From assembly GCA_021464245.1 (NCBI GenBank), contig JADCRB010000043.1, positions 2,305,480 through 2,369,479 of the forward strand: DNA of 64,000 bases. The letters run 5' to 3'. Position 1 is the first letter of the stretch, and each line of letters opens with the position of its first letter. The notes beneath the pieces are model-generated. The model was not told the DNA's origin and searched no databases. It worked only from the letters and a program-made list of their open reading frames with translations. Shown piece after piece: positions 1 to 64,000 of the stretch. This DNA is from Carallia brachiata (lineage: Eukaryota > Streptophyta > Magnoliopsida > Malpighiales > Rhizophoraceae). The position numbers and the translations under genes were made by a program.

Positions 1-2063
1 CACATTCATTTGTGATCTTGAGGCCGATTTCATCAGAAATCATCCCATGGGACCAAAAGTATTCGTATGTTGCCGGAATATCCCGATCAAGTCTAAGAAG
101 CGGATTCCCAATCTAATAAGAGAAAGCAAGGTGTTACAGAGAAATCAAAAGGAATACAAGAAAGTACTAGACACCAAAGAAATGCCAGTCATTGACATAG
201 GACTAGTTGAGTTTTCTTACAGCTACTCCTTTGATATTGAACTTGAAACCAGTGTAGTGTGCGTTATGGTCCAATAGAACTCCTGCGAACTGTGGAATGT
301 AATGGCCTGCGTAATATTCAAAGATCCAAAAAAATAACTGAAGCTGTGACTTGAATAAAGAAAAGGAAAGGTAATATGCTGCAATTGTATTCACAATGTT
401 CCAAACTTCTATAAATAAATGTCTTTGTTTCTCCGTTGTCGAAAGCAAAATCCTTTGATGAACTTGACTTCATATTATATATTGAACCAAAATTTTATCT
501 TCTATAACTTTTTCCTTTCATCACTCGTTTAGAAATTAGTAGATGGCAGTCATAATAGAGTAGCAATCTTGCAAATTTGGCATCAAAAATTAGCAAGCAC
601 TTAAGATTATATCTGTTGATACTCTTTGTGCACCTGCATAGCTTTCTCCAGTAAGAAACAATTCTCGGGTTTTGAATTCTGGGAACTTGTCATACCACTT
701 CAACAAGAACATGTGCATATCTTTGGCTGCCAAGAATAATGAATGATGATTAGATAAATAAGAGCAAAGATCAATCCTAATAACAATGGTGCACCTTATT
801 TTGTATGTTATATGTCATCAAATTAGAAGACAATTGGCTGGTTTGGTAACAAGCTGTACCAGTGGAGGCATCCCCAGCAGTATAATCGGAAGAAGTATTT
901 GAGTAGGACCATCCTACTCCAGCAGGAGACTCGACGAAGAGGAGATTCGATGCTGCAAAAGTTGAGAATGGGTGTAAGCATGAGATCAGAGTTTTCCTGG
1001 AATTATATGCTTAAATCAGAGTTTGTGATGCTCATGCTACCTCTGTTCCAGGACATGGAGTTTCTTCGCAGGCCTCTGCCATCCCCTGTGGGGAAAAATG
1101 GACCTAACTCCGTGAAGGCACCTCCACCCACGGAGGAACAACCTGGGCCTGCACATGGAACATTACCATCAAACACAATGACCAGCACAGGCTTTACTAA
1201 GACTAATGAATTGCCAATCATGGCAATAAAATCCGATTATATACAATTAACAAAAATTGTTTGAATCAGATATGTAAAATCTTTCAATTCTCAGGGCAGT
1301 CATTCCCGATCAATGTTCAGTGATGTACTGATTTCCCATCTAAGAATGGAAAGGATTTGATTGTCCAACTCTTGTCAGGCTGTACATAGTTCATTTGAAT
1401 TGTTTGGCTAGACAACCTTCCAAACTTCCAGATTTTAGATCTAGCAATTGTTTTTTTTTTTTTTTTCTGGGTATTGTTTGTCAAATTTTGCTCTTCCTCC
1501 ATTCTTTTAACCCCGGAACTTAGCAATCAAGTAGAGCACATAAGAAAAGCCCGTAAGGACCAAATTTGTCGCCAATTCCAAAATCAAAGTTAATGCTGCT
1601 GAATCAGATAATTATATGTATGTGCGGTTGTTCCTTCTGACCACGACAGGAACAATAACAACAAAGTTTCACTCACAGATTGTGTAACTCTCAAATTCAA
1701 TTGGGATAAGTTTGACGAATTTTTTCAACTTAAACGTTTAGCCACCTACAGTCTACACGTGGGAGTGGATATCCATTTACATGGAACAGAATGCTAAATT
1801 TAGCACCCCAAATCTTTTCAATAGACTGAAAGTGGGAGGGAGAGAGAGAGAGGAAAGGAATAGGAAATGGGTCCTTCTTGTGAAAATCAGAATTGAAGGA
1901 CGTCAACGACAAGTACAGTCGAAAGAGGGAAAAAAACACAGTTGCTGCAAAAAAAGTTGTGAAAAAAAAAAACCAAAAACCAAAAACAAAAGAACCCCAT
2001 TAAGCAGACATAATAGTTCAACATCATAATCGAAAAATAAAAACAAAACTATAAATAATCTCA

Positions 2064-2099
<36 letters not shown>

Positions 2100-2390
2100 A
2101 TGACCTCCATTGAGCCAGAGAGCAAGGGGCTTCTTGAGAGGTTCCTTGTCAGCCTCAACAAAGTAGTAAAACAAGCTCCTTCCATTCTTAGTGTCCACAT
2201 CAACATACCCTGCAAACTGCCTGAACTCAATCTTAGGTTGACCAGGCAACTGAACCACCAGATCCTCGGCCGGAAATCCCTCCACCACATTACTCACCAA
2301 CCACCCAAAAACCAACACAGCAGCTGCAACCAATACCCCACCGCCACCAAAACAGCACCTACCCTTCTCAGAAAACCCCATTGCCCTCAC
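1..2390 (-). CDS. Serine carboxypeptidase-like protein, copy A (3' part beyond window)
   Basis: Secreted or vacuolar alpha/beta-hydrolase of peptidase family S10. Exons read on the minus strand: 2105-2390, 1041-1148, 860-952, 634-726, 221-306 and 1-112 (continuing off the window). All borders are GT-AG and the phases agree. Exon 1 gives a hydrophobic signal segment, then a mature start with the motif [19 protein letters not shown]. The oxyanion motif NGGPGCSS spans the exon 1/2 junction. [11 protein letters not shown] is in exon 3, and the nucleophile motif GESYAG spans exons 4/5. The catalytic Asp and His would lie outside the window. Compared with copy B, exon 6 has four A residues at 55-58 and stays in frame. 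It resembles the Arabidopsis SCPL42-46 group; the exact member is not assigned. Confidence 0.88.
2068..2095. repeat. (GA)n microsatellite in SCPL-A intron 1
   Basis: Dinucleotide run a few bases inside the donor of intron 1. The same run is at 14558-14583 in copy B with a slightly different length. Confidence 0.9.
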
Positions 2391-5300
2391 AAAAAACCCA
2401 CACCCTATGTCCTATACTAGCTAATATGTATATAAAAAATAATGATTCAAATAAGCAAACCAAAAAGGCACATTCAAAAAAAAGCATTCACAAAAGAACA
2501 GGTGATAATGGTACTGGTCTATGCATGTCGTCTGTATTATATATATCTTTTAGTTGTGAAATAAATTCTATTGCAACAGGGCAAGTGAATCCCTTTGCTT
2601 TAAGGAAAAAGTTAGGTACATAAATATTTTATTTCTAGCTCAAGATCTGGCTCCTCTGGAGTTTACCATATCTGCCAACTGGGGAAGGAACAACAACGTT
2701 AGGAAGTTGCAGGCTGGCCGGAAAGTGCTGGAATAAAATAATTAATTTATTTTCATTGTCCATAACTCCTGCCTTTGTAATGTAATGCTGGAGTCAGTTC
2801 TTATCTATATCTATATAATCTATGTCTATATCTAATCTATATAATCTATATGTATATAATATATTAATTTATTTATGGGTTACATTAAGAAGACATAAGT
2901 TGGTAGACAAAAAATTTGTTAATAATACAATAATTATCAGTATTTGTACAATAAGACTAATAAAATGTGGTATAAAAAATTATTAGATTATTTTTTGTTA
3001 CACAAAAAATCAATGCTGTTATACAAATATATTTTACAGTTATATTATTGACACTTTTTAATCCACTTCTTTTATGTCTCCCAATGTTTTTCCTTTATTT
3101 ATAGATGAGAGATAATTTTTCATCTTAAATTTGAAAGTCTTTTCAATTTATGTGGCATATTTTACATTTTTTATAATGTTGATATTTTAATTATTTTTAT
3201 AAATTTAACTAAAATATATTCTTATAATAAAGTCATTAATTTTTGTGGATAATAGAAAAGTCCAATTCATGTGTATCTTCAGATTACTTGCTATGCATGT
3301 AAAGCTCAAACCGAATTCCAATAGATAATTGTCAATGCACAGGACAATTGATTTTTTTAGTTCATCTTTTAAAATTTTCTTTTTGGGTATTTTTCAGCAT
3401 GCTCTTACTTATTTAAAAAAAAAATCAAGAATTCTCAATGAACAAACCACTCAATTATAATTTTATTTAATTATAGCATTTTAAGTCTAATGGTTTACGA
3501 TTGAAGGGAGATAACAGTCTTTTGAGACTCTAGAGTCTACAATATTTAAGAAAGAAGAGAGGGAACAATACCATAAACGACACTGAAAAAATAATTTGAT
3601 CTGGAGTTATATTGTCATTATTTAAGTATCTTTTTCTTCATCACCTACTACTTCTTTTTTCTTTTTTCGTTTGTTCTTAAAAATTAGAACTAATATCATG
3701 TTTCTTCATATTTTGCTGCGTTTCTTATTAAATTAATGTTCATTAATTTAATTTACATGTTTTTTTAAGCTCTATATGAAATTGGCCTAGTTGGTAGAAT
3801 TTGTTGACCGCAATTCAATTCTTGAGATCACGCCCTTTTTTTCCTATTAATCTCCTAATTTCGCTAAAGATTAAGCAAATTAATTTGAGATATTTAGAGA
3901 CCATAATATCAAAAAAATATTTATTTACAGATTATCGCTTTTGACGATTGGATTACGAAGTGAAAAGTTTAGTGCAATACCATTTTCTAATTTAAACTAG
4001 CCACTTTGGCCTATTCTTTTTTTTTTTTTTTTTTTTCATTTCGATTATTCGTGTTTCCAATTCTCTTGTAACCTGATCAAATTTATCTTTTCTTTTTTGT
4101 TAATATAGTTAACTTTCCTGATATATCAGTGATTACTCTTCGATCTGTTGGCCTGAGAAATTTGAGTGATTGGTGCATACTGATCAGATATAAAATAAAT
4201 AAAAAAGATAAATTTAAATTGGCTAAAAAAAAAAAATCATCGAAAAAGCATTCAATGTCTTCCAACTCAAAATATTTGAATGAAGAATTAAATAAGTTGT
4301 CGCCAAACATTTTTTTTTTGTGCTCATTATTTTTATTAATTTTTTAAATATAAATTATTCATAATTTTATATTATTTAAATATTATTTTATTATTTTTTA
4401 TTTTAAATAGCCCACTTCTCATGCTTCGAACGTCATCTTCTCCCATCGTGTTTCTGTCCATGTAAAAAGTTTCATTTGGCTTCTACGTCCGAAACCGAAA
4501 AACCCTGTCCAAGAATTTGCCGGCCTGCATGCGGGTGCAGCAGCTAACGCCAATGCCCAATTTGCAGTCGATGGGAAGACAGTAAAAGCATTAGCCAATC
4601 ACCGGACGGAAACTTAACCGACAGTCAGCGATAGAAGGAGCCGTACTCGTTGGCTGTATTTTGGGAGCAGTGGCATTGGAATTTTCTTTTATTAAGAGTG
4701 GCATGGGAAATATGAAGCCCATTTTCATCCAAAAAAAAATAAAACTAAATAATAACATTTAAATAGTAACAAATAATATGTATTGATGAATTATTAAAAT
4801 TTAAAAGAATAAATAAATAAATTATTAAAAATCATTAAATATATTATATAATTATTTTATTATAATTTAAAATTAAGTCTCGTAATAAAATTCTTCTCAC
4901 AACTCAACTGTTACAAAAGAGAAAGGCACGTTCGCGGGGGCTCAAATTGAATCTTTAGCCAAAAGCCAAGTTTCCCCATGCCACAACAAGACCATATGAT
5001 ATCGAGCCGTTTGAATTGAAATTTGGCCGAAGGCCATTTTGTGTGGCATGAAAGTCAACTATTGACTACAATTCGGTTTTTATTATATTTTTCCTGATGA
5101 CTGAAAATTCTTTTAAAGCAAGTTTCGTGTTGATTTTTTTTTTTTTTTTGTGAGCCAAAGTTTCGGGTTGATGAAAATGAATATATTAATCAAAAAATCA
5201 GTAAAAAGATATGGGTCCAAGTGATTGTTTTGTGTGTTGGGGACATCATTATCGCTGACCACAATACCTACATTGCTGGTAAATGGGTAATTGAATAAAC

Positions 5301-5882
5301 ATTAAATAAAACTAGTTGGCAGGCCGCACGGGTTTATTTTTTCGAGAAATTCTCTTGTGCAAACTAACTTATTAAAAAAATATATGAAGTAATTAAATTA
5401 TACAATAAAACATTGTTTCATGATAGAATAATTTTGGAGAATATATCAAAAATTGAAATTTTGAATAGTTGTACCACTCACAAAAGAATGTAAGTATGAA
5501 TTATCTTATATAGATATAGATTTGACTGCCAAGAACAATAAACCTTGATTTCAGCTAGAGGAATGACACCAAACTCATGTTGGGAATGAAGGAGTTCCTG
5601 AAAAGGGCATCCAGTGAAGATCTAACACTGATATCCACACCACCTGGTATCGTACGCCATTAATTAATATTACCGAAAAACAGGGTAACTGTACAATTGA
5701 TCTATTAAGAGTACAGCTCAAGATTCATATACAGAATGGCGTCCTCTGTATGTCGGACTGAGAACAACCTGCTCGTGCTGATATGCGCACTATATATATG
5801 AGTGTTTTTGAGCATCTTAAAGACATGCTTAATCTAAGATGGAACCCAAAAAAAAAAAACGAAAGATGGATGAAAATATCAC
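2391..5882. other. Intergenic DNA upstream of SCPL-A, downstream of RimP-A
   Basis: No gene recognised. A TATA-like stretch lies just upstream of the SCPL start, near 2420-2430. At 2803-2870 there is an irregular TATCTA/TCTATA repeat. A higher-GC block at about 4430-4700 is well kept in unit B (about 17570-17840) but has no coding frame; it may be an old element or regulatory DNA. The rest is AT-rich with poly-T runs (4018-4036, 5136-5150). Confidence 0.6.
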
Positions 5883-8231
5883 TCAAATCTCCGAATATAG
5901 TCGTACTAAACGCAAGGAATCAAAGGGCGTAGTCAACCGCCACTCCCTTTGCTTTTTGCTAAGGGGTCTGCCCTTCCCCGATTTTTCTCTATTTATCCTC
6001 ACATTTGCCAAACCCCAAGTGCAACATTGTGCTTCCATGTCAAAAGAGATGAGATTGAAGACACCATCACTTTCTGATAATGGATCCGATGCAGCTCCCT
6101 GAGTGACGTATTTTACATGCATAACCCTTTCCTTGAACCGATCCAGCTCTTCTGGTATCCGAACAACCCTTTCAACACCCGGGGATGAAACCTGTCATGG
6201 ATTTCCACATTTTAGGAGACATGCAAAAATAAATCAAATTTCAGCTCTAAACCATTGGCTAAAAGATATGAAGTAAATCTACCACGAACCTAGCCAAACA
6301 ACGTAAGCATATAATCTCAGTCTCACACATGCAACACTCAACCTAAGGTCATATGGCCTCTACAAAATATGGAAATAATTCTGTCTGTTGATCCGTCATT
6401 TAGATACTAATGTATAATTGTCGAGGCGATTTGGTGCATATGCACCCAGAGTTTTTGTTCACATTCATTCTTACAGGCATAGATTTGCACACTGTACAAT
6501 GAGTACAGCTCAATGAGATTTGAAGAGCTTCACCTCCAAACAGATATTATCAGGTATAGCTTTAGCTAGCTCTGCTTCATCCAACCGTGAGCGATAGGTT
6601 GTAGAAAAGGCTTCAATATCTTCCATAGTTGGGGAGCCAGACCTGCGATCGGTGTTTTAAATTAGAAATCAACAATCAATAAAAAGATGAGAAATAATTA
6701 GACCTGGGAAGACAAACAAATTATAGGAAAATCGCTGAGTCCTGGTTTTCATCAGCATAAGCTATCTGTGGCTGTTATATATCTCAGAAGTCGGAACAAC
6801 ATCAACACTATAAAATACCAACACCTGAACTTCAGATGCCAAAATACATACTGTGAATCTGCTCAGGTTTGTATTCCAACTTATCGAAGATAGAAAAAGC
6901 AAAAGTGCACACTTTGTCAGATAATAAGAATGATTGGCCATAAACCATGAATGAGACTTGCAGCTATCCTTTTCAGTACAAGAAAACCCAAAAAATAAAT
7001 GGATTTCACAAAACAAGCAATGAAGTATCATCTCCATTTCAGAAAAGCTGCATTGCACGACAGCCAACTTAGGTAGACCTTTTCCAACTCAAAATTCAAT
7101 GGAAAAAAAAAACAAATAAAAAAGGGAAAAAACTAGTATGGAGTTTGGACCTAGTTCTGAAGGATACTTACTTGTTTGTAAGCCTCTCAATGCGCACCTG
7201 GATAGTGGAATTCAACAATGTCCTAAAGGCATATATTTTCAGCTCTCCATCAAAGGACAAACAAACCTCTTCAGCTATTGCTAATGCTTCTTTGTCCCAC
7301 CATGTACCTGCAAGGGCAATTCCACCTCCCCCACCTCCATCCCCAACCTTCAGCAAGACAAAATAAAAGAGCATTGTAGGGATAACGTTATCCACAGAAA
7401 TATAAAAAAATAAAGCAAGTAACTTTGTCCAAAGCTTACATAGAGTTCTGCTTCTTCTTCTTCCAAATATTCATCCTCAAAATCACCATCCTCATCACCC
7501 GCTAATGTCCCTATACAGAATTAAAAAAAAAGGGATTTATTTAATGAATTTCCCTCTTGAAATATTTGGGACATCCCAGCATATTTTTTCCGACATGGAA
7601 ACACATAACTAGAACATAACAATAACAATTACAGTTTAGTGATCAGGTAAATCCTGCAAGTGCACAGGCATATCGGACCCATCATTTAGTCCACAGACCA
7701 TTGCAGTTTAATCAAGATAAGCCAAAGACAAAGTGTATTATTGCATAAAAGCAAGCTAAACTCAAGCTTCTCAAAAAAACAAAATCAAAATCAAGACAAA
7801 ATAGACAAAACCCACGAGGGGATTTCTGAAATGAGTCAACTCCTTTATTTTAAGTAATAAAACAAAAGAGACGAAAGTTTAAAATGCTGAGAACAATAAT
7901 AAAGCTGAAGATAGCAAATGGGTAAACGAGTGAAAGTACCATCAGAATCGAAGTCGTCATCAAAGAGAAGCTGAGCTTCTTCTGCGTCGTCGTCGTCGTC
8001 AATTGACACTTCTTCGAGTATGGATGGCTTGAGGACCGGCTCGGGCTTCGAGGCTTTTTTCTTGGCATGAAGGAGCACGGAGGAATTACCCCTTTGAATT
8101 AGACGAAATGGGTATCTCCAAATCGGGAAGGAGAAGCTGTAGGTTGAGACTGAAGTATAGGAGATGGCGGCGATTGGTGGAACCAAGCCTTTTGAAAGCT
8201 TGAAATTCAAAGGTGACATAATGAAATCCAT
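5883..8231 (-). CDS. Plastid RimP-like ribosome maturation factor (UPF0090/DUF150), copy A
   Basis: Predicted 318-residue protein from five exons: 7940-8231, 7440-7510, 7172-7347, 6534-6642, 5883-6191. Phases are consistent and all borders are GT-AG. Exon 1 encodes a Ser/Arg-rich N-terminus typical of a chloroplast transit peptide, then an acidic Asp/Glu stretch that continues in exon 2. Exon 3 and 4 residues fit the RimP N-terminal domain. The exon 4/5 junction recreates the family signature LEVSSPGVER, followed by the C-terminal SH3-like domain. Bacterial RimP helps mature the 30S subunit; a plastid role is inferred from the presequence. Start choice: the upstream Met of MDFIM; the second Met is also possible. 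It is intact, unlike its copy at 20313-21893. Confidence 0.88.
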
Positions 8232-8495
8232 TTTTTATTTAGTGTATTCAATGAAAAATGGATTGGAAGATTGTCATTTGAGGGAGCAGTCCCGACTTCC
8301 CGGTTTCCTGCTGCTGCATTTAAGCAGGGAAACATGCTGTTTGCTCATTGCCTTGACAAAACGGCGTCGCTTCCGAGTCCATTCCTGTCCAATAAAATGA
8401 TGTCGGCGAGAGTCGCAGGACCACGGACTTTTACGATAGAAAGGAGAGGAGGGATGCAGCCGAAAGGTAAAAGGCAGTTAGTTCTAATTTATTTA
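8232..8495 (-). promoter_or_regulatory. Upstream region of RimP-A
   Basis: Region before the RimP-A start, read on the minus strand. It contains the motif GCGACGCCGTTTTG (minus strand, 8357-8370), kept in unit B at about 22907-22920 although exon 1 is lost there. No TATA box was identified. Assignment as promoter rests only on position and conservation. Confidence 0.4.
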
Positions 8496-9402
8496 GGCGT
8501 CATTTGGTTTATAATTTAGAATCAGAATTAGAATAAAAATTAAAATTGAGTAGAATCGATAATAAAATTACTTATTTTAGAACATGTTTAGTTTATTTTA
8601 AAATCAAAATCAAAATCTTTTATAGAACATGTTTGATTGACTCTGAAATTGAAATCAATATTAAATTTATTATAATATTTATATCACGCTAAAAAAAATA
8701 AATATTATTAAAATTAAAATTTATAAATATTAAATTGAAAATTATGAAATACAAAAAAAATATTATAATGTAATGTCAAATTAAAAATATTAAATTAACA
8801 TCAAAATAAAATTAAAATTTATGATGAAAATTCGTAATAATAATAACAATAATAATAATAATTAATATTATAACAGTAATAGTGTTGTATAAATAATAAA
8901 ATAATTGATTATCAATAAATCAATGACAATTATAATTATAAAAAATTATTATAGTTTATAATTTAATTATTATCATAAGTTTGGAAATATTTAGTCTTAT
9001 TGTATTATAAAATTATTTATTATTATTATTATTAAAAAGAGGAAAAAATGTAATATCAAAATAAAAAAATTATCCACAGTCAATTTCAATAATAAATTTT
9101 TTAATAAGAAAATAAAAAAATAAGACAAATAGAGGAGAGAAGGACCAACGAGGGAAGTATTTTTTTTTTAATTTTAAACAAAACATGAGAAAGAATGAGA
9201 AAGTGGGATAGTTAGAGATAGTTAAGAGGGAAATGAGAATCATTAATGTATTAAATATAAGAATCAATATTCCTTTAATGTGGAGAATCTCATTCCCTAT
9301 TTTAAAGGAATGAAAATCAATTTTTATTAAATACACAATAAGAATGAGAAATGGGTAGTTGATTTTTATTCCTATACTTTTTTTCCCTAAACAAACACCT
9401 CC
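8496..9402. mobile_element. Tourist-like (PIF/Harbinger) MITE, private to unit A
   Basis: Absent from the matching place in unit B (about 23035), so it inserted after or differentially to the duplication. The left end GGCGTCATTTGGTTT matches the inverted right end (GGAGGTGTTTGTTT). It is flanked by TTA at 8493-8495 and 9403-9405, the target duplication of PIF/Harbinger elements. The interior is very AT-rich with no coding capacity, so it is non-autonomous. Confidence 0.75.
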
Positions 9403-11318
9403 TTAATTGTATTCGAGGATTCATTTATTTTATTTTAACTTAATTTATTTTTTACAATCAAGTATTTTATATTACTACTTTTTTACGGTGTGTTCCATCT
9501 ATTGTTGGTATAAAGGATTTTCTAATTCTCAAAAGAATTTTTTTTTATTTTATTAGAATGGTTTTTAAACACTGATAAAATGTGATGTATATTAAATAAT
9601 TAAATTCATTAAAAAAACAAATAAATCATCAACTGTCGATACAAGTTGAATTTAACCATATAATCTTGCTCGTTAGGAAATGGGTTTACTAGCGGTACTC
9701 ATTGTATGTCAGTTGTTCTAACATTACTATTGGAAACCTTCACCGAGAATTTGGATGTTGCGTGTGATTTTCAATTCTTTTTGCCATTCTCTCTCTCTCT
9801 CGCTAGTCGCTACTAAAGAATCAAACGCGGCCTTCGCGCCAAATGTAGTGAGAGGAGGCTGCTCTATTGGGGTTGTTGGTTTGGTTGGGATGTAGGGCTG
9901 AATGAAAATCAGCTTAACCAAAAATCGAAACCGGTGGTCCGAAGAGCCAGTAATTTAGATTTAAGATTTTTATATTAAAAATCTAAGTTTTAATTTTAGA
10001 AAAAAATATAAAATTTATAAGAATGAAAAGAATTATTTTTATTATATAATTTACAGTTTAATAAACTTGTAATGGACTAAATATGAAATTAGGTTAAACT
10101 GCTCAGATTTTTTTTTTTTAAACCGTTTGGATTAGATAAAGCAATTGAATAGCAAAGAAAAACAATCCGAAAGCCCAATTTTTGGTTAACTAAACTCAAC
10201 GTCTTCCAATCGAAGTTGTTGGTTTAAAATTGAAATCAGCTCCAAACCAAATGACGCTCAGATCTAGGCCTATTTAAGGGCCATGGCCTGTAGTGTTTGC
10301 GACAAAATTGGGCTCCACAGCGTAAAATTGGCTTGTGGCATTCATTGGGTAACGAGGTTTTAACGGCGTAGTACAGGTAAAACTGAAGGACTGGGAACTA
10401 TTTTTTATTTTTTTTAATGAAAAAAAATTTTATTGCATGTATGTCGAATCTACAGATCAGAACTAGAATATTTTTATTTAAAAGTTTCATTCCACTCAAC
10501 TTATAAGGAAGAGATCACTCAATTAATGTTGAATCTAATAGTAACTTCTCCTTATTGGTTATGACAATTAATAAGTCAACTGCACATAACTTATAATCAA
10601 ATTAGAGAAATCAAAAGTGAATGCTTTAGAGAAATCAAAAGTGAATGCTCTAGAATTCGAGTCACAAATGAGGAAGACGTATAGAATTGCCACAAAATCA
10701 CCACCTAAAAACCAAGAATTAGCGTACCAAAATGAATCAAAATCCTAAACCAATTTCCTCAGTCGGAGTTTGACCAATTGTCACAATTTAGTGAATTTTT
10801 CTGCTGCAAATGTGGCAATTGCTATGCTGGTTTTGAAGTGCACAGCCATTTGATCTACAAGAATCCTTGCACAAAGATAAGAACATTGTGAAGCTTAATC
10901 ATTTCTTATCAAACAGACTTTTATCAATCATAATTGGTTGACTTCTCTTACAAGAATGGATTTATAATCTCCGACAATTCTGGAACTAAGCACATTCTGT
11001 GATGCCAAAGCCTAGAGATTCAGACAAAGCATGTATTGCTAGAGCATGAGTCTCAACCTGTGAGATCCATTTGGATCTTTCGAATTTGAATAGAAATAAA
11101 TTGCATTCAACTAAAAGAAAGACAAAGGCTTGAGGCTCTCCGACTCTTCACAATTATAATTTAAAGTACGTCATTTTCTTCTTTGAAATCATTATAGATG
11201 GAAACTGAATCACTTCTTAATTGCCTTCTAGAGATAAGGTTATTTTGGAACTGTGGTTTTTGAAAGAACTAAGAAGTTATACCAACTACCAAGATTTGAT
11301 TGAATGATGACACAATTC
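9403..11318. other. Junction region between duplication units
   Basis: No gene recognised. It holds the end of unit A similarity (about 9765), a short GC-richer stretch 9780-9900, and the 3' flank of SCPL-B. A perfect-but-one 24-bp tandem duplication lies at 10603-10626 and 10627-10650. The 5' boundary of unit B must lie somewhere in or left of this stretch. Confidence 0.6.
10603..10650. repeat. 24-bp direct tandem duplication
   Basis: Two adjacent copies of a 24-mer beginning TAGAGAAATCAAAAG, differing at the last base. Confidence 0.9.
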
Positions 11319-14300
11319 CTAACCATCAGCGGAGATTTGGGTTGTATTAGGCAATCTACGGCTGCGAACAAATGAACTGAACAGATGCAGAGCTCTTGAT
11401 GGCTGTGCATAAGGCACCATGTGGGCAGCACCTCTTACTGTGGCAAAAGTCAGCAAATTTCCATATTCTGTCACCCAACCTCCCACCTATTAGGAAAATA
11501 GTTATATTCAAAATGAGCACAGATGATTTTTTTGTAAGAAAAAACTGACCAATTTAATAATTTTGAGAATCTAAGTACCTGGCCTTTGTGAAACCAGGCT
11601 CCATATGGGACTGTAACCTTAAACTTAAGATCATGAGCGAGTTCGCGGACCAGCGTTCGTGAGCCCAACAGTGGTACAACAGAATCTTGATCACCACTAC
11701 ATCAGTTAAATAAATGATGATACCAGACATAAGTATAGTAATGGTAATGAGGATGTAAGAAATACAAGACATTCTCTGAAATGCTATATTTCATTGACTT
11801 GCCTGAATATCCAGACAGGAACACGGTTTTGAATTATCTTTTTCAGAATTGGAATCATGTTAATACTACCATCGGAATCATGGTAATTTAAGACCCTGCT
11901 TAATAAACCAAGTTACAAATAATTAGCTGCATTGTGTATGCATATAATACAACAAAAGATACAATGACTAGTAATTTAAACAGGGCCAATAGTATGGGTG
12001 AATCTTGTACAATTAAGTTCATCCAGTAATTCAATGACTGGACAATTTGGAATCCCTAGTATTACTCACCCGCTGCACATGGACCAGCTATAAGGTAGAT
12101 TAGTCCGATTTGCATGAAGAGCCTTCTGAACCTCAGGAAGGTTGAAATAGAAACGTCTTTCAAAGGACATACACACATCGACACCAAGACTCATCTTGGT
12201 AGCCTGCGTGTAGGCAGAAAAGAGCAAATGGATACTACGTAAGAAGCTTTGATATTTACCACTAAAAAATGAACAGAAGAATATAAAAGAATGCAAAAAC
12301 TTCATACCATCTTCTTCAATCGCAGTTCTTGCTCTACTATAGATGGATAACAAACATCAAGTATGACATCGTAACTGTTTATGTAATCACCAACAATTTT
12401 GTTTGCTTCTGATATGGCTTGGTTGCATGTATCGCTTACATTGTGAGGACTGGGAAAAGTGTAGTCATCAAATTCACATTCATTTGTGATCTTGAGGCCG
12501 ATTTCATCGGAAATCATCCCATGGGACCAAAAAGTATTCGTATGTTGCCGGAACATCCCGATCAAGTCTAAGAAGCGGATTCCCAATCTAATCAGAGAAA
12601 GCAAAGTGTTCAGAGAAATCAAAAGGTATACAAGAAAGTACTAGACGCCAAAGAAATGCCAGAAAGCGATGGATCAATATATTCTCATTGACATAGGACT
12701 AATTGAGTTTTCTTACGGCTACTCCTTTGATATTGAACTTGAAACCAGTGGAGTGTGCGTTATGGTCCAATAGAACTTCTGCGAGCTGTGGAATGTAATG
12801 GCCTGCGTAATATTCAAAGATCCAAAAAAATAACTGAAGCTGTGACTTGACTAAAGAAAAGGAAAGGTAATATGCTGCAATTGTATCCACAATGTTCCAA
12901 ACTTCTATAAATAAATGTCTTTGTTTCTCCGTTGTCAAAAGCAATATCCTTTGATGAACTTGACTTCATATTATATATTGAACCAAAATTTTATCTTCTA
13001 TAACTTTTCCTTTTGTCACTCGTTTAGAAATTAATAGATGGCAGTTATAATAGAGTAGCAATCTTGCAAATTTGGCCTCAAAAATTAGCAAGCACATAAA
13101 ATTATATCTGTTGATGCTATTTGCACACCTGCATAGCTTTCTCCAGTAAGAAACAATTCTCGGGTTTTGAATTCTGGGAACTTGTCGTACCACTTCAACA
13201 AGAACATGTGCATATCTTTGGCTGCCAAGAATAATGAATGATGATTAGATAAATAAGAGCAAAGATCAATCCTAATAACCATGGCGCACCTTATTTTGTG
13301 AGTTATATGTCATCAAATTAGAAGACAACTGGCTGGATTGGTAACAAGCTGTACCAGTGGAGGCATCCCCAGTAGTATAATCGGAGGAAGTATTTGAGTA
13401 GGACCATCCTACTCCAGCAGGAGACTCGACAAAGAGGAGATTTGATGCTGCAAAAGTTGAGAATTGATGTAAGCATGAGATCAGAGTTTCACTGGAATTA
13501 TATGCTTAAATCAGAGTTTGTGATGCTCATTCTACCTCTGTTCCAGGACATGGAGTTTCTTCGAAGGCCTCTGCCATCCCCTCTGGGGAAAAATGGACCT
13601 AACTCCGTGAAGGCACCTCCACCCACAGAGGAACAACCTGGGCCTGAACATGGAAAATTACCATCAAACACAATAACCAGCACAGGCTTTACTAAGACTA
13701 ATGAATTATCAATCATGGCAATAAAATCCGATTATATACAATTAACAAAAATTGTTTGAATCAGATATGTAAAATCTTTCAATTCTCAGGGTAGTCATTC
13801 CCGATCAATGTTCAGTGATGTACTGATTTCCCATCTAAGAATGAAAAGGATTTGATTGTCCAACTCTTGTCAGGCTGTACATAGTTCATTTGAATTGTTT
13901 GGCTAGACAACCTTCCAAACTTCCAGATTTTAGATCTAGCAATTGTTTTTTTTTTTTTTATGGGTATTGTTTGTCAAAGTTTGCTCTTCCTCCATTCTTT
14001 TAACCCCGGAATTTAGCAATCAAGTAGAGCACATAAGAAAAGCCCGCAAGGACCAAATTTGTTGCCAATTCAAAAATCAAAGTTAATGCTGAATCAGATA
14101 AATTATATGTATGTGCAGTTGTTTCCTTCTGACCACGACAGGTACAATAACAACAAAGTTTCACTCACAGATTGTGTAACTCTCAAATTCAATTGGGATA
14201 AGTTTGACGAATTTTTTCAACTTAAACGTTTAGCCACCTACAGCTACACGTGGGAGTGGGTATCCATTTACATGGAACAGAATGCTAAATTTGGCACTCC

Positions 14301-14878
14301 AAATCTTTTCAATAGGCTGAAAGTGGGAGGGAGAGATAGAGGAAAGGAATAGGAAATGGGTCCTTCTTGTGAAAATCAGAATTGAAGGACGTCAACGACA
14401 AGTACAGTTGAACGAGGGAAAACAACACAGTTGCTGCAAAAAAAGTTACTGAAAAAACAAAACCAAAAACCAAAAACAAAAGAACCCCATTAAGCAGACA
14501 TAATAGTACAACATCATAATCGAAAAATAAAAACAAAACTATAAATAATCTCAATATGAGAGAGAGAGAGAGAGAGAGAGAGATTTTATGACCTCCATTG
14601 AGCCAGAGAGCAAGGGGCTTCTTGAGAGGTTCCTTGTCAGCCTCAACAAAGTAGTAAAACAAGCTCCTTCCATTCTTAGTGTCCACATCAACATACCCTG
14701 CAAACTGCCTGAACTCAATCTTAGGTTGACCAGGCAACTGAACCACCAGATCCTCGGCCGGAAATCCCTCCACCACATTACTCACCAACCACCCAAAAAC
14801 CAACACAGCAGCTGCAACCAATACCCCACCGCCACCAAAACAGCACCTACCCTTCTCAGAAAACCCCATTGCCCTCAC
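11319..14878 (-). CDS. Serine carboxypeptidase-like protein, copy B, with a one-base frameshift
   Basis: Ten exons on the minus strand: 14593-14878, 13536-13643, 13355-13447, 13129-13221, 12717-12802, 12308-12587, 12070-12203, 11803-11895, 11579-11696, 11319-11486. Without the shift they would encode about 485 residues, the usual SCPL length. Catalytic triad: Ser in GESYAG (exons 4/5), Asp in GDQDSVV (exon 9), His in GAAHMVP (exon 10). The donor of the intron after exon 8 is GC (AG/GCAAGT), a known minor type; the others are GT. Exon 6 is 280 bp where both flanking phases require 279. The extra base is in a run of five A at 12529-12533, four in copy A, so the frame breaks near residue 240. 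It may be a pseudogene or a sequencing error. Confidence 0.82.
14558..14583. repeat. (GA)n microsatellite in SCPL-B intron 1
   Basis: Counterpart of 2068-2095, next to the intron 1 donor. Confidence 0.9.
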
Positions 14879-17800
14879 AAAAAACCCACACCCTATGTCC
14901 TATACTAGCTAATATGTATATAAAAATAATGATTCAAATAAGCAAACCAAAAAGGCACATTCAAAAAAAGCATTCACAAAAGAACCGGTGATAATGATAC
15001 TAGTATATGCATGTTGTCTGTATTATATGTATCTTTTAGTTATGAAACAAACTCTGTTGTAACAGGGCACGTGAATCCCTTTGCTTTAAGAAAAAAGTTA
15101 GGTACATAAATATTTTATTTCTAGCTCAAGATCTGGCTCCTCTGGAACTTACCATATCCATGCATAGAGCCAAATGGGGAAGGAACAACAACGTTAGAAA
15201 GTTGCTGGCCGGCAGGAAAGTGCTGGAATAAAATAATTTATTTATTTTCATTCTCCATAACTCCATGCCTGTGTAATTGTAATGGAGGAATCAGTTGAAA
15301 GGAGGAGTCAGTTGTTATCTATATCTATATCTATATCTATATCTATATAATTTATATAATAATATATTCATTTACAAAAGAGATAAAACTTCTCTTTAAA
15401 AAGCCTTTTTTAGCGGAATGCTTCATATTTTTTCAAAATTTTTATATTTAATTATTTTAATAAATTCAATTAAAATTTTTTTATTATACCAACATGGTTT
15501 AATATACCCGTGTTAAGAGTATTACTCTATATATTATGGCATTTCTTGTAGGCCAGAGCACAAAACCTACAACCTCTATATCCTAATGCACAAGATATGC
15601 GACGGGCCTAGAAAAAATTTTTGGGAGGGCAAATTCATATTTACATGTATAATATTTTGTGTCTTTTTAGTTTCAACTATATTTGTCATGTAACGTTTAT
15701 TTTCTGTAATGTTTATAGTTATGACATATAATGTTACATGATGTTAATCGAATGGCGTGATTAATTATAATATAATCACCGCATAAATTTCATCTTCAAC
15801 GATAATATTTATAGATATGATATATACATTTTGCATAATGCTAACTAAACGACGAGAAAAAAGTTATTTTTAAAGGAAAAAGATAAAAGTCATCGCAGTA
15901 AGACTATGACAAAGATATACAAGAATGAGCCACGTGGCGACAGCAGAATTATTGGTTATTAATAGGAAAGGATTTCTATTTGAAGACTAATTCGAACGCA
16001 TGAAGATACCTGGGAAATTCCACCTCTTTTGCATTGGTTGGTAAGCACTACTCGCCAATTGTCAATTGATTTGAGCAAAGTGGCGTACGCTTCTACGTAA
16101 TATTGCGTCTATTACAAGGCGTTTCAAACAAGATGGTTTGCTATATATGGATAGATGCTGATTACCGTCTAGATAAAATTTTCTGTAACTATGAAAGCAA
16201 TAGGTGAAACCAAGGAAAACAATGTCAAATATATTTTGGTCACCTATTAATGAGGTAATTATTAAGTATATAAGGTCTAATAAGTGACCATAAACACAAC
16301 TAATCAATATTTGTCGTTTATAAAATGATAAAAAAAATTGTTTTGTATCACTCAAAATAAATCAAAATCGAAACAATTAAGAGATTAAAATTCTAGATAT
16401 AGAGACTAAAAGGCTTCTTAGTTATAAATAAAAAAATAAAAAATCGAAAAAGGGATGGCCAGCACCCCACCACAGAAACAAAGATGGCCTGTTTTTTTTT
16501 TTTTAAGATATAAATGAAACAAGACTTGGCTATTAGCTCATTCTGGTTGACATTAAAATTCAATTAATATCTTTTTTGGTATTTTTCACTATGCCTTACT
16601 TATTTATTTTAAAAAAATCAAGAATTCTTGATAAATACACCACTCAATTATAATTTTATTCAAATAGAATCTTCTTAGTCTATCTCTATACAATTGAAGG
16701 GAGATAGCAGTTTTTTTGGAACTTTTGAGTCCGCAGTATTGAAGAAAGTAAAGAGGCAACAAAAATAATTTGATGTAGAGTTCCGTTTTAGTATCTCTTA
16801 TCTTCATCGCCTACTAATCCTTTTTTTGTTTGTTTTTAAAAGTTAGAATCAATATCCTGTTTCTTCATATTTTGTTGTGTTTCTTATTAAATTAATTTTT
16901 ATTAATTTAATTTACATGTTTTTTTAAGCTCTATATGAAATTGACCTAGTTGATAGAATTTGTTGACCGCAATTCAATTCTTTAGATCACGCCCTTTTTT
17001 TCCTATTAATCTCCTAATTTTGGTAAAGATTACGCCAATTAATTTGTGATATTTAGAGACCACAATATCACAAAAATATTTATTTCTAGATTATCGCTTT
17101 TGATGATTGGATTACGGAAGTGAAAAGTTTAGTGCAATACCATTTTTTACTTTAAATTAGCCACTTTGGCCTATTCATTTTTTTTTTTTTCATTTCGTTT
17201 ATTCATGTTTCCGATTCTAACTTGTAACCTGATCAAATTTATCTTTTCTTTGTTGTTAATATAGTTAACTTTGCTGATATATCAGTGATTACTCTTCAAT
17301 CCGTTGGCCTGAGAAATTTGGGTGATTGATGCATACTGATCAGATATAGAATAATTATAAAAAAGATAAATTTAGATTGGCTAAAAAAAATTACAAAATC
17401 ATCGAAAAAGCATCCAATGTCCTCCAACTCAAAATATTTGAAGGAAGAACTAAACAAGTTGTCGTAAACATTTTTTTTTGTACTTCTTATTTTTATTAAT
17501 TTTTTTAAGTGTAAATTATTTATAATTTTATATTATTTAAATATTATTTTATTATTTTCCATTTTAGACAGGCCTCACTTGTCATTCTTCCAACGTCATC
17601 TTCTCCTATCTTGTTTCTATCCATGTAAAAAGTTTCATTCGGCTTCTACGTCCGAAACCGAAAAGCCCTGTCCAAGAATTTGCCGGCCTGCATGCGGGTA
17701 CAGCGGCTAACGCCAATGACCAACTTGAAGCATTAGGCAATCACCAGACGGCAACTCGACCGACAGTCAGCGATAGAAGGAGCCGTACTCGTTGGCCGTA

Positions 17801-18372
17801 CCTCGGGAGCAGTGGCATGGGAAATTTTTTTTTTATTAAGAGCGGCACGGAAAATATGGACCCATTTTCACAAAAAGAAAAAAAAAACTGAATAACAATA
17901 TTTATATAATAATAAAATAATATGTATCGTTATATTATTAAATTTTTTTAAAAATAATAAAATAATAAATATTATTAGATAAATTATATATCTATTTTAT
18001 TTTTATATAAAAATTAAATTTTTTATTAAAACTCGCATCATAATTCGACTATTATACTAGAGACATGCGGGTTCGCGGAGCTCAAATTGAATCTTTAGCC
18101 AAAAACCAAGTTTCCCATGCCATGTGCCTTTTGAATTGAAATTTGGCCGAAGGCCATTTTGTGTGGCATGAAACTCAACCATTGACTACAATTGTGTTTT
18201 TATTATATTTTTTCCCATGATCGAAAATTCTTTTCAAGCAAATTTCGGTTGATAAAATCAACATTTTTATGGAAGAATCAGTAAAAAAAAAAAAAAAGGG
18301 TCCAAGCGGTTGTTTTGGTGTGTTAGGGATATCATTATCGCTAAACACAATGCATACATTATTGGTAAAAGA
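14879..18372. other. Intergenic DNA of unit B, first part
   Basis: Counterpart of 2391-5290. No gene recognised. It includes a six-base TATCTA microsatellite (15316-15348), AT-rich DNA and the higher-GC block 17570-17840 that is conserved in unit A at 4430-4700. The segment 15400-16550 contains DNA that aligns poorly with unit A. Confidence 0.55.
15316..15348. repeat. (TATCTA)n microsatellite
   Basis: About five uninterrupted hexamers. The matching site in unit A (2803-2870) is longer and irregular. Confidence 0.85.
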
Positions 18373-19168
18373 TGTTGTGAAGGCAGTTGAGGCTATTATG
18401 TGCTTGCTCAGGCTATTGTGTGCTGAGAGTCTCCTTGCCTTCTCTGTTACTCGTATTGAGCGTCCGTGCTTCTCGTGAGCTTCGTACTCCTTCGTGGGTT
18501 CTGGTAGGGGCTCTGTCCCCTTGGTTGTTGATCGTTGCTCTCTGAGTGCTTGATTTCTCTGTGGGCTTTGCTGGTTGGTCAGATATTGCTGTGTTGCTCG
18601 TTAGGTTCTCTTAGTGAGCGGCGCTTGCTTCAGATCCCCCGCCTCTCCTTGTTCTCTGATGGGTGGGATGGTGGGGGAGGGAGGCTTTTTGAGTTTGAAG
18701 GTGCCCCTGTACAGTCCAGTGTTCTTGCCTTCGAAGTCGCACATCGTCTTTTGCTTTCGGTCACCTCCTTTTGGTCTTCCTCCCTTTGTCTAGTCTTTGT
18801 GCTTTGCAGCAAATGGTTGGTCATGCCTCGAGTTTGGCGCTTTGGTGTGTCTCGCGTGCGTCCAGCGTTGCTAGAGTATAGCCGCCGACGGCCCCCCGGG
18901 GCTAGCCATTCACCCTGGTCATTTCTTCTTGGTGGGCCTGTCTTTTTCCTGAGCTGCGGGCTCAGGAACGGCTTTCTCTTGGGCTGCTGGAAGGTTGCTG
19001 GTGCTGGGTTCAGTCTGATGGGGTTGGGTGTTGTACGTAAGAGTGGTTGGAGCTGTGTCCCCTTATAATTTGCATGTGAGTTCCTGTTGGGTGGACTTTC
19101 CTTCTAAATTGTCTGGGTTTAATGAATGAATGCAGTTTTGCTCTTTGATTAAAAAACAAAACAAAAAA
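18373..19168 (+). mobile_element. LINE-like retroposed insertion in unit B
   Basis: About 796 bp of GC-richer DNA absent from unit A. It is flanked by a 17-bp direct repeat with two mismatches (18356-18372 and 19169-19185; ACATTRYTGGTAAAAGA). The right end is A-rich (AAAAAACAAAACAAAAAAA), preceded by a stretch like plant LINE 3' ends. A long flank duplication and an A-tail indicate target-primed insertion. The open frame 18535-19068 (177 codons) is Leu/Ser/Cys-rich and not recognised; it is not claimed as a gene. It could be a 5'-truncated LINE or a retroposed transcript. Confidence 0.7.
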
Positions 19169-19516
19169 ACATTGCTGGTAAAAGAGTAATTGAATAAATA
19201 TTAAATAAAATTAGTTGGTAGGCCGCACGGGGTTTAATTTTTTGTGGAATTAAATTTTTCTTGTGCAGACTTACTTAATAAAGAAATATGTAGAGTACGA
19301 TAAAACATTGTTTCATGAGGAAATAAGTTTAGATACTATATCAAAATTTGAATAATTACACCTCCCATAAAAGATATGAATTATCCTATATAGATATAGA
19401 TATGACTACCGAGAATAATAAACCTTGATTCCAGCCAGAGCAATGACAACAAACTCAAGTCGGGAATGAAGGCGTTCCTGAAAAAGGGCACTTAGTGAAG
19501 ATCTAACACTGGTGCC

Positions 19517-20057
19517 TAGGAGTGTTAAAAAAAATAAAAAATTTTCAATTAATCAAAAAAACTAAACTGAATCGAATTAAAATTTCAGCTAATTAAACAA
19601 TTTTATAATTAATTAAACAAATCGAATAAAAATTAAAATGTTTAGTTCAGTTTCAGTTTTTAATTGTAAAAAGTCACATTTAACCTAACCGAACTAAATT
19701 GTTATTTTATATGCATTTTTTTATTTTTTCTAATAATAAGAAAAAAATATTACTAATATAACAATTATTAACAAATAAATGTTAATAAAATATTATTATA
19801 TCTTAAATAATTACTTATTTATATTATATGTGGAATGACAATTTTAATTTTCTTTTCAAAAATACATCAGAGATATTTTTTTATATTTATATTAAATTTT
19901 TTATTATTAAATTCAATTAACCGAACAGTTAACTAAAACCGAATCAAAATTTTTAATTAATTAATTTTTAATTAACCGAATTTTTAGTTTGAGAATAATT
20001 TTAAATTTTATATAACCGAAAAATTTTAACTCAGTAACCGACCCATGAACAATCCTA
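19517..20057. mobile_element. hAT-like MITE in unit B
   Basis: About 540 bp absent from unit A, whose matching site is at about 5627. The left end TAGGAGTGTT matches the inverted right end TAGGATTGTT. The interior has repeated AATTAACCGAA and TCGGTT motifs, common in plant non-autonomous hAT elements. No clear 8-bp target duplication is left. Confidence 0.6.
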
Positions 20058-20312
20058 TTGATATCCACACCGCCTGGTATTGTATGCCATTAATTAGTAT
20101 TACTGAAAACGGGAAAACTGTACAATTGATCTATAAGCCAACAGGGCGTCCTCTGGATGACGCACTGAGAACGACAACCTGTTCGTGCTGATATATGCAC
20201 TATATATGTAAGGATGGTCTTGAGCATTTTAAAGGCATGCTTAATCTAAGATGGAACCTAAAAAAAATAAAAAATAAAAAATAAAAAACGAAAGATGGAT
20301 GAATTTTATTAC

Positions 20313-21893
20313 TCAAATATCCGAATAAAGTCGTACCAAACGCAAGGAATCAAAGGGCGTCCACTCCCTTTGCTTTTTGCTAAGGGGTCTGCCCTTCCCC
20401 GATTTTTCTCCATTTATCCTAACATTTGCCAAACCCCAAGTGCAACATTGTGCTTCCATGTCAAAGGAAATGAGAATGAAGACGCCATCACTTTCTGATA
20501 ATGGATCCGATGCAGCTCCCTGAGTGACGTATTTTACATACATAGCCCTTCCCTTGAACCGATCCAGCTCTTCTGGTATCCGAACAACCCTTTCAACACC
20601 CGGGGATGAAACCTGCCATGGATTCTTACATTTGAGGAGCCATGCTAAAATAGGTCAAATTTCAGCTCTAAACCATTGGCTAACAGATACGAAGTAAATC
20701 TACCACGAACCTAGCCAAACAACGTAAGCATATATATCCCAGTCTCACATATGCAACACTCAACCTAAGGTCATGTGGCCTCTACAAAATATGAAAATAA
20801 TTCTTTCTGTCAATCCATCATTTTGATACTAATGTATAATTGTCGAGGCAATATGGTGCATATGCATCGAGAGCTTTTTGTTCACAGTCATTCTTACAGG
20901 CGTAGATTTGCACCCTGTACAATGAGTACAGCTCAATGAGATTAGAAGAGCTTCACCTCCAAACTGATGTTATCAGGTATAGCTTTAGCAAGCTCTGCTT
21001 CATCCAACCTTGAGCGATAGGTGGTAGAAAAGGCTTCAATATCTTCCACAGTTGGGGAGCCAGACCTGCAATCTGTGTTTTAAATTAAAAATCAACAATC
21101 AGAAAAAAATGAGCGATAATTAGACTGGGAAGATAAACGGATTATAGGAAAATCGCTGAATCCTGGTTTTTATCAGCATAAGCTATCTGTAGCTGTTACA
21201 TATCTCAGAAGTTAGAACAACATCCAACAAGTATAAAATACCAACACCTAAACTTCAGAACTGTGAATCTGCTCAGGTTTGTATTCCAACTTATCAAGGA
21301 TAGAAAAGGCAAAACTGCACAATTTTTCAGATAATAAAAATTATTAGCCGGAAACTATGAATGAGACTTGCAGCTATCTTTTTCAGCACAAGAAAAGCCA
21401 AAATAGATGGATTTCACAAAACAAGCAATGAAGTATCATCTCCATTTCAGAAAAGCTGCATTGCACGATAGCCAACTTAGGTAGACCTTTTCCAACTCAA
21501 AATTTATTGAAAAAAAAAGGGAGAAAAAAACTTATTCCCAAAGTCTGGAGTTTGGACATTGTTCTGAAAGAAACTTACTTGTTTGTAAGCCTCTCAATGC
21601 GCACCCGGATTGTGGAATTCAACAATGTCCTAAAGGCATAAATTTTCACCTCCCCGTCAGAGGATAAACAAACCTCTTCAGCTATTGCTAATGCTCCTTT
21701 GTCCCACCATGTCCCTGCAAGGGCAATTCCACCTCCCCCAGCTTCATCCCCAACCTTCAGCAAGACAAAATAAAAAAGCATATCGTAGAGATAACATTAT
21801 GCACAGAAATATAAAATAAAGCAAGTAACTTTGTCCATTCTTCTTCCAAATATTCATCCTCAGAATCACCATCCTCATCAACCGCTAATGTCT
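20313..21893 (-). pseudogene. RimP-like (UPF0090) gene copy B, lacking exon 1 and the exon 2 donor
   Basis: Exons 3 (21579-21754), 4 (20957-21065) and 5 (20313-20612) still read open and keep the SSPGVER signature. Exon 2 starts at 21893, but its 3' end and donor are removed by a deletion of about 23 bp near 21837. Exon 1 with the transit peptide is entirely absent: a deletion joins intron 1 sequence directly to sequence just around the former start at about 22316, so 7.88-8.17 kb of unit A has no counterpart. Exon 5 is 9 bp shorter than in copy A (loss of Arg-Leu-Thr, in frame). It is probably dead, though the promoter motif survives at about 22907. Confidence 0.85.
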
Positions 21894-22316
21894 CTACACA
21901 GAATAAGAAAAAAAAAAAAAAGCTTTACTTAAAGGATTTGCAGTTTAATCAAGATAAGCCAAAGGCAAAGTATATTATAGCATAAAAGCAAGCTGAATAA
22001 TGATATATATTTCAAAAATGATGCCGTAAAATATCACAAAATTTACAATTATAAAAAAGTTAATCATTTTTTTAACACTATTAAGCTAAAAAAAAAATTT
22101 AATAATTTTTTTTTGTAATTGTATATTTCATATGTTTTATAATACAAATTTTTTTTATATATATCATTCCTCAAGCAAACTACACTCAAACTTCTCAAAA
22201 AAAACAAAATTAAAATCAGGGCATAATACACAAAACCCACGAAGGGGATTTCTGAAATGATTCATATCCTTTATTTTTTTGTAATAAAACAAAAGAGAGA
22301 AAAATTTAAAAGGTGA

Positions 22317-23999
22317 TTGGTGGAACTGAGCCTACTTGAAATTCAAAGGTGAAATGATTAAATCCATTTTTTAGTTTATTATATTCGATGAGAAATGGAT
22401 TGGGAAATTTTCATGGAGATGGCGGGTGAGTGTATAGGGCAAGCAGAGCCTTGGGCTCTCGGTTTCTTTCCGGTGTTTTTGAAGTTAGAAGAAAAGAGGA
22501 GAAAGGAAGGAAAAGAGAAAGAAATGGAAAGAAAATAAAATTATTTGAAATAGTAGGGAAAGTTGAGAAAAAGAAAGTATGATAAAAAAAGGATAAATAG
22601 TAAATTGTGAGAAAAAAAGTAAAAAGAAAATAAAATTATTTGAAGTGGTGAGAAAATATGAGAGAAAAAAAGTATGATCAAAAAAATATGAATAATAATT
22701 TATGAGAAAAAAATAAAAAAAATAAAATTATTTAGAATAATATAGTAAGTGAAGAGAAAAAAATAAAAAATAAATAAATAATAATAATTATAATTTTTTT
22801 CTTTCGACCCTTTTCTTTTTGCACAACAAATACGTACAAATACGTCCTTCTGCTGCTGCCTTTCAGCGGGGAAACATGTTACTGGCTGTGGCTCATTGCC
22901 TTCACAAAACGGCGTCGCTTGCAAGTCCATTCCTGTCAAATAAACTGCTCTCGGCGAGAGTCACGAGACCGCGGACTTTTATTATGGAGAGGAAAGGTGG
23001 GAAGCAACCGAATAAAAGGCCTCGTTTATCTAATTATGGCTAATAATTTACATATTTTATTTTACTTTAATTTAATTTTCATAATTTAACGTTTGATATC
23101 ACTACTTCATACCCCATATAATATTGCCATAAAGGATTTTCCAATTCTCAGAAGAAAACATTTTTTGATTTTACAAGAACAGTTTTAAAACACTAACAAA
23201 GTGTGATATGTAATTTTTATTGTGTACCTCAGATAATGTTGCCATAAAGGATTTTCCTATTATTAAAGGACAAATTTTTTTTATTTTACAAGAATGATTC
23301 TACAACATCGACAAAGTGTGAAATATATCGCTTAAATAATTGAATGCATGAAAATAAATAAATAAATTATCTAACTGTCAATACTGGTTAAATATAACCA
23401 TATGATCTTGCAAATTATGAAATGAGTTAGCTAGCGGTATTCATTGTATGTCAGTTTTCCTGACATTACTAATGGAAACCTTCGCCGAGAATTTGGATGT
23501 ATCTTATAATTTTATTCGTGTAAAGACTTCCAATTGTGGCTACAATAGACATTGCAGGCATTTCCTTCCTATATTGAGCTCTTTTCATGTTGTTGATAAC
23601 ATATATGACGCTCTATTGACGCTCTATCGAGGTAGGTTCGGGATAACATTTCAGTTATTGACATACATTGCATACCTTGAATCCTATCATTTTGAGGTAA
23701 AACTAATATACGGTAGGGCCCGGCGCTTGGGGGCAGTTCCATGGGGTAATATTGTTTTTCTTACCAGACGATAACAATGTTGGCAGGTGGGAAAGGACGA
23801 CTCAAAGATGCAAAATGGGACGCTCATGGCGAAGGAACCTCTTAAAATGCTGACACGCATTCTGAAGTAATCAGTTGAATTTCAACATGCTGCTCATTCA
23901 GTATCTGATAGCATCGTCTGTGACTCATTCTGATCTTTGACTCATCTATATCCCAAGCATTGACTCATCTACACTTGTAAGGTATGAAAAAATAACCAG
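22317..23999. other. End of unit B and 3' flank of GUX
   Basis: 22430-22830 is a unit-B-only insertion. It is purine-rich, with about three imperfect copies of a roughly 75-bp unit containing AATAAAATTATTTGAA (22527, 22627 and 22722 regions). 22840-23040 is the former RimP-B promoter. Homology to unit A ends at about 23505. 23506-23999 is likely 3' flank or UTR of GUX. No gene is seen. Confidence 0.55.
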
Positions 24000-26673
24000 T
24001 CACAAGGATGACAGAGAACTGGTCGTAGTAGCCGGCGGCCAAGGTGTAATGGTGGCATTATCTGTCCAGTTCTTTTCCCCCCAGTGCCATAACATGCTTT
24101 CCCAGAAGCAAAAATCCTCGAAGCAAGTTTTCAAACGCTTGTCTTTTATTTTGATTTTCCAATGACCATCAGTGTAATTAGCTTTCTCAGCTTGCCTTCG
24201 ATCCCACTCTAGTGCTGCCTTCTGTTTGGACCTAAGTAAGCAGTACTTTTGCAAGTTTTCTGGCATGGCATCGTGTGCTCTCCACCATGTTCTGTGAGCA
24301 ACATCACTGGCAAATTCCTGTAATATGTCGACATTCCAGTTGCAGTCATAGTCCCGGAAGCACAACCATGGTTTGTTGCCCAGATAGTGGAGAACATAAA
24401 GTACAGGGGGATCTGCTGCAAAGAGACGAGTTTTCATCTGTTTCTTCTCCTCCTCGTCACCCTCCCAAAAATGTTTCAAGAAATTCATGTGCTTAGGAAT
24501 CCGGTGCCACCATGTAAAGATCTCATTCAGGTACCCTTGATCCCCGCCATTGTAGGACTCAATCTCATTGATGTGGTCCATTAACAGTTGGAATGTACAA
24601 TTTGAGGGTTCAACCACCATTACACCTGAGTTGAACAGCGTAGCATTGTTTCCTATTGCAGATATCTCTGGCATCTCAAACAAAAAATCAATGTTTCTGA
24701 GAATAAGTAGGTCAGCATCAATGAAAATGATCTTGTCATAATCTGTCAACTGCCACAGACGAAATTTACTGTAATTCCATTCATTGTAAGCATCTTGTTC
24801 GGCTTTTGGGTTCCTGATTCTTTGGATTGTGTGAATTTTCCACCCTGCAGCCTCTAAGCCTCCTCTATGATACTCGCTAATTGTCTCATCAACAAGTATG
24901 ACAAGATCACGTGTTGAACCTGCCATGCGGATACTCTGTGCTGCAACAATGGCTCCACAGACATACATCTGGGCAGAATGTAGGATTGTTGCATAAGCTT
25001 CCCTGTGTGCCTTTTCTGAGTGAAAATTTTCTGTTGAGAAATATGAGGTCAGTTTTTTCTTGCACTACTTTGCCATTAAGAAGATAAACACGTCTGTAAC
25101 ACTAGTCAAATGTTAATGACTGACCAGCAAAATGTAATCAAGTAGTAGAATTGATCACTTTATATGCCATACTCATAGATCTTTATTGAAGCAGAAGTTT
25201 GGTATGTTTGCCATTTTTTTTATACTTGGATACTGCATCTCACTGATCTCGCTAATGATCATATTGTAAACAAGCAAATATGTATGGCCAACGTACTTGA
25301 CCAAATATTAGCCAACTCAACAAAGGTTAACTTTCCCCATCTTAGATATTCTATAACTACAATAAGACATAAGGAAAGAAAATTTGGGTAGTCAAATTTC
25401 AATTTATAACCAAAGAGGCAATAATAACAAGACATGCCATGAAGAAATTAAGAGGATAAAAAAAAAAAGAGTAGCTTGAAAACTAACCTTTAGCCTTGAG
25501 CGGAACTGTAAGCTCACATGACCCAACTGGAAGCTGTGTTTTTGCTCTCAGTGCATTTAGGTTGGGTTTATACAGCCACAAATTGCCTTGATGCAAAACA
25601 AGTTCCTTGCAGGTGAACAAGTTTGGTGTCGGGAAGCAGTCAGTCACCAAAAGCACATAAATTGGGCGATAACTTTTAGCAGAAGAAGCAAGCCTTGCTG
25701 CTGCAAGCTGCAAATGCAAGCGAGCTACATCCCTTGACCATCTTCCCGACTTATCGCATGGAAGTTTGACAGCAATAACATCAAGGCGTGGTTTGCCAGG
25801 AACTTTGAGTTTGGGCAATGAAGGGCAAGTGGGAACCTCAAAGTCTTCTTCTTCATCTATCCATTCAGGGTATAGGGATTCCCAAGTTACATTTCTCGCA
25901 ACACTGTCAAGGTTCAGAACTACATGCTCAATATCCGGTAAGAGCTGCTTCCAGTTATCAATCTCGCTGACATTAAAATTCAACAAGCCAATTCCTTGAT
26001 AATCAGCAGTGTCATTCAGTCTATCAATAAAGTCTGAAATCTGGTCCCAGTCAACCTCTGAAGTTGAGACATAACGGGGGTCGGCAGTGCCACCATCTAT
26101 TACAAAACTTGCCCTGCAATGCATGAATTAAAATTTCTCTTCAAAATATTGCAAGAGCTAAAGACCAAAAATCTTATGTCTTCTGCTAAAATTACAGTCA
26201 CAAAACAATATTTTCCCAATTCAACAGACAGTTAATCCACATCAGCCAACTACAAGTTTTAGGTCAATCATGGAACTTATTAGTAACAAAAAGCAAAAGG
26301 GGTTCCACAAAAATAGAAAAAGGAAGTGCCTGAAAGAGAAATAACACCTATAGTGACTGAAAGTGAAAAAAAAAAAAGAAAAAAAAGGAGCATACAAAGA
26401 CGATCGGGAAGTGGAGGGAGAATCGACAATGTGGACGGCGGGGGAGTGGAAGAGCGTGAACAAAGTCCCGAATGCGATGATTACAAGCACAAGTTTCAAA
26501 GTAGAAACCCTGCAAATCAGATTCTTATTATGCTGATGAATAGGAGAAGACAGGGCGGAGGCCGCGGTGGTGGTGGTGGTGGTGGTGGCCTTTTCAATAT
26601 CTCTGAGATCCCTATCTCTATCTCTCAGTAATCTTCTTCTGTTGGTGTCATCACTGTCCCAAGAATAAGGCAT
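24000..26673 (-). CDS. GUX: Xylan alpha-glucuronosyltransferase, GT8 family (GUX1/GUX3 type)
   Basis: Golgi type II membrane enzyme that transfers glucuronic acid from UDP-GlcA to xylan in wall synthesis. Exons: 26396-26673, 25488-26113, 24000-25030; phases 2 and 1 agree; the product is 644 residues, close to the family length of about 600-660. The N-terminus has an Arg/Asp-rich stretch and a poly-Thr run. One membrane anchor follows, around residues 55-75. Then comes a region with NVTWESLYPEWIDEE, typical of GUX proteins. The GT8 catalytic domain in exon 3 has the DXD motif as FIDADLLILRN, then NGGDQGYLNEIF and HYLGNKPW. The C-terminal WHWGEKNWTDN is GUX-specific. No frame break was found. 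Whether it is orthologous to GUX1 or GUX3 is not settled. Confidence 0.93.
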
Positions 26674-26793
26674 CCACTAAATCAAAAAACTACACCAACC
26701 CAAGAAACAAAAACAACAACAACAACAAAAAAACAAGAACAAGAAGAAACAAAAAGGAACAAATGTGCAATGGAATGTCTGTCGAAAATCGAA

Positions 26794-26946
26794 TCAGACC
26801 ACATAAAAAAAAAAAAAAAGAAGAGTTGGGGAATGAACTGACGTAGCAGAAGAGAGACGGAGTCTGGGCTCGACGGATCCAGGGGAGGCTCCTCCTTCTC
26901 CTCCTCTGCCGCCTCTTCCTCCTCCTCCTCCTCCTCCTCCTCTCAT
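26794..26946 (-). promoter_or_regulatory. Possible Gly-rich upstream ORF in the GUX leader
   Basis: An ATG at 26946 opens a 50-codon frame. It begins with eight Gly codons from a GGA microsatellite (26918-26940) and ends with TGA at 26794-26796, upstream of the main start at 26673. If the transcript begins upstream of 26946 this would be a uORF. A leader intron could remove it. The transcription start is not visible. Confidence 0.35.
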
Positions 26947-29900
26947 GTTGCCTTATTCAATTGCTCAATCTCCTGTTTTGGAGGAATACAAAGAGAGAGA
27001 GAGAGAGGACCATCTTCTTTTTTCTTTTGTTTTTTTTTTAATACAAATGTGGACTTTTCTTTTACCTTTTTTCTTGTATCAAGACAAAGAGAAAGTGCAA
27101 TTTCAAGGCAACAACAGAGATAGAGCTGTTGGAGTCCGAGGCTGTAAAAAATTCTTTGAAATTATCTGGACTTGGTCTTGGTTGGAGGCCGTTACGGGTT
27201 GGTAATCACTAATCAGTGTCAGAAAATTGTTATTCCGTTTAAGAAAAACGTTAATAGCTAGGAGAATTTTATTCAGATGAATATTTATAATGTAATAAAA
27301 TTTTAATTTTAAATAATAAAATTTATATTTTATATAATAATAATTTTATTATTTTATTTTTTATCACTTAAAACATAAATATTATTATTTATAATTAAAA
27401 TTTTATAATCCGAACTCTTAGGTTTAATGCTTCCCTGCCTATTACAAGTCAAACTCTGCCTTTAAGTCTGACTGTGACTTGGGGGTACACGCCAATCTCA
27501 TTAACGTTTTAAGATTAAAAATCCAACTTATCATCTCTTTAATGATTCGACCTCAATAATGTTAGTCGTTAATGTTTCATTTCAAACCAGATTAAAAAAT
27601 TGATAAATAAAATTAAGTGAATCAGTTATACCAAGCAAAACCCAACTTTAGCGGGTAGCATTAATGCTGCAGCAAAAACAACAACAACCAACAAGGACAG
27701 AATTAGATGAGATGGGACAGAATTAGATGAGATGGCTTTGGATTTGCAGTAATGGGTAGGTAGGCTATGGGGCCTTTATTTTTTTTTTTTGTTACAGCTA
27801 TTCTTTCTTTTTTTATTCGGCACTTTTTTTTTAAAAAAAAAAAGACTACTATTTAACTGTAAAATTTAATAATTATAAGTAGTTGCAGTATACGACATAA
27901 TAGATAAAATATATAATATTTTTTATATTTATAAAAAATATACGACATATTAAAAAGAAATATAAGACTCATCTAAATAGTCATATACTTCTTTTCTCTA
28001 ATTAAAAAATTTTGGTTCTTAATAACTATTCATACGATAAATATAATTTTTTTTAACTTATCGTACAATTTGTTTATAATTACTCTAATACCTCGTATAT
28101 TTTATCTGTTTACACGAGTCGTATACTTTTATTTGACATGTCATGTATTTTCTTTATAAATATAAAAAAATATCATATATTTCATCTACTGTGTAACATA
28201 CTGCAGTTAATTATAGTAACTAAATTTTACAACTATAAAATTTTTTTGTTATAATAAACATTTGTGAATTCAATCAACAATGAATGGCAAGTATGATTGA
28301 GATTTGAGAAGAATGTCTAACTGCCTTCCCACTAAATTTTTTGAACCAAGCCTTCCTACTGATTAGTTCTTTGTCTTCAAGAGAACATAATTGGTGTATG
28401 ACTTATTAACCTTTCTTGCATTTCATAATCATGATGACGTTATGATATTATATCAACTTTACCCGATCAATATTCGATTCTCTTTTCTCCTTTCATTTTT
28501 TAAACTTTTTTTTCCCTCTTTATCTTGCTTGAGTGACCTAGGCTTAAATTTTGGGTAACTTTAGTCACATAAAATGAAACCCATAGTAAAAAAAAAACAA
28601 AGAAAGGGAATCTTTAATCGTATAATGAATGTAGGAAGTATGGTTTCAACTATACGTTGGTTGGGTTTCAAAAGTGTGGTTTAAACTATACCTATCAAGT
28701 ATTTCTTTAATTGGTGTCAATTAAACCACTTTAACCATCGTGTTAATTAACTATTAGTAAAAGGGGCAATGTGTTACTCAAACTAAAAGCTTAAGGCTCG
28801 CAAGATGCAAGAAAATTGAAAATCCAATTATGAAAATGAGTCCAAAGCATAAGAACTAGATTTGACCTATAAGGTTCGCATTATACAAGAGCAATGCATA
28901 TACTTATTATACTTGATTTATCAAAATTCTAGCTGTGTATTTCGAGTAATGAAATTCACGAAAACCAAAATTTGCAAGCCTCGCCTACCCTGTAAGTCAC
29001 TCTTTGCTAAATGGGCTCACAAAAAGGTCAAACCACATAAGGAAAAAAACAATGCTTCGTTTCGACCAATTAAGTCATAAATAAATGATTGAAAATGGGC
29101 GTCGCAACTCGCAATCCGTCGTTATTCTTTTGTGACTCCCCCTTCCAAATCATCTCCCACTATTTTTGGGTTTTCTTCGATATTCTCCGAGATATGGGTC
29201 CAACAGATTATCAACTGGATTTGTTCATCTACTTGGGAAGGCCCAATGAGACATTATATTTTTGAGCCAAAGCCCGACCCAACTACTTCTTCTCGCTTTT
29301 TTTTTCTTTCTAATATTTAATGACGTCGCCTTTTCTGACCCCCCCCCAAAAAAAATAAAGTGTTGCAATGGCCTCTTAATTCACCTTTTTGTGCATTTTG
29401 GGTCTAAATTAAAAGTGATAAAAAATATTCTAATTCATTGGTATTGGAGTTGTTTTTAGAACTAAAAATTTGAATTTGTATCTCACTTAAAACCAATTAA
29501 CAAAAAAACAAAAATGATAAAACCGAGTGTACTACGGCTCGTTGAGAGATGTCAGTCCATTTGTTGACCATTCGGTTGCATGGTGTTGCGTGGTGGAGTG
29601 TGGTAAAGGCAAAGTTCTCACTTCCACATAGCTTGATTCTTCCAGCAGACCACTACAAATTTGCACTGATTTTGCTTGGTTAGGAGGGATGGAGGGCTGG
29701 CAATTAGGCAAGCCAGATTTCTCTGCCGATCTTATGCCAAGATCAACCTATGCATCCTACTAGAAAAAGGTTTTGTAACTTCCCATACCCCAAAAGAGTC
29801 TTTCCTTCTTTGTCCTTTTCTATTTTTCCCACCTAGTACTTTCATTAATGTTTATGTCCATTTAAATGTGGCATTATTAAGTTAGTTATTAGTGAAATCA

Positions 29901-32797
29901 AATGAGTTAACCAGCATTTTGTTAAGTCTTGATCCTTGACTTCTTGTTTAAACTTTTTGTCTTCATACCAGTTACCAAAAACGAAAGTAACAGATGGTGG
30001 AAAGTGTCAACTTGCTACGTAATTAGGCATTGACTTTGGTTATCCAGATGATCATGGTAAGGTGATCATAAGCTCACCCACATGCCACATATGCATGTAT
30101 GTGCATTAATGAAAAAAGTGTATGGATGCACATCGAAAATACTTTATGGGTATATAGGTAAAAATATAAAAAATATGTAATAATTTAAATTATTAAATTA
30201 TAAAAAATATATTAAATTAAAAAAATATAATATAAATAAAATATTAATATTATTAAATTAATTATATATTTTTATACGTTCTATTAAGTGTATTTATATA
30301 ATTAAACTTTACATAAATGTATTTCCATTTCTTTACAACAAAGAAAACTCTCCCTAGATTAGGCAAAGCAAATCCTGTTAGTTTGCAGACATAGGTTAGC
30401 CTTTGCAGGTACTTACATTATAGCAGTAGGCAAATCCGACTAAGAAGCAGGCAACTGGTACGGAGTTGTTCCGGCGGATGTCAGTCGCAGCATCCATCCT
30501 TTTACCTCCCGATGGAAGGGAATTTCTGTTGCAGGTAGCTTAGCTAGTGAATAAACTTTGGATTCTGCATTGATTATCTTGTCTGCTGTGTCTGCGATCT
30601 ATGATTATAGCGGCAGTCATCTGAGTCTACAAACTAGCATTAGCAGTTGCTGCAGCCATATAGCATACTGAATCCACAATCTCTGCACACTACCTTTTTT
30701 TTTTTTTTTTTTTTTTATCACTTTTAACAGAATTAATTAAAATTTTTAATAAAATTTTTTAATTTTATATTTAACTTTAAATAATTTTTTTTTATTTGAG
30801 ATTACATTAGTACGTTTAGTAAAGTATGTAAAAATTATGTAATTAATCAAACGATATTCTAACAATTTATTTATTTTTATTTTAAATTTAATATATTTTT
30901 TATAATTTTGATATTAAGAATATTATGTGTGATGTTAAAAAAATCATTTTGAAAAAGAAACTCTGCTCCGTAACTCTCTCTGCGCGTGTTCCTCGCTTCC
31001 TGACAATTATGAACTTGTCATTTCACATTAAACTGCGCTGAAGATAGCTGGATGAGTCGGATTCTTGAATCAGAAACCTACATCGAAATTAGGAAGTAGC
31101 GGAGATAAAAGTGATAAATGGACACTATTTAATGAAATACAATTGATAGAACAAAATTGTTTTACTTTTTCTCTTAATTAATTTTATTTATTTTTGTTCA
31201 GTTTCTGGCTAGTTTTCTTTTACCAATTATTTTTATACAATATATTTGGAATATAACTCATGAAAAATATTTTAATATGTAAAAAATTTTCACATGAATT
31301 TAAGACAAAGCTTCTTTCGTTCAACGATTGCCTTTTCTTTTGGATATAATGGACAATATTTTCTATCTGCTTTGCTGACTTTAAAACATTTCGCTAAAAT
31401 TCAAGCTTTCGCTATGATCCACATTGGATGTTTGTCACTTACAGATATGGGATATTGACGGTATGGCTCTCCAATTTTTCTTACTTGGAAGCCAAATCAC
31501 TCATCTCTCTCTCTCTGTCTCTCTCTCTCTCAATAATTAAGTTAATTCCTATTTATCAAAAAATAACATGGAAGTTTCTCTCAAGGACTAAAACATCTTA
31601 TATTTTTCTGGCAAATCCAAAACACTTCACGGGATTGTAATTTTGCCAGTCTTTTTTTTTCTTTTTTGTTTAAAAAATAAGAAAATATAGGTAGTATCTT
31701 ATACATTCGTTAGAGATGATTATGCTTAGTGCAATGTAGGGTGAGTCGGGTTATTACATTGAACTGTGAGAAAGCAAATTTTATACTGTGTTCCTAACAA
31801 CTCATTAACAGGGATGGATGCAGAAGAATTTTTGAGGGGGAGCAAATATAGATATATACATATACAAAAGATAAAATATAAAAATATCATATTAAATTAA
31901 ATAATAAACATCAAAATTATATTTTGTTATCTTTTTAATTTTTAATAATCGAATATAATTTTTTTTGTATAAGTAAATATTCAATTATTTAATAATATAT
32001 TATCATATAATTGTGCAATTCTCACAAGCCAATTTTTTTATTATATTTATTGTAATCGATAAATTTAAAGTCAATTTTACGAACAAAGACACATTTAAAA
32101 ATACAATGTGTTTTAGAAACATTTTTCTATTTATTATCTATAGCAAATAATTTGTATGACATTAAAAAAAAAATCTTAAAGACAATATAAATGAGCAAAA
32201 TTTATTCAAAAAATTAATAAAAAAGTAATAGCATATGTGGAAAGAAGACTTAAAAAAAAAGACATTTTAAAGCAAAAATAAATAAAACAGTAAGGAAAAT
32301 AAAAGCGTTTAAGGAAGAAAACATAAAAAGCGTGGACGGAATCCAAAAAAAACAAACAATGAAACAGCGGTTAAGGGGAAAAAAAAAATAACTGCCTAAA
32401 AGAATCCAATAGGAATCAAAACTTGGACAGGGAAGGAGGGACAAAATGGCCTAACCAGTTGGAATAGATCTTGAGATGTTGCTCCTTTTCTAGAGCATTA
32501 ATAATATATTAACAGAATTTAGGAACAACTGTCCCACTCTGGTTCTTACTTAAAGCCGTCCCTACTCATCAACTCTTCGAGCAAACATACATTTAACTCT
32601 TAATAAAATTTATAACTCATAATTTTATGTTACGAATAAAATTTTTTAGTCACTAAATCAGGGCTGAATTTTCTTTATCATTTTTAATTTTTCATTGAAT
32701 ATAACACTTTTATATGAACCGACGGTTTTTTTTTTCTATAAACAGGGTTCCGTATGCTGTCAGTGTATACAAGGGATCACACTGGAAAAACGCGTTA
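26947..32797. other. Gene-poor region
   Basis: 26947-27200 is probably GUX promoter or leader, with a (GA) run near 26994. Beyond that no gene was recognised. A foldback element lies at 27844-28240. 30360-30690 is a GC-richer island without a convincing frame. CT microsatellites lie at 31500-31530. The rest is AT-rich with poly-A/T runs. Confidence 0.55.
27844..28240. mobile_element. Foldback MITE with about 85-bp terminal inverted repeats
   Basis: The left arm (about 27848-27935, containing TTGCAGTATACGACATA) is the imperfect inverse of the right arm (about 28150-28238, containing CATACTGCAGTTAATTATAG). The interior is AT-rich and non-coding. The exact ends and target duplication are obscured by flanking A/T runs. 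Confidence 0.65.
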
Positions 32798-32802
32798 CAT
32801 TT

Positions 32803-33047
32803 TGTAAACTAATCAAAAAAAAAAAAAAAATTATTATATGGTTGGCAGCCGCCAACCTTGAAGGCTGGCAGCTGCCAACCTAATTAATGCCACCAACCAT
32901 TTGGTTGGTGGCTGGCAGGCTTGGGGGAGGCCTATAAATGGCCTCCCCCCAATTAATAGGCAGCAAGCAGAGAAGAGAAAAGAAAAAAAAAAAAAAAGAG
33001 AAGCCAGCAGCGAAGCGCGCAAGAAAAAAAAAAAAAAGAAAAAAAAG

Positions 33048-33094
<47 letters not shown>

Positions 33095-33500
33095 AGAGAT
33101 AGTAAAAAAAAAAAAAATCGAAATATTACAAATCCGGCTGGGATTAAACCTCATACGGCCCTCAGCAAAATCCAGGCAACTCATCCGAGAACAAGTCCAT
33201 TCGACCCTCGGTGAAATTAAGTCAGATCAGCTCAGATCGAGTCTCTACGGTTCCTAAACGTAGTCAAAACATCCAAATCAGACACAGTTTCAGTCTATCC
33301 AGTTCAAGAAAAAGCGGTGGAAATTATTTCTGTCCAGATCAAGCTCGTGCAGCCCTTGACGGAGTCAAAAAAGGAACACTAATCGGAGGATCTACGGAGA
33401 TCGACCCCACGTAAATTTTCTTTTACTTTACAATTTTTATTTGTAATTTATTTTTGTATTTTCGAGTTTAATTGTTTTAGCTCGAAATTTACGCTTTACA
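32803..33500 (+). repeat. 5' LTR (698 bp)
   Basis: Begins TGTAAACTAATC and ends GCTTTACA. It contains tandem palindromes, then a TATA box (32933-32939) placed exactly between two perfect 10-bp inverted arms (32923-32932 and 32940-32949). A long A-rich tract with poly-A runs occupies 32980-33115. Relative to the 3' LTR it has about 28 extra bp near 32850. Confidence 0.95.
32923..32949 (+). promoter_or_regulatory. LTR TATA box inside a perfect palindrome
   Basis: GGGGGAGGCC, then TATAAAT, then GGCCTCCCCC: ten paired bases on each side of the TATA box. The same arrangement is kept in the 3' LTR at about 42931-42957. Just upstream, CACCAACCA TT TGGTTGGTG forms another inverted repeat. Confidence 0.8.
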
Positions 33501-33506
33501 AATTTT

Positions 33507-33524
33507 TGGCACGCTCGGTGGGAC
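33507..33524 (+). other. Primer-binding site
   Basis: TGGCACGCTCGGTGGGAC begins six bases after the 5' LTR end. It starts with TGG, the complement of tRNA CCA. The tRNA was not identified. Confidence 0.6.
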
Positions 33525-33544
33525 AACTTCACCTCCCATCTCTT

Positions 33545-33726
33545 GTTCCTAAAAAAAAAAAAGAGGTAAAAGGGGAGAGAGAAAAAAAAAAGTAAAAAAA
33601 AAAAAAAAGTAAAAAGTAAAAAGTAAAAAAAAAAGTAAAGTAAAAAGTAAAAAAAAGTAAAAAGTAAAAAAAAAAGTAAAAAGTAAAAAAGTAAAGTAAA
33701 AAAGAAAAAAAAAAAAAAAAAAAAAA
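33545..33726 (+). repeat. AGTAAAA-type low-complexity leader repeat
   Basis: Short tandem AAGTAAA units interspersed with A-runs between primer site and gag. Confidence 0.8.
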
Positions 33727-33750
33727 TTTTACAGGTGTTCAGCACATCAA

Positions 33751-35452
33751 ATGGCACCGAAAAGGAGTACAACTGCTGCCACAAAAAAGAAGGCAACGGC
33801 TCCATTGCCTGCATCAACTACCCTACCTGGGTACGCAGGTCCAGAAACCCGGGGACGGACACAATTTCTTGCCGTCCAAACCCGACAAAATGTCGAAATG
33901 GAGAGTCCACAGCGCACAACAGGATCTCTCCCCTGACTCTCTTGCCGCATGGAGGAGTCGATCACCCACCCCGATCGAAATCGGGGGCAACACGACGAAG
34001 CCTGCTCAACAAAATCCGACTCACACAGAAGAATCAGAAGAGTTTTCTCCCCCAGTCTTTCCCGGAGCCTCATCTGTTGCCGTCATGATGACCAACACAA
34101 CCAGCACAGAGGAAAGATTTCAGAATTGGAGAACAAAATTTTGCTGCATCAGAGTCGTGGAGGAAAAAGATCAACAGATCGCAGCTCTCAAAGGAAAAGC
34201 CCCGATCCAAGTTGATCCCGAAATCCGCGAGGAGCAACCATATCCACCCGGTTTCACTCCAGAAGCCACACCAGCCGACGTCTTCCCTGCAGAAAAGCGA
34301 CCAGGTAGTTCTACACAGCTGCCACCCTCAAATTCTGTAGCTTCGCTATCTGTTCAACAATTGCAGGAAATGATAGCCAATACGATCCGACTGCAACAAG
34401 CTACATCCTTCCAAGGATCACAGATGTACGTCAAACCGTACACCAGACGGATCGAAAGTCTCAACATGCCCTTGGGCTACCAGCCGCCCAAATTTCAACA
34501 ATTCGACGGACGAGGCGATCCCAAACAGCACATCGCCCACTTCGTTGAAACCTGCAACAACGCAGGGACTTACGGAGATCTCTTGGTGAAGCAGTTTGTT
34601 CGTTCACTCAGGGAGACCGCTTTCACCTGGTTCATAAATCTTGAACCAGAATCGATCGACAGTTGGGAACAGCTACAACGAGAGTTCCTCAACAGATTTT
34701 TCAGCACTCGAAGGACGGTAAGTATGATGGAGCTTACCAGCACCAAACAAAGGAAAGGAGAGCCCGTTGTCGAATACATCAACAGATGGCGTGCCCTCAG
34801 CTTGGACTGCAAAGATCGCCTGACGGAGACTTCTGCCGTAGAGATGTGCATCCAGGGAATGCATTGGGAGCTGTTATACATCCTGCAGGGTGTCAAACCC
34901 CGAACTTTCGAAGAACTGGCGACCCGCGCACATGATATGGAGATAAGCATCCAGACTTCCGGAGGCACGGTTCCCATCCAGTTGGACCAGCAAGGGGGCA
35001 GAAGGGAGATTAAGAAACCCAACAGCTCCGGAAAAGGAAAGAAGTGATGAGCTGTTGAAGCCGCACCAGTAAAAGTGGGCGCCAAAGCTAAGGTAAATCC
35101 TCCGACCCAAATAACTCAGCCAAAACAACAGGAAAGGCGGAAGGTGACATTGCGAGAGCTGGAGCAGAAGCAGTATCCATTCCCCGACTCAGACGTCCCC
35201 GACATTCTTGAACAACTCTTGGAGGCGAAGCTGATCGAACTCCCAGAGTGCAAGCGGCCGAATGAAAAGGATCGAGTCAGCGATCCAAGATTCTGCAAAT
35301 ATCACCGGATAGTAAGTCATCCGACGGAAAAGTGTTTCGTCCTGAAGGAGCTAATCATGAAGCTCAAAAGCCAGAATAAAATCATTCTGGACCAGGAAGG
35401 CGTAACCTCGGCAAACCAACCACCATCACTTCAAAACCATCAGAAGAGGTGA
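33751..35452 (+). pseudogene. gag of the Tat element, frameshifted
   Basis: Nucleocapsid polyprotein region. The initiator frame opens at 33751 and is broken near 33930. The next frame runs to a stop at 35045-35047 and carries the retrotransposon gag domain (about 34440-34950, motif QREFLNRFFS). A third frame (35075-35452) carries a Cys/His knuckle-like segment, CKYHRIVSHPTEKC. At least two one-base shifts separate the parts. Confidence 0.85.
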
Positions 35453-35679
35453 CACACCGTAAGGAGGAGCCGCTCGACAACAAAAAGTCGACAACGGAGA
35501 AGGTATATGAAGCTCTCCAAACCCTTCTCGCTAACCCTCAGCTTTTAGCTTTGCAATCAACAGAAGTGTGGCAAAATCAAGTCAGCAATACTCTCCAGAC
35601 CTCAGCTGAATCAGCCATCAGTAATAGCTCACGGAGCAACAGGCGGACCAAAATCACGTCGGATGTTACTCTGCTATCT

Positions 35680-36389
35680 CATTTTCAGATGAGGATCTCC
35701 TGCTGGGGTCCAAACCCCACAATCGGCCGCTGTATGTATCAGGCTATGTGAGAGAACAGAAGGTTCGACGTATTCTGATCGACGATGGCTCAGCAGTCAA
35801 TATTATCCCAAAATCCACCATAAAGGAGCTCGGCATCGGCATTGATGAATTATCAGACAGCCGCTTGATGATTCATGGCTTTAATCAAGGAGGACAGAAA
35901 GCAATTGGGATGATTCGCTTGGAGCTAACTATCGGTAATCTCACTTCTAGCACTCTATTTCACGTGATTGATGCACGTACCACATATAAGATGTTGCTAG
36001 GACGACCGTGGATTCATGGAAATGGAGTTGTGCTCTCAAGCCTGCATCAGTGCTTCAAGTACTACAATGGTGGCGTTCAAAAGGTCAATGCTGACTTAAA
36101 GCCGTTCGATGATGCTGAATCACATTTGGCGGATGCAGTCTTCTACACTGACACAGACAATCCGGAGATCATTCCGTCAAAAGCTACTTGGACTGGGGGC
36201 ATCCACAAAAAGGGAAAAGCTGTCGAAGAACCTGCCAATGCCCAACCCCAGGCTCCAACAAATGAAAAGCTGCCACAGCCTGCTGAACCGTCCGAAGGAT
36301 GTTGCATCTTCAAGCTCCACTCCAGTCCTACGCTATGTGCCGAAGTCACGACGCTCAGAAGGTCAACCCCCTTTCTCTTATTGTATTGA
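35680..36389 (+). pseudogene. Aspartic protease domain of the Tat element
   Basis: Preceded by an LLLGSKPHNRPLYVSGYV-like stretch in another frame, then the active-site region ILIDDGSAVNIIP at about 35770-35810 and the LLGRPWIH flap region near 36000. It is retropepsin-like and typical of plant gypsy elements. Frames are interrupted on both sides. Confidence 0.85.
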
Positions 36390-36817
36390 TCTTAAACAGG
36401 AGCAAGGTCATAGCCAACCCAAAACAAAGGAGCTGCACAACCTGAAGGAGACTTACACTCTGCCGATACCAAAGATTGAGCCGGTTTTGTCTTCAAAACC
36501 ATTAAAAGGCTTCGTCAAACCACACACGGGGGCAGTCGAAGGCGGCTCACTTCCAGAAAGAAGAACACATGAAGGATTTGATCCTAATGCATACAAGCTT
36601 TGGCAAAGGCGGGCTATGACTTTTCAAACCCGAGCACAATGGGTACGCTGCCGTCCACACATGGCGCCGCTTCTCAAACATCACAGTCCCGACCTGGCTT
36701 GGGCTATCAGGAGAAGTCACCTGTGCGGATCACGCTAAAGAGTCGAAGCCGACCAGCTGATGCACGTCATCACCACCACAACCCGACAAGACAGGCTTAT
36801 CCAGTCAAACAAAGAAG

Positions 36818-38913
36818 GTGAAGTCAGAGGTTCCATTTCATGTCACAATTAGCGAGGAGGAGTCCGACTCATCAGATGGTGAAGTGAAGGAGGCTCCCCC
36901 GGAACTTGAAGATGGTGGCCAAGCAACTGTTGATGAACTCAAGGAGGTCAATCTTGGCTCTCCGGAAGATCCTCGACCTACATTTGTAAGTGCTTTACTT
37001 ACTGCAGAAGAAGAGCAAGAATATGTTCAGGTATTAAGTCAATACAGGGACGTGTTCGCATGGAGTTACAAAGAAATGCCTGGACTTGACCCAAAAATTG
37101 CGGTGCATCGTCTAGCAGTAAAGAAGGGTGTCCGTTCTGTCAAGCAGCCACAACGACGGTTCCGCCCGGAACTCATTCCACAAATCGAGGAGGAGGTGAA
37201 CAAGCTGATCAATGCCGGCTTCATCCGAGAGGTCACCTACCCAACGTGGATTGCCAACATTGTCCCGTAAGAAAGAAGAATGGACAGTTGAGGGTATGTG
37301 TTGATTTTCGAGATCTTAACAAGGCCTGCCCGAAAGATGACTTTCCATTGCCCATAACGGAGATCACAGTCGATGCAACAACGGGTCACGAAGCATTGTC
37401 TTTCATGGATGGTTCTTCAGGCTATAACCAAATCAGAATGGCACCAGAAGACGAGGAGTTGACAGCATTCCGCACCCCAAAAGGTATATACTGCTACAAA
37501 GTTATGCCGTTTGGATTGAAAAATGCTGGCGCCACTTATCAACGTGCTATGCAAAAAATTTTTGATGACATGCTGCACAAGATTGTAGAATGTTATGTTG
37601 ATGACTTAGTTGTAAAGACTAAGAAGCGCAAAGACCACCTCGAGGATCTCAAGACAGTGTTCGAAAGACTTCGGAGGCATCAGCTCAAAATGAACCCTCT
37701 CAAGTGCGCATTCGGTGTCACATCAGGAAAGTTTCTTGGGTTCGTGGTGCGCCATCGTGGAATCGAAGTTGATCAGTCAAAGGTTGAGGCAATTCAAAAG
37801 ATGCCTGAACCTAAAAACCTGCACGAGCTGCGAAGTCTACAAGGAAAGCTGGCCTACATTCGCCGTTTCATCTCCAATTTAGCTGGGAGATGTCAACCTT
37901 TCCATCGGTTGATGAAGAAGGATGTCAACTTCGAGTGGGACGAAGCTTGCAGCAAAGCCTTTGAGAGCATAAAGAAGTACCTTTCCAATCCACCGGTCCT
38001 AGGTGCTCCAATTCAAGGAAAGTCGTTGATTCTCTACATTGCAGCGCAGGAAAGATCTTTGGGAGCCTTGCTTGCACAGGAAAACGAGCAGGGAAAGGAA
38101 GTTGCCCTGTACTACTTGAGCAGAACACTAAACGGTCCGGAGCTGAGTTATTCGCCCATTGAAAAGACATGTCTAGCACTGTTCTTTGCCATTGACAAGC
38201 TGAGGCACTACATGCAAGCTCACACGGTACGTCTCATTGCCAGAGCTGATCCTGTCAAATATATCTTATCCAGACCAATCTTGTCAGGACGACTTGCCAA
38301 GTGGGCAGTAATCCTACAAAGCTACGACATTGTCTACGTGCCTCAAAAAGCAGTCAAAGGACAAGCTCTAGCAGACTTCCTTGCAGATCACCCTGTTCCG
38401 TCAGATTGGGAGTTCACAGATGATCTTCCAGATGAAGAGGTCTTTTACATTGAGACACTACCACCATGGACGATGTTCTTTGATGGTGCAGCAAGGCGTG
38501 ATGGTGCTGGTGCCGGCATAGTGTTTGTCACTCCTCAACGACAAATACTACCATATGCTATCATTCTCGGTGAGTTATGTTCAAATAATGTTGCTGAATA
38601 CCAGGCTTTGATCATTGGTCTTCAAATGGCTGTCGATATGAAGATTCCAACTATAGAAGTCCATGGAGATTCCCAGCTCGTCATCAACCAACTTACAGGA
38701 TTGTATGACGTGAAGAAAGAGGACCTTGCGCCTTACCATCAACGTGCTCGACAGCTAATGGATGAATTTGAAAGCATCACCTTGGAGCATGTGCCTCGAC
38801 GAGAAAACACTCAGGCAGACGCGTTGGCTAACCTGGCACTTCTCTTGCAAAGTCAGAAATCCAGGCTACAGTTGTTGCGTATGCCAGAAATGGATAGTGC
38901 CACAAAGAGATGA
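36818..38913 (+). pseudogene. Reverse transcriptase, RNase H and archaeal-type RNase H
   Basis: RT with VCVDFRDLNKACPKDDFPLP, the MPFGLKNAGATYQ motif and the catalytic YVDDLV (about 37593). RNase H follows (LYYLSRTLNGPELSYSPIEK). A second RNase H of the archaeal type (MFFDGAARRDGAGAG, NVAEYQAL, RRENTQADALAN) lies at about 38460-38850; this pair marks the Tat lineage. A one-base loss at about 37268 makes a TAA stop between the N-terminal RT part (36818-37270) and the rest (37246-38913). Confidence 0.93.
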
Positions 38914-39060
38914 TGAAGAAACAGCAGCCAACGCTGTATCTGTACGTCTCGCGGAGGACGAGATTGGCGCCAACCAATCATTGACTACCTACAGCACGGG
39001 AAGCTGCCCGAAGATCGTCGTCATAAGACAGAAATTCAACGACGAGCTCCCCGTTCATAT

Positions 39061-40783
39061 ATCTCAAGGATGCTCTGTATCGAAGGTCTTTTGATGGAGT
39101 TCTACTTCGCTGCCTAGCCAATGAAGAGGCAAAACAGGCTCTCACTGAAGCACATTCTGGTGTTTGTGGCGGACATCAATCGGGCCTAAGTTGCACTTCC
39201 AACTCAGAAGGATGGGATACTACTGGCCAACCATGGTACGTGATTCAATTGAGTTTGCTAAAACTTGTCAAGCTTGTCAATTTCATGCAATTACATACAT
39301 CAACCACCGGAGCCACTGCATCCAACTGTCTCATCCTGGCCCTTTGAAGCTTGGGGTCTCGACTTAGTGGGGCCCTTGCCAAAGTCATCCCTGGGTCACC
39401 TGTACATCCTCGCAGCAACCGACTACTTCTCAAAATGGGCTGAAGCCATTCCACTTAGAGAGGTAAAGAAGGAGCATGTTGCCAATTTCATCCGGACTCA
39501 GCTGATCTATCGCTATGGAGTCCCTCGATTCATCATCACTGATAATGGTAAGCAGTTCTACAACAGCTTAATCGACAAGCTCTGCGCGAGTTCAAGTTCA
39601 AGCAGTACAAGTCATCCATGTACAATGCCCCAGCAAATGGCTTGGCCGAAGCATTCAACAAGACCTTATGCAACCTGTTGCGGAAGGTAGTCTCTAAATC
39701 CAAAAGAGATTGGCATGACAGAATTCCGGAGGCATTATGGGCGTATCGTACAACTTACCGGACTCCAACACAGGCGACGCCATACTCACTTGTCTACGGT
39801 GTCGAAGCAATACTGCCGTTGGAAACACAGATTCCATCCCTGCGCATGGCTGTTCTGGAAGGACTCACACAGGAGGAGAATGCTCGCCTACGTCTGGATG
39901 AGTTAGAAGCCCTCGATGAAAGGAGGCTCGAAGCACAACAAGCAACTTGAGTGCTACCAAGCCCGGCTCACCAACATTCAACCGCAGGGTCCGCCCTCGA
40001 TCTTTTCAAGTTGGAGACTTTGTTCTTGCAGTGCGACGGCCCATCAACATGAAGCATCGGCCTGGTGACAAGCTTACTTCCAATTTCATTCGGACTCAGC
40101 TGATTTATCGCTATGGAGTCCCTCGATTCATCATCACTGATAATGGTAAGCAGTTCTACAACAGCTTAATCGACAAACTTTGCGAGAAATTCAAGTTCAA
40201 GCCAGTACAAATCATCCATGTACAATGCCCCAGCAAATGGCTTGGCCGAAGCATTCAACAAGACCTTATGCAACCTGTTGCGGAAGGTAGTCTCTAAATC
40301 CAAAAGAGATTGGCATGACAGAATTCCGGAGGCATTATGGGCGTATCGTACAACTTACCGGACTCCAAACAGGCGACGCCATACTCACTTGTCTACGGTG
40401 TCGAAGCAATACTGCCGTTGGAAAACACAGATTCCATCCCTACGCATGCTGTTCTGGAAGGACTCACACAGGAAGAGATGCTCGCCTACGTCTGGATGAG
40501 TTAGAAGCCCTAGATGAAAGGAGGCTCGAAGCACACAACAACTTGAGTGCTACCAAGCCCGGCTCACCAACACATTCAACCCCAGGGTCCGCCCTCGATC
40601 TTTTCAAGTTGGAGACCTTGTTCTTGCAGTGCGACGGCCCATCAACATGAAGCATCGGCCTGTGACAAGCTTACTTCCAAATGGGATGGGCCATACCTAG
40701 TGCAGGAGGTCTATACTCACAACGCTTACATGCTGTCAGACCAAGAAGGTGTCCGAATCGGCCCATCAATGGTAAATTTCTGA
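39061..40783 (+). pseudogene. Integrase region with an internal tandem duplication
   Basis: An HHCC zinc-binding region (about 39130-39290, ending TCQACQFHA), then the DDE core: Asp in GLDLVGPLP (39357), Asp in ITDNGKQF (39538), Glu in NGLAEAFNKTL (39640). The C-terminal part ends near 40783 (SMVNF). 39482-40079 is repeated at 40080-40676, so the second half of the core and the C-terminal domain occur twice. Numerous single-base differences break the frame in both copies. Confidence 0.9.
39482..40676 (+). repeat. About 598-bp tandem duplication within integrase
   Basis: Unit 1 39482-40079, unit 2 40080-40676. The junction shares the bases TCCAA. The copies differ by scattered substitutions and many one-base indels. 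Confidence 0.9.
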
Positions 40784-40889
40784 AACAATATTATGTGTAA
40801 ATATGTTTAAAAAAAATCAAAAAAAAAAAAGAAAAAAAAAATCAAAAAAAAATCAAAAAAAAAGAGAAAAAAAAAAAAGTTCGGAAGTT

Positions 40890-41130
40890 CCGATCTGAAA
40901 GTCCAAGCGAAAACCCAAATCCAAAAGTCCAAGTTCAAAACCCAACACTTGAGCCCAAACTCAAAACCCAACTCAAAAGCCTGAAAACCAAATCCAAAAG
41001 TCCAAGTCTAAAGCGCAAACACTCGACCCAATTCCAAAAATCCAAGTCTAGAAGCCCAAACACTCGACCCAAATCCAATCCAAAGCCCAAAACCCAAAAA
41101 TTCCAAGTCCCAAACAGTCCAACCCAAGTT
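40890..41130 (+). repeat. Degenerate short repeats after integrase
   Basis: Imperfect repetition of CCAAATCCAAAAGTCCAAGT and AACACTCGACCCAA motifs, spaced about 25-45 bp. Preceded by an A-rich tract (40805-40880). Non-coding. Confidence 0.75.
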
Positions 41131-41280
41131 CAAAATCCATCCAACTCCTGGCCCGCATGAGTATAAACTGTGAACGGTCCAAAAATATAAACCGACGGAG
41201 GGTTTGATTCTGAAAGTCAGCATCAGTCTCAACCGATCTTCACCACATACCAAGACCTTTGCTCTTCTGCCGCAAGAAAG

Positions 41281-41728
41281 ATGGAACCAGTTGCAGAACC
41301 TCAAGACAAGGGAGAAGAAAGGTCACCTCGCACAAGGTGGCAACCGACCATGGCACAACTGCAAATTTTGGAGGAAGTCTTCTACAACGATGGAGGTATT
41401 GTCCCTAACTCTACACAGATTCTCCAACTTGTCTCACGACTTCGCCCGCTAGGGGCAGTCGAAGGAAAAAAATGTATATTTTTGGTTCCAGAATCGGAGA
41501 CATAGGGAAACAGTGGCGCTGAGAGATGGTATTTCCAAAGCACAGCCTGTTGTTCCTATAGTAGATCTCACCAGTACAGCTTCACCCTCAAATGAAGCCG
41601 GCCCAAGTTCTACCACTGCAATGGTCTCTCCACGGTACGTTCATCAAAGCCGTAGCCTATGGGAGCATACATACTGGTCCTGGTGGTTTCACGGACTCAG
41701 CCAAGGGTTCATCCTCCTAGATACTTAA
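41281..41728 (+). CDS. WUSCHEL/WOX-type homeodomain ORF inside the retrotransposon (one-base frameshift)
   Basis: Sense-strand ORF between integrase and the 3' LTR. From ATG 41281 the product reads a 16-residue basic/acidic leader, then RTRWQPTMAQLQILEEVFYN, the helix 1 signature of plant WOX homeodomains. Helix 2 follows (QILQLVSRLRPLG) and an EGK turn. At the A7 run 41466-41472 the frame shifts by one. In the next frame the recognition helix WFQNRR is exactly in place (41483-41500), and the frame stays open to the stop at 41726-41728. Total about 148 codons if the extra base is ignored. No WUS box was recognised in the tail, which is Ser/Thr/Pro-rich. A transduced plant homeobox gene is inferred. 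It could be a relic or active in intact sister elements. Confidence 0.8.
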
Positions 41729-41899
41729 GTCTAGGAGGAATTTTTCTAGCACACAGGAGTTATCCGGCGAACTTTGCCTCTCTTTCCAGAATATTCCGAC
41801 ACATCAACCAGCTGGAAAGCGACGTCGACGTCGACGCCAACATCATCGGCCCACCAGACGAGGTCGAGCTTGACTGGAGTTGCACATCGGGCCCCGCTA

Positions 41900-42000
41900 G
41901 GACGGCCGACAAGATAAGGTGCAACGACTTCTGCAACGACTTCCGCAGCACACGGCAACGACTTCTGCCACACACGGTAACGACTTTCGTGACACGCGTC
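41900..42000 (+). repeat. GCAACGACTTC short repeats
   Basis: Four near copies of AACGACTT(C/T) at 18-24-bp spacing (about 41921, 41934, 41957, 41980). Confidence 0.7.
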
Positions 42001-42178
42001 AGCCGCTGCCTCTTTTGTCTCTTATGCAGGAAAGGGACGTGGATGACCCTACCCGATTCTGCATACCTTTTTTGACTTTTCAAAAAAAAAAAAAAAAAAA
42101 AACTCTTTATTGTTTTGTATATATCCTGCATGCCCGAGTTGTAATATTCACCCCTCAGCTCTTCTTTCTCAAAAGAAA

Positions 42179-42529
42179 ATGGCTAGTCTCTGCACTTGTC
42201 TCAGGAAGTTCTTCGATCAAGAAGTTGGAGGCGCACGAGCTAAGAAAAGAAGGAGTAGTCTTCTTCGAGGGATCCCTAAAAGCCCTCGAAACTCAGTCTC
42301 CAACGCCATCGGTGTCATGGAGTTCCAACTACTCTCCTTAGTTCACATCTACCACAGAGGGATGAGAAGCTGCAATTATCCTAATCTTTCTTTGGATGCA
42401 GCGACGTACAGGGAAGTTCCAACTACTCTCCTTACGTCGAAGCAGACTTGGAAATCATCACTACAGTCGTCTCTCTGTGAGCCGGTCTTGAAGTTCCAAG
42501 GTCCTGAGCCTTTCTTTTGGGGAGGTTGA
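42179..42529 (+). CDS. Second extra ORF of the retrotransposon, unknown function
   Basis: 116 codons from MASLCTCLRKFFDQ. A basic stretch ARAKKRRSSLLRG resembles a nuclear localisation signal. It is not recognised as any family. It is open through a region where the element's other frames are broken, but may be chance. It lies just before the polypurine tract. Confidence 0.35.
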   Translation: MASLCTCLRKFFDQEVGGARAKKRRSSLLRGIPKSPRNSVSNAIGVMEFQLLSLVHIYHRGMRSCNYPNLSLDAATYREVPTTLLTSKQTWKSSLQSSLCEPVLKFQGPEPFFWGG

Positions 42530-42830
42530 AGTTATTTGCCTACTGGATCATCCTCACCAGAGCTCTGGAACTTTAAGAGATATAAAAAATCCTTTGCGGG
42601 CTATGGAAGCTCGAACGCACCTGGAGCCAAAACTTCAATTTCTATATTGGCTGGACTGCTAACTTCTTCAAGATCATATCGGTTTCCTATTGCGATCCAA
42701 CAACAGCAGGCATGGTCAAAGATAGAAGACTCCAAGATTCAATGTTCATCAGGACTTTCCAAATTTCAAACTAGACTTCAAGACTCGGTTCGAATTATCT
42801 TTGAAAAAAATCTTTCTTACCGACCCTTGA

Positions 42831-42840
42831 AGTGGGGGCA
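42831..42840 (+). other. Polypurine tract
   Basis: AGTGGGGGCA immediately upstream of the 3' LTR start; plus-strand priming site. Confidence 0.7.
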
Positions 42841-42842
42841 TT

Positions 42843-43495
42843 TGTAAACTAATCAAAAAAAAAAAAAATTATTATATGGTTGGCAGCCTAATTAATGCCA
42901 CCAACCATTTGGTTGGTGGCTGGCAGGCTTGGGGGAGGCCTATAAATGGCCTCCCCCCAATTTGTAATAAGGCAGCAGAAGCAGAAGAAGAAAAGAAAAA
43001 AAAAAAAAAAGAGAAGCCAGCAGCGAAGCGCGCAAGAAAAAAAAAAAAAGAAAAGAAAAAAAGAAAAAAAAAAAAAAGAAAAAAAGAGAGAGATAGTAAA
43101 AAAAAAAAAATTGAAATATTACAAATCCGGCTGGGATTAAGTCTTATACGGCCCTCAGCAAAATCCAGACAACTCATCCGAGAACAAGTCCATTCGACCC
43201 TCGGTGAAATTAAGTCAGATCAGCTCAGATCGACTCTCTACGGTTCCTAAACGTAGTCAAAACATCCAAATCAGACACAGTTTCAGTCTATCCAGTTCAA
43301 GAAAAAGCGGTGGAAATTATTTCTGTCCAGATCAAGCTCGTGCAGCCCTTGACGGAGTCAAAAAAAGGAACACTAATCGGAGGATCTACGGAGATCGAGC
43401 CCACGTAAATTTTCTTTTCTTTTACAATTTTTATTTGTAATTTATTTTTGTATTTTCGAGTTTAATTGTTTTAGACTCGAAATTTACGCTTTACA
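42843..43495 (+). repeat. 3' LTR (653 bp)
   Basis: Same ends as the 5' LTR (TGTAAAC...TTTACA), followed by target duplication CATTT. It is shorter through A-run differences and about 28 bp missing near 42893. Confidence 0.95.
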
Positions 43496-43500
43496 CATTT

Positions 43501-46265
43501 ATCAGTGAATAAACAGATCGTTCAAATGGCTTTTCTATTGAAGTGAACCAAAAAGTTAATATGTTAGTTGCTGAAAATAGGAAGGGGAAGTGGTGGCCAA
43601 TGCTATTTGAGTTGATAATTTAATATTAATTTAATATTTTTCGTCCCGTTATGGTTTAGGTGTGTGTCTTAATATTGATGAATTAACTCGTCCCAATTAT
43701 TTGGATTTTACAGGAGTGCAGTTATTAGTTCACGTCTCGTTAATATTATAGTCAGATATTGGGAAGGCTCGTTAGGTCAAATAGTATTCGAGTGATGAGT
43801 CTATTTCTTGAAAGTAGTTGAATGAGACTTAAATAAATAAAAATATTCTTGTTTCAATTTACAAATTTGATGACTACACACACCTACGATAAATTTTTTT
43901 GATAAAAAAAAAGTGGTGTCTAACGACTCTATTATGGAATATTACGACGTAGCTTAAGAGAGGTGTTCCAAATCCAAACGATTATGATAAGCAGAACAGT
44001 AGAATTGATATAGATATAACTCTAATAATTGTTTTGAGAATGTCCAAACTCTAAATCTTTGGTTTGAAACCATATTTACTATTAAATCTCAACGGTGTGA
44101 TCATAAAAAAAAAAGTTGAACGATGTTAGCAGGATTTAGGATACACACTAAATTGACATAAGAATTAATACTAGCTAACCCCCTCCATCCCTTCAATTAT
44201 TACATATTTTCTATTTCTACTAGTCCTTATCCCTTCTATTGTATTTAAAAATAGGATTATTCTCTGTTGCCATTGTTATCATTGAGTTGACTTCATATAA
44301 TTGTAGCACAGTTGTTGCCTTCTATTTCCATAGTTCCATCGAATTTTCTGGCGTGTCATTCTTTATTGACATATTAATCTTATGATAAGGTCATCAAATC
44401 TCAATCGCTAAAATATGGTAGCATTGATTTTGATCATTTTCTTGCACGCTTGTTTCCTCAGTTCCTTTTTTATTTTTTTTAGTGCATGTTTCTTTTTGTT
44501 TCCTCTATCAGTATATAAATGTGTTTCTTTAAAACACTAGTTAAAGATGAAAAATGTTGAATTCAATTAAATATAATTAACAAAATGATTAAAAAAATTA
44601 ATTAAATAATAATAAAAAAACCTTATTGTTGTATTAATTATATTCAAATTATCAATTTTCCTTCTTTTAGCAGATTCATTAACCTATCACCTTTTGACAA
44701 TGAGAAGACAGCTAAACGAAAGAGAAATTCCCTCTTTTACAGAAAAAACTTTGTTTGCTGTCCCGTCATTTCTTCAAAGCCAAAATATTTTATGAAAGAC
44801 AAAATTTTGATAACATCAAAAATAAAATCATAGTGTGCTCAAAAAATAAAAATTATAGTAATATTAATTGTTTAATGATTAAATTGAGAAAAAGAAAAAT
44901 AAATGAATTACATAATATTACCCAAAGTGATAGTTTAGTAGTAATTTAGTATATCTTCGCAAATTCGAGTTTTATAGGCAATGCTAATGGGACTTTGACT
45001 TCTGAAACTGTCTGGCTTGATCATGATCCACGTGCTCTTAGTTCTCAAACTCATTAATACTATTTGGTCGATTTGAGGGAGACCCACTTAAGCTTAATAG
45101 TGCTTAAGTGGAGGGTCCCTTCTTATAAGTTGGGTTGAATAAAGTCTCACACGGTATAATAAGTCAACTACAGTCCGTAAATCTGATGACCGATATATTT
45201 ACGATACTTTTTTTTTCATTTAGTCAAAAAAAAAAGAATTGCATAATTAAAATGAAGATTTTACTTTAATTTTTTTAGTAAATAAAATTTATTTATAATT
45301 TTATATCACATAATAATATGTGAAATTTATTTAAAATAAAAATAAAGAATAGATTTAAATGACGTGAAATTATTAGTAAAATATATTATAAAAAATCAAT
45401 AAAAATAATAAATCATGTATAATATTACTTTAAAGCACAACATGTAGTAGAGGTTTTCTTTGAGAGTACTATTACAGCATCTAAAGAATTGGTATTCAAA
45501 ATTTTATTTAAATTTAATTATATTTTAATTTGTTGTAACTGTTGTAATATTTTTTGTAATAAAAAATAAAAACATTATTTATTTATTTATTTATTATAAA
45601 AAATATTACAATAATTACAAAAATTTACAATATCATTATATTTGAATATAAATTTTCTGGTGCAATACAATTTTCCATTCTTTAAAATCCCGATTATTCC
45701 TAGATCTCGTAGGCACTAGGAAGGGGAAAAAAAAAAAAAAAGGTAAAGAAAGATGAGGAACCATTCCTAGTAAACAGTAAATGTTATGGGTATATGAAAA
45801 AATTTATACAATATTTATATCGTATAATTAATATATTTTATTATAATTATTTAATTATAATAATAAAATATAAAATATAAAAATTATTTTTTTAATTAAA
45901 TTTTTTTAATATATTATAAAAATACATTAATTAGTGCAGCTCCTAGTCAATATGTCAATTCTCTGCTCCAGAATTAACTAGTCGAAATGGACAGACAGAA
46001 AACTTACAATAATGCATTGCAGACTAATTTGCAAGATCAAAACTTGAGCTTTACATCGCCACTAAACCCGCCGATAATTTGGGCACTGTGAAAGTACAGA
46101 TCAAAAGGATATAAACTCCATGCACTGGAGAAAAATCCCCTGATAACAAAATTTGCCTAGCCAGGTGAAACCAGTCCACCGTGTATGCATCTCTCTCTCT
46201 CTCTCTCTATATATAGCTACAACTTACAGGGGCACTTGTACTAAAATATGGAAGGACAACATGTA
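43501..46265. other. Gene-poor AT-rich region
   Basis: No gene recognised. It contains a strong hairpin at 45077-45119 and a CT microsatellite at 46192-46208. Confidence 0.55.
45077..45119. repeat. Hairpin with 17-18-bp arms
   Basis: Left arm 45077-45093, loop TTAATAGT, right arm 45102-45119. The inner 10 pairs CCACTTAAGC/GCTTAAGTGG are perfect. Confidence 0.75.
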
Positions 46266-47162
46266 TTAGTGCTGTCCCTTTCTGATATGCGATCCCACCA
46301 CACCCACTTCTGTGTTGGGAAAGATCGAAACTTTCTTGCAGTTCTTGGAAAGCCATTTCGATTGCATGTACTTGGCTTTCTCCACGGAGGGACATGAAGA
46401 CCCTTCTCTTTAAGTGATTGTTTTGCAGCTAAGCACAAAAGAGAAATTATCTTATCAAGTCTTTCCTCAGTACCAACAAAAACTGAAGGAAGACTATTGA
46501 TGAGCTCTTTATACGCTTGTGTAGGCCTTGCAACCTCAAACTGAGACTTGAAATCCATATCCACTATCAGCCTTTTTGGTTTCTGATCACTAATATTCCT
46601 GTCCATCATCATCACATCTATATACTCATATTCATCTGTAAAATGAAAAACTTAAAACCCAACAAAAAAAAAGAAGAAGAAGAAAATAAAATCAAATAAA
46701 AAGCCACCAAGAACATTAGAACAATCATGTCAACACGGTTTCATGATCAGTTCACTTAAAACAATTTTGGGCGGAAGTGTGGCACCTTTAGGGTGACCAA
46801 AGCTGGAAACCCAACAGTTTTACAAAGAGAAGCTTCATAACCATCCATTTGCAATTGCATCACCACCCATTTCTTTAGACTACTGGGTTCCCCAACATTC
46901 CTAACGTACTTCAGGACTTTCTGAAGAACCTGAGTCTCAAATCTGTGCCTCCCAGAAGAATTTCCTGAATAGAACTGAGATGATCTTAAAAAGAACAGGA
47001 AAAACAGGTTGACTTGAAGATATCAAAAAAGAACAATAAATACCTGCAAAGTGGATGAGGTTTGTGAAAGAGAGGCTTGGATGATATCTGTGGAGGGGTT
47101 GATTCTGCCTCTATGTAATCTCTTACCATTTGGATCAACTCTTCCTCTTCAATGCTTCCCAT
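46266..47162 (-). CDS. DUF506 (PDDEXK-like) protein, two apparent frameshifts
   Basis: Plant-specific family of unknown function related to PDDEXK nucleases. Exons: 47044-47162, 46786-46984, 46266-46635. Family motifs: DGYEASLCKT, DEYEYIDV, LIVDMDFKSQFEVARPT, LPSVFVGTEERL, LHVPPWRK. Two places need a one-base correction to keep the family pattern. One is just after CKT (about 46811-46818), where the following Trp and the phase of intron 2 fit only in the next frame. The other is just after PPWRK (about 46374-46383), where the usual YMQSKWL motif lies in the next frame. It is either a recent pseudogene or affected by sequence errors. Confidence 0.8.
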
Positions 47163-48370
47163 TTTAATGTATTAATTTCCTTTTTTTTGTGTTTTCTTCT
47201 GGTCAAGAGGAATGATATGCTATATTTATATGAGCTGTGTTTCTGTGTTAAGCAAGTGATCTGAAGCAGTCAACTGTGCTGTGTTTAAAAGTTGGTATTA
47301 CGGGTAGCTAGCCTCTTTCTTATGTGGAATCTGATAAGCTGTGTATATTGTGCTACTGTTCGTTAAAGCAACCTGCTATATGGTCATGGTGAAGTCACCG
47401 AAGAAAAAAGGATGCATATATATAGGATCATGTCGTTATTTTATCATCATCCAATCACTCATGTTATTAATTAATGGTAATCAATTTTCTTTCCAGTTTG
47501 ATCATCATGCTCATTCGATCTTCGGCGTTTGGACAATGAGTTTTTTAAGGTGATTGAATAAAAGTGTGATTATCTTCAATTTAAGTCTATCGATGTGATC
47601 ACAAACATAAATATAATATAATTTTTATTTATTTTTTTTATTAAATTGGAGGGTAATACATATAAAAAATATTATTCTATTGGCTTGTCTCCTTTTGGGC
47701 CCCTGTAATAGTATTGTCTTTGCTGTCAGATGGGTGTTCGATGATCTCTTGTGGTTCCACATTGAATTGGTTGTTGTGAATGCTGTACGGAGGTATTTAT
47801 TAGGGCTCTTTGATGGATAATTAAAGTGCGGAAAAGACAGATGAACGTATTTGAAAAAACACACATTCTATGTAAATATTTAAATTATTAAAAATATATT
47901 AAATTTTAAAAAATAAATAAATTATTAAATATTATTAAATTAATTATATTTTTTAATTCGTCTACTAAAATATTTATATAATAATATCGTTAAAGTAATA
48001 AAAAAAGCAGGTAAAATCTTTGGAGTCATTGGGAAATCTGGGAGATTGGAAAACTGTGCTTTTAGTCTAATTTTCAATGTATGCCCTCAAATGGCCGTGT
48101 ATTTGTTGGACACATCTCGTTTTGTCCAATGAGCAAAGTATGAACATGTTGTGAGAGTAACTCTTGCCATAAAACTCTGTATCAACGATCAATTTCAATT
48201 AACTGGTATCTATACATTTATTAAACTATTTGTTAGTTTGGCAATTGCTAGACTCTCCAATGGGTTCTGCCGCAGACGCAAGGATTGAACTTGCATCAAG
48301 TGTTTGGAAATATGTCGTCAAACTCCGGTGTTTATTAGACACTAAATTTGACTAAATAAAATTGGAAAAT
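47163..48370. other. Upstream DNA of the DUF506 gene
   Basis: TATA-like TATATTTATATGAG near 47220-47233 (reads as TATAAATATA on the minus strand), suitably placed for the DUF506 start. Otherwise AT-rich; no gene seen. Confidence 0.5.
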
Positions 48371-48373
48371 TAT

Positions 48374-49684
48374 GGGACCGTTTGAAGTGGTTTAAATTTT
48401 CTATTTTCTGTTTATTTTTCACAAAAAAAACAGGAAACATGTTTATTATTGATTCTATTTTCTGTTTTTTGTTAAAAAGTTAAAGTGTTTTTTTTTTTTA
48501 AAAAGATTGGAAAAACAATAAAAATAGCCTTCCAATTTTGTTTTTCATTTTTTTTATATACTTTCTCTCACAACTTTTTCTCTCTCTATCCACCCTCTTT
48601 ATCATATCTCTCTTTACTCATCCTCTCTCTATCCCTCTATATTTTTTCTCTCACTACTCTTTCTCTCTCTACCCATTCTCTCTCTACCCTCTATCTCATT
48701 TTTTATCTCTACCATTCTCTGTCTACCCTCTCTCCCCTTTTTCTATCTCTATCATTCTCTCACTACCATCTCTCCCCTTTTTCTATCTCTACCATTCTCT
48801 CTCTACCCTCTCTCTCTCTCTTTTCTCTCTCTACTCATTCTTTCTCTACCCTTTCTCTTTTTCTCTTTCTACCATTATCTCTACCAATTCTGCCTCTACC
48901 CACTCTCTCTCTCTCATTTTTCTCCCTCAACCGTTTTCTCTACTCATTCTCTCTGTGCTCCCTCTCTCTCTCTCATTTTTCTCTCTCTACCATTCTTTCT
49001 TCTTTTTCTTACTCTATCATTCTCTCTACTCGTTCTCTTTCTCTCTTTTCTCTCTACCATTCTCTGTCTACCCATATTCTCTCTCCCTTTTCTTACTCTA
49101 CTATTATCTCTCTACTCTCTCTTTCTTCTTTTTCTCTCTCTATCTAGACTCTCTCTCTTTTTTCTTGTTTTACCATTCTCTCTCCTCATTCTCTCTCTAC
49201 GCTCTCTCTCACTCATTTTTCTCTCTTTATTATTCTCTGTACTCGTTCTTTCTATACTCTCTCTCTCTTTTCTCTCTCTGTCATTTTCTCTACTCATTCT
49301 CTCTCTACCATCTCTCTCTCATTTTTCTCTCTCTACTATTCTATTTACTCATTCTTTCTCTACCCTTTCTCTTTCTGTCATTCTCTCTACTCATTCTCTT
49401 TCTTCTCTCATTCTCTCTCCTTTTTCTCTCTCTACCATTATCTCTACTCATTTTCTCTCTACCCTCTTTCTTTTTCTCTCTCTTTCTCTCGCTCCCATTT
49501 TTCTCTTCATATTTATACTTTTTTTTACCATTTCTCTCACTATCCTTTCTTTATCTATTTTTTTATTCTTATAAAAAAAACAAAAATTGACAGCAATAAA
49601 CACAAAAATTTAACAAACAGCAAAAACAAAAAACAGAAAATAAAAAACAGAAATAAAAAATTGACAGCGTCTCCAAACGGACCC
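48374..49684. mobile_element. Transposon-like unit filled with pyrimidine-rich minisatellite
   Basis: The left end GGGACCGTTTGAAG, followed by TTTCTATTTTCTGTTT, matches the inverted right end GGGTCCGTTTGGAG and its own TTTATTTTCTGTTT. Between them 48560-49510 is almost only C and T on the plus strand, in degenerate units like TCTCTCTACCATTCTC. Long frames read through it give only Ser/Leu/Phe and are artefacts. No coding capacity. Confidence 0.65.
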
Positions 49685-50590
49685 TAAATGTTCCTGATAC
49701 TCTTATTATTTTTTTTTTCAGTTCACATACCTCCAATTTTATATTAGTGAACATTGAGCTATACGTAATGGTTCTTTACTAATTGGTTCTATAAATTAAC
49801 GGGTAATGTAAGTTGACCAACAATTTTTATTTTTTTAACATTTGATTAATTAATGAAGTGTATAAATTTTCTAATTTAATTTAATTTAATTTATCGTTTA
49901 CTCCAAAGTCAGTTAAAACACAAAATTTACTGAAATCGGTCCAGCACATCCCAAGCGAGCGATGTATGGATTGCTTTTTAAGGTCGGATCCGAGCCATCA
50001 AGCCTTCGATCCACCAACGGAAGCCTCTTTCGTTTCTTTGGACATGGATTCGGGCTAAGCCCATACCTGATTTTGTTGAGACGACCCATTAGTTAGAGGT
50101 GGCCTGGAGTTGGACCTCTATATCTTAACCTACTAATCAGCTGGTGTAGCCCAGTTAGCTACCGAGTACTACACCAAAATCCCACCTTCCACCAATCCCC
50201 CTCCTCCACCTCGCCAATAGTGTCTTTTAAATAAATATTTACCACCTGTCAATCTCAGGCCATTTGTTGATAATTGAAAACCAAAATCAAGCATGTCCCG
50301 AGAAGATTGCATTAGTCGTACCCACACAGTAAATTGAGCATTTACACTAGAAGAGCAAATTTCACATTACTTAATGAAAATTACTAATATTTCTCAAAAC
50401 TTTATGGAACTATACGTATATTTAATTCTACTAAAAACTTTAACAGAAATTCAAACATATAGTCTTATAATATGAACAAAATCTTCTAACTAAAATAATG
50501 GTGGTCACATTAAACAGAACAAAAACAAAAACAATGGAGATACTGAGAGTAAGTTTGATGGAAAGATAGCCCAATGGATCAAGGGCTATT
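49685..50590. other. Region without recognised gene
   Basis: 49930-50210 is GC-richer with no convincing frame. The rest is AT-rich. Confidence 0.5.
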
Positions 50591-50594
50591 TTTA

Positions 50595-50703
50595 CTGGCC
50601 CAAATAGCTCGAAAAAGTGTAATCCACGACAACGAGGGGTAAAATTGTCATAGAAAATTCGAAGGGGGTGGGACTAGGGTTTCAAGCTTTTTACTATATA
50701 AGA
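50595..50703 (+). promoter_or_regulatory. Promoter with site II, telo-box and TATA box
   Basis: GGCCCA (site II, about 50598), AAACCCTA as its complement TAGGGTTT (50676-50683) and TATATAAG (50696-50703) in the order known for plant ribosomal-protein and snoRNA genes. It drives a transcript covering the snoRNA at 50945-51046. Confidence 0.7.
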
Positions 50704-50769
50704 GGTCATCGTCGGGTTAGCCGTGGAACTTATAAGCAGAAGTAACCTGCTTCTCTGCAAAAATCAACG

Positions 50770-50885
50770 ATGGCCTCAGTGCTTTTAGTTTTCTCGTATC
50801 CGGCTATTCCCATCCTGTCATTCTTGTTTTCACTCATATGTTTTTTATTCTGCGTGCATGAATTTGCAGCTATTTCTGGGTCTAA
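50770..50885 (+). CDS. Short hydrophobic ORF in the first exon of the snoRNA host transcript
   Basis: ATG in good context (AACGATGG) 70 bp after the TATA box. It encodes a Leu/Phe-rich membrane-like peptide that meets a good donor AA/GTATGT at about 50885. No family recognised. The unspliced frame would run to 50955. It may be only a leader for the snoRNA. Confidence 0.35.
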
Positions 50886-50944
50886 GTATGTTTTTTTTTT
50901 GTGTTTTGGGTTAATTAGGTTAATGGGTTTTGGGTTTGTTGGAT

Positions 50945-51046
50945 GGGGGCAGTGATGAAGAGATTTAAGTCATGCACCACTCTGATGACACATCAAAAAT
51001 CTGTGTTGATAAATCTCATTTATACCCATCCAGATCTGAGCTCCCC
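50945..51046 (+). ncRNA. Box C/D snoRNA, 18S rRNA guide (U32/snR40-like)
   Basis: Box C GTGATGA (50952-50958), D' CTGA (50982-50985), C'-like TGATAAA (51007-51013), box D CTGA (51036-51039). Terminal stem GGGGG/CCCC outside the boxes. The 13 bases before D' (GTCATGCACCACT, 50969-50981) pair, with two G-U, to the conserved 18S stretch GGTGGTGCATGGC. By the D+5 rule the fifth G is 2'-O-methylated. Human U32 and yeast snR40 use the same guide. A second guide before box D (CCCATCCAGAT) has no target recognised. Confidence 0.75.
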
Positions 51047-51080
51047 ACTCTCTTCTCAATTTTTGCTTTTTTAATGTTTT

Positions 51081-51102
51081 TGTGTGTGTGTGTGTGTGTG
51101 TG
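51081..51102. repeat. (GT)n microsatellite
   Basis: Eleven dinucleotide units downstream of the snoRNA. Confidence 0.9.
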
Positions 51103-51187
51103 TACACATATGCTTTCTCTCTGTTTAAATTTGGAAACAAAAAACAAAGAACTAAAACGGGCCCAAAATTGAGAAATATAGGGGGAA

Positions 51188-51305
51188 GGAAGGAATCAGA
51201 TGATGGGGTCATCTTGAATTGGGTGATCGAACCACGATGCGGACCGTACAGCAAATTCTATTTGTTGCTTCTGGGGATTCAATTCGGTTTCTGATGGTTC
51301 CTTCC
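51188..51305 (+). ncRNA. Possible second C/D-like small RNA
   Basis: A 10-bp terminal stem (51188-51197 with 51296-51305, one G-U) encloses an ATGATGG box C variant (51200-51206) and CTGA (51291-51294) one base from the stem. An internal hairpin GCAAAT/ATTTGTTGC lies at 51251-51268. No good D'/C' pair and no rRNA target recognised, so this is tentative. Confidence 0.35.
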
Positions 51306-54238
51306 TCTCTCTCTTCTAATTACTTTGCTTATTGGTGAAAATTAAATAAAGTTTAGGCTTCAATTCTGAGGCTGAATGGGCAAATTACCGTTGCTTCTCT
51401 TGTTTCTTTCTGTTTTTTGGGTGTTCTGAATTGTAACGAAAGTTATTGCGTAGTCTATGCCCTATTGTCTTGTCACAAAATAGGCAACAACACTATATTA
51501 TATCCTTTTTTATATGTTTTTTGGTTTAGTTGTACTGGGGGAGTGATTTTATCAATGGGTCGTTTCAAAAAAAAAAAAAAAAAGAATCGGCCTTATTGGG
51601 AATCAAACACATGAGAAAACTGAGAAGAGAGAACGTCGTTGAGTCGCCGGTCGTTTCTCCAGTTAGAGTATTATCTTCTTTTTTTTTTTTAATTAAGGGA
51701 TTTGTGAAATTATGAATTATAAAATAATTACAAAATAATAATTATTATTCTTTTTAATAATTTTTTCTCTTAGTTTAAAATTTGAATTTAAAATTTTTAG
51801 AATAAAAATTTTAAACTTTAATCATCCAAGTATCTTTGAGGATATTTTTTTAAATTTTTAATTTAACTTATTAAACGTCAAATGTAAAAGGAAGATAAAG
51901 AATTTTAGTAGAGTTTAATTAAAATAATAATATAAAAAATAAATTTATGAGATAAGATTATATATTTATTATATTTAAAAAAATAAAAAATATGTAGTTA
52001 AGCACCCTTATTATTAAGTTTCTCTGGTGCAGAGAATCCTAAAAGGGGAAAAAGTAGTCTAAACTTTGTGAACCACAGAAGTCGTTTACTGGATTTTGTA
52101 CGTTCGCTACAAATATTGTTGTACGGTCTTGATGATGGCTTCTCTGATTAACTATTTGTGAACTATGCAGAGTGTCCATTTTGTGGAACATTGCACGGCT
52201 AGGCTTTCTTATTGGACGTTTAATTTGTGTTTACGAGTGTGATAAAAGTAAAACTCGTCAGTCGGGAGGGACTGGTTTTATGGATTTAATGTAGAAGTTC
52301 AGTTTGTTGAACAAAGATCAGTGCCATCATCCACTCTTTTTTTTTTGGTTAAAAAAAACTCTGACTCGAAAAATTAATATGAACAAGATTTTTTTTTTTT
52401 TTTAACATCAATATGAACAAGAATTGAAATGCGGATTCAATGTTGGTATATTTAATTTTATAATATTTAGGAAAAAGGTTTAAACCCTAACTCGGGCATC
52501 GAACCCACCATCATCTCTGACCTCTGACGTGNAATTAATGTTTTAAAAATTAGATTGACTCAATTAATTCAACTGATGAGACAAATTCAAAGTTTGATCC
52601 CATTTAGACTTAAAAGTCTAAAGATTGTGCAATCGAAAAAAAAACAAATCAACTGGCCGATTTAATATGTGAACCAATGAATTGATCTGGGTTGAAACGG
52701 GCTTCCCGATTGGTTTAAAAAAAAAAAAAAAAATGGAAATGTTGTCGTTGCTTTCAAAGGCGATCTTTCTTCCGTCTGGCTCCCAAAATAAAAATCGGAG
52801 GCACGATGTTGAAGTCTGACAGAAGCAACAAATGGCAAACTCTATATTTCTGTTCCTATTCCTCTTCAAGCGCCGCATTTGATCATCGCCTTCTTCCATC
52901 CTTTTATTTCTTCTAAAATTCTTCTCATTATTTCCGGTCTTGACACCGTATCTTCCCTCTCTGAGGATAGGCAGATAGCAGCGTTGATTGTTGGCCTCTA
53001 AAAAGTTAGGATATCTATTTTATAAATTTTAAATTTTTATAATTTTTTATATATAAATTTTAAATTTATTAAAAATTTTATTTGAATTCTAAACTTTTTA
53101 ATTTCATACTAAATTAGTTTATTTGTTAACAAAAAGTGACCAATCTATTAAAAAATAATTTTGACTTTACAAAAATTATTTAAAAAAAGGTTAAATATAC
53201 TAATTGAAATTTTTTTCATCAAAAAATATGTATTTTACATATTTAATTCATATATTTATTTATTAAAAAATATTTTATGTACATATTTATTGATAAAAAA
53301 CATATTTAATTCATTTATTTGACATTTTTTTTGATAATTTTCATTAATTTAAACTCATTTATTAATGGATTGACATTTTTCGTAAATAAAAAGACTGATT
53401 TGGTAAAAAATTAAAGATTTAAAATTTAAATAAAATATTGAAAAGATTTAAAACTTATATAAAAAAATAAAAATTTAAAACAAAAAATTATATATGCCCT
53501 AAAACGTTGGGGTTGCAACATATTACATGCTCTAAAGGCCATAATAGCCTTGTCCTGTCACACAAATTACATTTGTGCTATTGTAATTTGTAAAAGAATC
53601 CACTCGTTGACTCATGATATCTTCCTTTTTTTATATTTTTTTGAGATTTCTATTTTGATTTTTGTGGTTAAGTGAATATAATTTATTCATATTTTTATAT
53701 CACATAATAACTGAAATCTACTTAAATTAAAAAATTAAAAATAATATTTAAATAGTGTTAGATCATAAGTTAATTTTACTCACAAAAAATGAAAGTAAAA
53801 TTAGTAAGTACCTTTTTTTTAATCAAATATTGGCACTAATTATATTAATCTAATTTTTTTTACTTTTATTTAATTACTATTTTCTTGTCCAAATACATTA
53901 AAATTTAAATTTTAAAATTAAAATTATATTAGACACTAACTAAATTATTTTATAATTAAAGTAGATTTGTTCGTCATTTAGATGCTTAAAATGTTATTAA
54001 ACGAAAAATTAGACTATATGCTAATTAGAGCAACAATGATAAATCTCTACTATAACTATATTGTTTTTATGTTTATTTAGCATATAAACTTCTCTAATGA
54101 TTTATTTTATTTATATATTTTACTTTTTTTTTGGTATTTTTTTCATTTTTTTATATTTTAGATTAAAGATTTATTTTTAAAAAAATTTAAATATCAATTC
54201 AATTACCAATTTATCTAGTTGAATCAATTTAATTTTAG
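51306..54238. other. AT-rich region without recognised gene; one unknown base
   Basis: N at 52532. A GC-richer stretch at 52740-52900 has a minus-strand frame of no recognised family. Otherwise A/T-runs. Confidence 0.5.
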
Positions 54239-54463
54239 AGTCCGTTTGTTTGCTGTAAAATAATTTACATTTATAAAATATTTGCAGGAGAAAATATTTG
54301 CAGTGAAAATAATAATTTTTCTTTGTCACTTACTTATAGTACAGTTTGTGTTTTCTCTAAAAATAACTTCAACTGTACAAAAAGAAAAGTTATTTTACTT
54401 GAAAATCTGAAAATTTTCCCCAAATTTTGCCTATGTAAAATATTTTTCGTAAAACAAACGCCG
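54239..54463. mobile_element. Short MITE-like element
   Basis: The left end GTCCGTTTGTTTGCTGTAAAATA matches the inverted right end (GGCGTTTGTTTTACGAAAAATA). About 225 bp, non-coding. The ends resemble those of the 48374-49684 unit. Confidence 0.6.
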
Positions 54464-54589
54464 AAAAACCTATAAAATTTTTTACTGTAAAATATTTTAT
54501 AAGAAATAAATATACCCTTAAATTATTATTTTTTTCGGTTGAATAATCCATTTGATTCTCGCACCCTTAGCCAAAATGACCAGCATTAA

Positions 54590-55164
54590 AAACATTTTTT
54601 TTTTTTATTAAAAAAGGAAGCGTCAATGAAGTTGCTGTAAATCGCGTCCACATATTGTAATCCGCAGTGACCGAGGTGTTGTGCGGCGTCCTCGCAGAGG
54701 TGGGATGCTATGTGTGCTCCAGCACCGATCATGCGTATCTTCATCGGCTTTATGGACCTCCCATCCAAATCCATCATCACCACCACCAACGTTGCCATAT
54801 ATTAAACCGTCGGAAGTCAAAGAGTTTCTGTATTTTCTTTTCCTTTTTTTTTTTTAATTTATCTATCTGTATCAGCGGCGGGCGTGGAGGTGAAACGGAT
54901 TGGCAGATATCGGGAGAGGATAGACATATGCAATTGAGGGCGGAGACTCGGATTCGTCTCCGAATTGCCGTCTCCGCTGCTTTTTTTTTTTTTTCCGGTT
55001 TACTTCTCCGCCACAATTGGGGGGGCCCGATATTTTTGTGTCTTATTATTTCTTTTTTTAACAGCAAGTTACCTAGTGGCAATGGGTCACCCATCTCTTT
55101 GCAAAAGAATGGTTCAAGCTGGGTTGCTGCTCACGCATCTCTTTGCAAAGCTTGCAATGTTCTT
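54590..55164. other. Degenerate region before the LINE relic
   Basis: GC-rich pieces with broken frames on both strands. No domain recognised with confidence; it may belong to the same decayed retroelement as 55165-55613. Confidence 0.4.
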
Positions 55165-55613
55165 TCTCGGTGTTGTTTATTTCTATCGTGTGGCATTTGT
55201 GGAATGGGCGAAATAAATTCATTTTTGCTGCTGACAGATCCACACCAGCGGCTTTGTTCTGCGCAGCTAAAGCACGAGCAGTGGAGATTCACCAGGCATA
55301 CCAGTCATATAAGCCATCCACTCTTCTTAGCAGGCAATGTCCTATATCAACGGCACCCCTGACTACGTGGTAGCCCCCACTGCTGCATATGATTAAAGTT
55401 AATGTTGACGGTTGCGCTGAAGGAGCATCGGGTGAATCTGGTTTGGTGAAGTGGCGCGAAATTCAAATGGAAATTGGTTATTTGGGCTTTCAAGTTATTG
55501 TGTTCTGTCCACGGTCATTGGGCCTGAGTTTCATGCTATACATTATGCCCACTGCTTGGGAGAGGGGCTTTCGAAGGATTACAGTGGAAATAGACCCCCT
55601 TTTAGCTCTTTAG
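55165..55613 (+). pseudogene. LINE relic: RNase H domain (RVT_3) fragment
   Basis: Reads, in shifting frames, WHLWNGRNKFIFAAD, then KVNVDGCAEGASGESG, and RITVEIDPLLAL. This is the pattern of the linker and RNase H domain of plant LINE polyproteins. Several frameshifts. Confidence 0.7.
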
Positions 55614-57012
55614 AATCTTAGGAGATAGGATTGGGACTTGGATGCATTGCGTGACTTAATTTTATCTAAGTAATTTTGAAAGTGTCAGTTGTTGCATACA
55701 CTATAAAAAAAGAATTATTGCATAAATTTTATGACTGATATAGTTGTTAGAAATATTGAATCCTTTAAATTATGGAAAAATTCGTTACCAAAATTAAAAG
55801 TTCTCTTCCTTTTTGATAGAATTGGTGTAGCTCTAACTAGTGGAGACTAATTTTTAGTTTCTTTTTTCTCCTATGTCATAAAAAAAATAAAAGAGAGTTA
55901 TCCATAGTCAAATCTAAAATGACGTAAAGTTTTTGAATTATTTTGAATTTAAATATTTTTTAGTTAATACATAACAAATTGAATTCGATTCATATTTTGA
56001 TAAACGGAATTGAATTTACTCATCGACTCATGTCACAATTTGACGCACTTACTTAGAACACATGTTTTGTATCACAAGTAATTTTCCTAATTTTTCGAGT
56101 GGCTAACTATCATATTAAATATTATAAAATCATTTGTTACCAATATGATCATCCTCGTCCCTTCTTTTTCCAAAACAATATGTGTTTTTTAAGGAAAAAA
56201 ATAAAAAATAAAGTTGCTACGGAACTGGCTCGGTATCGGTAGCTGGCCGCATATAATATTATTAGTGCACTTGCACAAGTGTGCTCTATAACATTAATCG
56301 TGATTATGCTATAAAATACAAAAAAATTTCGAATTTCTTAAAAATTTTGCCGTTCTCTATAGAATTAGAGAGGACATAATTGCTAAACATCATTCTATAT
56401 CTTTATCAAGAGAAAGTCTTTGGTCTCGACCAAAAAAAAAAGAGAAAGTCTTTAGATTCCAAATTGGATGCGACATGTATCCCAAGATAATTAAAGGTAA
56501 GCGCAGCCCCAAAAGTCACATTCATGGACAAATAAATGGAAAAAAAAGTAGATCCCGACTTTTGAGTCACACTTTTTATCCGAATATTTGCTAGACTTAT
56601 AATGAATTGTCACTTTTTTTTATAATTATATTGATAAAATGTAAAAAAGTAATTTTATTATTTTTATTATAAAAATTATTAATGTGACTACAAAAAATCT
56701 AATCATAATAAATAGTAAGTTATTCAGAAAAAAAAAAGAAAGAAAAAAAAAAAGTCCAGCAGGATATACCCATGCCCATGTGCAATGGATCCGTACGCAT
56801 ATGCCTAAATAAATACTCGCACTCTGCATCAAAGCAGGCACTCCTACTCCCTCTAAGCTTTAAGTTGCCAAGGCAGATACCCAGGATGTACCAGCTTTTT
56901 CAGGTCTATTGGGACATGCACGGTTCCGTGCAATAATCTATAAGAACTGGGTTTAAATATAGTATGTCTCAAAATGTTGTAAATTTTTTTGAATTGATTT
57001 TAATATTTGAAT
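55614..57012. other. Intergenic DNA
   Basis: AT-rich, no gene recognised. The UGT relic begins at its right edge. Confidence 0.5.
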
Positions 57013-58677
57013 TTATGCAATTCTCTTCTTTAGTAGAAGAACTTCTGTCACTAGCCGGTCTAAATTTACGGACGATGAACCATTTGGAGCTGTGACAGCC
57101 TCTTCTGCCAATTTTTTCCACTCCATGGCCTTTTCCCTCAATTTTTTGCCTCTCTCTCCTGACATCAACTCTATTACAAGCTTTTCCACTTCATCTCTCT
57201 TGACATTATTATCTATCTCCATGCCGATTCCCCATTCTGTGCAAGTGTATCTGCAGTTTGTTTGCTGGTCTCCAAAGAAAGGCCAACAAAGCATTGGAAC
57301 TCCAGCAGACAAGCTCTCAGTTATTGATCCCCAGCCACCGTGAGTTAGAAAGCCTCCGGTAGATGGGTGATTGAGCACTGCTTCTTGTGGACACCAACTT
57401 TGAATCAGACCCCTTCCACTAGTTTGCTCTTCAAACTTAGGAGGCAACACTGCGGAATCACCCCTAACCAAATCCGGCCTAATTATCCAGAGGAAGGGAT
57501 GTCCAGTGTTAGCCAGCCCCATCCCAAATTCTACTAATTGTTGATGTGTCATGACGGTTAGGCTACCAAAGTTCACGTAAACAACCGATCTGGGTTCCTT
57601 GGAATCAAGCCATTCCAGGCACTCATCTTCCTCTTTCCACAAATTATATCCTATAGATTTCATTTCTGTCTGCCGTTTCTTGAATATGATTGAGGAGTAA
57701 CTGCAATGGACCAGCAGCATAAACCCGAGGGTAGACTGACAAGAGACCATTCAGAACATCCTTCTCCAAGGCATCGAAAGTATGAACAAGAATTGCAGAA
57801 GCCTTAACAGCTTGCTCAGCACCTTCCATTAGGAATTTAAAATAATATCTTCTGGGTCTGTAGTACGAAAAAGCTAGGAAGATCCCTCAGCCGGATGCCT
57901 TTCATCCCTGGAATCCAGTCAACAATGTTCTCCAAATAACCATTTGTCAAATAGCTTTCATCTGCAAAAACAAGAAAAAGCTTACAGTAATATCAAGGGG
58001 CTTGCCTATTTCTTGAATCATCCGCTGATTCTCACGGTTAATTAACCCTGATATGATTCATAATATTAGATTTTCCTTGGAAATTATGATTCAGAATTAT
58101 GTTTTCTGCGAAACAAACGGACCCTAAAACTCGTCTGGAATTTTGTAAGTGGTATACGTACCTTTAAGTGGGGTGAGACCTTTGTCCTTGAGCATCCTGT
58201 ATTGTTTACACCCCATAAGGCCACAAGCAGCAATAGTAAAGAACAATAACAGGGGGACTCCAATTTCTTGAGCAGCTGTGATGGTGAAAGGCAAGAAACC
58301 GTCGGCGACGATGCAAGTCACCGGAGGGACTTTGGGGGATGCAGTATCATTGAGTCTGGCAAGAAGCTGACGAAACGGAGCAAGAAAGTTCTTTGAAACT
58401 GATTCAAAAATAGCAGGAATATCCTGTGAAGCATCAGGATCTGAAGGGGGAGGCCGTCGGGGATGGTCTCAAAGCGGAAAGCCGGAAGGCCGTCGAGGGA
58501 ATTCGGGCCCCTTGACTTGAGAAAGCGTTTGTGATTGAATTCAGTGTTGACAAATGTTACGTGAAAGCCATTGTGGTAAAGAAGCTTTCCCAGTTTAAGC
58601 ACTTGCTTTATATGGCTCTGAAATGGTAGCGGGATCAGCACAGCATGGGGCTTATTGTAAGCTTCCGTTGTAGCCAT
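57013..58677 (-). pseudogene. UDP-glycosyltransferase, UGT85-type, with about four frameshifts
   Basis: Family 1 UGTs glycosylate small molecules in the cytosol. Exon 1 58162-58677 and exon 2 57013-57961 are joined by a GT-AG intron at the position usual for UGT85A. Family motifs are plain: [56 protein letters not shown], then the PSPG box starting WCPQEAVLNHP. One-base losses are apparent at 58446-58450, about 57865-57874, about 57834-57838 and about 57658-57665. In the PSPG box the usual HCGWNS reads HGGWGS, losing the sugar-nucleotide-binding Asn. The C-terminal 230 codons are open. It is a probable pseudogene; errors in the sequence cannot be excluded, but the PSPG change argues for decay. 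Confidence 0.85.
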
Positions 58678-59344
58678 TCTCTTTCTCTCTTTCTAATATC
58701 TTTGCTGAGAAAATCAGTTTAGCGCTCCCCCTTGCAAGTTTCTGCTCTTATAGTGTTTGAGCAAGTATGCATGTTTGGGGGCATAAGCAAATTTTTAATT
58801 ATTGAAGTTTGAGTTTTTTTCGAACGAGTCTTATATGTTAAGAAATTTTATTTAAGTGCTAAATATTACGATTTTTTTAATTGAGTTCATTGATTACCAG
58901 AATACGGTTTGACCGTTAATTTAAGTATTTAATAGATTAAAATATTATTTTTAAAAGAAAATACATGAAAAAAATATTTAAAAATTAATTTAAAATACTT
59001 ATATTGTATAAAAACGTATTTTAAATATTACTAATAAAAAATATATTTTACTTTAAATATCTATAAAAATTAATAAAAAAGAACATTGCTAATAATTTTT
59101 CAAAAATATGTATCATATGCATATTGAATTTTTTGTAAAAAATAATTGTAAAAAATTTAATATTTTCTAAACTTTAATGGATTCATTTCAATTAAGTATA
59201 ATTTTAGACAAAAGGACTTTGATCATAAAATATGGTAGTTGACCACATTACAAAATTATAAAAAACAAAAAAATATATTAAAAAACTACAGAAATAAAAA
59301 AAAAAAAAAAGTATGAAATATGTTAAAAAACTACAGAACGACAG
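58678..59344. other. Upstream DNA of the UGT gene
   Basis: A TATA-like TATAAGAG (minus strand, about 58748-58755) lies about 70 bp before the UGT start. The rest is AT-rich. Confidence 0.5.
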
Positions 59345-59488
59345 GGACATGAAGAGAACGTCAAGGTAGACGGCGGTGACCAATGTGGCAGAGATGTTAG
59401 GCGGTGATCCACAAACGTAGAGGCCAACTTTTCCTGGGACTCTTGGCTTGAAAGCCTCCTCCTTCTTCGTCAATGTATTGGATATCAC
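59345..59488 (-). pseudogene. Cysteinyl-tRNA synthetase N-terminal fragment
   Basis: The frame reads SNTLTKKEEAFKPRVPGKVG followed by LYVCG, which matches the start of class I CysRS. It degenerates where the HIGH-containing part should be and ends in low-complexity DNA. No other CysRS exon was seen nearby. A captured or duplicated exon is inferred. Confidence 0.65.
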
Positions 59489-59671
59489 AAAATCCTTCTT
59501 CTTTGATAAGTATACTTTGCGTCTTTTCTTGATTTTTTTTTTTTCTGTCCTTTAGAGTTAGCTAACAGTAAGAGAATGGAGAGATTAGCAAAGAACTGAT
59601 GTTCCAATCTCGATTTATTTCTCGGTTAAAAACAACTGACTTTAATCATGCCAACTATTTTCGAGTTTTAA

Positions 59672-61375
59672 TATTTATTCTTTAATCAAGTATAACTAGT
59701 CCCCAATTTTCACCTCTCTGTTTTTACTAAATTGCAAGTTCTTGGAAGAATTTCGACTTTCTATTTTTCTATCTAAACCAAAAGCCAATAACACATGTGC
59801 TTTTTAATCACAGACCCAGTTGATGAATCCTCAATTTTCTTTTTATTCACTATAGCGAGGAAAATACTTGAAACCCTTAGCCGCCGCTCCTACCTGCCTC
59901 ATTTAACGCCCTCAGTCTCCGCACATTACGCTGTCGAAATCAACCATAGTCCACAGGCTGGTGCTCCGTTCGATCTGCAATCTGGTCTTTGTTCGAATGA
60001 TTTGTATGCCACAGCCTTGTATTTTATTATTATTATTTTTATTAATTTTATCTTAGACTCGGTCAGAATATAACTTTTGGTCAATCCTAGAAAAAAAAAA
60101 AAAAAACACTCAGCGGTGTACCTCTATATGATAGAATCATATAAATAATTTGATTTCGGAAAAATTAATCTAAAATTACTTGTGGAGCAACAAAGGAAAA
60201 ATCATATTGAAATATTTTTTTTTATTTTGAAAAATTGTTTCTATATTGCAAATTTAAAAAGAAAAGCTTCTGAAATCATTTTCATATTATGCTATTTTCT
60301 TTTTAAATTTGACGCATTGTCCTTTTGCCCATAATTAAAAGAAACATAAAATTCTAAATATAAAAATTGAACCTCACTGATATTTCCATGTTTCGTATTG
60401 CAAATTAGAGAGCATGGTTTTGAAATCCCTTTTTTTTTTTTTTATCAATAAGAGGAAATAAAGATAACTAGAAAAACTAAACGGCCAAACAAAACAATCA
60501 GGCTGCATGGTATTGAATTCCCATTTGAGTCTGTATTGGATTACTGCTTTATAAGCTTTATGTAAGTATGTTTGATATATTAATGTTGAAGATTTCCAAA
60601 TATCACAATTTCTGTGAAGAGTAGAGGTGTTAAAATCTAACCCGTCTCGATGAGTTGATCCAAAACTGTTTGAAAAAATATGATCCGACCCAAAAAATGA
60701 GTTAATCCGAAATGACATAAGAATACCAATCTTGTTGATTTTTGTTTCACTGTCCGCAATTAGTGGCGGATGCATGGGCCAACAAGATTTGACTAGGCTA
60801 AACAATTGACCTTGGGCCTTAAGACTTAGAATTATAAACAAAACAAGTTCACACTTAATAGGTAAAGCTCTACAAGATGCCAAGCACACTCGATGGCATA
60901 TTAAGCCCAGACAAACCCAAGTATTGCAAAAAAAAAAAAAAAAAAAAAACCCCAATGATATTTTAGGAATTTAGGACGCGTTTGTTGTGCTTTCTCTCGG
61001 TGGAGAAAGAAAAAAAATTACAATCATTACTTTTAATTTTTTTTTCATAATTTTTTATATTTATTCAAATAATTTATTTTCTTCACTATTTTACCTCTTA
61101 TAAATTACTATTTATTTTTTTCTTTAAATTTTCTTTCCACAACCTTATTTACTCATCCAAATAATTTATTTTTCTTATTACTTTCTTTCTCTTTCATTAC
61201 CTTTCTCCACCTTTCTACAGTATAGCAAACCCAGTATTAAGGACTAGGTAGTTGGTTCGATCTAAGGCTGAAACTGCTGCTCCTCTCCCGGTCCAACCAA
61301 CTTGGGCTCATGTGTCCGACCTATTTCTCAACTTAATTAATAGTATAATGTAGCAGAGCCGTTACAATTCAAGAA
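59672..61375. repeat. Large inverted repeat, left arm
   Basis: Matches the reverse complement of about 62755-64000 in several blocks. Examples are TTGATGAATCCTCAATTTTC at 59820, the block around GATCTGCAATCTGGTC at 59973, TTTGATATATTAATSTTGAAG at 60568, AGCCCAGACAAACCCAAGT at 60904, and CTCTCCCGGYCCAACCAAC at 61283. It contains a private hAT-like element at 60978-61236. Confidence 0.85.
60978..61236. mobile_element. hAT-like MITE in the left arm
   Basis: Absent from the right arm. Flanked by an 8-bp near-identical duplication TTTAGGAC/TTAAGGAC (60970-60977, 61237-61244). Ends GCGTTTGTTGTGC and, inverted, TGGGTTTGCTATAC. The interior is AT-rich, resembling the purine-rich insertion in unit B. 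Confidence 0.65.
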
Positions 61376-62754
61376 ATCGATGATATTTAATTATTAAAAT
61401 TTATACATTTATTTTGAGATTTTAAATTTTAATCTTAAAAAAATAATTTGAGATTTATGAAAAATGATAACTACTGTAATTGTATAGCACATGCTTTAAT
61501 AGGTCTTTTGATGGATTAAAAAATAATAATTCAAGAGATAGATATGTAAAATTTTGGTAAGTGTAATCCTAATGATTTGTTTGGATTAAAAGATTTTGAT
61601 AAAAAAGAAAATTATGAGAAAAAAAGTTATAAGAAATGAAAGTTGTAAGAAAGTGACGATAAAGTTAAATTTTGTATTTTGATTGTAAAAAAATTATGAT
61701 AAAAAATGTGTATAGATGAGTGGAGAATCAAGAATGTTTTGCATTCACTAGGAGGATGATTTAATCTGCTGCAAAAGAACAATTTTTGGGAGCAAAGATA
61801 CAGTTTGCGAAGGAACAAAATATGAGGTATCCCTTTTTCTTTCCCAACTTTGATCTGTTTTAGTTTATGATTACCAAATAATAATGCACAAAAAATTGAA
61901 GATACGCTGCTGCTGAGGCAATTCGACAGAACGTAGTCCAAGAATTCAAAAAAACAAACGTAGAACCATAGGTCAAATAAACAAAGTACAAAATAAACCC
62001 AATACATAGAGGCAATTTAATCAGAATACTTCAAATCAAGAAGCAGAGAATTGACCAATTTTCAAAGGAATCCAAATTCACATGAACGAACCGTCAAAAC
62101 GCAGGAACAGATATCCTTGCGGCGAGCCAGCACCATAAGAGATACAAAAGATTTTAATTTCCAAACTTAAGAAAAAAAAAATCTTTGAGTGAAAGGAAGG
62201 AGAGGGAAGGAGGAGAACACAAATAGGAGGCTGTCTCTCTCTTCATCTTTAGTGGACAAGGTTTAAATATAAATATATTAAAAAAAAAAAAGAATTCCTT
62301 TTCCTTTTCTTACAATAATAAAAAACATGTATTGTTAGTAAATGAGTCATATCACATGTGTGAGGTGATGTCATAAGTCACATGTTACGTCCTTATTTAA
62401 TCTTCTCTATAAAGAGAACTTACTACCCAAACATTATTAGAGTTGAATGGGCCTCCGCCACACTGGGTATAAGTGTTAACAAGTTTTGAACGAAATACCG
62501 CGTTATACAAATTAACCCACTTTATGGGGAAAGCAACAATAATAAAACTCAAATTTGGACCAATGCAGAGATAAATTCACTAACTTACCATTAAATTATT
62601 ACCTTAAATAGTAAAATTTCCTATTTCCGAATTTTATTCTCATCCCATTGCATTAAGAAGATAAACGTTAAAATCCTAATTTAATTAAAAAAATAATTTT
62701 TTAATTAAATTTTAACAACTAAATTGTCCTCTACAACACATCTCAATTGTAACG
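61376..62754. other. Spacer between the inverted arms
   Basis: On the minus strand 62260 to 61740 looks like a transcript leader: a pyrimidine-rich start, then ATGGTGCTGGCTCGCCGCAA followed by a short frame. No protein recognised. The rest is AT-rich. Confidence 0.4.
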
Positions 62755-64000
62755 GCTCTATTACATTACACACAGTCGCTGATAATTGAGTCAAGAAATA
62801 TAGATCGGCCACATGAGCCCAAGTTGGTTGGGCCGGGAGAGGAGCAGCTGCAGTGTTTCAGTCTCAGATCGAAACAGCTAGCTTGTCCTTAACTTCCTAA
62901 AATATCATTGGGCTCCATTTTTTGCAATACTTGGGTTTGTCTGGGCTTCATTGGCCATCAAGTGGGCCTAGCTAGATGCGCGTAGATTGTAGAGCTTTAG
63001 CTATTAAGTATGAGCCTGTTTATTAACCAAAAAACAGTATGAGCCTGTTGTGTCCGAGAGTTAGTCTCCCTCGTTTGGTACCTATCTAACTGAGTTGCCT
63101 CTAAATGACCAAAAAAAAAAAAAACAAGAAAGTATGAGCCTGTTTTATTTACAATCCTAAGGTCAATTGTTTACACTAGTCAAATCTTGTTGGCTCTTGC
63201 GTCCGCTATTAATTGCCGGCAGTGGAAAAAAATGAACTAAGGACAGCCTAATGACTAGCAAATTTAAAACGAGGGGAGGACTTCCATTACTGTTAAATCT
63301 CTCTTCCCAAAAATTATGATCTTTGGAAATCTTCAAGATTAATATATCAAACATGTTTACATAAATCATATAAAGCAGTAATCCATTAGACCCAAATGGG
63401 AATTCAAAACTATGTTCTCTAATTTACAGTGCCAAACACATGGAAGGGCGCATGCAAGTCATACGAAGAAGACCAGATTGCAGATCGAAACGGTGCGCCA
63501 GCCTATGGACTATTGTTGATTTCGACGGCGTAAGCTCCGGAGACTTCGGCAGCGGAGACGATTCAGCGGCGGTTTTAAACGAGGCAATTAGGAGAGGCAG
63601 CCAAGGGTTTTAAATATGAGCACTGATACGAAGCCACACAATCTATAATATATTATTATAATATATGAAAGATACGTAATTAATTTAATATTTTATTTTT
63701 TTTTAAATTTAACATATTTTTTTTGATATAATAATCTAAATCTCTATATATTAATTTTATACATACCATTAAATGCTTACAAAACTTTTCCCTTCAAGTA
63801 TTTTCCTTGCTATAGTGAATAAAAAGAAAATTGAGGATTCATCAACTGAGTAACTGATTAAAAAGCACGGATGTGTGTGTTATTGGCTTTTGGTTTTAGA
63901 TGGAAAAATAGTAACTCGAAATTCTGCCAAGAACGTGCAATTTAGTAAAAACACTAAGAGGAAAATTTTGGGGACTAATTATACTTGATTAAAGAATAAG
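62755..64000. repeat. Large inverted repeat, right arm (continues off the window)
   Basis: Inverse of the left arm. It contains a GC-rich block 63440-63610 that reads open on the minus strand (SPLPKSPELTPSKSTIVHRL...) and is kept, degenerate, at about 59880-60010. It has an extra inserted stretch at about 63010-63140 containing a second copy of AAGTATGAGCCTGTT. Confidence 0.85.

Follow-up and report, generated by a model that had tools for sequence, protein, structure and literature searches.

A WUSCHEL-like homeodomain ORF carried by a multicopy Tat-lineage LTR retrotransposon in Carallia brachiata

WUSCHEL (WUS) is a plant stem-cell control gene. Plant LTR retrotransposons are already known to take up host genes, and for some of them the B3 transcription-factor domain is described (PMC9289625). 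A screen of 121 angiosperm genomes described 15 extra domains in LTR retrotransposons, with PMD, G-patch, AIR1, DUF1409, YgdH, L26, B3, ArgoL2 and 2-ODD among those named (PMC9289625). Tat/Ogre-like elements of orchids carry a captured 2-ODD (m6A demethylase) domain, and B3 and YgdH (LONELY GUY) were reported in gypsy-type consensuses as domain matches only, without ORF anatomy or a selection test (PMC9289625). Retand elements have antisense TRP28 ORFs, suspected to encode a DNA-binding regulator, between pol and the 3' LTR, together with tandem repeats; none of the sense ORFs longer than 600 bp analyzed there has a known domain (PMC11963269). Env-like accessory ORFs occupy the same interval in sense orientation (PMC7264820).

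Analysis of a 64,000-nucleotide stretch of the Carallia brachiata genome (the window, meaning the whole stretch of DNA that was analyzed) revealed an element that resembles each of these systems in part. Like the orchid elements, it is of Tat type, carries a host-like domain and belongs to a multicopy family, but its domain is that of a transcription factor and not an enzyme, and the host is another plant. With the B3 and YgdH cases it shares a development-linked plant domain, and with B3, a domain of plant transcription factors, also DNA binding; the folds and the host genes differ. As in Retand, tandem repeats and an accessory ORF for a suspected DNA-binding regulator lie between pol and the 3' LTR, but the ORF is in sense orientation and encodes a homeodomain, and the region from pol to the LTR measures only about 2 kb. 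Six antisense ORFs of this region contained no Pfam domain, and therefore no TRP28. In contrast to env-like ORFs, the ORF has clear homology to a host transcription factor. The main text of the angiosperm survey contains no word starting with "homeo" or "WUS" (PMC9289625), such words are likewise missing from a review of additional ORFs (PMC7264820), and a captured WUS is not mentioned in the accessible part of the Cladopus genome paper (PMC7109043). Titles and abstract openings were searched, a scope that leaves most subscription papers and preprints outside, and yielded no WUS/WOX gene on a retrotransposon. What is new in relation to the literature searched is a stem-cell master regulator that is present hundreds of times and whose DNA-binding domain shows signs of selection.

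The window element was classified as Ty3/gypsy on the basis of TG..CA LTRs, a target-site duplication, a primer-binding site, a polypurine tract and the order PR-RT-RH-INT, in which the protease matches are weak (Table 1). Two RNase H domains follow the reverse transcriptase, a feature of the Tat lineage (PMC9289625), and this fits the lineage assignment made in a sequence-only reading of the window. The ends of the element are complete. The gag-pol region is spread across several frames and the integrase contains a 600-bp tandem duplication, so this copy is not expected to work; a Pfam search with the second integrase frame (39552-39947) gave no match. The LTR pair showed a K2P distance of 0.0366 (646 aligned sites), from which an age of about 1.4 million years is estimated at an assumed rate of 1.3e-8 substitutions per site and year. 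A long A-rich tract between the 5' LTR and gag (33578-33726) is translated as poly-lysine in the gag frame and may contribute to frame noise in this copy. Outside the element, the window contains a CT-rich minisatellite of about 0.9 kb (48561-49490) made of CTCTCTACT... units, around which the GC skew is strong (-0.51 in 48001-50000). Two minus-strand ORFs (46241-46651 and 46756-47171) have, on visual inspection, the appearance of exons from a normal host gene and resemble a DUF506/PDDEXK-like plant protein.

Table 1. Features of the retrotransposon and of its WUS-like ORF, in window positions
Feature	Position	Strand	Remarks
Target-site duplication CATTT, 5' copy	32798-32802	+	
5' LTR	32803-33500	+	698 bp, TG..CA
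TAATTAAT in 5' LTR	32881-32888	+	TATA box at 32933-32939
Putative primer-binding site TGGCACGCTCGGTGGGAC	33507-33524	+	6 bases past the 5' LTR; assigned by position and sequence
gag	33764-35044	+	Retrotrans_gag, E=3.9e-15
Aspartic protease region	35628-36386	+	Pfam matches weak (E about 7e-4), under cut-off
Reverse transcriptase, RNase H and second RNase H (RVT_3)	37090-38910	+	RT_RNaseH/RT_RNaseH_2 plus RVT_3 in one ORF
Integrase, two frames	39262-39947	+	rve, E=2.5e-9 in 39262-39687
Tandem duplication (600 bp), second copy, within integrase	40080-40680	+	96.2% identity to 39482-40083, head-to-tail
Tandem repeats between integrase and WUS-like ORF	40913-41078	+	period about 40 bp
TATAAA, candidate internal promoter	41162-41167	+	about 120 bp before ATG
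Second TATAAA	41186-41191	+	about 96 bp before ATG
WUS-like ORF, frame A	41281-41505	+	MEP start, N-terminal arm, helix 1, helix 2; stop TAG after A7 run
WUS-like ORF, frame B	41453-41728	+	recognition helix NVYFWFQNRRHRE (41471-41509) and linker
Third frame, decayed C-terminal part	41656-42075	+	acidic stretch kept; compared with open copies
Polypurine tract AAGTGGGGG	42830-42838	+	5' of the 3' LTR
3' LTR	42843-43495	+	653 bp, TG..CA
TAATTAAT in 3' LTR	42889-42896	+	TATA box at 42941-42947
Target-site duplication CATTT, 3' copy	43496-43500	+	

The sequence-only reading had proposed a sense ORF with a WUSCHEL/WOX-type homeodomain between the integrase and the 3' LTR, and its place and strand were found as described. 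Frames A and B, the latter containing KNVYFWFQNRRHRE, join at the A7 run, and helices 1 and 2 in the one and the recognition helix in the other are in register on the Pfam Homeodomain profile. The proposed start of the ORF held, whereas the proposed end at 41728 did not, for the ORF continues into a third frame. Because this frame carries the decayed C terminus, the window ORF is interrupted at more than one point; the WUS-box and the EAR-like end are unreadable there. Searching the homeobox profile gave matches for both frames as separate fragments under the curated cut-off (frame A, positions 2-36, E=0.0054; frame B, positions 40-55, E=0.0071). The open ORF of a sister copy, L018, reached 28.2 bits against a cut-off of 22.9 despite FLFQN for FWFQN in its recognition helix. 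Frame A alone retrieved WUSCHEL (PDB 6ry3, E=1.2e-9) and STENOFOLIA (6wig, E=3.3e-7) from the PDB, and the best matches of frame B were again these two structures, weakly (E=0.49 and 0.32) and at the next residues. A chance resemblance to the homeobox is ruled out by the E-values of the separate pieces together with the open copies.

To survey the family, the window's own genome (337.5 Mb) was searched with a 74-amino-acid piece, for which the best 150 of 1573 candidates were scored, and with WUS (130 rows) and WOX11 (150 rows) as further baits. Nine and 14 rows judged to be the host's own WOX genes were left out, and low-scoring rows of the WUS and WOX11 baits were assigned to the element by score. 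Merging the three baits gave the WUS-like ORF at at least 338 distinct places on at least 97 contigs, a count that is a lower bound; the ORF is not confined to the window copy. Eleven of the low-scoring rows from the WUS bait (L080-L090) were read, and the element ORF, broken in several, was present in all 11. At least 195 of the at least 338 places have an open frame of at least 200 codons, which is no proof of a complete C terminus, as it is missing in L041 and L048.

Eighty copies were read, 69 places in L001-L070 and 11 in L080-L090. Since copies were partly chosen, one set mostly for long open frames (184 to 311 codons) and others for divergence, the frequency of open ORFs among them was rejected as a measure. 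Sister elements with an uninterrupted ORF, which the sequence-only reading proposed to seek in related plant genomes, were found in the same genome: 28 of the 80 copies have an open ORF of 201 to 209 codons ending in LEL. Many copies are broken, the window copy included. In 71 rows corresponding to 69 places (L001 is the window copy; L030 is the same place as L031 and was left out of all other sets), an integrase was detected upstream on the same strand in 55 and an LTR downstream in 45, within the stretch examined; among the 55, the integrase matches of L006 and L021 reach only 36% and 33%. Dating by full LTRs was tried on six copies, two of which gave both full LTRs: L060, with an ORF of 205 codons (K2P 0.0136, target-site duplication ACACA), and L048, with a shifted C terminus (K2P 0.0499, ATCGC). 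The low LTR distance and the target-site duplication of L060 indicate recent movement of at least one open-ORF copy. Identical homeodomain DNA was found in 24 of the 46 homeodomains read, and 20 of these 24 came from one set of near-identical matches. Beyond about 180 to 240 bp upstream of the ATG, L054 and L061 did not align with L045 (about 33 to 63% identity), while their ORF and downstream sequence match the family. An integrase was looked for in L054, L061 and L070 and was not found; these three may be truncated copies, or their WUS-like module may belong to another type of element.

The open ORFs share one layout: homeodomain, linker, [TI]LPLFP, acidic stretch and an LEL[RH][LI] end. The WUS-box-like motif [TI]LPLFPEY is present in 26 of the 28 (TLPLFP in 7, ILPLFP in 19) and is lost in L083 and in L087, which carries an inner double frameshift. 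All 28 have the EAR-like LEL[RH][LI] end, where LEL near the end was partly a selection criterion; in the profile search, a Pfam EAR match (E=0.014) fell under the cut-off and elsewhere than the LEL end. WUS itself consists of homeodomain, WUS-box and EAR motif (PMC7203112), and the C terminus of Arabidopsis WUS (P0001) has TLPLFPMH and then LELRLN, the same order as in the element. The element homeodomain shows the loops typical of WOX proteins together with a WFQN recognition helix. The copies form subfamilies A (21 copies) and B (4 copies). In both, the homeodomain carries a one-residue insertion at position 54 (Y in A, H in B), where element and WUS align without gaps, whereas gaps are required for the remaining host WOX genes in the alignment; among WOX proteins, an inserted tyrosine at this position is described for WUS alone (PMC7203112). 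The base-reading residues R38, Q89, N90 and R94 are kept in both subfamilies. Position 36 is S in WUS and R in both subfamilies, and R is also found there in host WOX13 and WOX11, so it is not unusual among WOX proteins. F101, which drives WUS dimerization (PMC7203112), is replaced by D or T. The element differs from WUSCHEL further in a homeodomain that is only about half identical (34/72 to host WUS), in WFQNRR instead of WFQNHK, in a shorter linker, in its transposon carrier, and in an acidic stretch that follows the WUS-box instead of preceding it.

A large protein collection returned no homologue of a 104-amino-acid piece. A 209-residue query from L018, made up of the 203-codon ORF and six codons upstream, gave 148 candidates, of which none reached E<=0.01. 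Homologues must have 5-residue words in common with the query to be detected in this way, and transposons are often masked by genome annotators, so these results do not show that the ORF is absent from other plants. In viral contigs, 18 stretches fitted a pattern and none was confirmed; phage records searched for the WUS-like ORF yielded nothing.

To examine selection across sister copies, as had been proposed, codon models were fitted. The homeodomain showed an omega of 0.44 in 11 distinct sequences (2dlnL 6.7 versus omega=1; P about 0.01, one degree of freedom) and of 0.50 in 21 distinct sequences (2dlnL 9.9; P about 0.002). The larger set derives from 46 homeodomains fitting the unbroken-domain pattern; in four of its 21 distinct rows (L027, L028, L051 and L090) the tail is shifted or inserted, which makes constraint harder to detect. 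L087 and L050, the latter with a short shifted stretch, were left out of the other codon fits and of the cassette comparison below and are included in the open-ORF survey. One tree was used per alignment, though the homeodomain is mosaic, and kappa in the omega=1 fits was obtained by grid search. Outside the homeodomain omega was 1.17, indistinguishable from 1, and for the whole ORF it was 0.82, not significantly different from 1. The check thus came out in favor of constraint for one part of the ORF only: these values are evidence that the homeodomain was kept by selection, and although WUS-box and EAR-like motifs are present, constraint is seen only for the homeodomain.

Comparison of subfamilies A and B revealed that the homeodomain is not uniform in its history. 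In amino acids 39 to 79 (loop, helix 2 and helix 3) pS was 0.417 and pN 0.173, compared with a pS of 0.13 in amino acids 1 to 38 and 0.11 from amino acid 101 to the end; amino acids 80 to 100 gave a pS of 0.17 and a pN of 0.21. The high synonymous divergence of amino acids 39 to 79 indicates a separate history of this cassette. Its dN/dS of 0.32, with a codon bootstrap P of 0.001 in the pair L045-L052, suggests that the cassette was functional during that history. The same bootstrap of pS>pN gave P values of 0.15 (amino acids 1 to 38), 0.48 (80 to 100) and 0.33 (101 to the end) for the other parts. In this pair, the only one for which flanks were compared, identity was 76% inside the cassette versus 93 to 95% in the 180 bp upstream of the ORF and 83 to 97% downstream; farther upstream, in a repeat-rich stretch, it was only 69 to 88%. 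L054 was kept apart in the comparison as a mosaic, being A-like up to about amino acid 50 and B-like from about amino acid 61. These patterns are a sign of recombination between element lineages, which would have placed different recognition helices on a shared backbone.

Two TATA-like boxes precede the ATG by about 120 and 96 bp in 66 of 69 copies, which are kin; simple shuffles contained at least one such box in 20%. An LTR TATA box was located in 34 copies, and in 31 of these TTAATG, AATTAAT or ATTAATT lies within 140 bp upstream of it, versus 16% of dinucleotide shuffles. A second TAAT-type site downstream of the LTR TATA box occurs in only 11 of the 34 and is lost in the 3' LTR of the window. 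These LTR motifs are short and occur in copies of common descent, so their conservation is not independent evidence, despite the shuffle control. The TGAA repeat TGAATGAA, the site that the WUS homeodomain binds best, is absent from both window LTRs. The exchange S36R raises the affinity of the WUS homeodomain for TAAT sixfold (10.6 to 1.67 uM) and leaves TGAA binding unharmed (PMC7203112). With R at position 36 of the element protein and TAAT sites in the LTR, self-regulation through the LTR becomes a concrete hypothesis.

The host genome provides the comparison for the origin of the ORF. In its two ordinary-looking WUS genes (L071, C90, and L072, C65), exon 1 encodes the homeodomain, a short middle exon follows, and the WUS-box lies in the last exon; in L071 the EAR motif TSLELSLN follows the WUS-box, and near the end of L072 an LEL/EAR-type motif was looked for and not found. 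The distance from WFQN to TLPLFP is 1161 bp in L071 versus 98 contiguous codons in the element, which has no intron where the host WUS gene has two. The simplest reading of the missing introns is that a spliced mRNA was probably caught during reverse transcription, and if WUS is the parent, they support the capture of a plant homeobox gene put forward in the sequence-only reading. The other host WOX genes are two WOX13 (L093 and L094), one WOX9-like (L092) and two WOX11-like genes (L091, which was read, and one found as a match).

In a homeodomain tree of 30 sequences, elements and WUS-clade genes are split from WOX9/11/13 at 96/91, at a place where long branches meet, and the elements fall outside the WUS-clade genes, whose clade is weak (86/58). 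Elements grouped with WUS were not recovered and not rejected (p-AU 0.249), and neither elements with WOX13 (p-AU 0.084) nor elements with WOX9/11 (p-AU 0.091) were formally rejected. The length of the element branch (1.72) points either to an old capture or to rapid evolution afterwards. The WUSCHEL/WOX type claimed from the sequence alone is consequently borne out as WUS by the position-54 insertion, the WUS-box-like motif and the EAR-like end, and the phylogeny sets the elements apart from WOX9/11/13 without naming the parent gene. As the tree leaves the parent open, WUS is inferred to be the exact parent from the insertion and the two C-terminal motifs.

Some features would fit a parent other than WUS, such as WOX13, a gene of the WOX9/11 class or another WUS-clade member: WFQNRR and QLQILE of the element resemble host WOX13/WOX11, the identity of subfamily B to host WOX13 (31/70) is close to that to host WUS, and the tree places the elements as described. 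We consider such a parent very unlikely, given that among the host WOX genes aligned the insertion is common only to the element and WUS, that the element carries both C-terminal motifs, and that the 96/91 branch separates it from WOX9/11/13. That the ORF is an artifact of a chimeric assembly, or a host WOX pseudogene that merely happens to adjoin an element, is hardly credible and is refuted by its occurrence at at least 338 places, its constant position relative to integrase and LTR where both lie in the stretch, and the copies flanked by target-site duplications. The reading we favor, held at slightly less than an even chance, is that a Tat-lineage element captured a spliced WUSCHEL mRNA and carries it as an accessory gene whose main selected job is on its own LTR. 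The mRNA would have been taken up in sense orientation between pol and the 3' LTR and kept in the order homeodomain, WUS-box, acidic stretch, EAR-like end. Transcription from the TATA promoter just upstream of the ORF, or from the LTR, would yield a nuclear DNA-binding protein acting through the TAAT sites beside the LTR TATA box, and LTR transcription may in this way be tuned to cells that pass on new copies (meristem, germ line). The recognition-helix cassette would be swapped between element lineages by recombination, in line with a joint divergence of the protein and its LTR targets. More tentatively, and as a rather doubtful possibility, the WUSCHEL-type factor may steer the element's promoter, and perhaps WUS targets of the host as well, such that copying takes place in the stem cells that form the germ line, with cassette swaps changing the DNA targets.

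The protein may instead be directed at the host, acting in trans to mimic or block WUSCHEL at its targets, with self-regulation secondary or absent. The EAR-like end would then recruit co-repressors, and stem cells might be made a better place for the element; the retention of R38, Q89, N90 and R94 and of the two C-terminal motifs in open copies points in the same direction, and since TGAA binding by the WUS homeodomain survives S36R (PMC7203112), the protein might still recognize host WUS sites. We regard this as possible and somewhat improbable, because hundreds of active WUS mimics should burden the host, the part outside the homeodomain shows no constraint and the dimer residue F101 is lost. 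It is also unlikely, in our estimation, that the ORF is a passenger, captured long ago, with open frames stemming from recent bursts of a few source copies and a protein that is not used. Identical homeodomain DNA in 24 of 46 cases, the many broken copies, the apparently unconstrained remainder of the ORF, the nonsignificant whole-ORF test, and a pS reliably above pN only in amino acids 39 to 79 of the representative pair are consistent with it, but an unused protein would not account for a homeodomain omega below 1, for the excess of synonymous over nonsynonymous change in the cassette between subfamilies, or for a frame that stays open in two subfamilies.

If the ORF is expressed, it would permit a direct test of whether Tat accessory ORFs are transcriptional regulators, a guess that was made for TRP28 (PMC11963269), and of whether transposons of plants direct their activity toward stem cells. 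By adding to the number of WUS-like ORFs in the genome, the copies can mislead counts of the WOX family, and they could be raw material for new host genes.
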